Shown here: in pieces, positions 1-39,101 of the stretch | Layout of the letters: each line of letters opens with the position of its first letter | Position numbering within the stretch: the stretch's first letter is position 1 | Source: a virus | Length of the DNA: 39,101 nucleotides | Virus record (IMG/VR): IMGVR_UViG_3300020215_000095 | Span: 1-39,101 of that record | Strand: one strand, 5' to 3' | Made by a program: the position numbers and the translations under genes | The notes under the pieces: generated by a model | The model's input: only the letters and a program-made list of their open reading frames with translations | Databases searched by the model: none | What the model was told of the DNA's origin: nothing

Positions 1-63
1 AAACGGGCGGGGAAGCAGAAGCGGTCGATGCGGGCTGAGCTCGACGTGATGCTAGGGGTATGA
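1..63 (+). CDS. C-terminal end of a truncated gene
   Basis: An open frame enters from the left edge and ends at TGA 61-63. The 20 visible residues are basic (three Lys, four Arg) and end in MLGV. The stop overlaps the ATG of the next gene by 4 nt (ATGA), so the two are probably translationally coupled. Nothing about function can be said from this fragment. Confidence 0.6.
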   Translation, partial: KRAGKQKRSMRAELDVMLGV

Positions 64-620
64 AGAAGATCAAGACTATCTTCGAGCGCGACTGGGCCGG
101 TGACGGCCATATCACTCAGGAATACGCGGAGGGCGTAACGCCTGAGCTTCTTATGTTCGCTAAGGCCACTGAGAAGATCGACGGCACCAACGTCCGTCTC
201 ACGGTCCGCGCAGGCACCCTGGTCCGATTAGAGAAGCGCCGGAACCCATCCAAGATCGAGAAAGCGAAAGGGATCGAAGAGCCCTGGTACGTCGATGCCG
301 ATGAGTACGCACCAAATGACAAGTTCATGTGGGAGGCCGCTCGAAACACGGACCTCTCCGATGTGCCTGATGGAGAGTGGAGCGGTGAGGCCGTCGGTCC
401 TTCAATCCAAGGCAACCCGCTCAACCTCGATAGCCACCGGGTCGTGCTCTTCTCGTTAGGCCATGTACCCACCTTCGACGACGTGCCCACCTCTTACGAG
501 GAACTCCGTGAATGGCTTCCCGCCCAGGACAGCAAGTATGGCAACGGGAAGATCGAGGGCATCGTCTGGCACGCTGAGGATGGATCGATGTTCAAGATCA
601 AGACCAAGGACTTCCGGTGA
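60..620 (+). CDS. RNA ligase-like nucleotidyltransferase
   Basis: The 186-residue product has the signature of the covalent nucleotidyltransferase superfamily (RNA/DNA ligases). Motif I is K39-I-D-G-T with Lys39 as the expected AMP-accepting residue, a motif III/IIIa-like segment lies at 109-120 (GEAVGPSIQGNP), motif IV is EGIVW at 166-170 and motif V is FKIKTKDF at 178-185. Such proteins seal RNA nicks, for example in phage repair of host-cleaved tRNA. The protein is a core domain only, with no C-terminal specificity domain, and is shorter than T4 Rnl1 or Rnl2. It overlaps both neighbours by 1-4 nt, implying one operon. RNA rather than DNA as substrate is inferred from the small Rnl2/DRB-like layout. 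Confidence 0.8.
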   Translation: MKKIKTIFERDWAGDGHITQEYAEGVTPELLMFAKATEKIDGTNVRLTVRAGTLVRLEKRRNPSKIEKAKGIEEPWYVDADEYAPNDKFMWEAARNTDLSDVPDGEWSGEAVGPSIQGNPLNLDSHRVVLFSLGHVPTFDDVPTSYEELREWLPAQDSKYGNGKIEGIVWHAEDGSMFKIKTKDFR

Positions 621-904
621 TGAACCCTTACGCGGAAGAGCCAGGCCCGAAGATCCAATCAGCCACCGACCTATTCGGGCGGCTCGTACCACAGGCCCCC
701 CGCTCTGACGGCCAGAAGCGCAACGACCTCCTCAAAGCCTTCTCGAAGAAGCTCAACCGGCCGATCGGCTACGTGGCCATGCGCTGCACGGGCCTTAGCC
801 TCGCCGACCTCTACTACATCCAAAGCGTGGCCGATAAGTACGAGCTTGAAGGGAAGGGCGCGTGGGGTAGGGCTTTTAATGGGATGCTCAAGCCCCGCGA
901 ATAG
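620..904 (+). CDS. Hypothetical protein
   Basis: This 94-residue protein starts at ATG 620, which shares a base with the stop of the ligase-like gene (TGATG), so it is probably co-translated with it. GTG 617 is an alternative start. The sequence is mostly polar and helical with a basic middle part (about residues 30-50) and no cysteines, membrane segment or recognisable motif. The context suggests an RNA or DNA metabolism accessory protein, but no function can be assigned. Confidence 0.65.
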   Translation: MNPYAEEPGPKIQSATDLFGRLVPQAPRSDGQKRNDLLKAFSKKLNRPIGYVAMRCTGLSLADLYYIQSVADKYELEGKGAWGRAFNGMLKPRE

Positions 905-1217
905 TTGTCCACAGTTTGGGATTACGCGCGCGCCGCTTAAAGTGAAACCAAGTCCCACCAGCAGGGATATAAGGATTGCTGGCGACCGACTGATAACCTG
1001 ACCCCTATACGGAAAGAAAGCATCTCTCTCAGGTCCCTGGGGACACGGAGGAGGACAAGCCAAGCTAGTCATAATGCTTTCCGGCAGGGTGATGGGAGGA
1101 AGGAGGGAGGTATTCTAAAACGCGGGCGGGGGGATATATACTTCGCACAATATTAGTTGTGCGAACCTTAGTGGGGACAACGGCAAGCGAACAAAACGGC
1201 CGTGCTTAAATGTGGGT
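905..1217 (+). promoter_or_regulatory. Intergenic control region with a 9-bp inverted repeat
   Basis: About 310 nt without a gene. It begins with TTGTCCACA at 905-913, a near-match to the DnaA box. A short GTCCC/GGGAC hairpin lies near 1030-1045 and a G/A-rich tract runs from 1090 to 1133. A -10-like TATACT (1137-1142) abuts a perfect inverted repeat, TTCGCACAA (1142-1150) and TTGTGCGAA (1157-1165), with a 6-nt spacer. This arrangement looks like an operator over a promoter. A second -10-like box, TTAAAT (1206-1211) preceded by TG, ends 6 nt before ATG 1218. Confidence 0.5.
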
Positions 1218-1457
1218 ATGAAGCGCTTCAAGAAGGTGACTACGCCGACGCGCTATGGCTGGAGCGATTGGATCTTCCCCACCGACAAGTACCTCATGAA
1301 GTGCTGCGACTGCGGCCTCGTGCATCAGCTGGAGTTCCGCACCTTCGCCGAGACCCGCCAGAAGCGCGGGGCCTTTGAAGTCGTGCGCCTGCCGTGGCCG
1401 ATCCGCGTCATGTTCCGCGCTCGCCGCGTCAAATCCTATGACAAAGCGCAAGGGTAA
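1218..1457 (+). CDS. Small cysteine-pair protein
   Basis: A 79-residue basic protein with a CCDCGLVH cluster near residues 29-36, probably one half of a metal site. The sequence continues with an EFR segment of a kind I recall from small phage proteins of unknown role. No Shine-Dalgarno sequence precedes ATG 1218. Instead a TG-extended -10-like box, TTAAAT 1206-1211, ends 6 nt upstream, predicting a leaderless mRNA. GTG 1212 is in frame but would lie inside that spacer. The 3' end overlaps the NinG-like gene by 20 nt, so the two are probably expressed together. Confidence 0.7.
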   Translation: MKRFKKVTTPTRYGWSDWIFPTDKYLMKCCDCGLVHQLEFRTFAETRQKRGAFEVVRLPWPIRVMFRARRVKSYDKAQG

Positions 1458-1875
1458 GAAACCCGCGGCCGTCCTCTGGGAACTCTGCAAGACCCTCACC
1501 CGCGAGCGGTACGGCAACACCTGCTACACCTGCCGCAAAGGGCCTCTGACGGGCTCCAACTGGCACACGGGCCATTTCATCACGAAAAGCATCTGCTCGA
1601 CGGAACTCGCCTACGACCTCAAGAACCTCCGGCCGCAGTGCTACCACTGCAACATCAACCTGTCGGGGAACTGGCCGGCGTTTGAAGCCCGCCTCTTGGC
1701 CGAAGAAGGCCAGGCGTACGTCAACGACCTGAAGGACCGCAACCGCGCGACCAAGGGCCAGAAGTTCGGCACGCCCTGGCTCATCAAGAAGGCTGAGGAG
1801 TATCGCGCTCTCCTAGAAGCAGCGCCGGCAGCTTCGCAAAGTTCTTCGCCAAAGCATACGCCTGCTTCCGGGTGA
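1438..1875 (+). CDS. ninG: NinG/Rap-like recombination protein
   Basis: From ATG 1438 the product has 145 residues and the hallmark of the lambda NinG (Rap) family. A Cys pair C29/C32 is followed by WHTGHF at 42-47 and a second pair in RPQCYHCN at 65-72, making an HNH-like zinc fold. Lambda NinG is a structure-specific endonuclease that nicks branched recombination intermediates. A longer in-frame upstream extension is low in plausibility (Ser/Ala/Cys-rich, out of phase with the overlapping gene), so ATG 1438 is preferred. The last 92 nt overlap a convergent leftward gene. The Ser/Ala-rich C-terminal tail may be a readthrough into that gene's antisense strand. Confidence 0.85.
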   Translation: MTKRKGKKPAAVLWELCKTLTRERYGNTCYTCRKGPLTGSNWHTGHFITKSICSTELAYDLKNLRPQCYHCNINLSGNWPAFEARLLAEEGQAYVNDLKDRNRATKGQKFGTPWLIKKAEEYRALLEAAPAASQSSSPKHTPASG

Positions 1876-2014
1876 GCCGGTCGAACCCCGTCCCGATGTG
1901 CCGGCGGTCATCGTAGTAGAAGTACGTCAGCACGAAGCCGGTGGCGTCGCGCACCGCAAACGACGCGCCCTCGGTCTCGGTCACGTACCACGGGGGAGGG
2001 AAGCGGTCGGGCAT
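1784..2014 (-). CDS. Small conserved alphaproteobacterial protein
   Basis: A leftward 76-residue protein starting at the CAT at 2012-2014. It reads MPDRFPPPW, then ETEGASFAVRDATG, then a Tyr/Phe-rich strand, and ends with a helix containing LTRKQAYALAKNFAKLP. I recognise this pattern from a very common short protein of Rhizobiales and related alphaproteobacteria, function unknown. The reading frame stays open further upstream, but the family begins at MPDRF. It overlaps the NinG-like gene tail by 92 nt on the opposite strand. It is a strong hint for an alphaproteobacterial host. Confidence 0.8.
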   Translation of the reverse strand: MPDRFPPPWYVTETEGASFAVRDATGFVLTYFYYDDRRHIGTGFDRLTRKQAYALAKNFAKLPALLLGERDTPQPS

Positions 2015-2023
2015 GGTACAGTG
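2014..2023 (+). promoter_or_regulatory. TGGTANNNT-type extended -10 (TGGTACAGTG)
   Basis: One copy of the recurrent TGG-TA-N3-T motif found upstream of many small genes here. It overlaps the start codon of the leftward gene 1784-2014, so it may be fortuitous, or may drive the rightward gene at 2120. Confidence 0.25.
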
Positions 2024-2103
2024 AGGCTCTAACAGCACCCGCACTGTCCAAGGGCAGGGCGGGTTTCGCTGTACACATAGCGCCCGTTCCCGAAATGTTC
2101 CAG

Positions 2104-2119
2104 TGGTAGGATGGGCGGC
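2104..2119 (+). promoter_or_regulatory. Extended -10 promoter, predicted leaderless start
   Basis: TGG followed by TAGGAT (2107-2112) matches the recurrent extended -10. The distance to ATG 2120 is 7 nt, so transcription should begin at or next to the A of the start codon. No -35 box or Shine-Dalgarno sequence is evident. Confidence 0.5.
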
Positions 2120-2305
2120 ATGACCAACCGAGACATCGTGCGCTGGGCAATCGAGTTCGAGGAAACGGAGGGTCGAGAAATCGGCGTGCTCGTCGCCTAC
2201 ACGAAGCAAGGCGAGCGTCTCACGTTTGAACACCGCGTTTGGGTCAATGGCGAGTTCCACGATGTAGCCACCGACATCATTGCAGAGGACCCGAAAGCCA
2301 CCTGA
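2120..2305 (+). CDS. Hypothetical acidic small protein
   Basis: A 61-residue protein starting MTNRDIVRW. It is acidic with alternating strands and has no cysteines or membrane segment. ATG 2111 is in frame but lies inside the predicted -10 element TAGGAT, so ATG 2120 is chosen, giving a leaderless message. It sits alone between a leftward gene and a structured intergenic region. I do not recognise a family. Confidence 0.6.
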   Translation: MTNRDIVRWAIEFEETEGREIGVLVAYTKQGERLTFEHRVWVNGEFHDVATDIIAEDPKAT

Positions 2306-2319
2306 CCCCACCCCACGCA

Positions 2320-2330
2320 TGGTAGGATGG
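2320..2330 (+). promoter_or_regulatory. Extended -10 promoter TGGTAGGATGG
   Basis: Identical over nine bases to the promoter-like element at 2104 (TGGTAGGAT). A transcript starting about 7 nt downstream would cover the structured segment 2340-2520. Confidence 0.45.
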
Positions 2331-2337
2331 CGGGAGG

Positions 2338-2520
2338 TGGAGGGTTGCTCTCCGCCCAAGGCTGACAGCCGCGTGGCGATACAAGATACGCGCGGCCTAC
2401 TTGGGCGGAGCTAACAGCCCTTCACGCAGGAGAGTAGATGGGGGCGCATAGCTCGTGGGAGCGGCTCTAGGCGTCCAGGACTAGAGACGGACGGGTTCGA
2501 CACCCGCAGTGCCCCGCCAT
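2338..2520 (+). ncRNA. Candidate structured RNA with tRNA-like 3' end
   Basis: The 5' part has a perfect 11-bp stem, CTCCGCCCAAG (2350-2360) with CTTGGGCGGAG (2400-2410), enclosing a smaller GC hairpin. The 3' part (2441-2519) resembles a tRNA: GGGGCGC (2441-2447) pairs with GTGCCCC (2509-2515, one G-U), and a T-arm has loop TTCGACA (2496-2502) closed by CGGG/CCCG. Discriminator G and an encoded CCA (2517-2519) follow. The expected anticodon arm is abnormal: CTCTAG (2465-2470) pairs with CTAGAG (2481-2486) around a 10-nt loop. A short frame of 10 codons with AGGAG upstream (ATG 2438) lies inside. It could be a divergent tRNA, a tmRNA-like RNA or a tRNA mimic. Confidence 0.4.
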
Positions 2521-2528
2521 CCGCCCTT

Positions 2529-2771
2529 CTACCCAAGCTCCCGATACACCGCCGTAACGAGCTCCACAGGGTCGGCATCGAGCGCCTTCACGTACTGATA
2601 GAGCTCAATCGCATCGAGCCGGCGCTCCCGGTTCTCCACCTTCGACACAAACTGCTGGGGCTTCCCCAGCCGCGCGGCCACTTCAGATTGCAGGAGGCCC
2701 CGCGCTTTTCGGAGTTCAATCAGACGCTCCACCAGGGACGCATAGGCGTCTGTGAACACCGAACCAGGCAT
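2529..2771 (-). CDS. XRE/Cro-CI family repressor
   Basis: This 80-residue protein is almost entirely a lambda-repressor-like helix-turn-helix domain. The recognition region reads LLQSEVAARLGKPQQFVSKVENRERRLD at about residues 26-53, the classical XRE pattern in which QQFVSKVE contacts the operator. No C-terminal peptidase or dimerisation domain is present, so it is unlikely to be cleaved by RecA. It faces the PEP-CTERM gene across a 90-nt region with GGGGT/ACCCC repeats. Beside integrase and excisionase it is the best candidate for the lysogeny repressor or an autoregulator. No Shine-Dalgarno sequence is clear before ATG, so a leaderless message as for lambda cI is possible. Confidence 0.9.
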   Translation of the reverse strand: MPGSVFTDAYASLVERLIELRKARGLLQSEVAARLGKPQQFVSKVENRERRLDAIELYQYVKALDADPVELVTAVYRELG

Positions 2772-2785
2772 GTACGCTGGCTACA

Positions 2786-2835
2786 CGCCTTAGAGGCGAA
2801 CCCTCTTTCGGGGTACCCCAATATGGGGTTACGAT
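2786..2835 (+). promoter_or_regulatory. Operator/promoter region between repressor and PEP-CTERM gene
   Basis: CGCCT (2786-2790) and AGGCG (2794-2798) form one small dyad. GGGGT (2810-2814), ACCCC (2815-2819) and GGGGT (2825-2829) give three half-sites of one motif, making the palindromes GGGGTACCCC and ACCCC-AATAT-GGGGT. The last half-site abuts a -10-like TACGAT (2830-2835). Binding here by the adjacent XRE protein would control the rightward gene. Confidence 0.5.
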
Positions 2836-2861
2836 GGTTTCCGAACCTTTGAGGGGGCACC

Positions 2862-3494
2862 ATGTTCAAGACGCTTCTCCTGGCGGCCGTCGCCAGCATC
2901 GCCACGAGCGCCCAGGCCGCAAACGTCATCGACCAGAACCAGCCCGACGGGAACGCCGGGCTTGCGGGCTTTAGCAACCTGAGCCACCCGCTTCAGTCTT
3001 TCCAGACGAACGCGGGCAATGTCTCCGGCGGCGGGTTCAGGGTGCACGGCGTCAGCGGCACCGACCCGCTTGAGCTTCAGATCGCGCTCTGGGACGCGCT
3101 CCCGAACGCCGTCGGAGCCAACCAGCTTGCGAGCGGCACGGTCGAAGTCGATCCGGTCGTCGAGCAGTGGGCCGACGTGTTCTGGACGCCGGTCACCGTC
3201 GCTACCATGACCACCTACTACCTCACTGTCGACATCGCCGGAGGCACCGTCGGGGGCGGCGTGGTGGGCGTGTTCCGGGGCAACCCGTATCCGAACGGAG
3301 AGCTCTTCCTGCGGGACGCGGGTAGCGGGGGCCAGTACCAGACCTACAGCTCTGACACGACCTTCCGCACCTACACATTCGTCGAGAACACCGGAGCGAT
3401 CCCCGAGCCCGCGACCTGGGCCTTGCTGATCGGCGGGTTCGGGCTTGCGGGAGGAATGCTCCGCCGGGTACGAAGCGTACCGGTGCGGAGTTAG
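2862..3494 (+). CDS. PEP-CTERM sorting-domain protein
   Basis: The 210-residue product starts with a Sec signal peptide (hydrophobic residues 4-15, cleavage after AQA near residue 19). A beta-rich Gly/Val/Thr ectodomain follows (about 20-175). It ends with a PEP-CTERM signal: PEPATW from 181, a hydrophobic glycine-rich helix, then RR. Proteins of this class are exported and processed at the C-terminus by exosortase/archaeosortase systems encoded by the host. The PEPATWA...GFG form is typical of sphingomonads. The gene has no obvious phage role, and its stop overlaps tRNA-Gly by 10 nt. It is either a lysogenic-conversion gene or host DNA picked up next to the integration site. Confidence 0.9.
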   Translation: MFKTLLLAAVASIATSAQAANVIDQNQPDGNAGLAGFSNLSHPLQSFQTNAGNVSGGGFRVHGVSGTDPLELQIALWDALPNAVGANQLASGTVEVDPVVEQWADVFWTPVTVATMTTYYLTVDIAGGTVGGGVVGVFRGNPYPNGELFLRDAGSGGQYQTYSSDTTFRTYTFVENTGAIPEPATWALLIGGFGLAGGMLRRVRSVPVRS

Positions 3495-3560
3495 CTCAGC
3501 TGGTAGAGCATCTGGTTCCCATCCAGAAGGTCGCGCGTTCGAGTCGCGTACTCCGCTCCA
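3485..3560 (+). tRNA. tRNA-Gly (anticodon CCC)
   Basis: A complete cloverleaf: acceptor GCGGAGT pairs with ACTCCGC, the D arm begins AGCTCAGCTGG, and anticodon stem TCTGG/CCAGA encloses loop TTCCCAT (anticodon CCC). The T arm contains GTTCGAGTC, and the discriminator T is followed by an encoded CCA at 3558-3560. Its 5' end overlaps the PEP-CTERM gene. With a tyrosine integrase 220 nt downstream, its 3' half is the likely attachment core. Confidence 0.96.
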
Positions 3561-3572
3561 AATCTCTTCCTT

Positions 3573-3591
3573 GAGCCAGAAACGAGCCAGA
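3573..3591 (+). repeat. Direct repeat pair GAGCCAGA (putative integrase arm sites, left)
   Basis: Two copies of GAGCCAGA at 3573-3580 and 3584-3591, 11 bp apart (one helical turn), lie just downstream of the tRNA. The same pair with the same spacing recurs at 3761-3779. Confidence 0.55.
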
Positions 3592-3760
3592 ACGGGCTAA
3601 GTGGTTGAAACTGCAGGGTGGGCGCTCAGCTTCCCAAGCTAAAAATCGTTCTTCTCATAGCTCCTCATACGTTCTCCAAAGCATTGAGCGTATTGCGCTT
3701 TCCGCGATTTCCCCTAGCCATGCCGTATCATGTCTTCTGGCACCTGCACCTTGCATGTGT
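3592..3760. other. Non-coding attachment-region spacer
   Basis: Between the two repeat pairs lies about 170 nt that is more AT-rich than its surroundings. Open frames through it have no coding character. It is the expected place for host-factor (IHF-like) bending sites, but I see no specific motif. Confidence 0.3.
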
Positions 3761-3779
3761 GAGCCAGATTGGAGCCAGA
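3761..3779 (+). repeat. Direct repeat pair GAGCCAGA (putative integrase arm sites, right)
   Basis: Copies at 3761-3768 and 3772-3779 keep the 11-bp spacing of the left pair, 188 bp away. The second copy overlaps the integrase ribosome-binding site (GGAG 3771-3774), so protein binding here could also repress integrase expression. Confidence 0.55.
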
Positions 3780-3780
3780 T

Positions 3781-4857
3781 ATGCGGCTAACGGAAATCAG
3801 CATCCGGGCTCTCAAGGGCTCGGAAAAGTACCCCACCCACTTCTGCGACAGCACGCCGGGGTTCGGGGTGCGCTGTGGCTTGAAGAAGAAGACGTACGTG
3901 GTCGTGCGCGGCCGAAACCGCGAGCGCATCACGATCGGGACCGTCGGGCAGATCAGCCTCTCTGACGCGCGGAACGAAGCGAAGCGCCTCCTCCTCAACG
4001 AACCGGGGGAGAAGACTGCCACCGTTTCCTTCGACGAAGCCCGTACGCGCTTCCTAGAGGCTCTCGAAGCCTCGAAAAGCCCGAGATACCACTACCAGGT
4101 CAAACGGGCCTTAGAGCGGCATTTTAAGCCTCTGGAGGGCCGTCCTGTGGCTGACCTCAACCATGAGGACATCGAGCGGTGCCTCGCCAAGCTCAGCGAC
4201 CGTCCCTCCGAACAGCTCCACGCCTACCGCTACGCGCGGGCACTCTTCAACTGGGCGGCCAAAGCACCCCGCAAGTGGGTGAAGGTCTCCCCGATGTACG
4301 GGTACGATCCCCCGTCCCAGGATCGGAAGGGCTCGCGCGTCCTCAAGGATGAGGAGATCGTCCGCATCTGGTACGCGTCGCCCCCGATCTTCCGCCTCAT
4401 GATCCTGTGGGGCACGAGGAACACCGAGACGTGCGTTCTTGAGCGGGAGTGGATTGTGGACTCGGTTCTAACCATACCGGGTCGCTACACGAAAAATGGG
4501 CGGGACCACGCGATACCTGTGTGTCCCCTGGCAGAGACCATCCTTGCCGGACCATCCAACCAGTACGTCTTCCCCGGCAGGTGGGGCGGGCACATCCACC
4601 CCGGTGCTCTCGGAAAACTGAAGCGCGAGGTGTTACAAAAGAGTGCCACCAACCGCTGGCAGCTCCGCGACCTCCGCCGGACGTTCAGGAGCCTCGCCGC
4701 GCGGGTCGGGGTTCCGCGAGAGATCGCGGAAGTCCTCGTCAACCACGCCCCGCCGGTCCTCGACGAGATCTACGACCGGTACGACCGTATCCGCGAGAAA
4801 CGCGAGGCGCTTTTGAGGATCGAGCACGCTTTGGTATGGTTGCTCGCCCGGGTCTAA
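3781..4857 (+). CDS. int: Tyrosine-type site-specific integrase
   Basis: The 358-residue protein starts at ATG 3781, with GGAG 6 nt upstream (an in-frame TTG at 3769 is less likely). An N-terminal arm-binding domain (1-75, including PGFGVRCG) resembles the P4-type integrase N-terminus, and a core-binding SAM-like domain spans about 83-175. The catalytic domain shows Arg213 (GTRNTE), Lys238 (YTKNGR), R296-D-L-R299, His322 (VNHAP) and Tyr331 or Tyr334 (IYDRYD). The usual His of the HxxR box is Arg296. It catalyses attP x attB strand exchange, presumably at tRNA-Gly, and lies next to its excisionase. Confidence 0.95.
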   Translation: MRLTEISIRALKGSEKYPTHFCDSTPGFGVRCGLKKKTYVVVRGRNRERITIGTVGQISLSDARNEAKRLLLNEPGEKTATVSFDEARTRFLEALEASKSPRYHYQVKRALERHFKPLEGRPVADLNHEDIERCLAKLSDRPSEQLHAYRYARALFNWAAKAPRKWVKVSPMYGYDPPSQDRKGSRVLKDEEIVRIWYASPPIFRLMILWGTRNTETCVLEREWIVDSVLTIPGRYTKNGRDHAIPVCPLAETILAGPSNQYVFPGRWGGHIHPGALGKLKREVLQKSATNRWQLRDLRRTFRSLAARVGVPREIAEVLVNHAPPVLDEIYDRYDRIREKREALLRIEHALVWLLARV

Positions 4858-4860
4858 CCC

Positions 4861-4878
4861 GAGCTCATCGATGAGCTC
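4861..4878. repeat. Perfect 18-bp palindrome
   Basis: GAGCTCATCGATGAGCTC is its own reverse complement. It lies between the integrase stop and the ribosome-binding site of the AlpA-like gene. It could be an operator for that regulator or an RNA hairpin controlling its translation. There is no U-tract, so it is not a standard terminator. Confidence 0.6.
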
Positions 4879-4895
4879 CTTCACAGGAGCTTGCG

Positions 4896-5102
4896 ATGAA
4901 GCTGCTATCGAAGAAGGAAGTGCGCAACCGGGTCGGTATCTCTCCCGCCCACATTGCCAGGATGGAGACGCAGCCTGAATACGCCCACCTCGGGTTTCCC
5001 CGCCGTGTGCGTGTCGGGTTCCGGGTCTTCTGGCTTGAGGACGAGATTGACGACTTCATCCGGCGGCGCGTTTCCGAACGCGATGCACACACCGGCTCCT
5101 AA
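4896..5102 (+). CDS. AlpA/MerR-like excisionase
   Basis: A 68-residue winged-helix DNA-binding protein. LLSKKEVRNRVGISPAHIARM (residues 3-23) is the helix-turn-helix, then FPRRVRVGFRVFW forms the wing and DEIDDFIRRR the final helix. This is the AlpA/phage excisionase layout. Such proteins bind near attP to direct excision and often regulate integrase. AGGAGC (4885-4890) gives a good ribosome-binding site for ATG 4896. The tail after residue 60 is polar and unstructured. The gene is followed immediately by a strong terminator that closes the integration block. Confidence 0.88.
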   Translation: MKLLSKKEVRNRVGISPAHIARMETQPEYAHLGFPRRVRVGFRVFWLEDEIDDFIRRRVSERDAHTGS

Positions 5103-5114
5103 TCGGAGCCACTA

Positions 5115-5149
5115 GACCCCCGGTTACAAAGACTGGCCGGGGGTCTTTT
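5115..5149 (+). terminator. Rho-independent terminator after excisionase
   Basis: Perfect 9-bp stem GACCCCCGG (5115-5123) / CCGGGGGTC (5137-5145) with a 13-nt loop, followed by TTTT at 5146-5149. It isolates the int/alpA unit from the ATPase operon. Confidence 0.9.
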
Positions 5150-5225
5150 CCTGTCCACACGAGCCGTCCATACGGCCAGCTACACTGTATGTACCGCACC
5201 GTACGGCTATCCCACTGGTTCCGCA

Positions 5226-5364
5226 CCACTGTTCGTCGGGCTCACGCCACGACCCAATGCCCTCCAGCCGTCTACCGACCGTCTGGCCCCACGCGCGGTA
5301 TAGGACACGCGCGCGAGGGACGGGCATTGGGTCGTGGCGCTTCGCGCACACAGACGAACAGTGG
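5226..5364. repeat. Large interrupted inverted repeat with internal direct repeats
   Basis: Outer arms CCACTGTTCGTC (5226-5237) and GACGAACAGTGG (5353-5364) match over 12 bp. Inner arms at 5246-5262 and 5322-5338 match over 17 bp (GCCACGACCCAATGCCC and its complement). Asymmetric unpaired segments separate the two arm pairs. The 59-nt apex holds direct repeats CCGTCT (5268, 5279) and CACGCGCG (5290, 5306). No convincing gene lies in 5150-5481. It may be a cruciform-type replication or transfer origin, or a long structured RNA. It lies directly upstream of the relaxation/ATPase operon. Confidence 0.7.
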
Positions 5365-5397
5365 GCGGTCAGTACCCCTCTGGGGATGAACCGTTCA

Positions 5398-5410
5398 CGG
5401 TAAAATACCG
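5398..5410 (+). promoter_or_regulatory. Operon promoter with palindromic CGGTA-AAA-TACCG
   Basis: TAAAAT (5401-5406) fits the recurrent -10 pattern and sits inside a 13-bp dyad CGGTA/TACCG, so a repressor bound here would cover the -10. A start near 5413 leaves a leader of about 70 nt before ATG 5482. Confidence 0.5.
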
Positions 5411-5431
5411 ATAGACCCGTACCTTGTTTCA

Positions 5432-5481
5432 GGGCCGGCAGAAGCACCCTGCAAGGACGCGGGCTCTACTCCTCCCGGCCC
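5432..5481 (+). promoter_or_regulatory. Leader hairpin abutting the start codon
   Basis: GGGCCGG (5432-5438) pairs with CCGGCCC (5475-5481), ending one base before ATG 5482. Instead of a Shine-Dalgarno sequence the leader carries its complement-like CTCCTCC (5468-5474 region). A similar CTCCTCCCG occurs in the leader of the gene at 8721. Confidence 0.4.
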
Positions 5482-6219
5482 ATGAATGCCCTCGTTGTCG
5501 GCTCAAACCAGGAGCCGCTTTCACACTACCTTCCCCGCGCCAACTTCCTTCTGATCGACGACGAACTTCCCGATCGACTGCGCGCGCGGGCGTTTGACGT
5601 TGCCCGCCACACGTTCAATCCCCTTACCGGCCTCACCCCCAACCGGGCACGGGATCTGGCCGAACTGTTCTACGCCGCCGATCCCGGCGGCGACGCAACG
5701 CTTACCGTACGCAACGGGAAGCGGGCCCTCGCGCCCATGCTCGTGGCCGCCAAACGGATCGATCAGCTGACGGGCGATCGGAAGGACCCAGCCGCCGCCG
5801 AAGCCCTCGCCATGATCGACAACATCCTGTTCTCCCCCACGGTCCGCCGGGTCCTCACTGGTTCCAACTTCTCCCTGAAGGGCACCATCCTCGCCCGGTT
5901 GAACCGAGCCGAGCTCGGGGACTTCGACTGCTACGTCCTCGGAAACCTCCTCATCTCCCAGTACCAGGGCCAGGTGGTCATCCCCGACTTTGGCTTCTAC
6001 GCCGCGCCCTTCCACACCTCCCTCATCCGACAGAACCGGCTCATCGCCGGGATACGGTCCTTTGACGAGGTGCCGAAGTTCCGGAACCAGCTGATCCAGA
6101 TCGAGGAGAAAGTCGGGAGCCGCTGCACCCCGGAGGACGCGAAGCTCCTCGCCGTCTACGAAGGACTGGTACCGGGCACGAACGAGTACAACGACTTCAT
6201 CGGGCGGTGCATCGCTTGA
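5482..6219 (+). CDS. Putative ATPase-like partner protein (no Walker A)
   Basis: First gene of the ATPase/relaxation operon, 245 residues. Residues 22-50 (LLIDDELPDRLRARAFDV then HTFNPL) and 140-190 (ILARLNRAELGDFDCYVLG then a VVIPDFGFY strand) look like pieces of a RecA-type fold resembling VirD4/TraG-like ATPases. There is no GxxGxGK[ST] Walker A loop. I infer a catalytically dead ATPase paralogue or regulatory subunit. This is a judgement from local patterns, not an established family. No Shine-Dalgarno sequence precedes ATG, and a leader hairpin ends at the start codon. Two genes downstream lies the active ATPase. Confidence 0.75.
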   Translation: MNALVVGSNQEPLSHYLPRANFLLIDDELPDRLRARAFDVARHTFNPLTGLTPNRARDLAELFYAADPGGDATLTVRNGKRALAPMLVAAKRIDQLTGDRKDPAAAEALAMIDNILFSPTVRRVLTGSNFSLKGTILARLNRAELGDFDCYVLGNLLISQYQGQVVIPDFGFYAAPFHTSLIRQNRLIAGIRSFDEVPKFRNQLIQIEEKVGSRCTPEDAKLLAVYEGLVPGTNEYNDFIGRCIA

Positions 6220-6239
6220 CAGTCACGGAACGCGGGTTT

Positions 6240-6260
6240 CCCCTCTCTTAGGGGGAGGGG
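6240..6260 (+). promoter_or_regulatory. Hairpin that can bury the ribosome-binding site
   Basis: CCCCTC (6240-6245) pairs with GAGGGG (6255-6260), which contains the Shine-Dalgarno GGAGG for ATG 6265. Translation of the next gene may depend on opening this stem. Confidence 0.4.
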
Positions 6261-6264
6261 ACGA

Positions 6265-6702
6265 ATGCAGCTCAAACTCAAGCGGTCACAACAGGGAAGG
6301 AAGTTCCTTCTCGAAGTCCGTGCGGAGTTCACACCCGAGGAACAGACGCGCGTCGCGGAAATCCCCTACTACGACATCCTCCACGTCGTGCGAGACGCGG
6401 GGGCTCGGGACGTCACCAAACGGTCGGGCCTATTCAAGGCTGCCGTCACGGGCTTCTTCCCGGAGCTCAAGAGCGACGCGATCTACATCTCGGCCAAATC
6501 CATCCAGCGCGGCCACGTCATCGAAGCCGACTACCTCGAAGCCATCACCGAGGTTGAGAGCAAAATCCGCAACGGCTGCAAGACCCTTCAGACGCACCTC
6601 GACGTGCGCGGATCCTTCACCGGCGAGGAGCAGGTCATCGACCTCGCCGAGGAAGGTCGGGTCGTGGCGCGCGCCGTTCCGCCGCCGGAGCGCGATGACT
6701 AG
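6265..6702 (+). CDS. Hypothetical operon protein
   Basis: A 145-residue soluble protein, starting at ATG 6265 with a G-rich ribosome-binding site. It has beta-strand-like basic residues 1-20, an acidic helical middle, and a proline/charged tail. No motif is recognised. Its stop overlaps the ATPase start by 8 nt (ATG 6695 inside the final codons), so the two are translationally coupled and probably made in a fixed ratio. By position it is a likely accessory or adaptor of the ATPase. Confidence 0.75.
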   Translation: MQLKLKRSQQGRKFLLEVRAEFTPEEQTRVAEIPYYDILHVVRDAGARDVTKRSGLFKAAVTGFFPELKSDAIYISAKSIQRGHVIEADYLEAITEVESKIRNGCKTLQTHLDVRGSFTGEEQVIDLAEEGRVVARAVPPPERDD

Positions 6703-8620
6703 CCATCAGGCCGAGATCGAGGACACCCGTCGGCTCTTCGCGTGGATACAGGAACAGGACAAGCAGCTCCTCGACGACCTCCCGCACGAGATCGGCATCC
6801 GCATCTTCGACGCGTTCCTCTCGCACGTCCCGCCGGGCATCAGCGGGCACTTCGGGACGGCGGTCGCCGCCGTGCTTGGGGAGGAGCGCTACCTGTGGCC
6901 GACCCCGCCGCCCGCCTTCGACCGCATGAGCCTCAAGGAGCTCACCGAGTACCGCCACCTCCTCTTTCAGAAGCGGCACTTCATCAAGAACGAGGAGGCG
7001 TACTACCGCCTCCTGTTTGATGGCGTGGGGCGCGCGTTTGGGGCGATTGCGAACGACCTCCCGTCGATCGAGCAGCCGTCGCCCTTCACGATCCCGCTTA
7101 TCTACACCGTCCCCGATCCGCGCAGGCTCGTCAGCGAAATCACCGCCACGATGACCGCGACGCGGTTCTATGACCGCGGCATGTTCAAAGACCTGGCTGA
7201 CCGACTTCTGGCAAATGCCCGGAAGGTCTCCGGCAGCACGCCGACGAACCGACGGCCCCTCAAACCCGCAACCGAGAGCGACCTTCCGCTTGACGAGCTC
7301 GTGAGCGGATACCTTGGGGGGACACCCTTCCACGACCTCCTCATGGCTCCGGTCCCGCTCAAACTCTCCCAGAAGGATCGGTTCAGCCACATGCACGTGG
7401 TCGGGGGCACGGGGGCGGGAAAGACCTCGCTCCTCGAACACCTCATCCTCTCCGACCTACGGAGCCCCGATCCGCCGTCCTTGGTCATCGTTGATCCGCA
7501 CGGCGACCTCATCAACCGGCTCACGCACGCGGACCTCGGCATCGAAGACCGGCTCATCGTCATCGACCCGAGGGACACGAAGCACCCGCCCGCCCTGAAT
7601 GTGTTTGCGATCAACCAGGAGCGCATGCGCGGGTATGACGAGGCCACGCGCGAGCAGGTGACGGCCGGGGTCATCCAGACCTTCGACTACCTCTTCACCG
7701 GGCTCGTGGGCGCAGACCTCACGGCCAAGCAGGGCGTGTTCTTCCGCTACGTCGCGCGGCTCATGCTCGCGCTCCCCGACGCCCTCGGCCGGAACGCCAC
7801 GATCCTCGACATGATCCAGCTCATGCGCGACCCCACGCCGTATGCCAAGGCCATCGAGCAGCTCCCGCCCTTGCAGCGGGAGTTCTTCGCGCACGACTTC
7901 GCCACGAAGACCTTCGCGCAGACGAAGGAACAGATCGCCTACCGGCTCCGCGCCATCATCGAGAACCCCACTTTGGCCCGGCTCTTCACCGCGCCAGAGA
8001 CGAAGGTCGACCTCTTCACCGAGCTTAACCGGGGATCGGTCATTCTTGTCGACACGGCGAAGGATTTCCTCAAGGACGGCAGCGGCAACTTCGGCCGCAT
8101 TTTCATCAGCCTCACGCTTCAGGCCGTCCTTGAACGGGCCGCCATTCCCGAAGCAAGGCGCAAGCCGACCTTCCTCATCGTGGACGAGGCGGCCACCTAT
8201 TTCGACAGCAACATCGACGATCTCTTGACCGACGCCCGCAAGTACCGCTGCGGGGTCGTGCTCAGTCACCAGTACCTTGACCAGGCCACCGGGAGCCTTC
8301 GAGCCTCGCTCCACGCCAACACGGGGATCAAGTTCGCCTCCGGTCTTTCGGCGAGCGACGCCCGTTCCATGGCCCCGGAGATGCGTACGACGGCCGACTT
8401 CATCCTCAATCAGCCGGGCCTTCAGTTCGCCGCGCACATCAAGAACGTCACGCCTCAGGCCGTTTCGATCCCCATCCGGCCTGGCGCGCTCGCGCGCGTC
8501 CCCACACTTTCCCCCGCTGCCTACGAACGGCTCGTCGAGCGCAACCGGACCAAGGTATCCCTCCCGTCCGTGCCTGTATCCCCAGCGACGCCCGACGAGG
8601 ATATAAGCCGCGAGTGGTAG
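6695..8620 (+). CDS. VirD4/TraG-like conjugative coupling ATPase
   Basis: The 641-residue protein is a DNA-translocating RecA/HerA-class ATPase. The N-terminal 220 residues are helical with no transmembrane helices. Walker A is GGTGAGKT at 237-244, a strand VIVDPHGD follows at 264-271, Walker B is FLIVDEA at 493-499 and the arginine/glutamine sensor SHQYLDQ at 524-530. This order is that of TraG/TraD/VirD4 coupling proteins, which pump relaxosome DNA in conjugation. Lack of membrane segments suggests a soluble, VirD4-like form as in integrative elements. ATG 6695 (CGGAG 5 nt upstream) is chosen; upstream frame extension only overlaps the preceding gene. Such an ATPase is unexpected in a tailed phage. 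Confidence 0.9.
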   Translation: MTSHQAEIEDTRRLFAWIQEQDKQLLDDLPHEIGIRIFDAFLSHVPPGISGHFGTAVAAVLGEERYLWPTPPPAFDRMSLKELTEYRHLLFQKRHFIKNEEAYYRLLFDGVGRAFGAIANDLPSIEQPSPFTIPLIYTVPDPRRLVSEITATMTATRFYDRGMFKDLADRLLANARKVSGSTPTNRRPLKPATESDLPLDELVSGYLGGTPFHDLLMAPVPLKLSQKDRFSHMHVVGGTGAGKTSLLEHLILSDLRSPDPPSLVIVDPHGDLINRLTHADLGIEDRLIVIDPRDTKHPPALNVFAINQERMRGYDEATREQVTAGVIQTFDYLFTGLVGADLTAKQGVFFRYVARLMLALPDALGRNATILDMIQLMRDPTPYAKAIEQLPPLQREFFAHDFATKTFAQTKEQIAYRLRAIIENPTLARLFTAPETKVDLFTELNRGSVILVDTAKDFLKDGSGNFGRIFISLTLQAVLERAAIPEARRKPTFLIVDEAATYFDSNIDDLLTDARKYRCGVVLSHQYLDQATGSLRASLHANTGIKFASGLSASDARSMAPEMRTTADFILNQPGLQFAAHIKNVTPQAVSIPIRPGALARVPTLSPAAYERLVERNRTKVSLPSVPVSPATPDEDISREW

Positions 8621-8623
8621 AAT
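8615..8623 (+). promoter_or_regulatory. Extended -10 TGGTAGAAT
   Basis: TGG plus TAGAAT (8618-8623) overlaps the stop codon of the ATPase gene. It would give the replication-relaxation gene its own transcript with a leader of about 90 nt, which holds a CTCCTCCCG element like that upstream of 5482. Confidence 0.5.
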
Positions 8624-8720
8624 ATTCGCGTGTCCATACGGGACCATAGCGAAGCACTCGGCACATCCCTCCTTATGCCGTCCGGTTACGAGGCGCGCTC
8701 CTCCCGATATCTCCTAATGC

Positions 8721-9671
8721 ATGATTACTCTTCCAGCCTACGACAACGACGACCCTCCTCGTCGCCTTCGCTTCGCGCCTCCAAACCCTAAGCAGAAGCG
8801 GCTTGTCTTGCAGGAAGCCGACTTCTGCATGTTCGAGGCGATCGACCGGCACGGGCCGCTGCCTACTCCCTACCTCTACGAATTCGCCCGCACCTTCCGC
8901 CCGAGCTACCTCAAGACGCAAAAGCGCCTCACGGAGCTCTACAACGGCGACCAGGTGGGCTCGTATCTTACTCGTCCCCCACGCCAGTTCGAGGCGTTTG
9001 AGGCCCGCTACCAGCACATCGTCTACGACCTCACGGACCGGGCCAAACTCGCCTTAGAAGATCGACTCGGCCGCTTCTCGCCGCGCCGGACCGATCCGTT
9101 CTTGCATCAGCTCATGGGGGCCTGCGTCGCGTCCTCGATCGAACTGGCGTGCCGAGAGAAGGGCCTGCGCTATATCCCCCGCGAGGAGATCCTCACGCAC
9201 CCGAAGGTGGGGCAGGCCAAAGACGCTACGAACCCGATGGCGCTTCCGGTGGGGAGTAGCAAGCTAGTCCCAGACGACCTCTTCGGCATCGAGTATCCGG
9301 GGGAGGGGTTTCGCTTCTTCGCCGTTGAGATTGATAGAAATACCGAGAGCATCGAGCGCAGAAACCTCGAACAAACAGCGTTCGGAAGGAAGGTCGGGAA
9401 CTACCTCGAAGTCTTGGGGGCACGAACCTTTCAGGCATGGTGGGGCATCCCGAACCTGTCGATCCTCATTGTCACCACAAACGCCACCCACGGCAGGAAC
9501 ATTCTCGACTACATCAGGAAGCAGCGGAACGAGAAGTACGAGGGCCGGTTCGCGCTCTCCGTCGTGCCTTCCTTCGGCGTGAACTGGCGCGTACCGAAGA
9601 CCGTGCTCACGCACCTCCTTGCGGAGCCGTGGGCCACCGTCACCGGCACCAAGGACATCGGCAGGCCATAA
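8721..9671 (+). CDS. Replication-relaxation family protein
   Basis: The 316-residue product matches the layout of the replication-relaxation family of conjugative elements and plasmids. A winged-helix region (about 30-115, FCMFEAIDRHGPLPTPYLYEF pattern split over two helices) is followed by an alpha/beta domain. That domain contains VPDDLFGI (183-190) and FFAVEIDRNTES (199-210). The D...E-I-D arrangement with Lys224 downstream resembles a PD-(D/E)xK nuclease site, an inference of mine. Family members are linked to plasmid DNA relaxation and often sit next to TraG-type ATPases, as here. The start has no Shine-Dalgarno sequence; ATG 8717 is out of frame. Confidence 0.85.
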   Translation: MITLPAYDNDDPPRRLRFAPPNPKQKRLVLQEADFCMFEAIDRHGPLPTPYLYEFARTFRPSYLKTQKRLTELYNGDQVGSYLTRPPRQFEAFEARYQHIVYDLTDRAKLALEDRLGRFSPRRTDPFLHQLMGACVASSIELACREKGLRYIPREEILTHPKVGQAKDATNPMALPVGSSKLVPDDLFGIEYPGEGFRFFAVEIDRNTESIERRNLEQTAFGRKVGNYLEVLGARTFQAWWGIPNLSILIVTTNATHGRNILDYIRKQRNEKYEGRFALSVVPSFGVNWRVPKTVLTHLLAEPWATVTGTKDIGRP

Positions 9672-9677
9672 CGCAAG

Positions 9678-9699
9678 AACCGCCCTTACGATGGCGGTT
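9678..9699 (+). terminator. Hairpin after relaxation gene
   Basis: AACCGCC (9678-9684) / GGCGGTT (9693-9699), perfect 7-bp stem 7 nt after the stop. The U-tract is poor (TTCC), so termination may be weak. Confidence 0.55.
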
Positions 9700-9710
9700 C
9701 CGGCGGTAGC

Positions 9711-9731
9711 TAAGCAAACGAGCTTCGCTCG
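9711..9731 (-). terminator. Leftward terminator
   Basis: On the minus strand CGAGC-GAA-GCTCG (9731-9719) is followed by TTTGCTTAG. It would end the leftward transcript of the gene at 9833-10012, in a convergent arrangement with the relaxation gene. Confidence 0.5.
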
Positions 9732-9788
9732 CCCTCACAGCATACCACGCAGCAGCCCCCGACAACGTGTGCCGGGGGCCTTAGACTT

Positions 9789-9824
9789 GTCCTGGGACCA
9801 GGGATTGGGGGGATTTCCCAGGAC
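9789..9824. repeat. 9-bp inverted repeat
   Basis: GTCCTGGGA (9789-9797) and TCCCAGGAC (9816-9824) are perfect complements with an 18-nt G-rich loop. There is no T-tract on either side. It lies just downstream of a leftward gene and could be a mRNA 3' structure. A separate GCCCCCG/CGGGGGC hairpin sits nearby at about 9756-9779. Confidence 0.5.
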
Positions 9825-9832
9825 GAGTGGGG

Positions 9833-10012
9833 TCAGTCCTCCTCGCGCGGAGGGAAGAGGACCAGTTCGCCGGAGACCGGCAGGGCGTCGAGCTTGACGG
9901 AGATGCCGTCGTTGCCGACCGTCCAGGCCGCGCCGAGCCGGGTGTAGTGGTTCTTGTCGTCGCTTCCCTTGCGGGAAGTGTAGACGTGATAGTCCGGTTG
10001 TTTGCCAGCCAT
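9833..10012 (-). CDS. Small conserved alphaproteobacterial protein
   Basis: A leftward 59-residue protein starting MAGKQPDYHVYTSRK, with GAAW in the middle, LDALPVSGELVLFP near the end and an acidic tail. I recognise the pattern (polar start, GAAW/GAAF, ALP-x-G-x-[IL]-VL-x-P) as a widespread short protein of alphaproteobacterial plasmids and genomic islands, function unknown. It begins at CAT 10010-10012 with AAGGAG well placed upstream. The frame is open further upstream but that would antisense the primase promoter. It supports an alphaproteobacterial mobile-element origin for this half of the window. Confidence 0.85.
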   Translation of the reverse strand: MAGKQPDYHVYTSRKGSDDKNHYTRLGAAWTVGNDGISVKLDALPVSGELVLFPPREED

Positions 10013-10062
10013 TGCCAGCTCCTTCGGTTGTCCTTCCCCAGTAAAACATGCCGACGGGCGAA

Positions 10063-10071
10063 TGTTAGAAT
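10063..10071 (+). promoter_or_regulatory. Extended -10 TGTTAGAAT
   Basis: TGT plus TAGAAT (10066-10071) predicts a start near 10078 and a 20-nt leader containing AGGAGG for the primase-like gene. Confidence 0.5.
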
Positions 10072-10097
10072 GGGTGTGGACAGCACAGGAGGCTTCC

Positions 10098-10685
10098 ATG
10101 TCCTCGTTCATCGACTTTGCTGCGGTGAAGGAGGCCGTCTCCTTCGCGCAAGCTATCGAGTTCCTCGACCTTCGACTGAAGCTCGCGGGCAATCAGTTTC
10201 GCGGGCAGTGCCCCGTCTGTAAGGGAGACCCTCGTGGTTTGGTGGTGACGCCGGATCGCGGGTTCTACTGCTTCTCCCAGCGGAAGGGCGGCGACCAGAT
10301 CGCGCTTGCTGCGCACATCCTCGACATCCAGGCCAAGGACGCCGCTGCGTTCCTTGCGGAGAAGGCCGGTCTCACGCGGAACAGTACCAATGGAAAGGTA
10401 CCGTCCCGTACCGTTCCCGAGAGCGAGGCGGTGGGGGGCAGTAAGCTCTCCCCGCTGAGCTACCTCGAACCGGAGCACGACATGGTGCACGCGATCGGCT
10501 TTGACCCCGACTTCGCGGAGCGCCATGGCATCGGCTACGCCCCGCGTGGCGTTGGAAGAGGCTGGGTCTTAGTCCCCTTCCGTGACGAGGCGGGGACACT
10601 CCTCGGCTACATCGGCGTCGGCGCGGATTGCTGGCTGCCGTCGGACTTCAAGGAGAAGATCGTGCCGCTTCAGAAGCGTGCGTAA
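10098..10685 (+). CDS. CHC2 zinc-finger primase-like protein
   Basis: Chosen start ATG 10098 has AGGAGG (10087-10092) 5 nt upstream and gives 195 residues. A zinc-finger segment C38-P-V-C41 with C58 in GFYCF is followed by GGDQIAL, the signature of CHC2-type primase N-termini. The usual fourth ligand position is Gln/Arg. The rest (about 130-185) contains an alpha/beta part with WVLVPFRDEAGTLLGYIGV, like the start of a primase core. No full TOPRIM site (E...DxD) is present, so catalysis is doubtful. Similar short CHC2 proteins occur on alphaproteobacterial islands. It may prime or load on single-stranded DNA produced by the relaxation system. Confidence 0.85.
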   Translation: MSSFIDFAAVKEAVSFAQAIEFLDLRLKLAGNQFRGQCPVCKGDPRGLVVTPDRGFYCFSQRKGGDQIALAAHILDIQAKDAAAFLAEKAGLTRNSTNGKVPSRTVPESEAVGGSKLSPLSYLEPEHDMVHAIGFDPDFAERHGIGYAPRGVGRGWVLVPFRDEAGTLLGYIGVGADCWLPSDFKEKIVPLQKRA

Positions 10686-10689
10686 GTAC

Positions 10690-10720
10690 CACCCCCGGCG
10701 CAAGCTGGGGGTGTCTTCTT
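10690..10720 (+). terminator. Rho-independent terminator after primase-like gene
   Basis: CACCCCC (10690-10696) / GGGGGTG (10707-10713), followed by TCTTCTT. Confidence 0.8.
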
Positions 10721-10748
10721 GCACCCTGTTTTGGTGTATGTCTGGCGC

Positions 10749-10973
10749 GTGCCTTCCACGGTTGCATACGCGGCGATCATGGTCCGCTACCGCCGGAAAC
10801 TCGCGGGGATGAGCCTCACCAGCCTAGCGCTGGAGCTTGGGATCACGGTGGCGCAGCTGCGTAGCTACGAGGAAGCGCAGGAGCCCATCCCACCCTCCGT
10901 CCTCTCGCGCATGGCGGAGTTGCTCGACTGCTCCGTCACGGAGTTCTTCACAGAGGCTCCGAAGCTCCACTAG
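10749..10973 (+). CDS. XRE-family helix-turn-helix regulator
   Basis: A 74-residue single-domain DNA-binding protein. Helix 1 (about residues 7-20) leads into MSLTSLALELGITVAQLRSYEE, the classical XRE helix-turn-helix, then LLDCSVTEFF closes the fold. The start is uncertain. GTG 10749 keeps helix 1 intact; ATG 10779 would remove most of it; TTG/GTG starts further up reach the preceding terminator. No Shine-Dalgarno sequence is seen. It is monocistronic after a strong terminator, and is followed by the DUF932 promoter, which it might control. Confidence 0.8.
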   Translation: MPSTVAYAAIMVRYRRKLAGMSLTSLALELGITVAQLRSYEEAQEPIPPSVLSRMAELLDCSVTEFFTEAPKLH

Positions 10974-10979
10974 TCGGCA

Positions 10980-10988
10980 CGGTACAAT
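10980..10988 (+). promoter_or_regulatory. Extended -10 CGGTACAAT
   Basis: TACAAT at 10983-10988, 34 nt before ATG 11023. GGAG in the leader serves as ribosome-binding site. Confidence 0.5.
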
Positions 10989-11022
10989 GGCTCCGGACTG
11001 TCCCCCAAACCGGAGAACTGCG

Positions 11023-11760
11023 ATGACCCTCGTCTTGCACGCGGGGGCCGAGGCCGTTGACTTTGACGCGCTGCGCCAGGTCAACACGCCGCCGGCTACC
11101 AGCACCCATGTGCCGCTTCCGCATCATCAGCTCGTCGAGATGGTGCGCTATTCCCTCGGCTTCTACGGCCACGAGATCGTGGACGAGACCTTTGGCGTCA
11201 CCCCCGACGGCGCTCGCTTCTTCGGCGTCATGAGCCTCAAGTCCGCCTACGGTGACTACACCGACGTGCTCGGCATGCGGAACAGCCACGACAAGAGCTT
11301 CCCCGTCGCGCTCGCCTACGGCAGCCGCGTCTTCGTCTGCGACAACATGGCTTTCAGCGCCGACGTGGTGGTGAAAAGGAAGCACACCGCCAACGCCAAG
11401 CGGGATCTTCCGGGCATCGTCGCCGGCATCATCGAGCCCTTGCAGGAGAAGCGCATCGCGCAGGCCTGCACGATCGAGGCCTACAAGAACCGGCCCTTGG
11501 AGCTCGACGAGTTCGACCACTTGGTCATCGAGCTCTACCGGCGCGGCGCGATCAACCTCACCCGCATCGCAGACGTGGTGGATGCCTATGAACGGCCTCC
11601 CTACGACTGGGGCGACGAGACAGCGTGGCGGGCCTTCAACGCCGTAACCTACGCGCTGCGGGGCAAGGTCGCCGAAGCACCCCAGCTGACGCAGACCCTG
11701 CACCAGGTGATCGACGGTATCTGCGAGCCGGTCCTCGCGCTTCCAGCGCCGGTCAACTGA
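11023..11760 (+). CDS. DUF932 plasmid/phage-like protein
   Basis: From ATG 11023 (GGAG about 8 nt upstream) the product has 245 residues. Features typical of DUF932 proteins include an N-terminal PLPHHQLVEMV segment, GVTPDGARFFGVMSL at about 61-75, a GMRNSHDKSFPVALAYGSRVFVCDN core (about 85-108) and F-x-ADVVVKRKHT. DUF932 proteins are encoded by many phages and conjugative plasmids and are thought to act around DNA replication or plasmid maintenance, though no activity is established. The reading frame stays open upstream, but that part overlaps the XRE gene and is low-complexity. The gene is monocistronic with its own terminator. Confidence 0.88.
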   Translation: MTLVLHAGAEAVDFDALRQVNTPPATSTHVPLPHHQLVEMVRYSLGFYGHEIVDETFGVTPDGARFFGVMSLKSAYGDYTDVLGMRNSHDKSFPVALAYGSRVFVCDNMAFSADVVVKRKHTANAKRDLPGIVAGIIEPLQEKRIAQACTIEAYKNRPLELDEFDHLVIELYRRGAINLTRIADVVDAYERPPYDWGDETAWRAFNAVTYALRGKVAEAPQLTQTLHQVIDGICEPVLALPAPVN

Positions 11761-11773
11761 CCCATAGCCACTC

Positions 11774-11803
11774 ATGCCGCTCGGAGACGGGCGGCATTTT
11801 CTT
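11774..11803 (+). terminator. Rho-independent terminator
   Basis: ATGCCGC (11774-11780) / GCGGCAT (11791-11797) followed by TTTTCTT. Its tail TTTTCTTAG is shared with the terminator at 12033. Confidence 0.85.
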
Positions 11804-11806
11804 AGC

Positions 11807-11812
11807 TACACT
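11807..11812 (+). promoter_or_regulatory. -10 box TACACT
   Basis: TACACT lies directly after the terminator and 21 nt before ATG 11834. The leader carries AAAGGAG (11821-11827). Confidence 0.4.
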
Positions 11813-11833
11813 CACGCTCGAAAGGAGCTCGCT

Positions 11834-12004
11834 ATGGGCGTCATCGTTCTTCTCCTTCGCGCGGCCAACGAGAACGGCACGCCGCGGAAGTACCATCTCG
11901 CCGGCATCGGCTACCGTCACAAGACCCCCGCCTTCACCGTTGCGCGCCGTAGTAAACTTAAGAAGCTCGGCGCACGTCCCGGCCTGACAACCCGGCACCC
12001 GTAA
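11834..12004 (+). CDS. Small basic hypothetical protein
   Basis: A 56-residue protein starting MGVIVLLLRAANENG, with a strong ribosome-binding site AAAGGAG 6 nt upstream. A hydrophobic first strand is followed by a basic tail rich in Arg/Lys. It has no cysteines, so it is not a zinc protein, and the hydrophobic stretch (8 residues) is too short for a membrane helix. No family is recognised. It is monocistronic between two terminators. Confidence 0.6.
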   Translation: MGVIVLLLRAANENGTPRKYHLAGIGYRHKTPAFTVARRSKLKKLGARPGLTTRHP

Positions 12005-12032
12005 CAAACGGGCGCACCTAGGCGAGCTCACT

Positions 12033-12063
12033 ATCCCCACCTTCGTAGCGTGGGGATTTTCTT
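12033..12063 (+). terminator. Rho-independent terminator
   Basis: ATCCCCAC (12033-12040) / GTGGGGAT (12050-12057) followed by TTTCTT. The stem is a perfect 8 bp. Confidence 0.88.
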
Positions 12064-12134
12064 AGATGAGAGAATTCGTGAGGCTCTGCCCAACGATAAA
12101 CTCATCAAAGCACCCTCACCACTGTTCCTCAATC

Positions 12135-12166
12135 AACCGCCGGCTCGCAAGACCGGCGGTTATACT
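12135..12166 (+). promoter_or_regulatory. Inverted repeat running into a -10 box
   Basis: AACCGCCGG (12135-12143) / CCGGCGGTT (12153-12161) is a perfect 9-bp dyad whose last base is the first T of TATACT (12161-12166). It may be an operator at -35/-10 or a terminator for upstream readthrough. AAGGAG follows at 12175, before ATG 12189. Confidence 0.5.
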
Positions 12167-12188
12167 TTGAGCGGAAGGAGAACCGCTC

Positions 12189-12548
12189 ATGGCAGCGCGC
12201 AAGAAGGCTCAGCCTGAGCCAGCACCACCCAAGCCTAAGCCTCGGAAGAAGGAGGTGGAGATCGTCGAGGATTTCGAGTGGGAGGGGATCAAAATCCAAG
12301 CCCGCTACAAGCCGGAGTACATCGGCTCCGCCCACATCGAGCTTCACGTCATCGAGCCGCCCTTAGCCCCGATCCCCGTCACCCCGACGGGCTACATCTC
12401 GCACTTCCATAAGCGGGGCGAGGTGGAGGCGGCCGGCGGCCCGACAGCCTACGCGAAGGCGTGGCTCGACCACGAGAGCAAGGGTCACTTCTGGCAGGCC
12501 GTCCTCAAGAAGCGGAACACCCCCACCCAGCTCGACCTGTTCGCGTGA
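12189..12548 (+). CDS. Conserved hypothetical protein with clamp-binding-like C-terminus
   Basis: The 119-residue product has a disordered Lys/Pro/Ala-rich N-terminus (1-22), a beta-rich part (VEIVEDFEWEGIKIQARY, about 23-40) and a conserved-looking segment TGYISHFHKRG then AYAKAWLDHE (about 76-105). The last six residues are QLDLFA. QL[SD]LF is the canonical bacterial beta-sliding-clamp binding motif, and a free C-terminal position is typical for it. I infer docking to the host DnaN clamp. The gene has a good Shine-Dalgarno sequence (AAGGAG) and its own terminator. Confidence 0.7.
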   Translation: MAARKKAQPEPAPPKPKPRKKEVEIVEDFEWEGIKIQARYKPEYIGSAHIELHVIEPPLAPIPVTPTGYISHFHKRGEVEAAGGPTAYAKAWLDHESKGHFWQAVLKKRNTPTQLDLFA

Positions 12549-12554
12549 CTATCA

Positions 12555-12580
12555 ACACCCGCCCCGGCGGGTGTCTTTGT
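12555..12580 (+). terminator. Rho-independent terminator
   Basis: ACACCCGCC (12555-12563) / GGCGGGTGT (12566-12574), 9-bp stem, then CTTTGT. The loop is only two bases, so the innermost pairs probably open. Confidence 0.75.
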
Positions 12581-12583
12581 GCG

Positions 12584-12599
12584 TGGTAGCCTGAGTGCA
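12584..12599 (+). promoter_or_regulatory. Extended -10, predicted leaderless start
   Basis: TGG plus TAGCCT (12587-12592), 7 nt before ATG 12600. There is no ribosome-binding site in between. Confidence 0.45.
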
Positions 12600-12908
12600 A
12601 TGCGCATCAAGCCCTTGCTCAACAAGTGGCAGACAGGTTTTCAGGTAGGGCTATGCCCGCCTTGGCGGATCGGCTTCTATCCGTATCTCACAGTCTGGTA
12701 TCTGAAGATCAACAGTCTACCGGGCGAGGGCGAGATGCTGAGCCCTCAGCATTATCGCGGCGTTCTATGGGCATGGCAGTTCATCCGGAACCTCGTTGTT
12801 GAGGAACGCTCGTTCATTGTTCCGGACTGGCTTCGTCGCCTCTTTCCTCGGCTCCACAAGGTCTACGTCGTGCCCGTCCGGTTCTGGTTCAACGGCATGG
12901 TACGATGA
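12600..12908 (+). CDS. Aromatic-rich hypothetical protein
   Basis: A 102-residue protein rich in Trp, Phe, Tyr and Arg, with eight Trp residues. A hydrophobic stretch (WRIGFYPYLTVWYLKI, about 22-37) could be a strand pair or a membrane-associated helix. ATG 12600 is chosen because the -10-like TAGCCT ends 7 nt upstream; GTG 12579 would place the promoter inside the gene. The function is unknown. Its final codons contain the -10 element of the next gene. Confidence 0.6.
   Translation: MRIKPLLNKWQTGFQVGLCPPWRIGFYPYLTVWYLKINSLPGEGEMLSPQHYRGVLWAWQFIRNLVVEERSFIVPDWLRRLFPRLHKVYVVPVRFWFNGMVR
12898..12906 (+). promoter_or_regulatory. Extended -10 TGGTACGAT
   Basis: TACGAT at 12901-12906, inside the end of the preceding gene. 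It predicts a 25-nt leader with AGGGAGG (12925-12931) for the mini-gene at 12938. Confidence 0.5.
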
Positions 12909-12937
12909 GCCACGGCCTGTAATCAGGGAGGCTGGCC

Positions 12938-13069
12938 GTGGACGAGGGACGCACCTTTGAAGAACTGCCGGATGAGGCGGAACAAGAACTGCTTGAAGCC
13001 TTGAAAGGGCTAGAGCGCACCGAGCTTCTGACGCGCAAGCGTCTAGAACTCGAAGAGAGGGTCGAATGA
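12938..13069 (+). CDS. Mini-protein, acidic helical (43 aa)
   Basis: GTG 12938 has a strong ribosome-binding site, AGGGAGG at 12925-12931. The 43-residue product is highly charged and predicted to be one or two helices (EELPDEAEQELLEALKGLE, then LTRKRLELEERVE). It is too short for standard gene calling, but promoter, ribosome-binding site and a terminator overlapping its stop all frame it. It could be an anti-repressor or another small inhibitor; there is no direct evidence for function. Confidence 0.6.
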   Translation: MDEGRTFEELPDEAEQELLEALKGLERTELLTRKRLELEERVE

Positions 13070-13081
13070 CCCTCTTTGCTT
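13056..13081 (+). terminator. Rho-independent terminator overlapping the stop codon
   Basis: AGAGGGTC (13056-13063) / GACCCTCT (13068-13075), 4-nt loop containing part of the TGA, then TTTGCTTT. A perfect DnaA box TTATCCACA follows at 13081-13089. Confidence 0.85.
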
Positions 13082-13096
13082 TATCCACAGGTCGAG

Positions 13097-13132
13097 TTGC
13101 AGGCAATACCTATAGGTGTATACTGTAGGTAT
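13097..13132 (+). promoter_or_regulatory. Promoter with embedded operator dyads
   Basis: -35-like TTGCAG (13097-13102), 16-bp spacer, -10 TATACT (13119-13124), then ATG 13133 after 8 nt (near-leaderless). ATACCTA (13107-13113) and TAGGTAT (13126-13132) flank the -10 as an inverted repeat. ACCTATAGGT (13109-13118) is itself a perfect palindrome. Confidence 0.6.
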
Positions 13133-13330
13133 ATGAGTAAAAGCAACAACATGAACAATAAGCTTTATTGGTGCGAGGAGGCAGGGGCGGTTTTCTGGCT
13201 TGAGAATGGTGAGGTCATGGTCGTGCCGGTAAACCAAGACGGCACGGTCAACCTCCGCGACGGCGGGCCGGTAGAGTTCTGGGGCGATTGTCCCGTCACT
13301 GAGGAGCAGGTGCGCGCAGAACTCGCGTAG
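13133..13330 (+). CDS. Hypothetical acidic protein
   Basis: A 65-residue acidic protein, starting MSKSNNMNNKLYWCEE. Strand-rich segments (AVFWLENGEVMVVPVNQDGTV, split by a turn) suggest a small beta barrel or hairpin fold. Asn-rich N-terminal codons (AGT, AAA, AAC) are more AT-rich than the neighbourhood. ATG 13133 lies 8 nt after TATACT; the second ATG at 13151 is an alternative start. It is the first of four closely spaced or overlapping genes to 13999. Confidence 0.65.
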   Translation: MSKSNNMNNKLYWCEEAGAVFWLENGEVMVVPVNQDGTVNLRDGGPVEFWGDCPVTEEQVRAELA

Positions 13331-13332
13331 CT

Positions 13333-13455
13333 ATGGAGCTTCCCGTTCTCCGGTGTCTGCGGTGCGAGCACACGTGGATACCCCGTGCAGATCAGCAACC
13401 GCGCGTCTGCCCTAAGTGCAAGTCGCCTTACTGGAATAAGCCTCGCAGGGTATGA
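13333..13455 (+). CDS. Rubredoxin-like zinc-ribbon mini-protein (40 aa)
   Basis: A 40-residue protein with two CxxC knuckles: C8-L-R-C11 and C29-P-K-C32, and the signature W-x-PR...P-x-VCPKCKSPYWNKPR. This resembles the small zinc ribbons found in many phages and archaea, thought to bind nucleic acid or protein partners. It begins 2 nt after the previous stop. Its TGA overlaps the ATG of the next gene (ATGA 13452-13455), so the genes are coupled. Confidence 0.85.
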   Translation: MELPVLRCLRCEHTWIPRADQQPRVCPKCKSPYWNKPRRV

Positions 13456-13706
13456 CCATCCAAGCTTTCATCGAAAACGCAGTACAGGGCGGCATCCCGC
13501 GAGACGCCGTAGACGGCGTGAATGTCTACGAGCTGCTGTTGAACCCCGAGCTTTGGAAAGCCGTGGGGAAGGTGGAGGGGTGGAACGTCCACGACAATTC
13601 GCGCAACCTATATGAGGCCAAGCCACACTGGTTGTACCTCCAGCACCGCATGATAGACGCCCTCGCGGAAGGGAAGACGTTGGAGCAGTACCTAGAGACG
13701 CTATGA
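13452..13706 (+). CDS. Hypothetical protein
   Basis: This 84-residue protein is predicted largely helical. LYEAKPHWLYLQHRMIDALAEGKTLEQYLETL forms the C-terminal half (shown here in parts: HWLYLQHRM and TLEQYLETL). It is linked to both neighbours by ATGA overlaps. I recall similar short proteins in phage early regions, but no function is known. Confidence 0.7.
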   Translation: MTIQAFIENAVQGGIPRDAVDGVNVYELLLNPELWKAVGKVEGWNVHDNSRNLYEAKPHWLYLQHRMIDALAEGKTLEQYLETL

Positions 13707-13999
13707 CCTACATGGACTACGGGCTAATGGACGAGCTAAAGGAAGCGGGGTTCCCGCAGGAGGGTAGCGGCTTCGTTTATCCGCGAAGCCCGAACGTAGC
13801 CGACGGGTATTGGTATCAGCCCACCCTCTCCGAACTCATCGAGGCGTGTGGGGAGGGCTTCCACTACCTCAACCGCAACATCCAAAGTGCGGGACGTGCG
13901 TGGTTTGCAGGCGGCGAACGCGTTACCTTCGACGGCTCCACCCCCGAAGAAGCCGTAGCAAGGCTGTGGCTGGCGCTGAATAAGAAGCCCGAATTGTAA
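13703..13999 (+). CDS. Conserved phage-type hypothetical protein
   Basis: A 98-residue acidic protein, ATG overlapping the preceding stop. It contains an aromatic-rich middle (VADGYWYQPTLSELIEACG, about 32-50) and ends with a helix EEAVARLWLALNKK. The pattern 'YxPtLsELIeACG...FxxL...W...SpeEAvArLWLAL' is familiar from a common phage hypothetical protein. The function is unknown. It is the last gene of the 13133-13999 unit. Confidence 0.75.
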   Translation: MTYMDYGLMDELKEAGFPQEGSGFVYPRSPNVADGYWYQPTLSELIEACGEGFHYLNRNIQSAGRAWFAGGERVTFDGSTPEEAVARLWLALNKKPEL

Positions 14000-14188
14000 T
14001 TTATTGTCAGGTCTTTGTACGGCCGAACCCCGCATTAGGCGGGGCTGAGATCAAATCACTTGCGTCGGGTCTGGCTCTACATATCCGTGAGAGCTAGAGA
14101 GCGGGTCTTTATTCGAGACGTACATCGCCACCTCAGGCGTGCGGCCAGTATCTATCCTTGCATGTGAAATGGAGATGAAGCTCCCCGG
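14000..14188. other. Non-coding convergent intergenic region
   Basis: About 190 nt between rightward and leftward genes. CCCCGC-ATTAG-GCGGGG (about 14028-14044) is a hairpin without a T-tract. GGCTCT/AGAGCT near 14071-14094 and CTCCCCG/CGGGGAG (14181-14203, overlapping the end of the last leftward gene) are other stems. They probably end transcripts from both sides. No gene is seen. Confidence 0.4.
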
Positions 14189-14263
14189 CTATACAGTCGG
14201 GGAGAAGTAGTGGCAGAGGAACGCCAGTACGAGCGCGAGGACGGGCAGGGCGAGCTTCACCAT
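14189..14263 (-). CDS. Mini membrane protein (24 aa)
   Basis: A leftward 24-residue frame: basic start MVK, then the hydrophobic run LALPVLALVLAFLC, then a short polar end. It is a single transmembrane helix or a signal-like peptide. Its ATG overlaps the stop of the upstream mini-gene (ATGGTGA), which argues that it is really translated. Such tiny membrane peptides may be toxins, holin-like or regulators of membrane enzymes. The overlap pattern and hydrophobicity are the only evidence. Confidence 0.45.
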   Translation of the reverse strand: MVKLALPVLALVLAFLCHYFSPTV

Positions 14264-14349
14264 GCGTTCCAGCGCAGTTCTTCGCGGAACACCTCCTTCC
14301 AGAGGCGCATTGCGAGCCAGGCGAGGAGGAGGTAGGCGAGCCACCTCAT
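14257..14349 (-). CDS. Mini membrane-anchored protein (30 aa)
   Basis: A leftward 30-residue frame. MRWLAYLLLAWLAMRLW is a Trp/Leu-rich hydrophobic helix, followed by a charged amphipathic segment KEVFREELRWNAW. Its ATG overlaps the stop of the zinc protein upstream by 4 nt (ATGA) and it overlaps the 24-residue gene by 7 nt. The composition suggests insertion in the inner membrane with a cytoplasmic charged tail. The function is unknown. Confidence 0.5.
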   Translation of the reverse strand: MRWLAYLLLAWLAMRLWKEVFREELRWNAW

Positions 14350-14519
14350 GACTGCGCCAGGTGCTCCGGCAGCATGGGATAGACCCACTTGCAGAGCGCC
14401 GAGCAGACCGGGCACTCGTCTGTGAACACCTGGGTCAGATGAACGACCTCCGGGCTCACCTCCTCGACTTCGGTGTGATGGCTGTGCACCATCTCCGTGG
14501 GGCAGCGGGGGCAGATCAC
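14346..14519 (-). CDS. Small zinc-ribbon protein (57 aa)
   Basis: A leftward 57-residue protein starting at GTG 14519. Two cysteine knuckles C3-P-R-C6 and C36-P-V-C39 (plus C43) with a His/Glu-rich stretch between them (HSHHTEVEE) make a likely zinc site. GTG overlaps the stop of the upstream gene (GTGA), indicating coupling. It is too short for most gene callers, but it is embedded in a four-gene chain of 4-7 nt overlaps. Confidence 0.65.
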   Translation of the reverse strand: MICPRCPTEMVHSHHTEVEEVSPEVVHLTQVFTDECPVCSALCKWVYPMLPEHLAQS

Positions 14520-14752
14520 GGCGGACCGACGTCGTGATGGAAGGTGGCGTAGGGCGCTCCGATCCCGAGCTCCGCCGCCTTGGCGAGCGATTGCTCCTCA
14601 GGCGTCAGCTGGACTTCCGCCCAGTCGACCGCCTTCTCGCGGCAGAGCGGCCGGTGACAGACCGGCTCGCCGTTGACCACGTAGGTAGCGTTGTCGACGC
14701 GGGTGAATTGCGTCGGGCTGCGGCAGAACGGGCAGCAGAGAAACAGGCGCAT
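14516..14752 (-). CDS. Zinc-finger-like protein, head of leftward micro-operon
   Basis: From ATG 14752 (AAAGGAAA upstream) the product has 78 residues. MRLFLCCPFCRSP has a CxxC pair (C7/C10), and VCHRPLC (C32, C37) provides the second half of a metal site. The C-terminal half carries VQLTPEEQSLAKAAELG, a helical segment. An upstream in-frame ATG at 14824 is less likely because it lies beyond the predicted -10 TACAAT (minus strand, 14791-14786). It leads a chain of four overlapping genes. Confidence 0.75.
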   Translation of the reverse strand: MRLFLCCPFCRSPTQFTRVDNATYVVNGEPVCHRPLCREKAVDWAEVQLTPEEQSLAKAAELGIGAPYATFHHDVGPP

Positions 14753-14785
14753 GGCAGGTTTCCTTTCGAGGTTCACCTGCCCTTC

Positions 14786-14845
14786 ATTGTATCTCCCTGA
14801 GGTTGTACACAGCCGAGCTATCAACAGTGTTCACAGTGGTACTAT
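14786..14845. promoter_or_regulatory. Divergent promoters
   Basis: Leftward -10 TACAAT (plus-strand ATTGTA 14786-14791) serves the zinc/membrane micro-operon. Rightward TGG plus TACTAT (14840-14845) serves the virion module starting at 14858. The two lie about 50 bp apart, so one regulator could control both. Confidence 0.5.
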
Positions 14846-14857
14846 GATGTAAGGGCA

Positions 14858-15061
14858 ATGCTCTCCATCTATCCTCAATCGTACTGTCACGAATGTAATG
14901 TGCCGCTAGGATTTGCGGGCCAAGGCCCCGCCTATTCATCCATCGACGGCTTCTGGCTTTGTGAGACCCACATTGAGCAAGAGAGCGCCTCGTGGAAGCA
15001 GAAGGTCGATGACGCGCAGAAGGAGGCGAAGGCCGACCAGCGCAGGAGAGCGCGTAGGTAG
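14858..15061 (+). CDS. Small cysteine/histidine protein
   Basis: A 67-residue protein. C10-H-E-C13 and C35...H38 form a possible zinc site in the first half. The second half is a long charged helix (SWKQKVDDAQKEAKADQRRRARR region) ending in an Arg cluster that could bind nucleic acid. It is the first rightward gene of the virion module, 25 nt before the small-terminase-like gene. AAGGG lies only 2 nt upstream of ATG, so it is poorly placed. Confidence 0.65.
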   Translation: MLSIYPQSYCHECNVPLGFAGQGPAYSSIDGFWLCETHIEQESASWKQKVDDAQKEAKADQRRRARR

Positions 15062-15084
15062 GCCGTTTTACAGAAAAACAATCT

Positions 15085-15345
15085 ATGCCCAAAGGAGGAC
15101 GACAACCCGGAGCAGGACGACCACTCGGTTCTAAGAACCGGAAGCAGTTCCGCGACTATTGGTCGGAGGAAGAGAAGCAGACGTACGTCGAGTTCGTGAA
15201 GGGGACCTACATGGAAGACCCCAAGCTCATTCCGTACGTCGGGGATCAGCTGTTTGGAAAAGCGACGCAGGCCGTTGAAATGACCGGCGCTGACGGGGGG
15301 CCGATCCAGGTGCAGGGCGTGGAGATTAGCGTACGGAAGTCATGA
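15085..15345 (+). CDS. Putative small terminase subunit
   Basis: The 86-residue product starts with MPKGGRQPGAGRPLGSKNRK, the basic Gly/Pro/Arg-rich N-terminus seen in many small terminase and terminase-associated proteins. A helical part (SEEEKQTYVEFVKGTYMED, about 28-46) follows, then a short beta segment. Small terminases bind the packaging site and hand DNA to the large subunit. It is short for the family, and a separate DNA-binding domain is not obvious. Its position two genes before the large terminase supports the call. The stop overlaps the next ATG. Confidence 0.6.
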   Translation: MPKGGRQPGAGRPLGSKNRKQFRDYWSEEEKQTYVEFVKGTYMEDPKLIPYVGDQLFGKATQAVEMTGADGGPIQVQGVEISVRKS

Positions 15346-15545
15346 ACAAGCAGCAGCTTCGAGACTGGATCGACGAAGGCATGACCCGCGTCGCGGTCTT
15401 TATGTACCAGACCTACGGCATCCCGCTTGATGCGTTCAACGACGAGCTCTCAGGCCGCACGCGCGGCGAGCAGATGGCCTTCCTATCGAGCTTTGCAAAG
15501 GACTACCCGAGCGTCTTTGAAGGGATGCCGCGCTATGTGCCGTGA
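15342..15545 (+). CDS. Hypothetical protein between terminase genes
   Basis: A 67-residue helical protein beginning MNKQQLRDWIDEGMTRVAVFMY. It is linked by 4-nt overlaps to the gene before it (ATGA) and to the large terminase after it (GTGA). It has no cysteines or membrane helix. Its tight coupling suggests a role in packaging, for instance as part of the small subunit, but no family is recognised. Confidence 0.7.
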   Translation: MNKQQLRDWIDEGMTRVAVFMYQTYGIPLDAFNDELSGRTRGEQMAFLSSFAKDYPSVFEGMPRYVP

Positions 15546-16819
15546 GCTTCGTAAACTTCGAGATACACGAGAGCCACGCGCCCCTCTGGGAACGCTCTGA
15601 CTGGCGCTACGCAATCATCATGGGCGGCCGCGGCAACGGCCGCTCAGGCACCGCATCCCGCTTCGTCATCAGTCAGCTTCTCGGGAAGGAATACACCCGC
15701 GGCGCGATCATGCGCGCGGTCCATTCGGACATCCGCGCGTCGTGCTGGTCTGAGCTTCTCGACCGCCTGAACGAGCAAGGGATCACCGAGACCTTCAAGG
15801 CCAACGACGGGGACATGTACCTTGAGCGGGGTGCGAACTCCGTTCGGGCCCATGGTTTCAAGTCCTCATCAGGGGCGCTCACCGCCCGCCTCAAATCCCT
15901 CGCCGGCTACAACCTTCTCTGGATCGAAGAGGCCGAGGAGGTGGGCGAAGAGGACTTTATGAAGCTCGACGAGAGCTTGCGCACCGTGAAGGGGCGCATC
16001 CGCATCGTCCTCACGCTCAACACGCCCGTCAAAGGCCACTGGATACTCAACAAGTGGTTCGAGCTTGACCCGCATCCCGAGGCTCCCGGCTTTTACATCC
16101 CCCGGCTCCGCGCGGACGCCACCGACACCATCTTCATCGGCGGGACGTACCGCGAGAACCTCCCCAACCTCGACCCGCACACCGTCGAGATTTACGAGCG
16201 GCAGAAGCACACCAATCCCTCTCGCTACTGGCAGGTGATCGAGGGGCTCGCGCCCGACCAGGTGCGCGGCAAAATCTACACCGGCTGGCAGCTCATAGAT
16301 CAGATCCCGCCCGAGGCCCGCCTTGTACGGTTTGGCGAGGACTTCGGGTGGTTCCCCGACCCGGCCTGTGCCGTTGCGGTATACTACTGGAATGGAAGCT
16401 ACATCATCGACGAGCTGGCCTACGGCACCGAGCTTACAAATGAGCACTTGGCTAAGTGCATCAGGGAAGCCGGTACGGCCATCACCATCGCGGACAGCGC
16501 CGAGCCCAAATCGATCGCGGAGCAACGAAAGTACGGGATCAGCGTGAACCCCTGCGAGAAGGGGAAGGACAGCGTTCGTTTCGGGATACAGATCGTCAAT
16601 CAGAAGAAGATTTACGTAACAAGACGATCAAAGAACGTCTGGGAGAGCTACGAAAACTACGCGTGGGATGAGGACAAGGACGGGAACTCCAAGAATGAAC
16701 CCGCGCACAAGTACTCACACGCGATGGACGCGGTGAGGTACGCTATCACCAGCCTTCATGGGAAGCCGACGGCCGCTGTCCCCAGTGGTCCCCGTCATAG
16801 GGTCAATGTGGCGGTATAG
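15542..16819 (+). CDS. terL: Terminase large subunit (PBSX/Terminase_3 type)
   Basis: The 425-residue DNA-packaging motor starts at GTG 15542. The ATPase domain shows Walker A-like GGRGNGRS at 28-35, Walker B LLWIEE at 125-130 and the coupling motif LTLNTP at 158-163. The C-terminal RNase H-type nuclease contains Asp267 (GEDFGW), Asp318 (ADSAEP) and Asp396 (HAMDAV). The conserved Walker A lysine is Arg34; relatives with GRGxGRS are known to me, so this does not imply inactivity. It translocates DNA into proheads and cuts concatemers. It is coupled to the small upstream genes by a 4-nt overlap. Confidence 0.95.
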   Translation: MSFVNFEIHESHAPLWERSDWRYAIIMGGRGNGRSGTASRFVISQLLGKEYTRGAIMRAVHSDIRASCWSELLDRLNEQGITETFKANDGDMYLERGANSVRAHGFKSSSGALTARLKSLAGYNLLWIEEAEEVGEEDFMKLDESLRTVKGRIRIVLTLNTPVKGHWILNKWFELDPHPEAPGFYIPRLRADATDTIFIGGTYRENLPNLDPHTVEIYERQKHTNPSRYWQVIEGLAPDQVRGKIYTGWQLIDQIPPEARLVRFGEDFGWFPDPACAVAVYYWNGSYIIDELAYGTELTNEHLAKCIREAGTAITIADSAEPKSIAEQRKYGISVNPCEKGKDSVRFGIQIVNQKKIYVTRRSKNVWESYENYAWDEDKDGNSKNEPAHKYSHAMDAVRYAITSLHGKPTAAVPSGPRHRVNVAV

Positions 16820-16827
16820 TGAAAAGT

Positions 16828-16953
16828 ATGGAACCGCTCGATCTATCAATTCTGACCGAGACGAAACTCGGTTGGTGGAAGGGCAAGACCTTTGAATACT
16901 GGCGCGCTATCGGGCGCGGCAACGAAGTTATGGCTCCGCCGTATGAACCATGA
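16828..16953 (+). CDS. Mini-protein (41 aa)
   Basis: ATG 16828 opens a 41-codon frame (MEPLDLSILTETKLGWW start) rich in Trp and charged residues, with a GKTFEYWRAIGRG middle. It overlaps the following mini-gene by 11 nt. A -10-like TATAGT sits at about 16815-16820, 7 nt before the ATG, so a leaderless start is possible. No family is recognised. Confidence 0.5.
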   Translation: MEPLDLSILTETKLGWWKGKTFEYWRAIGRGNEVMAPPYEP

Positions 16954-17089
16954 GCAAACGCCGCAAACCCCGACCGTACTAGACGGCTTCGGCTGGATCG
17001 TCCCTGAGTGCTGCAAGGAGGGCTGGGACGACTGCCCCCACGTCGTGAACCGACCGACGAGGCCCGCCAAGCGTAACCCTGCCGTTTGA
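16943..17089 (+). CDS. Small Cys/His protein (48 aa)
   Basis: ATG 16943 gives a 48-residue protein. Residues 19-31 (WIVPECCKEGWDDC with PHVV after) contain three cysteines and a His in a compact metal-site-like cluster. A longer frame from TTG 16892 is possible but would overlap the preceding gene fully. Its TGA overlaps ATG 17089 of the next gene. The function is unknown. Confidence 0.5.
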   Translation: MNHEQTPQTPTVLDGFGWIVPECCKEGWDDCPHVVNRPTRPAKRNPAV

Positions 17090-17274
17090 TGCCCATCCCC
17101 CACGACATGATCTATCTCCCCGCGCCCCTCGGTAAGAAGTGGGAGACGTACGGCGTGAAGATCAGGCCGGACTGGGATCAGGTGAAAGATTATCCACTGT
17201 GCGCCTGCGGCCGGTTGTTTGTCCCCATTCATGAGGGCGACACCAGCTGCTTCTTCTGTCTCTTCAACGCATGA
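17089..17274 (+). CDS. Small zinc-ribbon-like protein
   Basis: A 61-residue protein. C40-A-C42-G and C54-F-F-C57 near the C-terminus form two Cys knuckles around a VPIHEGDT turn, giving a treble-clef or ribbon-like zinc site. The N-terminal half is Pro/Trp-rich. ATG 17089 shares a base with the previous stop, and the stop overlaps the next ATG (ATGA). It is probably a phage accessory protein. Confidence 0.65.
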   Translation: MPIPHDMIYLPAPLGKKWETYGVKIRPDWDQVKDYPLCACGRLFVPIHEGDTSCFFCLFNA

Positions 17275-17591
17275 GCGACCCGAAACCCGAGGACTTCAAG
17301 AAAGAGCGTGAACTTGTCCATCCGCTTGACGGCCTCCCGTCCTGGCTCAAGGAGCCCGAGGCGTACGAGAAGGTCCAACGGGCTCTGTACGACGCCCAGG
17401 TAGGGAGCTGCGGCACGCACGCCGAAGTCCTTGAATGGGCGGGGTGCACCAAGTGCCAGCAGGCGCAGTGGAACGTGAAGGAGATGATGGCGCGCTTTGG
17501 GTTCAAGGACGGGGCGCAGTACCTCGCATGGAGGAAGACCCACGAATACATCAAGGAGCACGTGCCGTTCGCTAAATACAACAGCCTATGA
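17271..17591 (+). CDS. Hypothetical protein with Cys/His motif
   Basis: A 106-residue mostly helical protein. CGTHAEVLEWAGCTKC (about 47-62) combines C, H and a CxxC pair, so a structural zinc is likely. The C-terminal part (FGFKDGAQYLAWRKTHEYI) is amphipathic. It is linked by ATGA overlaps to both neighbours, including the SET-domain gene. The function is unknown. Confidence 0.7.
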   Translation: MSDPKPEDFKKERELVHPLDGLPSWLKEPEAYEKVQRALYDAQVGSCGTHAEVLEWAGCTKCQQAQWNVKEMMARFGFKDGAQYLAWRKTHEYIKEHVPFAKYNSL

Positions 17592-18004
17592 GCAAAATAG
17601 ACGTGATCGATTTCTTGAACGCGACGGTGAAGATGAAGCTTGCCCCGTCACCCATCCACGGGATCGGGGTGTTCGCCATTAAGGACATCGCCGCAGGCAC
17701 GAAGCTCTTTGCCGATCGCATGCCCTTCCCGTACAAGCTTCAGCCCGCAGACCAGACCAAGCTCTTTCCCGAGGTGCGCGAGCTCCTCGTGAGCCGGTGG
17801 CCCCGGATGGTCCTGGGCGAGCCCTTTGGCTGGCCCGACGTCCACTTCCAGGGCTACATGAACCACGCGGATGAACCGACGTACGACGGCACGCTCGACA
17901 TCGTCATCCGCGACCTCAAAGCGGGCGACGAGATCACCGAGGACTATCGCCGGATACCGGGCTGGGAGGAGGCGTTCCCCTGGCTTGTTGAAAACTCCCC
18001 CTAG
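17588..18004 (+). CDS. SET-domain protein (putative lysine methyltransferase)
   Basis: The 138-residue product is a compact SET domain. SPIHGIGVFA at 21-30 (cofactor-loop GxG-type start), IAAGTKLF (34-41), YMNHADEP at 90-97 (the NHxxxPN-like motif) and LKAGDEITEDY at 110-120 ending in the catalytic-type Tyr. SET proteins transfer methyl from S-adenosylmethionine to lysines. There are no pre- or post-SET cysteine clusters, as in bacterial and viral minimal SET proteins. Lying between terminase and portal, it might modify a virion protein or a host chromatin protein; that target is speculation. It is coupled to the preceding gene by ATGA. Confidence 0.8.
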   Translation: MSKIDVIDFLNATVKMKLAPSPIHGIGVFAIKDIAAGTKLFADRMPFPYKLQPADQTKLFPEVRELLVSRWPRMVLGEPFGWPDVHFQGYMNHADEPTYDGTLDIVIRDLKAGDEITEDYRRIPGWEEAFPWLVENSP

Positions 18005-18011
18005 GCCCTCG

Positions 18012-18026
18012 TGGTACGATTTTCGT
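18012..18026 (+). promoter_or_regulatory. Extended -10, predicted leaderless start
   Basis: TGG plus TACGAT (18015-18020) ends 6 nt before ATG 18027. Confidence 0.55.
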
Positions 18027-18257
18027 ATGACCTACACCCACCATTGCATTGGGAGCTGCGGTCGCCAGTACACCGACACTGATCCCGATGCCTACTACTG
18101 TGAGCCGTGCAGGGAGAACCGCAAGGCGATAGCCGCCGCGGTCGACGCCAAGCTCGCCAGTCGCCCCAAGCGCGAGCACGTGAGCTCGTGGAAGGCGTTT
18201 GAAGAGGCGCAGGCCCAGACCGGAGCCGGGAGCATGAGGTTCGTCCGCTACCAATAG
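18027..18257 (+). CDS. Small zinc-finger protein
   Basis: A 76-residue protein with a Cys4 site at the N-terminus (C7-IGS-C11, C25-EP-C28), followed by a long basic helix (about 29-65) and a polar tail. ATG 18027 is chosen because a TG-extended -10 ends 6 nt upstream. An open frame further upstream is antisense or overlapping to the SET gene and has no family character. It could bind nucleic acid. The next gene starts 1 nt after its stop. Confidence 0.65.
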   Translation: MTYTHHCIGSCGRQYTDTDPDAYYCEPCRENRKAIAAAVDAKLASRPKREHVSSWKAFEEAQAQTGAGSMRFVRYQ

Positions 18258-18258
18258 T

Positions 18259-18519
18259 ATGAAGACCACCAAGCCCGTCGTGGCGAAGGCGATCATCTCG
18301 GGAAAGACCTACGAGGGCGAGGGTAAAACCGTCCTTGAGGCCCTTGAGAACATCCGGGTACCGGGCCTCCCGCGCGCAAAGCTCATCCTCACCGTCAACC
18401 AGGGCGGCATCCACCGCACCCGCATCTTCCAGCCCACGATCGCGCAGCGCCTCTTCAGTCCCTCGCCCTTCGTGCGCCAGGTCGCGCTTAAGAACACCGC
18501 GACCCTCTTTGCCCTATGA
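18259..18519 (+). CDS. Hypothetical basic protein
   Basis: An 86-residue basic protein with beta strands (VVAKAIISGKTYEGEG) and a conserved-looking VLEALENIRVPGLPRAK helix/turn, ending in a positively charged tail (IAQRLFSPSPFVRQV). It has no cysteines. It is directly followed, with 4-nt overlap, by the portal gene, so it is probably a head or packaging accessory protein. Confidence 0.65.
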   Translation: MKTTKPVVAKAIISGKTYEGEGKTVLEALENIRVPGLPRAKLILTVNQGGIHRTRIFQPTIAQRLFSPSPFVRQVALKNTATLFAL

Positions 18520-20339
18520 TGGCCCCCTCGATCTACGACTGGGTGAAGAGCGAGGAGAGCCGGTTCGAGACCGACGAAATCCAGGTCGGGGACAACTGGC
18601 ACTGGAACTTCCGCAAGCACGTCCAACTGATCTTCCACCTCAAGAACGGCGTCTTCTACACCGGGGAGAACAACTGGCTGCGCGCCTTCAAGCAAGTCAT
18701 GCGTCCCCTGCTCCGGCTCTCGTACTGGACGGAGGACCTTGAGGTGAAGGACGTGAGCTTCTTCATCGAGAACACGGACAACCGCGTCCTCTCCTTCCTC
18801 GTGAAGAAGTACCACGACGAGGTGTACGTCAGGGAGCACGACCTCGACACCCTCTTCGACGAGATCACCGAGAGCGACATCGACTACGGCGGGGCTCTTG
18901 TCCAAAAAGGGAAGAAGCGCCCTGAGCTCCTCCCCTTAAACGCCGTTGCCTTCTGCGATCAGACCGACCTCCTCGGCGGTCCCGTTGCGTTCAAGCACTA
19001 CTTCGCGCCCGACAAGCTGAAGCAGATGAGCAAGGTGGGGTGGGGCAAGCCCGAGAACGGAGCCACCATCAGCCTTGAGGAGCTCTGCACCCTCGCCACC
19101 ATGGATAAGGACCCGGTCGGCACCTTAAACGACGCGAAGAACAAGGTCCCCGGCAAGACGATCGAGGTGTACGTCGTGATCGGGAACCTCCCCGACCACT
19201 ACCTCAAGGACAACGACGACATGGAGTACACCTGCCCCCAGGTGCAGGTGATCGCGTACTACACCGACAAGCACAAGCGCAGGCAGGGGGTGACGCTCTA
19301 CCGCCGCGAGGACTACGGGGAGCGGCTCAAGTTCCACGCCTCGGAGAAGGTCTATAACCGCGCGCTCGGCTACTCAGACGGCGAGGCGTTCCTCCACCCG
19401 CAGATTTGGAGCAACTTCCTCGAAATCCACAAGATGCAGATGCTTGAAGCGGGGGCCAAGGTCCCGCTGTGGACCGACGACGAGAGCTTCACCAACAAGA
19501 ACGCCATTGTCGACGGCGAGAACCTCCAGGTGCACACGCTCACCGAGGGCCGCACCATCGGCCAGGTACCCACGGCCGCGACGGCGAACATTCAGCTGTA
19601 CCAGAACGCGATCGACACCTGGTTCGAGCACTCCCAGCTCATCGGCGCTGCCTTCGATCCCATCCTCGGGAAGGAGCAGAGCTCCGGCACCACCTTCCGC
19701 GGCCAGGAGCGCACGGTGGCGCAGGGCCGGGGCTGGCACGACCGCCGCCGGGGCCAGCGCGCCAAGTTCATCGAAGAGCTCTACCGCGACTGGATCATCC
19801 CCGACATCGTGAAGGAGATCACCAGGGGCACCGCCTTCATGGCCACCCTCACCACCGAGGAACTGACGTGGATCGCAGACCAGCTCTCCACCAACCACGC
19901 CAACGAGAAGATCAAGCGCTCGCTGCTTGAAGGGAAGGTCGTCACCCGCGAGGAGCAGGAGGTCTTGAAGCAGACCTTCAAGGAGACCTTCGCCAAGGGC
20001 GGCAACAAGCGGCTCATCGAGATCCTCAAGGGCGAGTTCGACGGCATCGAAATCAAGATGGGCATCAACATCGCCGGCAAGCAGAAGGACCTCGTGAACC
20101 TCTCCGACAAGCTCCTCTCCATCTTCCAGTTCGTCTTCGCCAACCCCGCCGGCTTCCAGCAGGCGATGCAGATGCCCGCCCTCGCCAAAGCCTTTCAGGA
20201 CATCCTTGAGTACTCGGGTCTCAATCAGGCCGACTTCATGAGCCTCATGATGGCGGAGAAGCCGCTTGCCCTGCCGCAGGGCCAGCCAATGCAGCCCCCG
20301 CAGCCCATGACCCTCGCGAAGGCACCGGCCGAAGCCTAG
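18516..20339 (+). CDS. Portal protein
   Basis: The 607-residue product sits directly after terminase-linked genes and before scaffold and capsid genes. Portal-like features include the long N-terminal alpha/beta part, the stretch VKKYHDEVYVREHDLDTLFDE, a central crown/stem region with QNAIDTWFEHSQLIGAAFD and SSGTTFRGQE at about 395-405, and a helical C-terminus. A Met/Gln/Pro-rich tail (PQGQPMQPPQPM) closes it. It forms the dodecameric DNA channel and motor docking site at one capsid vertex. It is longer than most siphovirus portals, in line with podovirus-type portals. The call rests mainly on order, length and pattern. Confidence 0.8.
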   Translation: MMAPSIYDWVKSEESRFETDEIQVGDNWHWNFRKHVQLIFHLKNGVFYTGENNWLRAFKQVMRPLLRLSYWTEDLEVKDVSFFIENTDNRVLSFLVKKYHDEVYVREHDLDTLFDEITESDIDYGGALVQKGKKRPELLPLNAVAFCDQTDLLGGPVAFKHYFAPDKLKQMSKVGWGKPENGATISLEELCTLATMDKDPVGTLNDAKNKVPGKTIEVYVVIGNLPDHYLKDNDDMEYTCPQVQVIAYYTDKHKRRQGVTLYRREDYGERLKFHASEKVYNRALGYSDGEAFLHPQIWSNFLEIHKMQMLEAGAKVPLWTDDESFTNKNAIVDGENLQVHTLTEGRTIGQVPTAATANIQLYQNAIDTWFEHSQLIGAAFDPILGKEQSSGTTFRGQERTVAQGRGWHDRRRGQRAKFIEELYRDWIIPDIVKEITRGTAFMATLTTEELTWIADQLSTNHANEKIKRSLLEGKVVTREEQEVLKQTFKETFAKGGNKRLIEILKGEFDGIEIKMGINIAGKQKDLVNLSDKLLSIFQFVFANPAGFQQAMQMPALAKAFQDILEYSGLNQADFMSLMMAEKPLALPQGQPMQPPQPMTLAKAPAEA

Positions 20340-20342
20340 CCT

Positions 20343-20573
20343 ATGGACGCCACTGAGAAATCGAAGCTCCGCCGGTTCATCAGCGATCCGGGGCTGTCCG
20401 CCGCCGTCCGCGCGGTCCTACTTCAGAGCTTCATCAAGGAGCGCAAGGAGGCCGACGTGTACAAGCTCGCCGCAGCCAAACTTGCGATCGACATGCTTCA
20501 GGATGCATGGCGGGAGCTTGAACGCTACCGCATCGACGACGAGCCTCCCGAGCGTAAAGTCCAGCACGTGTAG
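20343..20573 (+). CDS. Hypothetical helical protein
   Basis: A 76-residue, charged, fully helical protein (MDATEKSKLRRFISD start, then DVYKLAAAKLAIDMLQDAWREL). It is the size of small head proteins found after portals. ATG follows CT with no Shine-Dalgarno sequence, 3 nt after the portal stop. A perfect DnaA-box complement TGTGGATAA (20574-20582) follows its stop. Confidence 0.65.
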   Translation: MDATEKSKLRRFISDPGLSAAVRAVLLQSFIKERKEADVYKLAAAKLAIDMLQDAWRELERYRIDDEPPERKVQHV

Positions 20574-20601
20574 TGTGGATAACCGCGCGCGGCATAAAGC
20601 A

Positions 20602-20613
20602 TATAATTAGCTC
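20602..20613 (+). promoter_or_regulatory. Consensus -10 TATAAT, predicted leaderless start
   Basis: TATAAT at 20602-20607 ends 6 nt before ATG 20614. The upstream 20 bp are GC-rich with no -35 match. Confidence 0.65.
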
Positions 20614-21015
20614 ATGAGTACCATTACCAAGACCAGCATTGCGTGCGGTGTTCTGCTTGCGCTTTCCGCACTCCTGTTCCTCATGGCGCAGTCCCGGCCC
20701 GTGAGCGGTGCCGCCCCCGACGGCGAACGCGCCGCCGTTGCCACGTCGAGTGTCAGCCAGTCGGTGACCGCAGGTGCCGTAGAGTTGCTCTTCGCCACCT
20801 CCAGCCAGTGCGCCGCCCGGATCGTCAGTACGAACGCAGGCGAAGTGAAGCTCACCTTCAGCGACCATAACGGCGTCCGTCCCACCGCCCTTGCGGGTTT
20901 CGGGCAGCCTGCATCGAGCACCGTTGCCTACGACGCGAGCGTCTACGGCTGCGGGGCGGTGTACGTGTTCCCGTCGTACACCGGCGTCCTCAACGTCGCG
21001 GAGACCGTGTGGTAA
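20614..21015 (+). CDS. Exported or membrane-anchored virion-region protein
   Basis: The 133-residue product starts with a classical signal or anchor: polar MSTITKTS, hydrophobic 9-24 (IACGVLLALSALLFLM), then an Ala/Ser-rich stretch. The remainder is beta-rich with ATSS and SST runs and two cysteines (C68, C113 approximately) that could form a disulfide if exported. Similar cysteine/Thr/Ser-rich beta proteins lie next to it (21185). It has its own consensus -10 and leaderless start, which makes separate regulation likely. Confidence 0.7.
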   Translation: MSTITKTSIACGVLLALSALLFLMAQSRPVSGAAPDGERAAVATSSVSQSVTAGAVELLFATSSQCAARIVSTNAGEVKLTFSDHNGVRPTALAGFGQPASSTVAYDASVYGCGAVYVFPSYTGVLNVAETVW

Positions 21016-21034
21016 TCACCTAATCATCAACACT

Positions 21035-21181
21035 ATGTCGCTACTCAACGAAGCCAAGATGCCGAGCCTCAAGAACAAAATTGACGCTCAGGCTGCGGCC
21101 GCAGAGAAAGTGCGCGAAGAGGCCGAAAAGAAGGACGTGAAGAAGGCCCTCGTTATCAAGAAGAAGTCCTCTAAGAACTAA
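21035..21181 (+). CDS. Lysine-rich mini-protein (48 aa)
   Basis: ATG 21035 opens a 48-residue, extremely charged helical protein (MSLLNEAKMPSLKNKID, then Ala/Glu/Lys repeats and a KKKSSKN end). It shares the MSL start with the next gene. Such Lys-rich peptides could bind DNA or act as scaffold helpers. No family is recognised. Confidence 0.55.
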   Translation: MSLLNEAKMPSLKNKIDAQAAAAEKVREEAEKKDVKKALVIKKKSSKN

Positions 21182-21184
21182 CCT

Positions 21185-21712
21185 ATGTCGCTACAAAATC
21201 TTGTTATTGGTGCGGTCCTGCTTGCGGCCCTTGGCGCAGCAGGCTTCCTCGCTCTGAAGCAGCTGCCCGTCGGCGCGTCCGCCGGACCCGATCACTACGT
21301 GAACGAGTTCTTCTACGCGGGCCTCTCAAGCGGCGCGTCCTGCTTCTCGACCACCACGACCGGCACACTCAGCGCGTCCATCCTTGAAAAGCACGGCTGC
21401 ATCGAGATCGACGCCGCAGGTGCAGGCCAGGCGGTCCTCTCCCTCACCCTCGCGGCCTCCTCGACGCTCAGCAACGTGCTCCCCGCTGAAGGCATGTGCC
21501 GCACCTGGTGGGTTGATACCGACGCGGTTGCCGCCGGCACCACCACGACCATCGTCGCGGGCGCAGGCTCCGTCGTCGTGGGTCATGACGCAACCGGTGC
21601 AGGTACCGGCGCTGACGTGATCGACGGCAACGAGTACGGCCGCTTCACCCTCTGCAAGAAGGACGATAGCGATATCGCCGTGTACGTCGAGGAATTCATC
21701 CACGCAGACTAG
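21185..21712 (+). CDS. Membrane-anchored beta-rich virion-region protein
   Basis: The 175-residue product has a signal-anchor (NLVIGAVLLAALGAAGFLAL, residues 5-24) followed by a Thr/Ser/Gly-rich beta domain with four cysteines (near 53, 71, 104 and 157). Repeated STTTTGT and AASSTL runs resemble phage decoration or fibre domains. If exported, the cysteines may form disulfides. It lies between portal and scaffold, where decoration proteins are common, but the anchor is unusual for a virion protein. Confidence 0.65.
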   Translation: MSLQNLVIGAVLLAALGAAGFLALKQLPVGASAGPDHYVNEFFYAGLSSGASCFSTTTTGTLSASILEKHGCIEIDAAGAGQAVLSLTLAASSTLSNVLPAEGMCRTWWVDTDAVAAGTTTTIVAGAGSVVVGHDATGAGTGADVIDGNEYGRFTLCKKDDSDIAVYVEEFIHAD

Positions 21713-21796
21713 CGCGTTTGGGTTTTCGGTCCCGCTATCAAAACTGATTACTTACCGTTTCTCACTATCGAAAAGTGACTAACATCCTCCTCAACT
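21713..21796. other. Spacer before scaffold gene
   Basis: 84 nt with a TCACT/AGTGA hairpin (21762-21778). AT-richer than its flanks. No gene or clear promoter is seen. Confidence 0.3.
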
Positions 21797-22348
21797 ATGG
21801 ATGAAAACAAAGTTGAACCTCAGGACGGTGCCCTAGAAAACACCGAAGAAGCGTCCGTCGAAGAGGCCATCATCGACGATCAGCCCACTTCCGACGAACG
21901 TGTTCGAGAACTCGAAGCCGAACTTGCCAAGTACCGGCGCATCGTCAAGCGAAGCGCCCTCAAGGAACGGCCCGACACCTCGAAAGCCCCAGAGACCGAC
22001 CTTTTGCAGAAAGCGTTCCTCCGCACCGCGGGCATCACCGCGCAGGAGGAAGTAGACCTTGCCCTCTCGACCGCGAAGAAGTGGGGCGTCTCGGTTGACC
22101 AGCTCGTCGACGACGAGGACTTCAAGGTCAAGCTTGAGAAGCACCGCGCCACCAAAGCCAACGACGAGGCCGTCTCAGACGTGAAGGGTAGCGGCCACGG
22201 CATGAGCGCCAAGCTCTCGCCGGAATACTGGCTTAGCCAGGGCCGCCCGCCCACGCCCGACGAACTGCCCGACCGCAAGGTGCGCGCGCAGATCGTCCGC
22301 TCCTTCATCGCCAAGGGCGGCAGCAGCAAGACCTTCTACAACGACTAA
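21797..22348 (+). CDS. Scaffold-like protein
   Basis: A 183-residue protein, acidic at the N-terminus (DENKVEPQDGALENTEEASVEE) with a coiled-coil segment (RVRELEAELAKYRRIVKRS, about 35-53) and a helical, charged middle. The C-terminal third is basic with GRPPTPDELPDRKVR. Acidic-start, helical, Glu/Lys-rich proteins immediately upstream of the major capsid gene are typically scaffolds that guide prohead assembly and leave before maturation. No protease motif is seen in it. Confidence 0.75.
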   Translation: MDENKVEPQDGALENTEEASVEEAIIDDQPTSDERVRELEAELAKYRRIVKRSALKERPDTSKAPETDLLQKAFLRTAGITAQEEVDLALSTAKKWGVSVDQLVDDEDFKVKLEKHRATKANDEAVSDVKGSGHGMSAKLSPEYWLSQGRPPTPDELPDRKVRAQIVRSFIAKGGSSKTFYND

Positions 22349-22387
22349 GTAAGCGTCTCTGGGATTACCTCGTAATTCCAAGACGAA

Positions 22388-23257
22388 ATGGCGAATACCA
22401 TTACGTACGAGACAAGTTTTGAGGACGTACTTCAAGACCGTCTCGACCACCCAACCACGTGGAAGGAGATGTGCGACGTGACCATTTCGGACACGCGCGC
22501 CTTCTCGACTTCCTACATGTCCACGACGCCGTCCGTTCAGACGGTGACCCGTGGCACTGCCTTCACGTTCCAGGACTTCGTAGAGACCGCCGAGACCCTC
22601 ACCATCTCGACTGGCCGCGACGTCCCGATGTACGTGGACTGGGCAGACCTCGCACAGAGCCCCTGGACCAAGCCAGCGGAGATCTTCGACCGCATCGGCG
22701 CGCTCCTCAACGAGTACATCGAGAGCGCCGTCCTTGCCCGCCACGCCAGCTGGACCGACTTCGGTACGGCTTCGATCGGCGGCGGCGGTGCTGCTACCGA
22801 CGCGATCACCGTGTCGGCGTCCAACATCGACGACATCATCCGCGGCGTGAAGCGCGAAGTGCGCGAGGCCAACGGCCAGGTTCAGATGAACCAGCGCGGC
22901 GTTGGCTTTGTCTGGCGCGCCGCAGACTTCGAGCTCCTCGAGGCCTTCGTGCAGGCCAACGGCTTCACGACCGCCGATCAGGCGCTCAAGGAGGGCACCG
23001 TCGAAGGCCTCCGGTACCTCGCCGTCGACCACTACTGGTCGAACGAGCACACCGCGGGCCACGTCTTCGCGGGCGTCAAGAAGTGCGAGCGCCTCGGCAT
23101 CCTCCGCGGTACCTACGGCAAGGCGCACCGGATTGAGTTCCCGGCAGGTTCGTCCAACAACAACCTTTCGGGCGTCGGCTTCTACAGCCGCGTGGACATC
23201 GGCCACCTCACTCCGAACACCCTCGTCCCGCTCGTGTTCGACGTGAACGTTGCCTAG
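22388..23257 (+). CDS. Major capsid protein (HK97-like)
   Basis: The 289-residue product follows the scaffold gene and has no repeats or signals. Patterns fit an HK97-type capsid: N-arm (TYETSFEDVLQDRLDHP), an extended loop (residues 45-85 with STGRDVPMYVDWADLAQ), a long spine helix (IDDIIRGVKREVREANGQVQMN, split) and a beta-rich A-domain ending in VFDVNVA. No N-terminal delta domain is present, matching the separate scaffold gene. It is expected to be the most abundant virion protein. Confidence 0.82.
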   Translation: MANTITYETSFEDVLQDRLDHPTTWKEMCDVTISDTRAFSTSYMSTTPSVQTVTRGTAFTFQDFVETAETLTISTGRDVPMYVDWADLAQSPWTKPAEIFDRIGALLNEYIESAVLARHASWTDFGTASIGGGGAATDAITVSASNIDDIIRGVKREVREANGQVQMNQRGVGFVWRAADFELLEAFVQANGFTTADQALKEGTVEGLRYLAVDHYWSNEHTAGHVFAGVKKCERLGILRGTYGKAHRIEFPAGSSNNNLSGVGFYSRVDIGHLTPNTLVPLVFDVNVA

Positions 23258-23258
23258 T

Positions 23259-23293
23259 TGTGCTCATGCTTAGTCCCTTCGGGGGCTGGCACA
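23259..23293 (+). terminator. UUCG-capped hairpin after capsid gene
   Basis: AGTCCC (23272-23277) / GGGGCT (23282-23287) is closed by a TTCG tetraloop, with an outer stem TGTGC (23259-23263) / GCACA (23289-23293). There is no U-tract, so attenuation, RNA processing or mRNA stabilisation is more likely than full termination. Confidence 0.55.
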
Positions 23294-23312
23294 TGGGCGT
23301 AACCAGTAACCT

Positions 23313-24083
23313 ATGTCTCTAGCCTTCAACGACACGACCAATTTCAAGGGCATCATCCAGATCATCGAGAAGGAGATCGAGAAGGAGCGCGGCTTTATCT
23401 CGGGGAACACCAACCGGCTGAAGGAGACCACGGCTGACGTCAATCTCGCGTGGGACGATTACGTCTACCTCGCCCTGAAAGCCTCCGGCACCTGGCAGTT
23501 CGACGACAGCAATTTCACCGACTACCCGATCATCAAGACCGCGATCACGCAGGGCCAGCGGGACTACACCTTCACGACCGATGAGGGGAGCAACCTCATC
23601 CTCGACGTCCACAAGGTGCTCATCCGGCCGAGCGCGTCCGCCACCGACTACGTCGAGATCTACCCCATCGATCAGCAGACCAAGGACCACGGTGCGGACA
23701 TCACCTCCGAGAACACCGCCCAGGGCGTGCCGACCTACTACGACAAGACCGCCAACGGGATCATCTTCGACCGCATCCCCTCGTACACGAGGAGCGAGGG
23801 CCTGAAGGTCCTCATCAACCGCGAGCCTTCTTACTTCACGTCCTCCGACACGACGAAGAAGCCGGGCTGCCCCGGCATCCACCACCGCTACTTCGCTTTG
23901 AAGGCCGCGCTCGACTACGCCCGCCGGCACGGCCTTGCCTCATACGCCCGCCTACGGGAGGAGGTGGTCTCGTTTGAGGGCGACGAGGAGAAGGGGATCA
24001 CCGGCTCGATCGAGCGGTACTTCTCACGCCGCGCCCGCGACGAGCGTCCCCGCTTGATCCCTCGCCTCTCCCCCTTCGTATGA
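23313..24083 (+). CDS. Head-tail adaptor / tail tubular A-like protein
   Basis: A 256-residue protein directly after the capsid gene. Its layout fits podovirus adaptor (gp4/gp11-like) proteins: an N-terminal helical part (IIQIIEKEIEKERG), a beta sandwich containing QGQRDYTFTTDEGS and RPSASATDYVEIYPI, and a helical C-terminus (YFALKAALDYARRHG). It would bridge the portal to the tail. The ATG overlaps no upstream gene and lacks a Shine-Dalgarno sequence. The next gene overlaps its stop by 4 nt. Confidence 0.65.
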   Translation: MSLAFNDTTNFKGIIQIIEKEIEKERGFISGNTNRLKETTADVNLAWDDYVYLALKASGTWQFDDSNFTDYPIIKTAITQGQRDYTFTTDEGSNLILDVHKVLIRPSASATDYVEIYPIDQQTKDHGADITSENTAQGVPTYYDKTANGIIFDRIPSYTRSEGLKVLINREPSYFTSSDTTKKPGCPGIHHRYFALKAALDYARRHGLASYARLREEVVSFEGDEEKGITGSIERYFSRRARDERPRLIPRLSPFV

Positions 24084-24328
24084 GCCCGGCCGAACTCGAA
24101 ATCCTGCGGGAGCACATCCAGCTGACGATCAAGGAGACCGTGAACGGCAAGATCGACCGGATGGACGAGAAGCTCGACGCCCACATCAAGGTCCATGAGG
24201 CCCACCTCATCGAGGTGAAGCCCATCCTCGATGCGTACCAGGGCGGGAAGGTGCTCGGCGACCTCGTCAAGTGGATTGCCGGGCTCGGGCTTGCCGTCCT
24301 TGCAATCAAGGGCTGGTTTATTCGCTAA
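24080..24328 (+). CDS. Small coiled-coil membrane protein
   Basis: The 82-residue product has a long amphipathic helix (residues 1-55, heptad-like ILREHIQLTIKETV and DEKLDAHIKVHEAHL) and one C-terminal transmembrane helix (about 60-78, DLVKWIAGLGLAVLAIKG). The layout recalls XhlA-type holin-associated proteins and small tail-assembly proteins. It lies between the adaptor and structural genes, far from the lysis cassette, so a lysis role is uncertain. Confidence 0.65.
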   Translation: MSPAELEILREHIQLTIKETVNGKIDRMDEKLDAHIKVHEAHLIEVKPILDAYQGGKVLGDLVKWIAGLGLAVLAIKGWFIR

Positions 24329-24338
24329 CTCAAATCAC

Positions 24339-24770
24339 ATGGCTTCACTTGTCTACAACGACTACAAAGCACGGGCGCTCGGTGACGGTACGATGGTCGA
24401 CCTCGACGGGGACACCATCAAGATCGCGCTTCTGACCTCGTCCTATACCCCCGACGCCGACGCGCACGACTTCTTCGATGATGTTTCGGCGAACGAGGTG
24501 GCGGCGTCCGGCACCTACGCGGCAGGCGGCGCGACCCTCACGGTAACGCTCACCCAGGACAACACCGACGACGAGGGGGTGTTCGACGCCGCAGACGTCT
24601 CCTTCACGTCCTTCACCGGCACGGCCCGCTACGCGGTCGTCTACAAGTCGACCGGTGTGGCAAGCACCTCGCCGCTCATCTGCCTCATCGACTTCGGGAG
24701 CAACCAAACCGCCACGAACGGCATCTTCACGATTACCTTCGCGGCCGAGGGCATCCTCAATCTCAACTAA
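24339..24770 (+). CDS. Head/tail structural protein (phage-conserved type)
   Basis: A 143-residue beta-rich protein. DTIKIALLTSSYTPDADAH (about 25-43), followed by a GGATLTVTL segment and a C-terminal FTITFAAEGILNLN, match a protein type I recall in many phage head-tail regions. ATG 24339 is preferred; the longer open frame overlaps the previous gene out of phase. It is probably a decoration or tail-completion protein. Confidence 0.7.
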   Translation: MASLVYNDYKARALGDGTMVDLDGDTIKIALLTSSYTPDADAHDFFDDVSANEVAASGTYAAGGATLTVTLTQDNTDDEGVFDAADVSFTSFTGTARYAVVYKSTGVASTSPLICLIDFGSNQTATNGIFTITFAAEGILNLN

Positions 24771-24772
24771 CT

Positions 24773-25624
24773 ATGGCGGTCACGGTCCAATCGGTCGGAG
24801 ACCTTTCGGAAAGCGCAGCCGCGAGCATCACGGTCGATGCGCCGACCGGTGTTGCCCAAGGGGACCTACTCATCGTCCATTGCGGACGGGCAAACGATAC
24901 GCCCTCGACGCCGAGCGGATGGACCCTCGTTCAGGCCGGCAACAACGGCGGAAACGTCGGCAATGGCGTGTTCTACCGCATCGCCCAGGCGGGCGACGTG
25001 GGGCAGGCGAGCTTCTCCCTCAACTTCGACGGCTCCACCTCCAAGGTCGCCCGTATGTTCCGTATTACGGGGCATAATCCGTCCAACCCGATCAACACGT
25101 CAGCCATCGCCACCGGCGCGTCTGCGACGATCACCGTCGGCTCCGTCACCCCCACCGTCGCCAACTGCCTCTTTATGTTCTTCGCGGCGGTCGACACGGC
25201 AGCCGGCGGCACGCCGTCGGTCTCCGGCTACACGATGGTTACGAGCTCTCCCACCTATTCGGAGCACTACGACCAGAAGGGCGCGGGGGACGGCTCGGAC
25301 GCGCACTTCTCAGCTGCATCCGGCCTGCGAACGGCCACCACGGCAACCGGCAACAACACCGCCACCCCTGACCGCAACGACGATTGGGTAGGCATCGTGG
25401 TCGCGGTCGAACCCGAGGTCATCAACGTCACCGTCACGCCGGCGGTTGTTACAGGAACCTTCAACGTCATCGCTCCGACCGTGAGCGGCGGCGCGAACGT
25501 GAACCCCGCGGTTGTGACCGCCGCGCTTTCCGTACAGGCCCCGACCGTCACTACCGCGGCCCCGGAATGGACCAACCCCGACAAAACGAGCGCCCCCACC
25601 TGGACTAACCCCGACAAGTCATGA
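24773..25624 (+). CDS. Beta-sandwich structural protein with C-terminal repeats
   Basis: The 283-residue product is rich in Thr/Ser/Val/Gly. The first 215 residues contain a jelly-roll-like domain with WTLVQAGNNGG and FRITGHNPSNPI. The last part has internal repeats: NVTVTPAVVTGTFNV then NVNPAVVTAALSV, each followed by [I/Q]APTV, and two copies of WTNPDK. Tandem strand repeats suggest a fibre or decoration shaft. It overlaps the next gene by 4 nt. Confidence 0.65.
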   Translation: MAVTVQSVGDLSESAAASITVDAPTGVAQGDLLIVHCGRANDTPSTPSGWTLVQAGNNGGNVGNGVFYRIAQAGDVGQASFSLNFDGSTSKVARMFRITGHNPSNPINTSAIATGASATITVGSVTPTVANCLFMFFAAVDTAAGGTPSVSGYTMVTSSPTYSEHYDQKGAGDGSDAHFSAASGLRTATTATGNNTATPDRNDDWVGIVVAVEPEVINVTVTPAVVTGTFNVIAPTVSGGANVNPAVVTAALSVQAPTVTTAAPEWTNPDKTSAPTWTNPDKS

Positions 25625-25902
25625 CCCCCGAAGAACGCCGCCAATTTCAGGACCTCATCGCGTTCAAGAAGAGCCTTGAGCGCCAGGACACCATCCCCTT
25701 TCAGGTGGGGGAGGCGTTCCGGTACCGGCTCAAAATCCGCGATCTGGCGCTTGATGCGGACGTACCCGACGGGCTTGCGAACGCGCCGCTCTCATCGATC
25801 ACCGCGCCCTCCGGCGGAGCCACGGTCGACAGCCAGGCGCGCACCGCCATTAACAGCATCATCACCCGTCTCGAGGACCTCGGCCTCGTAGACCCCAACT
25901 AG
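25621..25902 (+). CDS. Hypothetical structural-region protein
   Basis: A 93-residue protein with a charged helical start (TPEERRQFQDLIAFKK) and a C-terminal helix (AINSIITRLEDLGLVDPN). The latter resembles the trailing motif of short phage trimerising proteins (sequence ITxLEDLGL). ATG overlaps the preceding stop. It may be a tail chaperone or small tail protein. Confidence 0.6.
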   Translation: MTPEERRQFQDLIAFKKSLERQDTIPFQVGEAFRYRLKIRDLALDADVPDGLANAPLSSITAPSGGATVDSQARTAINSIITRLEDLGLVDPN

Positions 25903-25905
25903 CCT

Positions 25906-27657
25906 ATGATCCGCATCCCCGGAGACCTGGGCTGGGTGCAGAACAACCGCGGAGACGGGCTCGGCACCATCGCCCAGTCCTTCAACCTCGACCTCGCCTC
26001 AAACGTCGGGAAGATCCGAACGACCCGCGCCAAGCGCCTCGCCTACACCGGCAGCCCGACGAACTTCGGGCAGATCGCGGCGATGGAGCGGTTCCTCAGG
26101 AACTTCTACGTCGCCTCCGAAAACGCGGGCGGCGACGACATTTGGTCGGGCGGCAACAGCCCCTTTGATACCCTCACGAACGACACGAGCTCGTTTGAAA
26201 TCGTCCCCGCAAGAACCGACCTTCTCGGCTGGAATTCCGGGCTCTACGGCACCAACAGCACGGAGATTTGGTACACCACGGACGGCACCGCATGGAGCGA
26301 GGTGGGGGCGAACGTCCTCACCGGAAACGGCGGGCTCCTCACCTTCAAAGGCAACGTCCTCTACGTCTCGGACGAGCACTACAAGGTCAAATCCGTCACC
26401 TCCGGCAACACCTTCCAGGGCTCCGGCTCCCAGACCCTGAACCTCAATCTCGCCGGGTACACGAACCACATGCTCATGGCCGGAAGGGACCAAATCTGGG
26501 TCGGGCTCACCAACCGCGACGGCGGCGACAACGCGCTCATCTTCGAATGGAACGGGGAGACGGAGAACACCCCGACCGCCCGTTACCAGATCGACGCCGC
26601 CGGGATCATGGCGGGCGTGATGAAGGACGGCGTCCCCTTCCTCGTCGACAGCAAGGGCCGCTTGATGGGCTTCTCCGGCAGCGTGTTCGTGGAGGTGGCC
26701 CGATTCCCCTTAAACGGCCTGTCCTTCAAGGGTTTCAACGCCTCCGGGCACTCCGGCCGCGCCATCCATCCCCGGGGCATGGCGGTCGACGGTGACGAAA
26801 TCCTCATCACGGTCGCCAACCGCACCGACGAACTCACCGCCACCGACTTCAACGAGTTTCCCTCAGGGGTGTGGGCGTGGTCCGAGCGCACCGGCCTCTA
26901 CCACAAGTACTCCCCGAGCTATCAGGCCAAGGGGGACACGGGGACCACGAACCTCACCGACCACGGCCAGTTCCGCGCCTTCTCCGGCGGGCCCATGATG
27001 GTCTACGAGGCGGTCGACGACGGCTCGACCGACAACGGCGGACGCATCGTCTTCTCGATGGAGTACTTCACCGACGCCGACGACACCGCGTCGGACACCG
27101 AGTGGGGGCTCTTCGCCGACGACACGAACGACAACACCCAGAAGGCCGGATGGTACGTCTCGCCGCGTATCCCCTCGGCTGGCTTCCGCGACCAGTGGCA
27201 GAAGGTCTACGCCGCGCTCTCCGAGCTTGAGACCACCGGGGACCTCGTGGAGATCAAGTACCGGGTGAAGGACGAGACCCCGACCTATTTCACCGGCACC
27301 TGGACCACTACGGACCGCTTCACCACCACCACCGACCTCTCCGCCTACGAACAGGGCGACGAAATCACGATCGTCCAGGGCAAGGGCGGGGGCGCGGTGG
27401 CCCACGCGCGCGTGCTCGACAACGATGCCGGGGCGTCGGTCGCCCTTGACCGGGCGATTTCAGGCGTGGTCGCCGGACAGACCTCCAAGTTCCGCATCGA
27501 GAAGTGGAAACGGGTCGGCTCCGTCACCGACATTGCGGACCAGGGCTTCACCATCGGGGAGAGCGACCACTGGATACAGGTCAAAGTGTATCTCCAGTGG
27601 ACAGGCCCACGGGAACTCTACGGTATACTTATTACTAACGTCTCCTCTCTCTCCTAA
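25906..27657 (+). CDS. Putative tail tube/nozzle protein (beta-propeller-like)
   Basis: The 583-residue product is strand-rich throughout with blade-like repeats: FKGNVLYVSD, RDQIWVGLTNRDG, GVPFLVDSKGRLMGF, DEILITVANRT, each about 50-60 residues apart. This fits a propeller-type nozzle such as podovirus tail tubular protein B. A final beta domain (about 470-583) has TWTTTDRFTTTTDLS and ends near WTGPRELYG. It would form the distal tail tube. Function is inferred from repeats, size and the adaptor located upstream. ATG follows CCT with no Shine-Dalgarno sequence. Confidence 0.6.
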   Translation: MIRIPGDLGWVQNNRGDGLGTIAQSFNLDLASNVGKIRTTRAKRLAYTGSPTNFGQIAAMERFLRNFYVASENAGGDDIWSGGNSPFDTLTNDTSSFEIVPARTDLLGWNSGLYGTNSTEIWYTTDGTAWSEVGANVLTGNGGLLTFKGNVLYVSDEHYKVKSVTSGNTFQGSGSQTLNLNLAGYTNHMLMAGRDQIWVGLTNRDGGDNALIFEWNGETENTPTARYQIDAAGIMAGVMKDGVPFLVDSKGRLMGFSGSVFVEVARFPLNGLSFKGFNASGHSGRAIHPRGMAVDGDEILITVANRTDELTATDFNEFPSGVWAWSERTGLYHKYSPSYQAKGDTGTTNLTDHGQFRAFSGGPMMVYEAVDDGSTDNGGRIVFSMEYFTDADDTASDTEWGLFADDTNDNTQKAGWYVSPRIPSAGFRDQWQKVYAALSELETTGDLVEIKYRVKDETPTYFTGTWTTTDRFTTTTDLSAYEQGDEITIVQGKGGGAVAHARVLDNDAGASVALDRAISGVVAGQTSKFRIEKWKRVGSVTDIADQGFTIGESDHWIQVKVYLQWTGPRELYGILITNVSSLS

Positions 27658-27660
27658 CTT

Positions 27661-29229
27661 ATGGCGCGTATCCTTTCACGAGTAGACCCCGCGACCGGAC
27701 GCAGACGGCAGGTAGCGTCGGTTGACGGGACGTTTAGGGAGCGGAGCGAGCAGCTCGGATCGGCTCTTGGCGTCTCGGCTGGACGAGCTTCGAGGATGTC
27801 CGGCGACCAGCTCGCGAAGGGCCTCACTCCCGACTTCGGCGGCTTCGGCCCGAAGACCCTCAGCACGCAGAGCCTCGCGCCGCAGGCGGACATGAAGCTC
27901 CCGCCCACGCCGGCTCCGGTAGCCGCGGCTGGGCTCCAGGGCGCACTTGAGACCCAGGCCACGCAGAACGACCAGTTTCTTACCGACCTCGCTGCAAAGC
28001 GAGAGAAGCGCGAACAGGAGGCTACGGCCGCCAAGGGCGACCTCATGTCCTTCCTCGACAACGAATTCCGGGGACCGACCGCCCGCACGGACGAGGCGTA
28101 CTCGGAGCCGGGCGGTGTCGATCAGCTGGAAGGCGAGCTCAAGGACATCAACCAGCAGCTTCTTCAGGAGCAGGAGAGCCTTCGCCGGCAGATCGAGCGC
28201 ATCCAGACCGCGCCCGGCACCGCCACGATGGAAGAGCGCGACCGCCAGGTGCGCGAGGTTGAGCGCGGCTCCCTCCGCCGGCAGGCCGACCTCTCCATCA
28301 TCCAGCTTGCCCGCCAGGGGAAGTACGACAGCGCAAAGGCCATCGCGGACCGGGCCGTCGCCGTCGCGCTCGAAGAGCAGACCCAAGAGCTTCAGATGCG
28401 CCAGTTCATCTACGAGGAGAACAAGGAGCTCTTCACGAAGGCCGAGCAGCGCGAGTACGAGACCCAGCTTGCCGACCGCACCCGTGCGATCGAATTCGAA
28501 GCCTTCAAGATGAAGGCCGACTACGAACAAAAGATCAGGCAGAGCGACCCGCTCTATCAGGAGCAGCTCGCCGCCGCTAAACGCGAGAATGCAACTGCCG
28601 GCGGGGCTGGTGGCGGTCCGGTGTCTAGTGTCACACTCGACGACGGCACAACCGTCCCGATTGCCGAGCTCGACATCTCCGATCCTTCACAGATCGACGC
28701 GCTTCCGGTCTCAGACCTCACCAAGTCCGTCATCTCCGGCTTCGCGAAGACGAAGGACCTCACCCCAACCCAGAAGGGACAGGTGGCGCAGGAGCTCTAC
28801 AAGGTCGGCTTCAACCCGAACTCGTACATCAACAACAAGCTCTCGACGCTCGTGCAGGAATGGGCCGCCGTCCCCGAGGGATCGAAGGGCCTCCTTGGCG
28901 GTCTCAAGTTCTGGGAGCGATACACCAAACCAGAAGTCGCCTCCTTCGAGAGCAACCTCCAAATCCTCACCCGCGAGATCGCGCGCCTGAACGACGTGGG
29001 CGTGCTCTCCGACCAGGACGTGAAGAGCTACGCCGAAGCGATGCCGTCGCGCATCGACGCGTCGCTCCCGGTCGTGCTCAGCAAGGCGTCGGGCATCTCC
29101 TCTGCCGCGACAGGGAAAAAGGCCGCGAACGTGGGCAAGACGGTCGTACTTGCCGATGGCCGCACCGCCGTCGTTGGGCTCGACGGCGAGACCCTGATCG
29201 ACCCGCGCACGGGTAAGCCTCTCGAATAG
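27661..29229 (+). CDS. Coiled-coil internal virion protein
   Basis: A 522-residue protein. After a flexible Pro/Ala-rich region (1-105) comes a long helical coiled coil (about 115-320), including QEQESLRRQIERIQ and RREVERG-like heptads and QTQELQMRQFIYEENK. The last 200 residues are mixed and include helical segments around TRKDLTPTQKG-like sequence (actual: DLTPTQKGQVAQELY). Proteins of this kind, located after the tail genes and lacking signals, are usually ejected internal virion proteins in podoviruses. No peptidoglycan hydrolase motif is seen. Confidence 0.6.
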   Translation: MARILSRVDPATGRRRQVASVDGTFRERSEQLGSALGVSAGRASRMSGDQLAKGLTPDFGGFGPKTLSTQSLAPQADMKLPPTPAPVAAAGLQGALETQATQNDQFLTDLAAKREKREQEATAAKGDLMSFLDNEFRGPTARTDEAYSEPGGVDQLEGELKDINQQLLQEQESLRRQIERIQTAPGTATMEERDRQVREVERGSLRRQADLSIIQLARQGKYDSAKAIADRAVAVALEEQTQELQMRQFIYEENKELFTKAEQREYETQLADRTRAIEFEAFKMKADYEQKIRQSDPLYQEQLAAAKRENATAGGAGGGPVSSVTLDDGTTVPIAELDISDPSQIDALPVSDLTKSVISGFAKTKDLTPTQKGQVAQELYKVGFNPNSYINNKLSTLVQEWAAVPEGSKGLLGGLKFWERYTKPEVASFESNLQILTREIARLNDVGVLSDQDVKSYAEAMPSRIDASLPVVLSKASGISSAATGKKAANVGKTVVLADGRTAVVGLDGETLIDPRTGKPLE

Positions 29230-29230
29230 T

Positions 29231-30688
29231 ATGCCGCTTCGCCTCTCTGAGCTTGAAGACAAGGACTACGTGATCGTCGATCGAGCGCCCGAAGAAGAGG
29301 GCGAGCCGGGGCTCTTTCCCGGCCTTGCCCGTGGATTGGGTATGGCGGCCGGTGAATTGGTGCTTGGCGTCGGCGAGCTTGGTCGCGGCATCCAGCGCAC
29401 CATCGGCGGCGGTGCGGGCCTCGGAGGGGAATCCATCTTCGACCGTGGGGGGGCCACAAACACCAAGACCCGCGAAGCGTTCGAACCTACAACGGGCGCG
29501 GAAGCTACCGGGAAGTTCGTCGGGACGGCAGCTCAGTATCTTGCCCCCACGAGCGGGATCGTCCGCGGTCAGCAGCTCCTCCGCGGCGCGGCTTCGAAGA
29601 TCCCACAAGCCGCGCCAGGCATTATCCGCGGCACCGCCAACCTTGCGGCTCGCATTGCTCCGGAAGCCGTCGGTACGGGGACCGTCACGGCGCTTCGCGA
29701 AGGCGGCGATCTAGACCTCGCCAGCCGCGACGCCGGTATCGCCGCGGGCATCTCAACCGTCACCGGAGGGTTGGGGGGCCTCGCCCGCGCCTCCTACTGG
29801 CCTGAGCTTCAGGACACCGTGTCAAAAGCCCTCGGCATCCAGGGCAAGGTCTCCGGCGGGATGGTGCAGCGGGAGATCGCGAACAAGGTCTCCGGCCTCG
29901 GGGTCCTTAAGAAGTACGCCAACGACCTCACCGTGAAGAACGCTGACGGGGTGGAGACCGTCTTCAACCCGAAGGAAGCGACCTACGACACCACGATCCA
30001 GGCGTGGAACGGCGCGAAGGAGAAGGTCTTTGCCGAGTACAGCGCGCTAGCGAAGAAGGCTGGCGAGAGCGCGACCGTCGATCTATCACCGATCCGCGGG
30101 CTCCTGCAGCAGACCCTCGATGAACCCCGGCTCGCGCCCTACAAGCGGGCGGCCGAGGCGCTCATCAAGGACATCGACGAGAACTTCCCCGAGCCCACCA
30201 CGGCTGACATCGAGCGCGTTCAGACCTTCCTCAAGGACCTCAACTCAAACACCGCGCAGGGCTTCTTCAAGGGTACGGCGGACAACGCGACGGCGGAAAT
30301 CAACGCCGGCACCGCCAAGGCCATTCGGGAGAACCTCGACAACCTCATCACCGAGGCCACGGGCCAGAACTACGGCGCGCTCCGTTCCGAGTACGCGGCG
30401 CTGAAGGCGATCGAGGGAGACCTTGTGCGTCGCTTCCAGCAGTCCGCGCGACGGATCGGGGGCGGCCTTCAGGACTACGTAGATATGTTCTCCTCCGGAG
30501 AGATCATCTCCGGCATCGTGTCCGCGAACCCCGTCCTCGTGACCTCCGGCTTCGCCAAGGGTGCGCTCGGTCAGCTCCGGCGCGTCTTCGCTAACCCCGA
30601 GCGGTTCCTCCGCCGCTCATTCGAGCTCATCGACGACAAGGAAGCCAACGACCTCACGCTCCGCCTGTTCGGCGGAAGCGGCCGCTAG
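29231..30688 (+). CDS. Internal virion / ejection protein with glycine-rich membrane-active start
   Basis: The 485-residue product has residues 27-50 (LFPGLARGLGMAAGELVLGVG, with glycine spacing) and 130-160 rich in Ala/Gly, typical of amphipathic membrane-inserting segments. Helical parts follow (about 200-440), including FNPKEATYDTTIQAWNGAKE. It starts 1 nt after the preceding stop. Together with the coiled-coil protein before it, it could form the channel that delivers DNA across the cell envelope. No enzyme motif is seen. The prediction is from composition and position. Confidence 0.6.
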   Translation: MPLRLSELEDKDYVIVDRAPEEEGEPGLFPGLARGLGMAAGELVLGVGELGRGIQRTIGGGAGLGGESIFDRGGATNTKTREAFEPTTGAEATGKFVGTAAQYLAPTSGIVRGQQLLRGAASKIPQAAPGIIRGTANLAARIAPEAVGTGTVTALREGGDLDLASRDAGIAAGISTVTGGLGGLARASYWPELQDTVSKALGIQGKVSGGMVQREIANKVSGLGVLKKYANDLTVKNADGVETVFNPKEATYDTTIQAWNGAKEKVFAEYSALAKKAGESATVDLSPIRGLLQQTLDEPRLAPYKRAAEALIKDIDENFPEPTTADIERVQTFLKDLNSNTAQGFFKGTADNATAEINAGTAKAIRENLDNLITEATGQNYGALRSEYAALKAIEGDLVRRFQQSARRIGGGLQDYVDMFSSGEIISGIVSANPVLVTSGFAKGALGQLRRVFANPERFLRRSFELIDDKEANDLTLRLFGGSGR

Positions 30689-30693
30689 CTATG

Positions 30694-30906
30694 TCATTTC
30701 ACGCAGCTGATCGACGAAGCAAACACGTAGCAGGCGGTTCCCCCGTCCACGTGCTTGTGGATCGGGAACTGTTCGCCGCCCCGATCCACGACGCCGACCA
30801 GTGTCGCGCGCGGGATGTGCTTTGCGTAGTTGACTGCCGCAAAAGCGGTGGAAAACGCGAAAAGCCCAACTGCTACAATTCCTACAAGCATTGCGATTTT
30901 AGTCAT
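30694..30906 (-). CDS. Small secreted protein, leftward in the virion module
   Basis: A leftward 70-residue product, starting MTKIAMLVGIVAVGLFAFST with a signal peptide (cleavage after AFA, residue 23). The mature part has two cysteines (C59, C68) near the end (ACYVFASSISCVK), suggesting one disulfide in the periplasm. The GTACYV...SCV pattern is familiar from small phage and plasmid periplasmic proteins of unknown role. It is the only leftward gene within the 22-kb virion module, so it is probably expressed separately, a moron-like insertion. Confidence 0.7.
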   Translation of the reverse strand: MTKIAMLVGIVAVGLFAFSTAFAAVNYAKHIPRATLVGVVDRGGEQFPIHKHVDGGTACYVFASSISCVK

Positions 30907-30958
30907 ACAAGGCACACGCTAGCACAGCCTTGTGAAGCCGCAATGAACCCCCGTGTAT

Positions 30959-31669
30959 ATGACCACTAAAGAGGAACTCAAAGACTTCGCCGAAATCTAT
31001 GAACGACTTCGCCAACGCTACGCCACCTTTGACCAGGTGAAGCAGCTTATTGAGCGGTTGGTGGCGGTCGTGAAGGAGGCTCGGAAGAGCCTAGCCGACG
31101 ATTTTTTCGCGCTTAAAGCCGAGCTCACTTCCACGATTTCCACGACGCAGGCGGACCTCGCTTCTCGCGTTGAGACGGCGCTCCGCGAGCAGGAGCGGGG
31201 CATGGCCTTCGTCTACGACCGCGTTTCGCGGATCAGGGACGGCAAGGACGGTAGGGACGGCAAGCAAGGGCCCCGCGGAGAGCGCGGGCGAGACGGCGTG
31301 GACGGACTGCCGGGACGCGACGGCAAGGACGGCCGCGACGGGGTGAACGCCGATCCCGCGCGGGTTGCCGTACTCGAGGCCAGGATCAAAGACCTTGAAG
31401 CCCGTCCCATCGGGAGGACCGGCATGCGCAAGGTGCCGATCGTTCAGAGCGTCGATCTTTCAAGCCAGTGCGACGGAGCAGCACGCGCCTTCCGGCTCCC
31501 CAAAGACACCGTGCGGGTCCTTGGCGTGTGGAGCACGCAGTTCCCCGTCACGTTTAATAGTTCTGACTGGACCTTCACCGGGAACACGATAACCCTCTCA
31601 AGTTCGTTTGCGGCCCCCGAGAGCGGCCAGTCCCTCGTGGTCCTCATCGAAACCCTCTTCTATGCGTAA
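30959..31669 (+). CDS. Collagen-like tail fibre protein
   Basis: From ATG 30959 the product has 236 residues: an N-terminal coiled coil (1-85), a collagen-like Gly-X-Y block (about 95-129, DGKDGRDGKQGPRGERG and on), a short coiled coil (about 135-150) and a beta-rich C-terminal head (about 160-236). Trimeric coiled-coil/collagen combinations are typical of phage tail fibres. GTG 30953 in frame is an alternative start. Its stop overlaps the next gene start by 8 nt. It sits where fibres that bind the host surface are expected. Confidence 0.75.
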   Translation: MTTKEELKDFAEIYERLRQRYATFDQVKQLIERLVAVVKEARKSLADDFFALKAELTSTISTTQADLASRVETALREQERGMAFVYDRVSRIRDGKDGRDGKQGPRGERGRDGVDGLPGRDGKDGRDGVNADPARVAVLEARIKDLEARPIGRTGMRKVPIVQSVDLSSQCDGAARAFRLPKDTVRVLGVWSTQFPVTFNSSDWTFTGNTITLSSSFAAPESGQSLVVLIETLFYA

Positions 31670-33233
31670 CCTCATCGTCATTGCGGCGGTGCTTGCCTTC
31701 CTCGCCGCGAACTACGTCGCCTACGCCGCGCCGGTGTACCGAAGCGAGCAGTCCATCCTCCCGACGACCGACAACCTCTACCACCTCGGCTCGACGAGCC
31801 CCGATCGAACCTGGGCTGGGCTTCACACCGAAGAGATCTGCCTCGCCGGTTCCTGCCGTACGTCCTGGCCCTCGGGAGGGGGCGGCGGGTCGGGAAACGT
31901 CGGGACGAGCTCCGCTGAGACGAGCACCCGTGTTCCGTTCTGGACCTCGACCGCAGCCACGCCTGCAACGCTTTCCGGGGGAAACGCGGGCTTCACGTTC
32001 AACACCACCGATACTCGTCTGACGGTTACCAACGCATCGACCACAGCGTTCTCTGCGACCACGGTCTGTCTAACCGGCGACACCTGTCGTACGACTTGGC
32101 CTACGGGCGGCGCATCGCTCACCGGCACCACCGGCCAGGTTGCCTACTTTTCCGGGGTGGATACGGCGGTCGGTACCTCAACCATCTTCATCGACACGGA
32201 CGAACAGGTCGGCATCGGTACGACCTCTCCCTACGCCAAGCTCTCCGTAGACGCCCCAGGAGGCACGGCTCCCTACTTCGCCATCGGTTCCAGTTCGGGT
32301 GAAGCACTTCGCATCTCCCCGGCCGCAAGCCCGAAGGTTGGTATCGGCACGACCTCGCCGTGGAAGACCCTCTCGGTATCCGGTGAGGTATTCATCGACA
32401 GCACGGCGGCCAATGCTTTCTCAGTCGGCACAGAAGGCACGACTACCCGAGCCTTCAACATCGATACGTCGGGCACCCTCGGCAACGGCGTGAACATCAT
32501 CACCTCCGCTGCCGGCTCCGGGGTGCAGTTGAACGCGGCCAGCGCAAACGTAAACGAAGTCCTGACCGTCAGCTCCAAGGGGACGTCCAACCTTAACCTC
32601 GCAGGAGGCACGGGCGGCTCCATCGTGTTCCAGCCGTCGGGCGTCACCCGCTACCAGATGGCGGGAACCTTCTTCAACATGACGCCGACCAACCGCACCG
32701 CCACAACGCCGTTCATTACCTACACCGGCGGGGCGGGCTCCACGCTCAACGCGACCGCGGAAAGTACCTCCATCCTCTTCGACTTGACCAATACGCAAAC
32801 GCACGCGTCGGGCGCTATTGGCATCAACCGCGATATTCGCATCCGCCCTACCACCCATGCCTATCCCTCGGGCACGAGCATCGCCAACTCGACCATCGCA
32901 ACGAGCTCGACGTTCCAGATCGACGGGGGACCGCTCCAGGGCGCGTTTAACAACTACACGCACGCCATAGGGCTGTACGTCTCTTCGACAACGGCTGCGT
33001 ACACCACCGCGTCAACGACCAACGCCTCGGCCATCTACGTCGAGGCTCCCCGCGGGGCCGCGAACAACTACACCCAGTTCAACTCAAGTGCGGCCACGAC
33101 CACCATCCGGATCGACAGCACGAGTGCCACCCAAGGCGGCTGCATCGAGATGAAAGACTTTGATGGTTCGGGCTTTAGCTACATCACCGTGAGTAACGGC
33201 GTCATGACCGTCTCGGCCACATCATGTAAATAG
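31662..33233 (+). CDS. Large fibre protein with GIGTTSP repeats and signal-like start
   Basis: The 523-residue product begins with a signal-like segment (NLIVIAAVLAFLAANYVAYA, cleavage after residue 22). Two CRT[ST]WP motifs (CLAGSCRTSWP, CLTGDTCRTTWP) and two copies of GIGTTSP (VGIGTTSPYAKLSV and VGIGTTSPWKTLSV) mark tail-fibre modules that in other phages precede a chaperone domain. Here no S74 peptidase/chaperone dyad is visible at the end. The body is Thr/Ser-rich. Cysteine pairs and STT runs resemble surface proteins I recall from candidate-phyla bacteria, but that is memory, not a search. Confidence 0.7.
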   Translation: MRNLIVIAAVLAFLAANYVAYAAPVYRSEQSILPTTDNLYHLGSTSPDRTWAGLHTEEICLAGSCRTSWPSGGGGGSGNVGTSSAETSTRVPFWTSTAATPATLSGGNAGFTFNTTDTRLTVTNASTTAFSATTVCLTGDTCRTTWPTGGASLTGTTGQVAYFSGVDTAVGTSTIFIDTDEQVGIGTTSPYAKLSVDAPGGTAPYFAIGSSSGEALRISPAASPKVGIGTTSPWKTLSVSGEVFIDSTAANAFSVGTEGTTTRAFNIDTSGTLGNGVNIITSAAGSGVQLNAASANVNEVLTVSSKGTSNLNLAGGTGGSIVFQPSGVTRYQMAGTFFNMTPTNRTATTPFITYTGGAGSTLNATAESTSILFDLTNTQTHASGAIGINRDIRIRPTTHAYPSGTSIANSTIATSSTFQIDGGPLQGAFNNYTHAIGLYVSSTTAAYTTASTTNASAIYVEAPRGAANNYTQFNSSAATTTIRIDSTSATQGGCIEMKDFDGSGFSYITVSNGVMTVSATSCK

Positions 33234-33234
33234 T

Positions 33235-34263
33235 ATGCGGTACGTCCTGCTCGCACTTCTCTTCCTATTCGCCTCTCCCGCCGAGGCGGCGATTATCGTC
33301 CTCGATACCGGGGCTGGCACGGGCAACCAGACGTGGACGGTTCCAGCCGACTACGACGTAACGACGGCCAAGATTGAGTGCGTCGGAGCCGGAGGGATCG
33401 GGGCCGACGGCGTGGCGGCCACCCGCGGCGGGGGCGGGGGCGGTGGTGGGGCATACGCAGCAGTATTCAACCTTGCGCTCACGCCCGGCGCATCCGTCAC
33501 CTACCGCATCGGAGCGTCGGCAACCACGACCCCCGGCCTCAATGCGCAGACCTTCTTCAACGGCTCTACCGCCTCCACCTCACCGCTCTATTGCGACTTT
33601 GGACGGCCCGGCGTGGCCGCCACCGCTGGCATAGGTGGCAGCACCGCAAACTCCATCGGCACCATTGAATACGCAGGAGGGACGGGCGGCGCGTCAGGAA
33701 CCAGCGCCAACCAGGGCGGCGGCGGCGGCGGGGGTTCCGCAGGTCCTTCAGGGATCGGCAAGACCGGCGCGGCGGGTGGTTCAAACCGCACGGGTCCAGG
33801 GGGGGCGGGCTCAGGAGGCGGCGCGTCAACGGTCGGTACCTCGGTCTCCACCGCCGGCGTCGCCGGGACGGGCGGAGTGGGTCCCAAAGGAGCGCCCGGC
33901 GGCCTTGGCAAACTGAGCGGCAACACCAACGGTGACGATGGTACCGAGGGCAGCGGTGGCGGGGGGAGCTCCGGCACGGGCACAGGAGGGGCAGGCGGTT
34001 GTCTTAGCGCGTGGGGGAGCGCCATCGGACCCTGCGGCGGGGGCGGGGGCGGCAGTGGCAACCCCGGCCCCGGCAACGGCGGCCTCGGCGGCACCTACGG
34101 CGGCGGGGGCGGCGGCGGGGGCTTCCTCTCCGCAGGCGGCGCGGGTACCGGGGCGTCTGGCGGCCAAGGCGTCATCGTCATCACCTACGGCGTCCCGCAC
34201 GGCACCACCGTGTTCAGCCAAGGCACCACCATCTTTACTCAAGGAACGACCATCTACCCCTAG
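33235..34263 (+). CDS. Glycine-rich tail/fibre tip protein with signal peptide
   Basis: The 342-residue product starts with a signal peptide (YVLLALLFLFASPAEA, cleavage near residue 18). A beta domain with WTVPADYDVTTAKIECVGAGG follows, the usual entry of glycine-rich adhesin-type phage proteins. Then come long Gly runs (about 60-75, 160-300), with GGGGGGG blocks that can form polyglycine-II bundles as in T-even adhesin tips. It ends with repeats of GTT[IV]F[ST]QGTT. Likely role: receptor-binding fibre tip. The signal peptide is odd for a virion protein. Confidence 0.7.
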   Translation: MRYVLLALLFLFASPAEAAIIVLDTGAGTGNQTWTVPADYDVTTAKIECVGAGGIGADGVAATRGGGGGGGGAYAAVFNLALTPGASVTYRIGASATTTPGLNAQTFFNGSTASTSPLYCDFGRPGVAATAGIGGSTANSIGTIEYAGGTGGASGTSANQGGGGGGGSAGPSGIGKTGAAGGSNRTGPGGAGSGGGASTVGTSVSTAGVAGTGGVGPKGAPGGLGKLSGNTNGDDGTEGSGGGGSSGTGTGGAGGCLSAWGSAIGPCGGGGGGSGNPGPGNGGLGGTYGGGGGGGGFLSAGGAGTGASGGQGVIVITYGVPHGTTVFSQGTTIFTQGTTIYP

Positions 34264-34265
34264 CT

Positions 34266-34565
34266 ATGAGCCGCACTGTTGATATCGAAACACGCATCGT
34301 GAGCCCGCAGTCGGGAGAGACCATTGAGCTCCCGCGTGCAGATTTTGTGCGCCTCCTCATCGACCCGGCGGGCACATTGCCGAGCCTCACCATCCAGTTC
34401 CCCTCCGACCCCGTTGACGGCGACGTGGTCCAGATAAGCTCTTCAGAAATGCTGGCCTCGGTCGCGATGACCAACGGCACCGTTCTCTCAGCAAAGCCAT
34501 CCTTCGCCGCAGACGCGTTTGGGACCTGGGTCTTCGGAGCCGGGAAGTGGTTCCGCATCGGCTGA
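34266..34565 (+). CDS. Small beta-rich fibre-region protein
   Basis: A 99-residue protein, ATG after CT with no Shine-Dalgarno sequence. Strands (VDIETRIVSPQSGETIEL, SLTIQFPSD) and a C-terminal GTWVFGAGKWFRIG motif are typical of phage tail-fibre small domains. The open frame upstream in another phase is Arg-rich and spurious. Likely role: fibre attachment or spike component. Confidence 0.65.
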   Translation: MSRTVDIETRIVSPQSGETIELPRADFVRLLIDPAGTLPSLTIQFPSDPVDGDVVQISSSEMLASVAMTNGTVLSAKPSFAADAFGTWVFGAGKWFRIG

Positions 34566-34566
34566 T

Positions 34567-35436
34567 ATGACGGGCGGCCTCCTCCCCACGCCCCGCTCCC
34601 GCAAGGACTTCTCCGCGACGCGGGCCTTCGGCGCGCCCTCGCTTGACCTTCCCGCCCGCTACGACGTGGAGGACGAGAAGGGGGACGTCGCAGGCCCCCG
34701 GACCCAGGAGCACAACTTCTGCACCGCCTACGCGGTCTCCGAGCTCGGAAGCGACGAGCACGGCGTCCCCATGGACGCGCACTTCCAAGCCGCCGCGATC
34801 GGCATGCTCGCCGGGGCTCCGATCTTAGGCGGCGCGGACATGCGCGACGCCATCCGCTCCGGGCGGACCTTCGGCTTTCTCCCGGTCTCCCGCTGTCCGT
34901 TTCACGGGGAACGTACGCCCCGCGAGATCCTCGGCGACGCCGGGAAGTGGCCGAACCTCACCGAGCTCCTAGAGGTCGCCGCCGACTACCGCATGCCCGC
35001 CTTCTTCAAGATCGACGGACCCTACGATCCTTTCGATAACCTGCGCGCCCACCTCTACGCCCAGCGCCCCGATAACGGGGTGGTGATCGGCATCCCGTGG
35101 TACGAGAACTTCAATCGCGCCCGCGGCATCATTCCTGCGCCCAAGGGCTCCTACACCTGGCACGCGGTCACGGTGAAAGGCTTCCGGACGGTGAAGGGCC
35201 AGGAGGTGCTCCGCGTCCGCTCATGGAACGGGACCTCCTTCGGGGACGAGAGCTACGCGTACCTCACCCGCGAACGCTTCAACGCCCTCATGACCACCTG
35301 GGGCGCGATCGCCTTCATGTACAAGGACGTGCCGGACGACCTCATCGCCTCACTCAGGGAGCGGAGGCTCGACCTCCAGGAGGTGATCCTCGACCTCCTG
35401 AGCCGGCTCGCCCTCCTCCTTCGGCCATGGACCTGA
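34567..35436 (+). CDS. Papain-like cysteine peptidase
   Basis: The 289-residue protein carries the C1A papain triad in order. Gln47 (oxyanion hole) and Cys52 lie in QEHNFCTAYAVSE, His199 in YTWHAVTVKGF and Asn221 in RSWNGTSFG. A propeptide is not obvious, and no signal peptide is seen. Bacterial and phage members of this family may process virion proteins or degrade host surface proteins. Position after the fibre genes and before the lysin suggests a role at adsorption or during lysis. ATG 34567 starts one base after the previous stop. The 3' end overlaps the lysin gene by 10 nt. Confidence 0.85.
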   Translation: MTGGLLPTPRSRKDFSATRAFGAPSLDLPARYDVEDEKGDVAGPRTQEHNFCTAYAVSELGSDEHGVPMDAHFQAAAIGMLAGAPILGGADMRDAIRSGRTFGFLPVSRCPFHGERTPREILGDAGKWPNLTELLEVAADYRMPAFFKIDGPYDPFDNLRAHLYAQRPDNGVVIGIPWYENFNRARGIIPAPKGSYTWHAVTVKGFRTVKGQEVLRVRSWNGTSFGDESYAYLTRERFNALMTTWGAIAFMYKDVPDDLIASLRERRLDLQEVILDLLSRLALLLRPWT

Positions 35437-36005
35437 CCTTCTTCGCCATCGTCGGTTCGGTCATTTTCAGCCTTCTCTTCGCGGCCCTCGAATTCACCCG
35501 TGAGCGGGGTCGGCTCGACGTTCCGGTAGAGCCACTGCCAGAGCCCCGTGAAACCCCCGTGGAACGCCCGCAGGAGCCCGGAACAGTACCGGTACCAGTA
35601 CCAGTACCAGTACCGCCCTCGCTCAAATGGGACACTGTGAAGGATGCCCGCCACTCCGTTCGCGTCATCTGCGACGAAGAGGGGCTATCCGTGAAGGACA
35701 AGAACGACCTCTGCGCCACTGTCGGCGCGGAGAGTGGATGGCAGAGCTACTACTTGTCTGGCCCCAAAAAGGGGCAGCCAGTGAAGCTCGACAACATCAA
35801 GGATGGTGTCGTGTGGTCTACAGACTGGGGTATCGCCCAGATCAATTCGTACTGGCACATCGGCAAGGGAAAGACCTTCCCGTCGTCACAGTTCGTCCTC
35901 GACAACCCGGAGAAGTGTATCCGCTGGATGTGTAAGATGTGGAAGGCGGGTCACAAGGACTGGTGGATCGCCTATAAGAATGGGAACTACAAGAAATTCC
36001 TGTAG
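35427..36005 (+). CDS. Signal-anchored transglycosylase/lysozyme-like endolysin
   Basis: The 192-residue product has an N-terminal membrane anchor (residues 4-21), a Pro-rich linker (40-64, VPVPVPVP) and a muramidase-like domain with Glu102 in CATVGAESGW and GIAQIN at 135-140. This matches the catalytic Glu and GxxQ[IV]N motif of SLT/goose-type lysozymes. The anchor suggests a SAR-type endolysin, released from the membrane on depolarisation. The linker is encoded by a 6-nt tandem repeat. It is followed by an HNH gene and a holin-like gene. Confidence 0.85.
   Translation: MDLTFFAIVGSVIFSLLFAALEFTRERGRLDVPVEPLPEPRETPVERPQEPGTVPVPVPVPVPPSLKWDTVKDARHSVRVICDEEGLSVKDKNDLCATVGAESGWQSYYLSGPKKGQPVKLDNIKDGVVWSTDWGIAQINSYWHIGKGKTFPSSQFVLDNPEKCIRWMCKMWKAGHKDWWIAYKNGNYKKFL
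35586..35614 (+). repeat. Hexanucleotide tandem repeat in lysin linker
   Basis: Five GTACC units with 6-nt period (at 35586, 35592, 35598, 35604 and 35610). They encode alternating Val-Pro, so copy-number changes keep the frame and alter linker length. Confidence 0.8.
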
Positions 36006-36014
36006 AATGCACAT
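36003..36014 (+). promoter_or_regulatory. -10 box, predicted leaderless start of HNH gene
   Basis: TAGAAT (36003-36008) overlaps the stop of the lysin gene and ends 6 nt before ATG 36015. Confidence 0.55.
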
Positions 36015-36551
36015 ATGCACAACGTGCCTCATAGTGAGGCTACAAAACAACGCCTCCGCGAGATAGAAAACGCCAAAGTCGCGGCCGACCCTACGGGTTA
36101 CAGCGAACGCATGGCCTCCTACCGTCGTGGCAAGAAGATGCCGCAAGAGGCGATTGAACGTATCCGCGCCTTTCAGAAAAAGAAGGTCTTTTCGCCGGAA
36201 ACCCGTCGCAAAATCAGTGAAGCCAAACGTGGCCCCAAACACCACGCGTGGAAGGGAGGTATCACCGCCACCAATCACTCTGAGCGCCGTGTCTTCATGA
36301 ACAGCCGAGAGTACAAGGAATGGCGTCGTCACGTTTTCCAGCGCGACGACTACACCTGCCAGGGATGCGGAAAGCGTGGCGTCAAATTACAGGCAGATCA
36401 TGAGCTTCCCTACGTAGACTATCCCGACCTTCGCGTAGAAATCCTCAATGGCAGGGCCATGTGCGTGGACTGCCACAAGAAGACGCCAACCTATGGCTTC
36501 AACCAGTATCGGCTATCCCCATCGTCCCCCATGTGGAAGCTCAAGAGCTAG
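36015..36551 (+). CDS. Free-standing HNH homing endonuclease
   Basis: The 178-residue product has a helical DNA-binding N-terminus including a NUMOD3-like segment (FSPETRRKISEAKRG, about 59-73) and a C-terminal HNH domain: zinc pairs C115/C118 and C150/C153 with Asp128-His129-Glu130 as the catalytic start and His154 at the end. Such genes insert between phage genes and spread by cutting lacking alleles. It separates the endolysin from the holin-like gene. Its own -10 ends 6 nt before ATG, so it is expressed independently. Confidence 0.9.
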   Translation: MHNVPHSEATKQRLREIENAKVAADPTGYSERMASYRRGKKMPQEAIERIRAFQKKKVFSPETRRKISEAKRGPKHHAWKGGITATNHSERRVFMNSREYKEWRRHVFQRDDYTCQGCGKRGVKLQADHELPYVDYPDLRVEILNGRAMCVDCHKKTPTYGFNQYRLSPSSPMWKLKS

Positions 36552-36552
36552 C

Positions 36553-36564
36553 TATACTATCTGC
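36553..36564 (+). promoter_or_regulatory. -10 box, predicted leaderless start of holin gene
   Basis: TATACT (36553-36558) lies within a few bases of the HNH stop and ends 6 nt before ATG 36565. Confidence 0.6.
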
Positions 36565-36753
36565 ATGTCACACACATACATTTCCGTGCTCGTGATCTTC
36601 CTCGTGAACTTCCTTCCCCAGCTCGGCATTCAGATCGGGGACGAGGCGCTCACCACCACGATTGAAACACTCGTCACCTTGGGAGCGGGTCTGTGGATTT
36701 TGGTCCGCCGCTACGCCAAGGGCGGGGTTACGTTCGCCGGAGTGAGGACGTAG
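36565..36753 (+). CDS. Putative holin
   Basis: A 62-residue protein with two hydrophobic segments (residues 5-22, ISVLVIFLVNFLPQLGI, and 34-48, IETLVTLGAGLWILV) and a basic C-terminal tail (RRYAKGG). Two transmembrane helices, small size and neighbourhood of the endolysin match class II holins, which permeabilise or depolarise the inner membrane and so trigger lysis. A frame open upstream in the same phase is rejected in favour of ATG 36565. Confidence 0.75.
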   Translation: MSHTYISVLVIFLVNFLPQLGIQIGDEALTTTIETLVTLGAGLWILVRRYAKGGVTFAGVRT

Positions 36754-36758
36754 ACGGC

Positions 36759-36778
36759 AAAAGGCCCCCGTAGGGGCC
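36759..36778 (-). terminator. Leftward terminator between virion and leftward early genes
   Basis: On the minus strand GGCCCC-TACG-GGGGCC is followed by TTTT (36762-36759). It ends the leftward transcript of 36856-39024, and its stem may also weaken rightward readthrough. Confidence 0.8.
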
Positions 36779-36855
36779 AGTGCCTGTATACCTCCAGAGA
36801 GTACCACGTTCGTCCGTGTGTTCAAACACGGCAGTACTTGTGGACTACCTAAATG
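36779..36855. other. Short intergenic region with hairpin
   Basis: 77 nt. CCGTGT/ACACGG forms a small stem (about 36815-36834). No gene. Confidence 0.3.
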
Positions 36856-37605
36856 CTATCGAATGAGCGAGTGATCGTCCATAGGGCTGCGGGCATAGCC
36901 TCCGCACTTGGTGCACTTATACTGCTGGTGCTTTTTCATGCCCCAAATCCGCGAGCCGTTCTTTGAGAGCGCCCCGCCGCACGACGGCCGGGGACAGGTG
37001 AGGCGCGGCACGTCGTCATAGAGGTTGCGGTTCGGCTGTCCCTCCGTCCAGGCCGAGAGGGTGCGCCAGACCTCCTCGAGAACGATCACGTCTTGGCGGT
37101 TGTAGCCCCGCATCGTCTTCCAGGCCTTCGGGTCTCCCTGAAGGCATCCGCGCCAGAGTTCGTACCCGCCGGTCTGCGCCTTACGGGAGAGCCCCAGCTG
37201 CCGGGCCAGTTCATCGAGCTTGTTGGAGTCGAACCCGAAGAACCGCTTGGCGAGCTTCTTGGTGTCGATCGTCCTCACCGGCTTGTGCGGGGGAAGCCCA
37301 TGGACGAGGAACCGCGCACGGGCCTTTTTGTAATCGAAGCTGTCCCCGTTGTGGGCGACCGTTACGTCCGCCTCGTCAAAGAGCGCCCAGAGCGCCTTGA
37401 CCACCTCCCGATCATTCGTCGGGTCTTTCTGATAGAGCGGGAAGTCGGGGAGCCCGACCGTGTGCGCTTCTTTGAGGTGCGCCCACTTGTACGCAAAGCA
37501 GAGCAGGTGCCAGTCCTGTTCGATGTCTACGACGTTCTGATCCCACCGTCCCCATGTGCGAGCCAGGTTCGGCGCGGTCTCCAGGTCATAGAGGAGCGTC
37601 TTCAC
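36856..37605 (-). CDS. DEDD-type 3'-5' exonuclease (RNase H-like) with zinc ribbon
   Basis: The 249-residue leftward protein has the acidic residues of the DnaQ/DEDD superfamily: Asp7-Leu-Glu9 in LLYDLETAP, Asp88/Asp91 in AHNGDSFD and Asp172 in YNRQDVIVLEE. The pattern is that of the YprB/RNase_H_2-like group, which cleave single-stranded DNA or RNA 3'-5'. The last 50 residues add a Cys4 zinc ribbon (C204, C209, C231, C234), an uncommon fusion to my knowledge. It could trim DNA during replication. It overlaps the upstream zinc gene by 4 nt (ATGA). Confidence 0.85.
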   Translation of the reverse strand: MKTLLYDLETAPNLARTWGRWDQNVVDIEQDWHLLCFAYKWAHLKEAHTVGLPDFPLYQKDPTNDREVVKALWALFDEADVTVAHNGDSFDYKKARARFLVHGLPPHKPVRTIDTKKLAKRFFGFDSNKLDELARQLGLSRKAQTGGYELWRGCLQGDPKAWKTMRGYNRQDVIVLEEVWRTLSAWTEGQPNRNLYDDVPRLTCPRPSCGGALSKNGSRIWGMKKHQQYKCTKCGGYARSPMDDHSLIR

Positions 37606-37787
37606 AGCATGTCGGCTAGGTCCTTAATCTGCTGCACGTACTCCCTGACGCACTGCGCATGGAACTTTCGATTGCCGCAACTCGGGCAGTTACCTTTCGC
37701 TTCGATAGCGTGTGGTAGATGAGTGTCGAGCGAAGACCACACCGCACGGATGGTCTTCACGACCTTGGTGCGCTCTTGCACTCCCAT
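37602..37787 (-). CDS. Small zinc-binding protein
   Basis: A leftward 61-residue protein with C34-P-S-C37-GNRKFHAQC46, a CxxC plus His/Cys cluster. ATG 37787 lies 6 nt after TATACT (minus strand), predicting a leaderless mRNA shared with the exonuclease, whose ATG overlaps its stop. It may act together with the exonuclease. Confidence 0.7.
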   Translation of the reverse strand: MGVQERTKVVKTIRAVWSSLDTHLPHAIEAKGNCPSCGNRKFHAQCVREYVQQIKDLADML

Positions 37788-37793
37788 GCCATA

Positions 37794-37817
37794 AGTATAA
37801 GGCCAGTCAATATTGAC
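37794..37817 (-). promoter_or_regulatory. Leftward promoter with 12-bp palindromic operator
   Basis: Minus-strand TATACT (plus AGTATA 37794-37799), 6 nt before ATG. GTCAATATTGAC (37806-37817), a perfect 12-bp palindrome, lies just upstream where -35 contacts would be. Confidence 0.55.
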
Positions 37818-37996
37818 AGGGTGGGGACAAAGGCGCGCCCCCGGTACATCGGGGGCCTAAGCGGTTAAGGGGATGGAGGATGGAAATCCGTGGGAAACTT
37901 ACCCGTTTCGCAAGTTGATCCGCGAAGGAGAGCGCGCCACTACAAGAATAGCACCCGTCAAGGTGCTATGTCTGTCTCCTGACCGGATCGTGTGGA
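37818..37996. other. Non-coding gap with two hairpins
   Basis: About 180 nt. GCCCCCG (37837-37843) / CGGGGGC (37850-37856) is stable, without a T-tract. ATAGCACC (37948-37955) / GGTGCTAT (37962-37969) followed leftward by TCTTG probably ends the transcript of 37997-38269. The remaining roughly 90 nt have no recognised gene or motif. A small unannotated RNA cannot be excluded. Confidence 0.4.
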
Positions 37997-38269
37997 TTAT
38001 ACCAGCTTCGCGTACCGCACACCGTCTCTGACTTCATAGACGACACGTGGTATCTTTCGCGGCCCGCCTTCAAGCGTGTAGCGGTACGTCCCCGTCTTCT
38101 TCCCGTCGACGCGCACCCAGTCGCCTTCGATCTTCATGCCCGCGTCCTGAAGCTCCCTGATCCGCTCTGAGAGCCGAAGGATCTTCATCTCGACGGCTTG
38201 GACGTTGGTGATGGTCCCGTGTTCGAGGAGGTGACGGCGCACGCGGTCGCGTTGGCTAGGCCGCTTCAT
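37997..38269 (-). CDS. Helix-turn-helix protein (HTH_39-like)
   Basis: A leftward 90-residue protein. RRHLLEHGTITNVQAVEMKILRLSERIRELQDAGMKI (given in parts: TITNVQAVEM, ILRLSERIRELQ) is the winged-helix pattern of small phage DNA-binding proteins with helix-turn-helix near the start. The second half is a basic beta segment. It overlaps the YopX-like gene by 14 nt. It may regulate early leftward genes. Confidence 0.75.
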   Translation of the reverse strand: MKRPSQRDRVRRHLLEHGTITNVQAVEMKILRLSERIRELQDAGMKIEGDWVRVDGKKTGTYRYTLEGGPRKIPRVVYEVRDGVRYAKLV

Positions 38270-38609
38270 GGCTCAGCAAATCAGGGTTCTCGTAGATGTT
38301 GCCGATGACCTCCACGTCGCGCCCGATGTTCGTAGCGTACTCACCCTTCCTCAGGACGAACTGCGCCGCATCGGGATGGAACGCCACTTCTCCCTTGTCG
38401 TAGTAGGCCGAACCAGCACCAGTAGCGACTGCTGCGGAGAGCACATCCCCCTCGAATATCTCCTTCCCATTCTTATCGAGGAGGCCGGTGAATTGCATGA
38501 GGACGTGCGGATAGCGCTCGAACACCGCGTTCAGTTCTTCCCATTCGGGGATGCTGATCGTCGCGTGCATCTTCTCGCCGTCCCAGGCGCGAAACTTGAT
38601 CCGGCTCAT
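38256..38609 (-). CDS. YopX-family protein
   Basis: A leftward 117-residue protein with the two YopX signatures: MSRIKFRAWDGEKM at the start and MQFTGLLDKNGKEIFEGDVL at about 38-57. The C-terminus follows with VEVIGNIYENPDLL. YopX proteins occur in many Gram-positive and Gram-negative phages, role unclear (beta-barrel fold). Its start overlaps the stop of the upstream mini-gene (ATGA). Confidence 0.9.
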   Translation of the reverse strand: MSRIKFRAWDGEKMHATISIPEWEELNAVFERYPHVLMQFTGLLDKNGKEIFEGDVLSAAVATGAGSAYYDKGEVAFHPDAAQFVLRKGEYATNIGRDVEVIGNIYENPDLLSHEAA

Positions 38610-38734
38610 ACCTCAAGGTCAGGCTCCTCCTGCATACACACGCAGGGCTCGTCTCCGTCGGGCTGGTAGCCCGTCTCCACGTCGTAGGAGAGCTTCGGAA
38701 CTCGTCCTGTGCCGCGGCAGTGCGTGCACCACAT
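38606..38734 (-). CDS. Zinc mini-protein (42 aa)
   Basis: A leftward 42-residue frame: MWCTHCRGTGRVP has C3-x2-C6 plus the GxG of DnaJ-type zinc knuckles, and CVC (31-33) supplies the other ligands. It overlaps the YopX start by 4 nt (ATGA) and begins 2 nt after the upstream gene stop. It is too short for default gene calling. Coupling on both sides supports translation. Confidence 0.65.
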   Translation of the reverse strand: MWCTHCRGTGRVPKLSYDVETGYQPDGDEPCVCMQEEPDLEV

Positions 38735-38736
38735 AC

Positions 38737-39024
38737 CTACGCGATCGTCCCGAGCGACGACGGCCCGAAGGGTTCGACCTCCGCGGGGTTGATCCCCACG
38801 TCCTCCGGCTTGTTTGGCTTCCAGGTGTTCAGCTTCAGGTACGGCTCGCCCTTCGTTGAAAGGAGCAGGTCCAGGTCAACAAAGCCGCGCTCGTTCTTGT
38901 GCGTCTGTAAGAAGGCAATCCCGCGCTCGACGTTGATGCTCATTCTTCCCTTTACGAAGGAAGGTGCTCCTTCACGGGGCCGCTCGAAGCGGAAGCCGTC
39001 AGCGAATACAGTTTCAGTAGTCAT
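38737..39024 (-). CDS. Hypothetical protein (leftward)
   Basis: A leftward 95-residue protein, MTTETVFADGFRFERP start, with FRFERP and an LDLLLSTKGEPYLKLNTW core like small phage beta proteins of single-stranded-DNA-binding or DUF type (GEPYLKLNTW is a familiar phage pattern). ATG 39024 lies 4 nt after TATAAT (minus strand). It is the first gene of the leftward block. Confidence 0.7.
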   Translation of the reverse strand: MTTETVFADGFRFERPREGAPSFVKGRMSINVERGIAFLQTHKNERGFVDLDLLLSTKGEPYLKLNTWKPNKPEDVGINPAEVEPFGPSSLGTIA

Positions 39025-39028
39025 AGAA

Positions 39029-39101
39029 ATTATATGGTTAGGTCGTTTTCTAAGTCTGGCGCAGAGTTCATATCCACTGGGCCCTTCACGGCCCGCTGGT
39101 A
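39029..39101 (-). promoter_or_regulatory. Leftward -10 TATAAT and right edge of window
   Basis: Minus-strand TATAAT (plus ATTATA 39029-39034) precedes ATG 39024 by 4 nt, slightly closer than the 6-8 nt seen elsewhere, so the true start of transcription is uncertain. The remaining bases to 39101 hold no recognised feature. Confidence 0.4.

Follow-up and report, generated by a model that had tools for sequence, protein, structure and literature searches.

A candidate structured RNA with a marginally tRNA-like 3′ segment beside the HTH regulator gene of a temperate phage

Comparison with described RNAs

The small OOP RNA of phage λ faces, and is complementary to, the end of the regulator gene cII, and the bacterial Y RNA YrlA joins a long stem to a tRNA-like module. 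RNase P and the CCA enzymes use the acceptor stem, the T-loop and the GCCA end of tRNAs. According to references given in PMC5869508, OOP lowers cII expression via RNase III. The human RNAs mascRNA and menRNA are cut by RNase P from MALAT1 and MENβ; they keep an acceptor stem and T-arm, and have a small D-arm with two guanosines and a longer equivalent of the anticodon arm (PMC11693755).

The phage locus described here has features of several of these systems, and our preferred reading, to which we give a probability of about 0.4, is that it holds a plus-strand structured noncoding RNA with a rod-shaped core, probably regulatory, to which a tRNA-like 3′ part has been added in one lineage. The locus is convergent with a regulator gene, as λ OOP is, and its basal stem overlaps the regulator stop codon; it differs from OOP in that no terminator was found and its transcription is putative, and no relation to OOP by sequence or family was seen. 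Its 3′ segment resembles mascRNA and menRNA in its kept acceptor stem and T-arm, in a D-arm that is reduced and has two guanosines, in an equivalent of the anticodon arm that is longer than usual, and in its place 3′ of a candidate structured noncoding RNA; in the two human RNAs, however, the CCA is added by an enzyme, whereas the phage CCA is encoded in the DNA and its processing is putative. This likeness is an analogy rather than membership, and implies no common descent. YrlA differs in the order of its modules, and a Y RNA reading was rejected because no Ro60/TROVE domain was found in the 20 window proteins, from the larger ORFs, that were scanned with Pfam.

The phage and its gene neighborhood

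The window, by which we mean the whole stretch of DNA analyzed, is the 39,101-bp record IMGVR_UViG_3300020215_000095, whose gene content is that of a temperate phage, with genes for an integrase (3769–4857), a terminase (15542–16819), an RNA ligase (60–620), a NinG-type endonuclease (1375–1875) and a PEP-CTERM protein (2862–3494). It has no close relative among described phages: in 50,697 phage records the terminase finds nothing better than a match of 50% identity. With the terminase as anchor, the genome contigs gave a match in one metagenome-assembled genome, and the small ORF at 2120–2305, used in the same way, gave no relatives. The gene that faces the putative RNA (2529–2771, minus strand) encodes a small HTH regulator of 80 amino acids that belongs to PHROGs HTH/repressor families, and a scan of viral contigs with this protein found L071, a 44,360-bp phage (98% identity), and L072 (66%). 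The record behind L072 (1–124) and L078 (1–124) has two HTH copies and identical bases at both ends, and so seems to be complete.

An intact tRNA-Gly(CCC) gene (3485–3560) adjoins the integrase gene and is followed by CTTCCCAAGCTAAAAA at 3630–3645. This sequence is similar to a piece of a tRNA-Gly anticodon arm that precedes the integrase of L071; possibly, the phage uses a tRNA-Gly gene as its integration site and brings a copy to replace it. A TrwB/HerA-like ATPase (6320–8620) and a replication-relaxation (Replic_Relax) protein (8721–9671), both plasmid-like, are encoded beside the terminase and capsid genes.

The RNA ligase gene had led to the suggestion of a role in translation defense. 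The ligase is real, but its gene lies 1.7 kb away, and this idea found no support: the stretches of L071 that were read contain no RNA ligase, and among relatives of the ligase we detected no similar RNA, with nothing alike downstream of the gene in nine of them except a predicted tRNA in L014.

The rod hairpin

The rod (2337–2425, plus strand) is built of three stems, 2337–2347/2415–2425, 2350–2360/2400–2410 and 2368–2375/2389–2396, with 11 + 11 + 8 = 30 bp in all, and the second of these is the perfect 11-bp stem of the preliminary description. Its predicted fold has an energy of −55.3 kcal/mol (z −5.25), which none of 200 shuffles equaled, and the whole region folds with z between −3.2 and −3.8. 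In a 110-nt fold scan of the whole record the place of the rod scores about −3.5 to −3.7, among the best ~30 of ~1,950 windows; many other places in the phage fold equally well, so the rod is strong but not unique. On the minus strand it is 8.4 kcal/mol weaker (−46.9 vs −55.3 kcal/mol), as is expected if G-U pairs matter, and a different rod at the same place in L071 (see below) likewise folds better on the plus strand (−60.7 vs −51.4).

In both phages the hairpin follows immediately on the stop codon of the HTH gene, and it could instead belong to the minus strand, as a transcript end or stabilizer of the HTH message with the stop codon touching the basal stem. The weaker minus-strand folds of both phages argue against this, and a terminator search near the element gave no call and no T-run, so we regard a minus-strand element as improbable.

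Upstream of the rod, the extended −10 reported earlier is present as the plus-strand box TGGTAGGAT at 2320–2328, and L071 has TGCTAAACT at the equivalent place, directly before its own rod. A two-hexamer promoter scan, which found no −35/−10 pair near the element, lends this box no support as a promoter.

An apparently exchangeable rod on a shared basal stem

The DNA of L071 is 90.5% identical to the window from 2523 to 2889, and the identity ends at 2523. To the left of this point L071 has ~220 bases as against ~500 in the window, and it has neither the small ORF nor the tRNA-like segment; at the same position beside the regulator it has a rod of different sequence, with a basal stem GGGUGGAGAGUUC/GAGCUCUUCUAUCC followed by GAGCAGGG/CCCUGCUC, GUCUCUCU/AGAGAGAC and GCCACCG/CGGUGG. 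The equivalent basal stem of the window is GGUGGAGGGU with GCCCUUCUACC. Between the two phages, C for U in the 3′ strand is matched by G for A in the 5′ strand, a single compensatory double change, and each phage's 5′ strand pairs better with its native 3′ strand than with that of the other phage. The covariation that had been called for as a check comes to this one double change in the basal stem, seen in one relative that lacks the tRNA-like part. Only 0.3% of shuffled 5′ strands beat the energy of the local basal stem (2417–2423 side), and the distal stem of the window, taken alone, is no better than shuffles (19%). The 5′ strand is also the best stringent local match between the two intervals, a match that is not significant alone, being reached by 140 of 1000 shuffles.

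Two plus-strand copies of GCCCTTC take part in this stem. The first (2417–2423) lies on the 3′ side of the basal stem when this closes locally, and the second belongs to the distal partner GCCCTTCTACC (2523–2533), which overlaps the HTH stop codon and is the equivalent of CTCTTCTATCC in L071; the rod can thus close locally (2415–2425) or on the far copy (2523–2533). The tRNA-like segment lies between the two copies. Such flanks would be left if the segment had been inserted and a few target bases duplicated, or by a deletion in L071, and a 7-base repeat could possibly also arise by chance.

Since the rod of L071 differs and the tRNA-like part is absent there, the rod is the recurring element, and the segment is an insertion, a duplication or a sequence lost from L071; we found no sequence similarity between rod and segment of the kind that a tandem duplication would give. 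Position and basal stem are kept while the rod differs, and the arrangement thus has the appearance of an RNA cassette that can be exchanged next to a regulator gene that is conserved. The rod in L071 makes the hairpin look real and leaves the tRNA resemblance unproven. The strong fold, the plus-strand preference and this positional equivalent with its matching basal stem together support the structured RNA predicted in the preliminary description.

The tRNA-like segment

The 79-nt segment at 2441–2519 (plus strand) can be folded into a 7-bp acceptor stem with one G-U pair (2441–2447/2509–2515), a T-stem of 4 bp plus an A-C mismatch (2492–2495/2503–2506) with the T-loop TTCGACA (UUCGACA in RNA), and an encoded GCCA end formed by G2516 and the CCA at 2517–2519. 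All the parts listed for it earlier are present, including the nonstandard anticodon-like arm of 6 bp with a 10-nt loop, and the D-loop has 4 nt. The segment accordingly has the acceptor stem, the TTCRA-loop T-arm and the CCA of a tRNA, and lacks a 7-nt anticodon loop and a normal D-loop.

A ribosome-binding site and a short frame had been placed at the junction with the rod, and both are indeed there, AGGAG at 2428–2432 and a 10-codon plus-strand frame (ATG…TAG) at 2438–2470. The frame consists of acceptor, D-arm and anticodon-arm bases of the segment and is probably incidental. Together with the hairpin and the CCA end it could be taken for the tag frame of a tmRNA-like RNA, and a CCA-ended tRNA-like part with a short frame is what the locus shares with bacterial tmRNA. 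Its size and layout are wrong for a tmRNA, however, with the frame inside the tRNA-like domain, and neither ARAGORN in tmRNA mode, even at half threshold, nor the Rfam tmRNA models (up to E 10) gave a match; we consider a tmRNA barely credible.

As a tRNA the segment scores poorly. At default settings ARAGORN calls the tRNA-Gly at 3485–3560 alone and misses 2441–2519, and at 96% of its cut-off it calls exactly 2441–2519, together with a site at 36140–36211, but also makes a call in 48 of 300 shuffled windows (16%). With the Rfam tRNA model RF00005 the segment is not among the matches up to E 10. A model built from ten phage tRNAs gives it 12.3 bits (E 0.18), the second best match in the window after tRNA-Gly (66.9 bits), in an alignment that displaces the CCA, and folded alone the segment is little better than shuffles (z −1.2). 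A descriptor drawn up with knowledge of the element, which asks for a 7-bp acceptor, a TTCRA T-arm and an encoded CCA, was matched in 3 of 200 shuffled windows, and in none of 200 once a 4-bp D stem was added; it had no match in ~0.5 Mb of other phage loci and found, besides 2441–2519, only the true tRNA-Gly of the window. We take the resemblance to be suggestive, only marginally beyond chance and not established. The tRNA mimic or degenerate tRNA proposed earlier is possible and unproven: the segment has the acceptor, T-arm and CCA, and falls below the ARAGORN and Rfam cut-offs.

The shuffled calls of equal quality, the weak fold of the segment and the many structured places in the window are what would be seen if the resemblance had arisen by chance in GC-rich, hairpin-rich DNA, with rod and segment as mere intergenic hairpins. 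The rarity in shuffles of acceptor, T-loop, D-stem and CCA in combination, and the rank of the segment with the tRNA model, make this explanation somewhat unlikely. We think it unlikely, too, that a tRNA gene or a fragment of one became trapped here and decayed into the segment, losing its D-loop and anticodon arm. Acceptor pairing should be the first to go in such a copy, yet all 7 pairs are intact, the tRNA-model score is low and no similar tRNA sequence was found. Decay would, on the other hand, fit the canonical T-loop and CCA, the GCCCTTC repeats around a segment that L071 lacks, and the presence of tRNA sequence in this phage group: an intact tRNA-Gly in the same phage, and a weak match to tRNA in each of two related phages, in one case directly before the L071 integrase.

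Searches for homologues of both parts found none beyond the positional equivalent in L071. An exact-match pattern scan of genome contigs gave no copy of the tRNA-like segment, BLAST searches of phage and plasmid sequences with the region gave nothing significant and no tRNA sequence like the segment, a model of the segment had no match in 50 phage records (a run made without a positive control), and the L071 rod had no match in 27 records and the phage collection. An exact 20-mer of the T-arm occurs once among viral contigs, in L002; this stretch seems to be protein-coding, and we take the match as chance. A tRNA-Sec-like reading, prompted by the short D-loop and a possible 8-bp acceptor, was rejected, as it has two junction mismatches, lacks both a long variable arm and a UCA anticodon, and has no Rfam match.

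A possible role

Our preferred reading, a structured regulatory RNA with a lineage-specific 3′ addition, builds on the observed folds, positions and comparison with L071. The putative RNA would lie tail to tail with the HTH gene, its far basal-stem partner overlapping the regulator stop codon, so that a plus-strand transcript reaching this far side would complement the end of the regulator message. From this position we infer that it most likely acts on that message, as λ OOP does on cII. With other genes of the phage, antisense pairing is no better than chance, the longest run (18, G-U allowed) being within the range of shuffles (15–22).

The tRNA-like 3′ domain could serve as a signal for processing, or it could be the relic of a tRNA or a product of chance. 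It keeps the half of a tRNA that is read by end-processing enzymes, without a usable ribosome-reading half. If it works, its likeliest use would be in processing or end protection, for example as a site where RNase P cuts to form the rod RNA's 3′ end. Pairings that can bury the CCA speak against processing: GGATGGC (2325–2331) pairs with GCCATCC (2516–2522), and GATGG with CCATC. A fuller form of the idea, by analogy a prophage parallel of MALAT1/mascRNA, in which a noncoding RNA with exchangeable rods, beside a conserved regulator gene, carries a mimic reduced to the enzyme-read half of a tRNA and owes its 3′ end to a tRNA-processing enzyme acting there, seems to us quite unlikely.

A rod that is indeed an RNA would mean that this phage group has an exchangeable RNA which belongs to no Rfam family and lies next to a conserved regulator gene. 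A functional tRNA-like part would show, as a test set up by nature, what features of a tRNA are enough to recruit bacterial processing enzymes; as a relic or a chance product, it calls for caution with by-eye cloverleaves in GC-rich phage DNA.

Other candidate structured sites

In L014, ARAGORN predicts a tRNA with anticodon UUA, which reads the stop codon UAA, at 5986–6059, downstream of a relative of the RNA ligase gene and after a TGGTAGAATG box. Downstream of the integrase gene of the window, at 5190–5400, lies a very strong hairpin with arms CACGACCC…GGGTCGTGGC (z −7.8 on the plus and −9.7 on the minus strand in the 110-nt scan), and L003 (~2430–2600) and L018 (~6880–7060) have similar long hairpins, likewise downstream of the integrase region; this is possibly a replication or recombination site. 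Directly before the gene at 5482–6219 the window has a leader, CCTTGTTTCAGGGCCGGC…GCACCCTGCAAGG (5413–5486), which is kept in four phages (L003 at 3807, L018 at 7102 and L079 at 15956–16019, besides the window) and looks like a conserved mRNA leader.

Follow-up and report, generated by a model that had tools for sequence, protein, structure and literature searches.

Why does the genome of a tailed phage carry an operon that resembles the DNA-processing genes of conjugative elements and plasmids? The window analysed here, the whole 39,101-nucleotide stretch of IMG/VR virus record IMGVR_UViG_3300020215_000095, contains four genes that fill positions 5482-9671 and are all read from the plus strand, an arrangement already recognized in the initial annotation: P1 (5482-6219, 245 aa), P2 (6265-6702, 145 aa), P3 (6695-8620, 641 aa) and P4 (8721-9671, 316 aa). 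They had been taken for a VirD4/TraG-like ATPase, a replication-relaxation protein and two partners, in a hybrid element that might process or move its DNA in a plasmid-like way as well as package it.

The coupling-type ATPase and its partners

The VirD4/TraG-like ATPase is indeed present, but it is not the product of the gene at 5482, where it had been placed; the active enzyme is encoded by P3, third in the operon. The Walker A (VGGTGAGKTS, residues ~237-245) and Walker B (TFLIVDEA, D497 E498) motifs are both real and both lie in P3, and G242, K243, T244, D497 and E498 are invariant among the aligned homologs. P3, a VirD4/TrwB/HerA-type ATPase, matches TrwB_AAD_bind (PF10412) with 34.7 bits (cut-off 20.5) and also matches DUF87. 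Type IV coupling proteins are recognized by a TrwB-type nucleotide-binding domain with Walker A and B motifs, which P3 has, and by a membrane anchor and a T4SS channel, both of which are lacking here: a Kyte-Doolittle scan gave no hydrophobic segment in the window's P2, P3 or P4, and family searches found no T4SS channel families in the window, as had been noted before, nor any VirB-type or other T4SS channel families in the proteomes of four phages. Some homologs of the ATPase or of P2, in other islands, do have a membrane segment. P2 is a small ATPase partner by its HMM family, alignment and hydropathy.

The partner that had been described as a RecA fold without a Walker A is P1. The suggested comparison of this 5482 product with VirD4 was made with a structure model (pLDDT 77.6), and all 29 of its best Foldseek matches in the PDB are TrwB, so P1 models as a TrwB-type coupling ATPase. 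Its profile matches a short active ATPase family, and a profile comparison with the long ATPase P3 gave no match. In related loci the active short ATPase occupies the place of P1, and in four of them (L016, L017, L049 and L063) it lies between the palindrome (below) and P2/P3. P1, without a Walker A, is read as a pseudo-ATPase with the TrwB/VirD4 fold. A conserved 5' leader hairpin (5420-5487, plus strand; model R1, with compensatory changes) ends at the P1 start codon and is a candidate for translation control.

Across the loci compared, P4 is present in 50 of the 50 whose ATPase is up to 780 aa long, and is adjacent to none of the 22 longer ATPases (>780 aa), which have a C-terminal extension. 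A D...[EQ]xS pattern hints at a PD-(D/E)XK domain at the C-terminus of these longer proteins; Pfam did not support it. The second matches of the ATPase profile, ~390 aa long, had raised the suspicion that members of another family were contaminating the set; when read, they proved to be a second VirD4-type ATPase.

The predicted nuclease P4 and the upstream palindrome

The product of the gene at 8721 had been called a replication-relaxation protein, and P4 does match PF13814 Replic_Relax (27.8 bits, cut-off 25.3). PF13814 is listed as the MOBC relaxase domain (PMC5357655); MOBC relaxases belong to the PD-(D/E)XK enzymes, and TraX among them has a winged HTH (PMC12857230). The features of P4 agree with this as follows: among 29 diverse homologs D185 and E203 are invariant and P184, D205, T208 and Y228 nearly so, and P184-D185 and E203-x-D205 form a PD-(D/E)XK-type active site on a beta hairpin, with the lysine position replaced. 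The structure model (pLDDT 92.6) has N-terminal helices at residues ~32-116 and is matched by winged-helix proteins (for example 4rs8, probability 0.99). Its resemblances, with weak E-values, are to a centromere binder of the winged-helix kind and to nucleases of the restriction type, among them XisH and the nickase Nt.BspD6I. P4 is a Replic_Relax protein of the MOBC relaxase family and, judging from its motif and modelled fold, a predicted nuclease. Neither P4 nor P3, whose best PHROG is phrog_5156 (of unknown function), falls into an ordinary phage replication family, a placement that would have spoken against the initial annotation.

Upstream of the operon, and absent from the earlier account, lies an imperfect palindrome of ~165 bp (5212-5378; fold z -7.0), a candidate origin, oriT or priming site. 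Its left flank is TTCCGCAC, its arms are 5226-5237/5353-5364 and 5245-5262/5322-5339, its core CCACGACC/GGTCGTGG is invariant, and 17 of its 37 pairs show compensatory changes. Rfam recognized no known RNA in either the palindrome or the leader (sub-threshold matches only), and a search for exact 18-mer palindromes was negative. The palindrome is present in 15 of the 16 phages that carry P1; for newly found P1 phages the count is seven of eight. All other loci in which it occurs share the CHC2 primase-like gene, and the matches from a search of 93 loci with the palindrome model fall on CHC2-bearing loci. When 399 Sphingomonadales genomes were searched, P1 and the palindrome were each found in only one, in the same prophage. 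Several phages have the palindrome on the downstream side of P1 and in the opposite orientation. Two records (G007 and G409), both of which may be incomplete, keep P1, the palindrome and CHC2 with P3 and P4 undetected, so P4 may not act on the palindrome.

Recurrence of the module among temperate phages

The genes around the operon are likewise all on the plus strand. On its left are a tRNA-Gly (CCC) gene (3485-3560; ARAGORN, and Rfam RF00005 with 66.7 bits), a tyrosine integrase with Arm-DNA-bind_3 that is conserved beside the module (3769-4857; PF13356, 1.9e-7; phrog_1, 3.4e-41) and an AlpA/excisionase-like regulator (4896-5102; phrog_66, 1.5e-6). The tRNA could be an attachment site or a phage-borne tRNA; the former reading, in which the DNA left of the tRNA would belong to the host, is doubtful, since genes on that side have relatives beside the integrase in two phages (G004 and G005). 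On the right are a CHC2 zinc-finger (DnaG-type) primase-like protein (10098-10685; PF01807, 3.3e-8) with no recognised full primase domain, found in all 11 virus records tested, and a DUF932 phage/plasmid-like protein (11023-11760; PF06067, 9.7e-6) that is 48-67% identical across seven related phages. Outside the module, the terminase large subunit (15542-16819; Terminase_3, PF04466, 1.5e-23) is certain and marks a tailed phage, while the portal and capsid genes named along with it match no family model and take their names from gene order.

Is this combination peculiar to one contig, or is the contig itself an artefact? The integrase, P1, P3, P4, CHC2 and DUF932 are common to the compared phages while the terminase differs: none of the seven compared phages has a relative of the window's terminase, and the module is thus swapped between unrelated capsid cassettes. 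One relative is a prophage integrated in a chromosome contig of an isolate genome, that of Parerythrobacter lacustris RS5-5 (L012). Nearly every phage of the group retains the module along with the primase-like gene. What had been read as a hybrid element is no isolated case: it carries the standard early module of these temperate phages. An apparent second phage lineage without P3, P4 and CHC2, seen when only 8-kb flanks were considered, disappeared when whole records were searched. A chimeric contig, which had been named as grounds for discarding the whole reading, is ruled out, as is a chance combination, because the same gene order recurs in one chromosome as well as in further virus records, and nothing was found in its favour; that an ordinary phage replication family was misread as conjugation-like is equally hard to credit, since the families matched are those of coupling proteins and Replic_Relax.

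Replication, transfer, maintenance or defence

What does the module do for these phages? It takes up the part of the genome where one would look for the phage's own replication genes. A DnaB-type helicase, a polymerase or a Rep initiator would identify a standard phage replication module, and none was found in the phages checked: PF03796 (DnaB) is absent from seven virus records, and in four phage proteomes Pfam recognized neither a polymerase nor a helicase nor a Rep family. These absences are weak evidence, since a small temperate phage can replicate with the proteins of its host. Together with the relaxase-type nuclease, the coupling-type ATPase and the origin-like palindrome, they support the part of the earlier proposal in which the element, in addition to packaging its DNA, processes it much as a plasmid does. 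We consider it somewhat probable (roughly 0.55) that the operon and palindrome are a replication/DNA-processing module of temperate tailed alphaproteobacterial phages, adapted from a plasmid-type relaxosome, and we infer that it is used for replication rather than transfer. More tentatively, these tailed phages may start genome replication by a relaxase-type PD-(D/E)XK nick at the conserved palindrome, with a coupling-type ATPase and its inactive partner, and not with an initiator and a replicative helicase. We know of no VirD4-type ATPase that acts as a replicative helicase. In such a scheme the MOBC-like P4 would bind through its winged helix and nick a single strand, either at the palindrome or close to it. 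Starting from this nick, the ring ATPase P3, together with its adaptor P2 and the ATP-dead P1, would open or move the DNA as a motor, the second strand would be started by the exposed hairpin and the CHC2 protein, and the resulting circles or concatemers would be packaged by the terminase; the leader hairpin may control translation of P1.

The same genes could in principle serve other ends. Excised phage DNA might be mobilised, with the palindrome as oriT, P4 as MOBC relaxase and P3/P2 as coupling protein, and exit through the T4SS of another element as CloDF13 does. The pairing is the same as that of MobB and MobC in CloDF13, in which MobB serves as coupling protein and also as an accessory to relaxation (PMC7431656), and as that in streptococcal IMEs (PMC12479173), and the homologs with membrane anchors (above) fit such a role. 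The TMD of MobB is, however, essential for mobilisation (PMC7431656), and retention in nearly all group members with a primase-like gene resembles a core more than an accessory function. Without a membrane anchor or a secretion channel, conjugal mobilisation is disfavoured, and with it the other part of the earlier proposal, movement of DNA by conjugation; we regard it as unlikely. Extrachromosomal persistence of the prophage, with P4 as winged-helix centromere/origin binder and P3/P1 as segregation motor, is a poorer prospect, even though the P4 winged helix resembles the pNOB8/AspA centromere-binding protein, two plasmids (L003 and L004) carry homologs and similar pairs in Bacillus phages have been interpreted so (PMC9703825): an integrase and an AlpA gene adjoin the operon, one relative is integrated (above), and the window has no ParA/ParM family and, by Pfam, neither the plasmid Rep initiator nor the partition genes of a phage-plasmid.

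HerA-nuclease pairs are common in defence, P3 matches PADLOC mad8 (1.8e-21) and related ATPases sit in islands with restriction genes, so a HerA-like ATPase and nuclease attacking other DNA, in defence or inter-element competition, was also considered. We think this very improbable: P1, P2 and P4 match nothing in PADLOC, of the other mad genes that accompany mad8 in MADS only mad3 gave a match, a marginal one (0.024) and again to P3, and the phage module is tied to a palindrome in cis and a primase-like gene, neither of which defence would require.

If the replication reading is true, the tools of conjugation (relaxases and coupling ATPases) would be replication machinery of double-stranded DNA phages, which would tie together conjugation, packaging and rolling-circle replication. 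Replic_Relax/VirD4 pairs, numerous in phages, plasmids and integrative elements but unexplained outside conjugation, would then gain a testable function. MOBC enzymes have been little studied, and the palindrome offers a defined DNA target on which to assay them.

Novelty seems to lie in the palindrome, the pseudo-ATPase and the module. The pairing of VirD4-like and Replic_Relax proteins in phages is not new: Tyroviruses (gp17/gp18) and other tailed temperate Bacillus phages have the same kind of FtsK/VirD4-like and Replic_Relax pair, beside plasmid-type partition genes or in what was called a variable insert (PMC9703825, PMC9476937, PMC9658697), whereas here the phages are alphaproteobacterial and the pair is conserved across the group with the palindrome, P1, P2, CHC2 and DUF932. 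Islands that have neither the palindrome nor CHC2 commonly carry the pair as well. CloDF13 MobB/MobC and MOBC relaxases such as TraX of pAD1 likewise combine a VirD4-type ATPase with a winged-helix PD-(D/E)XK nuclease of PF13814 type, and MobB aids relaxation of its plasmid; the present module differs in its tailed-phage setting, the lack of a membrane anchor, the extra pseudo-ATPase, the CHC2 gene and the large palindrome, and nicking by P4 is predicted. Streptococcal integrative mobilisable elements also unite integrase, PF13814 relaxase and VirD4-type coupling protein (PMC12479173); such elements have an integrase, a relaxase and an oriT and no virion genes, unlike the present phage with its terminase large subunit, and the streptococcal ones lack both capsid and terminase genes. 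TdtA/ICEth1 of Thermus likewise has a HerA-type ring ATPase adjoining a nuclease, in an integrative element that lacks a classical T4SS, but its nuclease is NurA-type, not Replic_Relax, and it donates DNA between cells (PMC5365140). HerA-NurA, also a HerA-superfamily ATPase with a nuclease, is a chromosomal DNA-repair pair whose nuclease belongs to another family.

Gene content and recurrence of the module

The region 5482-9671 of the window (39,101 bases, 62% G+C overall) is filled by four genes that all point in one direction, as the initial annotation had claimed, and HMM searches placed two of their products in families: P3 (6695-8620, + strand) is above the cut-offs of TrwB_AAD_bind and DUF87, with TrwB as its best match in solved structures and phrog_5156 (unknown function) as its top PHROG, and P4 (8721-9671, + strand) is above the Replic_Relax cut-off, which agrees with the replication-relaxation protein proposed earlier. 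The ATPase had been put at 5482; that gene is the Walker-A-less P1 (5482-6219), and the ATPase is P3. Family searches gave no convincing match for P1 or for the small P2 (6265-6702). A tRNA-Gly, a tyrosine integrase and an AlpA-like gene lie 5' of the operon, and genes for a CHC2 zinc-finger protein and a DUF932 protein lie 3' of it, followed by terminase at 15542; family models recognised no portal or capsid gene in the window. An RNA ligase gene (60-620) and a NinG-like HNH gene (1375-1875) lie left of the tRNA, and a relative of the latter adjoins the integrase in phage G004, which suggests that the phage genome is permuted and that this side is not host DNA. A PEP-CTERM sorting-signal gene (2862-3494), with a related C-terminus near the integrase of phage G005, may be phage-borne rather than host flank. 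A SET-domain protein is encoded in the late region (17588-18004).

Could this arrangement be the product of a chimeric contig? The closest viral relative, L002 (ATPase 59% identical), has the identical gene order from integrase to DUF932 but a different terminase and portal, and integrase or AlpA, P1, P3, P4, CHC2 and DUF932 genes recur across seven further phages, one of them a prophage (L012/G001) in the isolate genome of Parerythrobacter lacustris RS5-5; a chimera is thereby ruled out. The terminase of the window has no relative in the seven compared phages, and the window's structural genes have hardly any there. A P1-profile search of viral contigs gave eight further phages. Whole-record searches found CHC2 in 11 of 11 records and P3 and P4 in nine, adjacent as P3-P4-CHC2. 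In all, 14 of 16 P1 phages (G001-G006 counted in) carry P3, P4 and CHC2, and the other two, G007 (one of the seven) and G409, have only CHC2 of these three. In G007 a ParB-like gene (L093 3634-5013) separates P1 from the palindrome described below. The records of phages G002 and G003 (L098-L102) contain a PvuII-type restriction endonuclease, DNA methylases, a TIR domain and a RelA/SpoT domain.

Pairs of VirD4/FtsK-like and Replic_Relax genes, as in the window, have been noted in tailed Bacillus phages (PMC9703825, PMC9476937, PMC9658697) and in IMEs (PMC12479173). We found no description in the open-access literature of the palindrome, P1 or its leader, or of the module (P1-P4 and palindrome with the neighbouring genes) as a unit that alphaproteobacterial phages swap.

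The palindrome and the P1 leader

An imperfect palindrome (5212-5378), whose two perfect arms (12 and 18 bp) are nested within 5226-5364 and whose region has a fold z-score of -7.0, lies 5' of P1, and the same element with other arm sequences is found 5' of P1 in L006, L012, L091, L092 and L094. In alignment A12, whose measures are above shuffles and slid controls, 17 of 37 pairs show compensatory double changes; neither the core CCACGACC/GGTCGTGG nor the left flank TTCCGCAC varies. When 93 loci (1.7 Mb) were searched with a covariance model, 13 distinct loci matched with E < 0.001, L093 and L110 counting once as one phage; seven of the 13 had been in the building set. Twelve are the loci with the CHC2 family, and the 13th is G007, whose CHC2 gene is on another piece. 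Outside the model-building data, the palindrome was present in seven of the eight new P1 phages, in several of them 1.4-1.7 kb downstream of P1 and in opposite orientation. Among 399 Sphingomonadales genomes, P1 and the palindrome were each found in one genome, where a single prophage has both, with about 1.1 kb between them; this genome is a training-set member, so the test measures specificity. A stricter form of the element, used as a search pattern on the viral collection, picked out three contigs, each of them a P1 phage. Since matches are confined to CHC2 loci and P1 phages, the palindrome is, as judged by sequence, a specific cis element of the module, and its features would fit an origin, an oriT or a single-strand initiation site.

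The ~65 nt that lead up to the start codon of P1 (5420-5487) contain a hairpin with double changes in six pairs, and this covarying hairpin is common to seven phages. Within 26 loci its model matched only 5' of P1; matches in the new phages were weaker. It probably controls P1 translation.

P1, P4 and the role of the module

The 29 best PDB matches of the P1 model (pLDDT 77.6) are all TrwB. The P1 profile does not match P3; its match is to the second, ~390-aa ATPase that many islands carry (hhalign probability 90, E 1.6e-6), and in L016, L017, L049 and L063 an active short ATPase occupies the position that P1 takes in phages. Because fold, profile and position agree in this way, P1 is best read as an inactive descendant of the ~390-aa ATPase. 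The P4 model (pLDDT 92.6) has a helical N-terminal part and then a core in which a beta hairpin carries a PD...ExD motif; over 29 diverse homologs D185 and E203 never vary, and P184, D205, T208 and Y228 hardly do. Its PDB matches, all with modest scores, are XisH-family folds, winged-helix centromere binders and restriction/nicking enzymes. PF13814 is listed as the MOBC relaxase domain (PMC5357655), and MOBC proteins are PD-(D/E)XK enzymes, TraX having a winged helix (PMC12857230).

These parts would make up a pathway in which the MOBC-type nuclease P4 nicks, the coupling-type ATPase with its inactive partner unwinds or translocates, and the large hairpin and primase-type CHC2 zinc finger complete the route by priming. 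DnaB was not found in the seven records searched, nor was any polymerase, helicase or Rep family in the proteomes of four phages; the pair G002/G003 has RecT and YqaJ recombination genes. Given this set and these absences, we favour a module that serves phage DNA replication or processing, with a probability of roughly 0.55. Mobilisation of phage DNA through a helper T4SS seems unlikely to us: an ATPase of this kind can belong to a relaxation complex, as CloDF13 MobB does, but transfer requires the membrane domain of MobB (PMC7431656), and the window ATPase has none. The replication reading is weakest on two points: G007 and G409 have neither P3 nor P4, and phages of this group may simply rely on the host for replication.

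Relatives of the ATPase and its partner

Relatives of P3 are encoded in at least 535 loci, and most of the 80 fetched come from Alphaproteobacteria. In 63 of the 72 loci whose flank is long enough, the poorly conserved P2 is directly 5' of the ATPase. One clade has a hydrophobic anchor at the ATPase N-terminus and others, including phages L002, L012 and L092, have it in P2; in the window it is in neither. P4 is present in 50/50 loci with ATPases of up to 780 aa and is adjacent in 0/22 with longer, C-terminally extended ones, a split that may reflect few events because the loci are phylogenetically clustered. The extension of these long ATPases (L021, L031 and others) is conserved with a D...[EQ]xS pattern, and no separate P4 is present, as if a nuclease had been fused at the C-terminus and the extension stood in for P4.

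Many alphaproteobacterial islands (L013, L021, L036 and others) encode P2 and a pair of VirD4-type ATPases (~390 and ~700-900 aa), often also with serine recombinases, restriction genes or ParB-like genes; they are a large, little-described element class. The 22 kb record of Microcystis phage Mwe-JY31 (PP438423.1), filed as a phage, looks plasmid-like, with a ParA-like gene, a Rep-like protein, a VirD4-like ATPase and a possible Replic_Relax-like gene.
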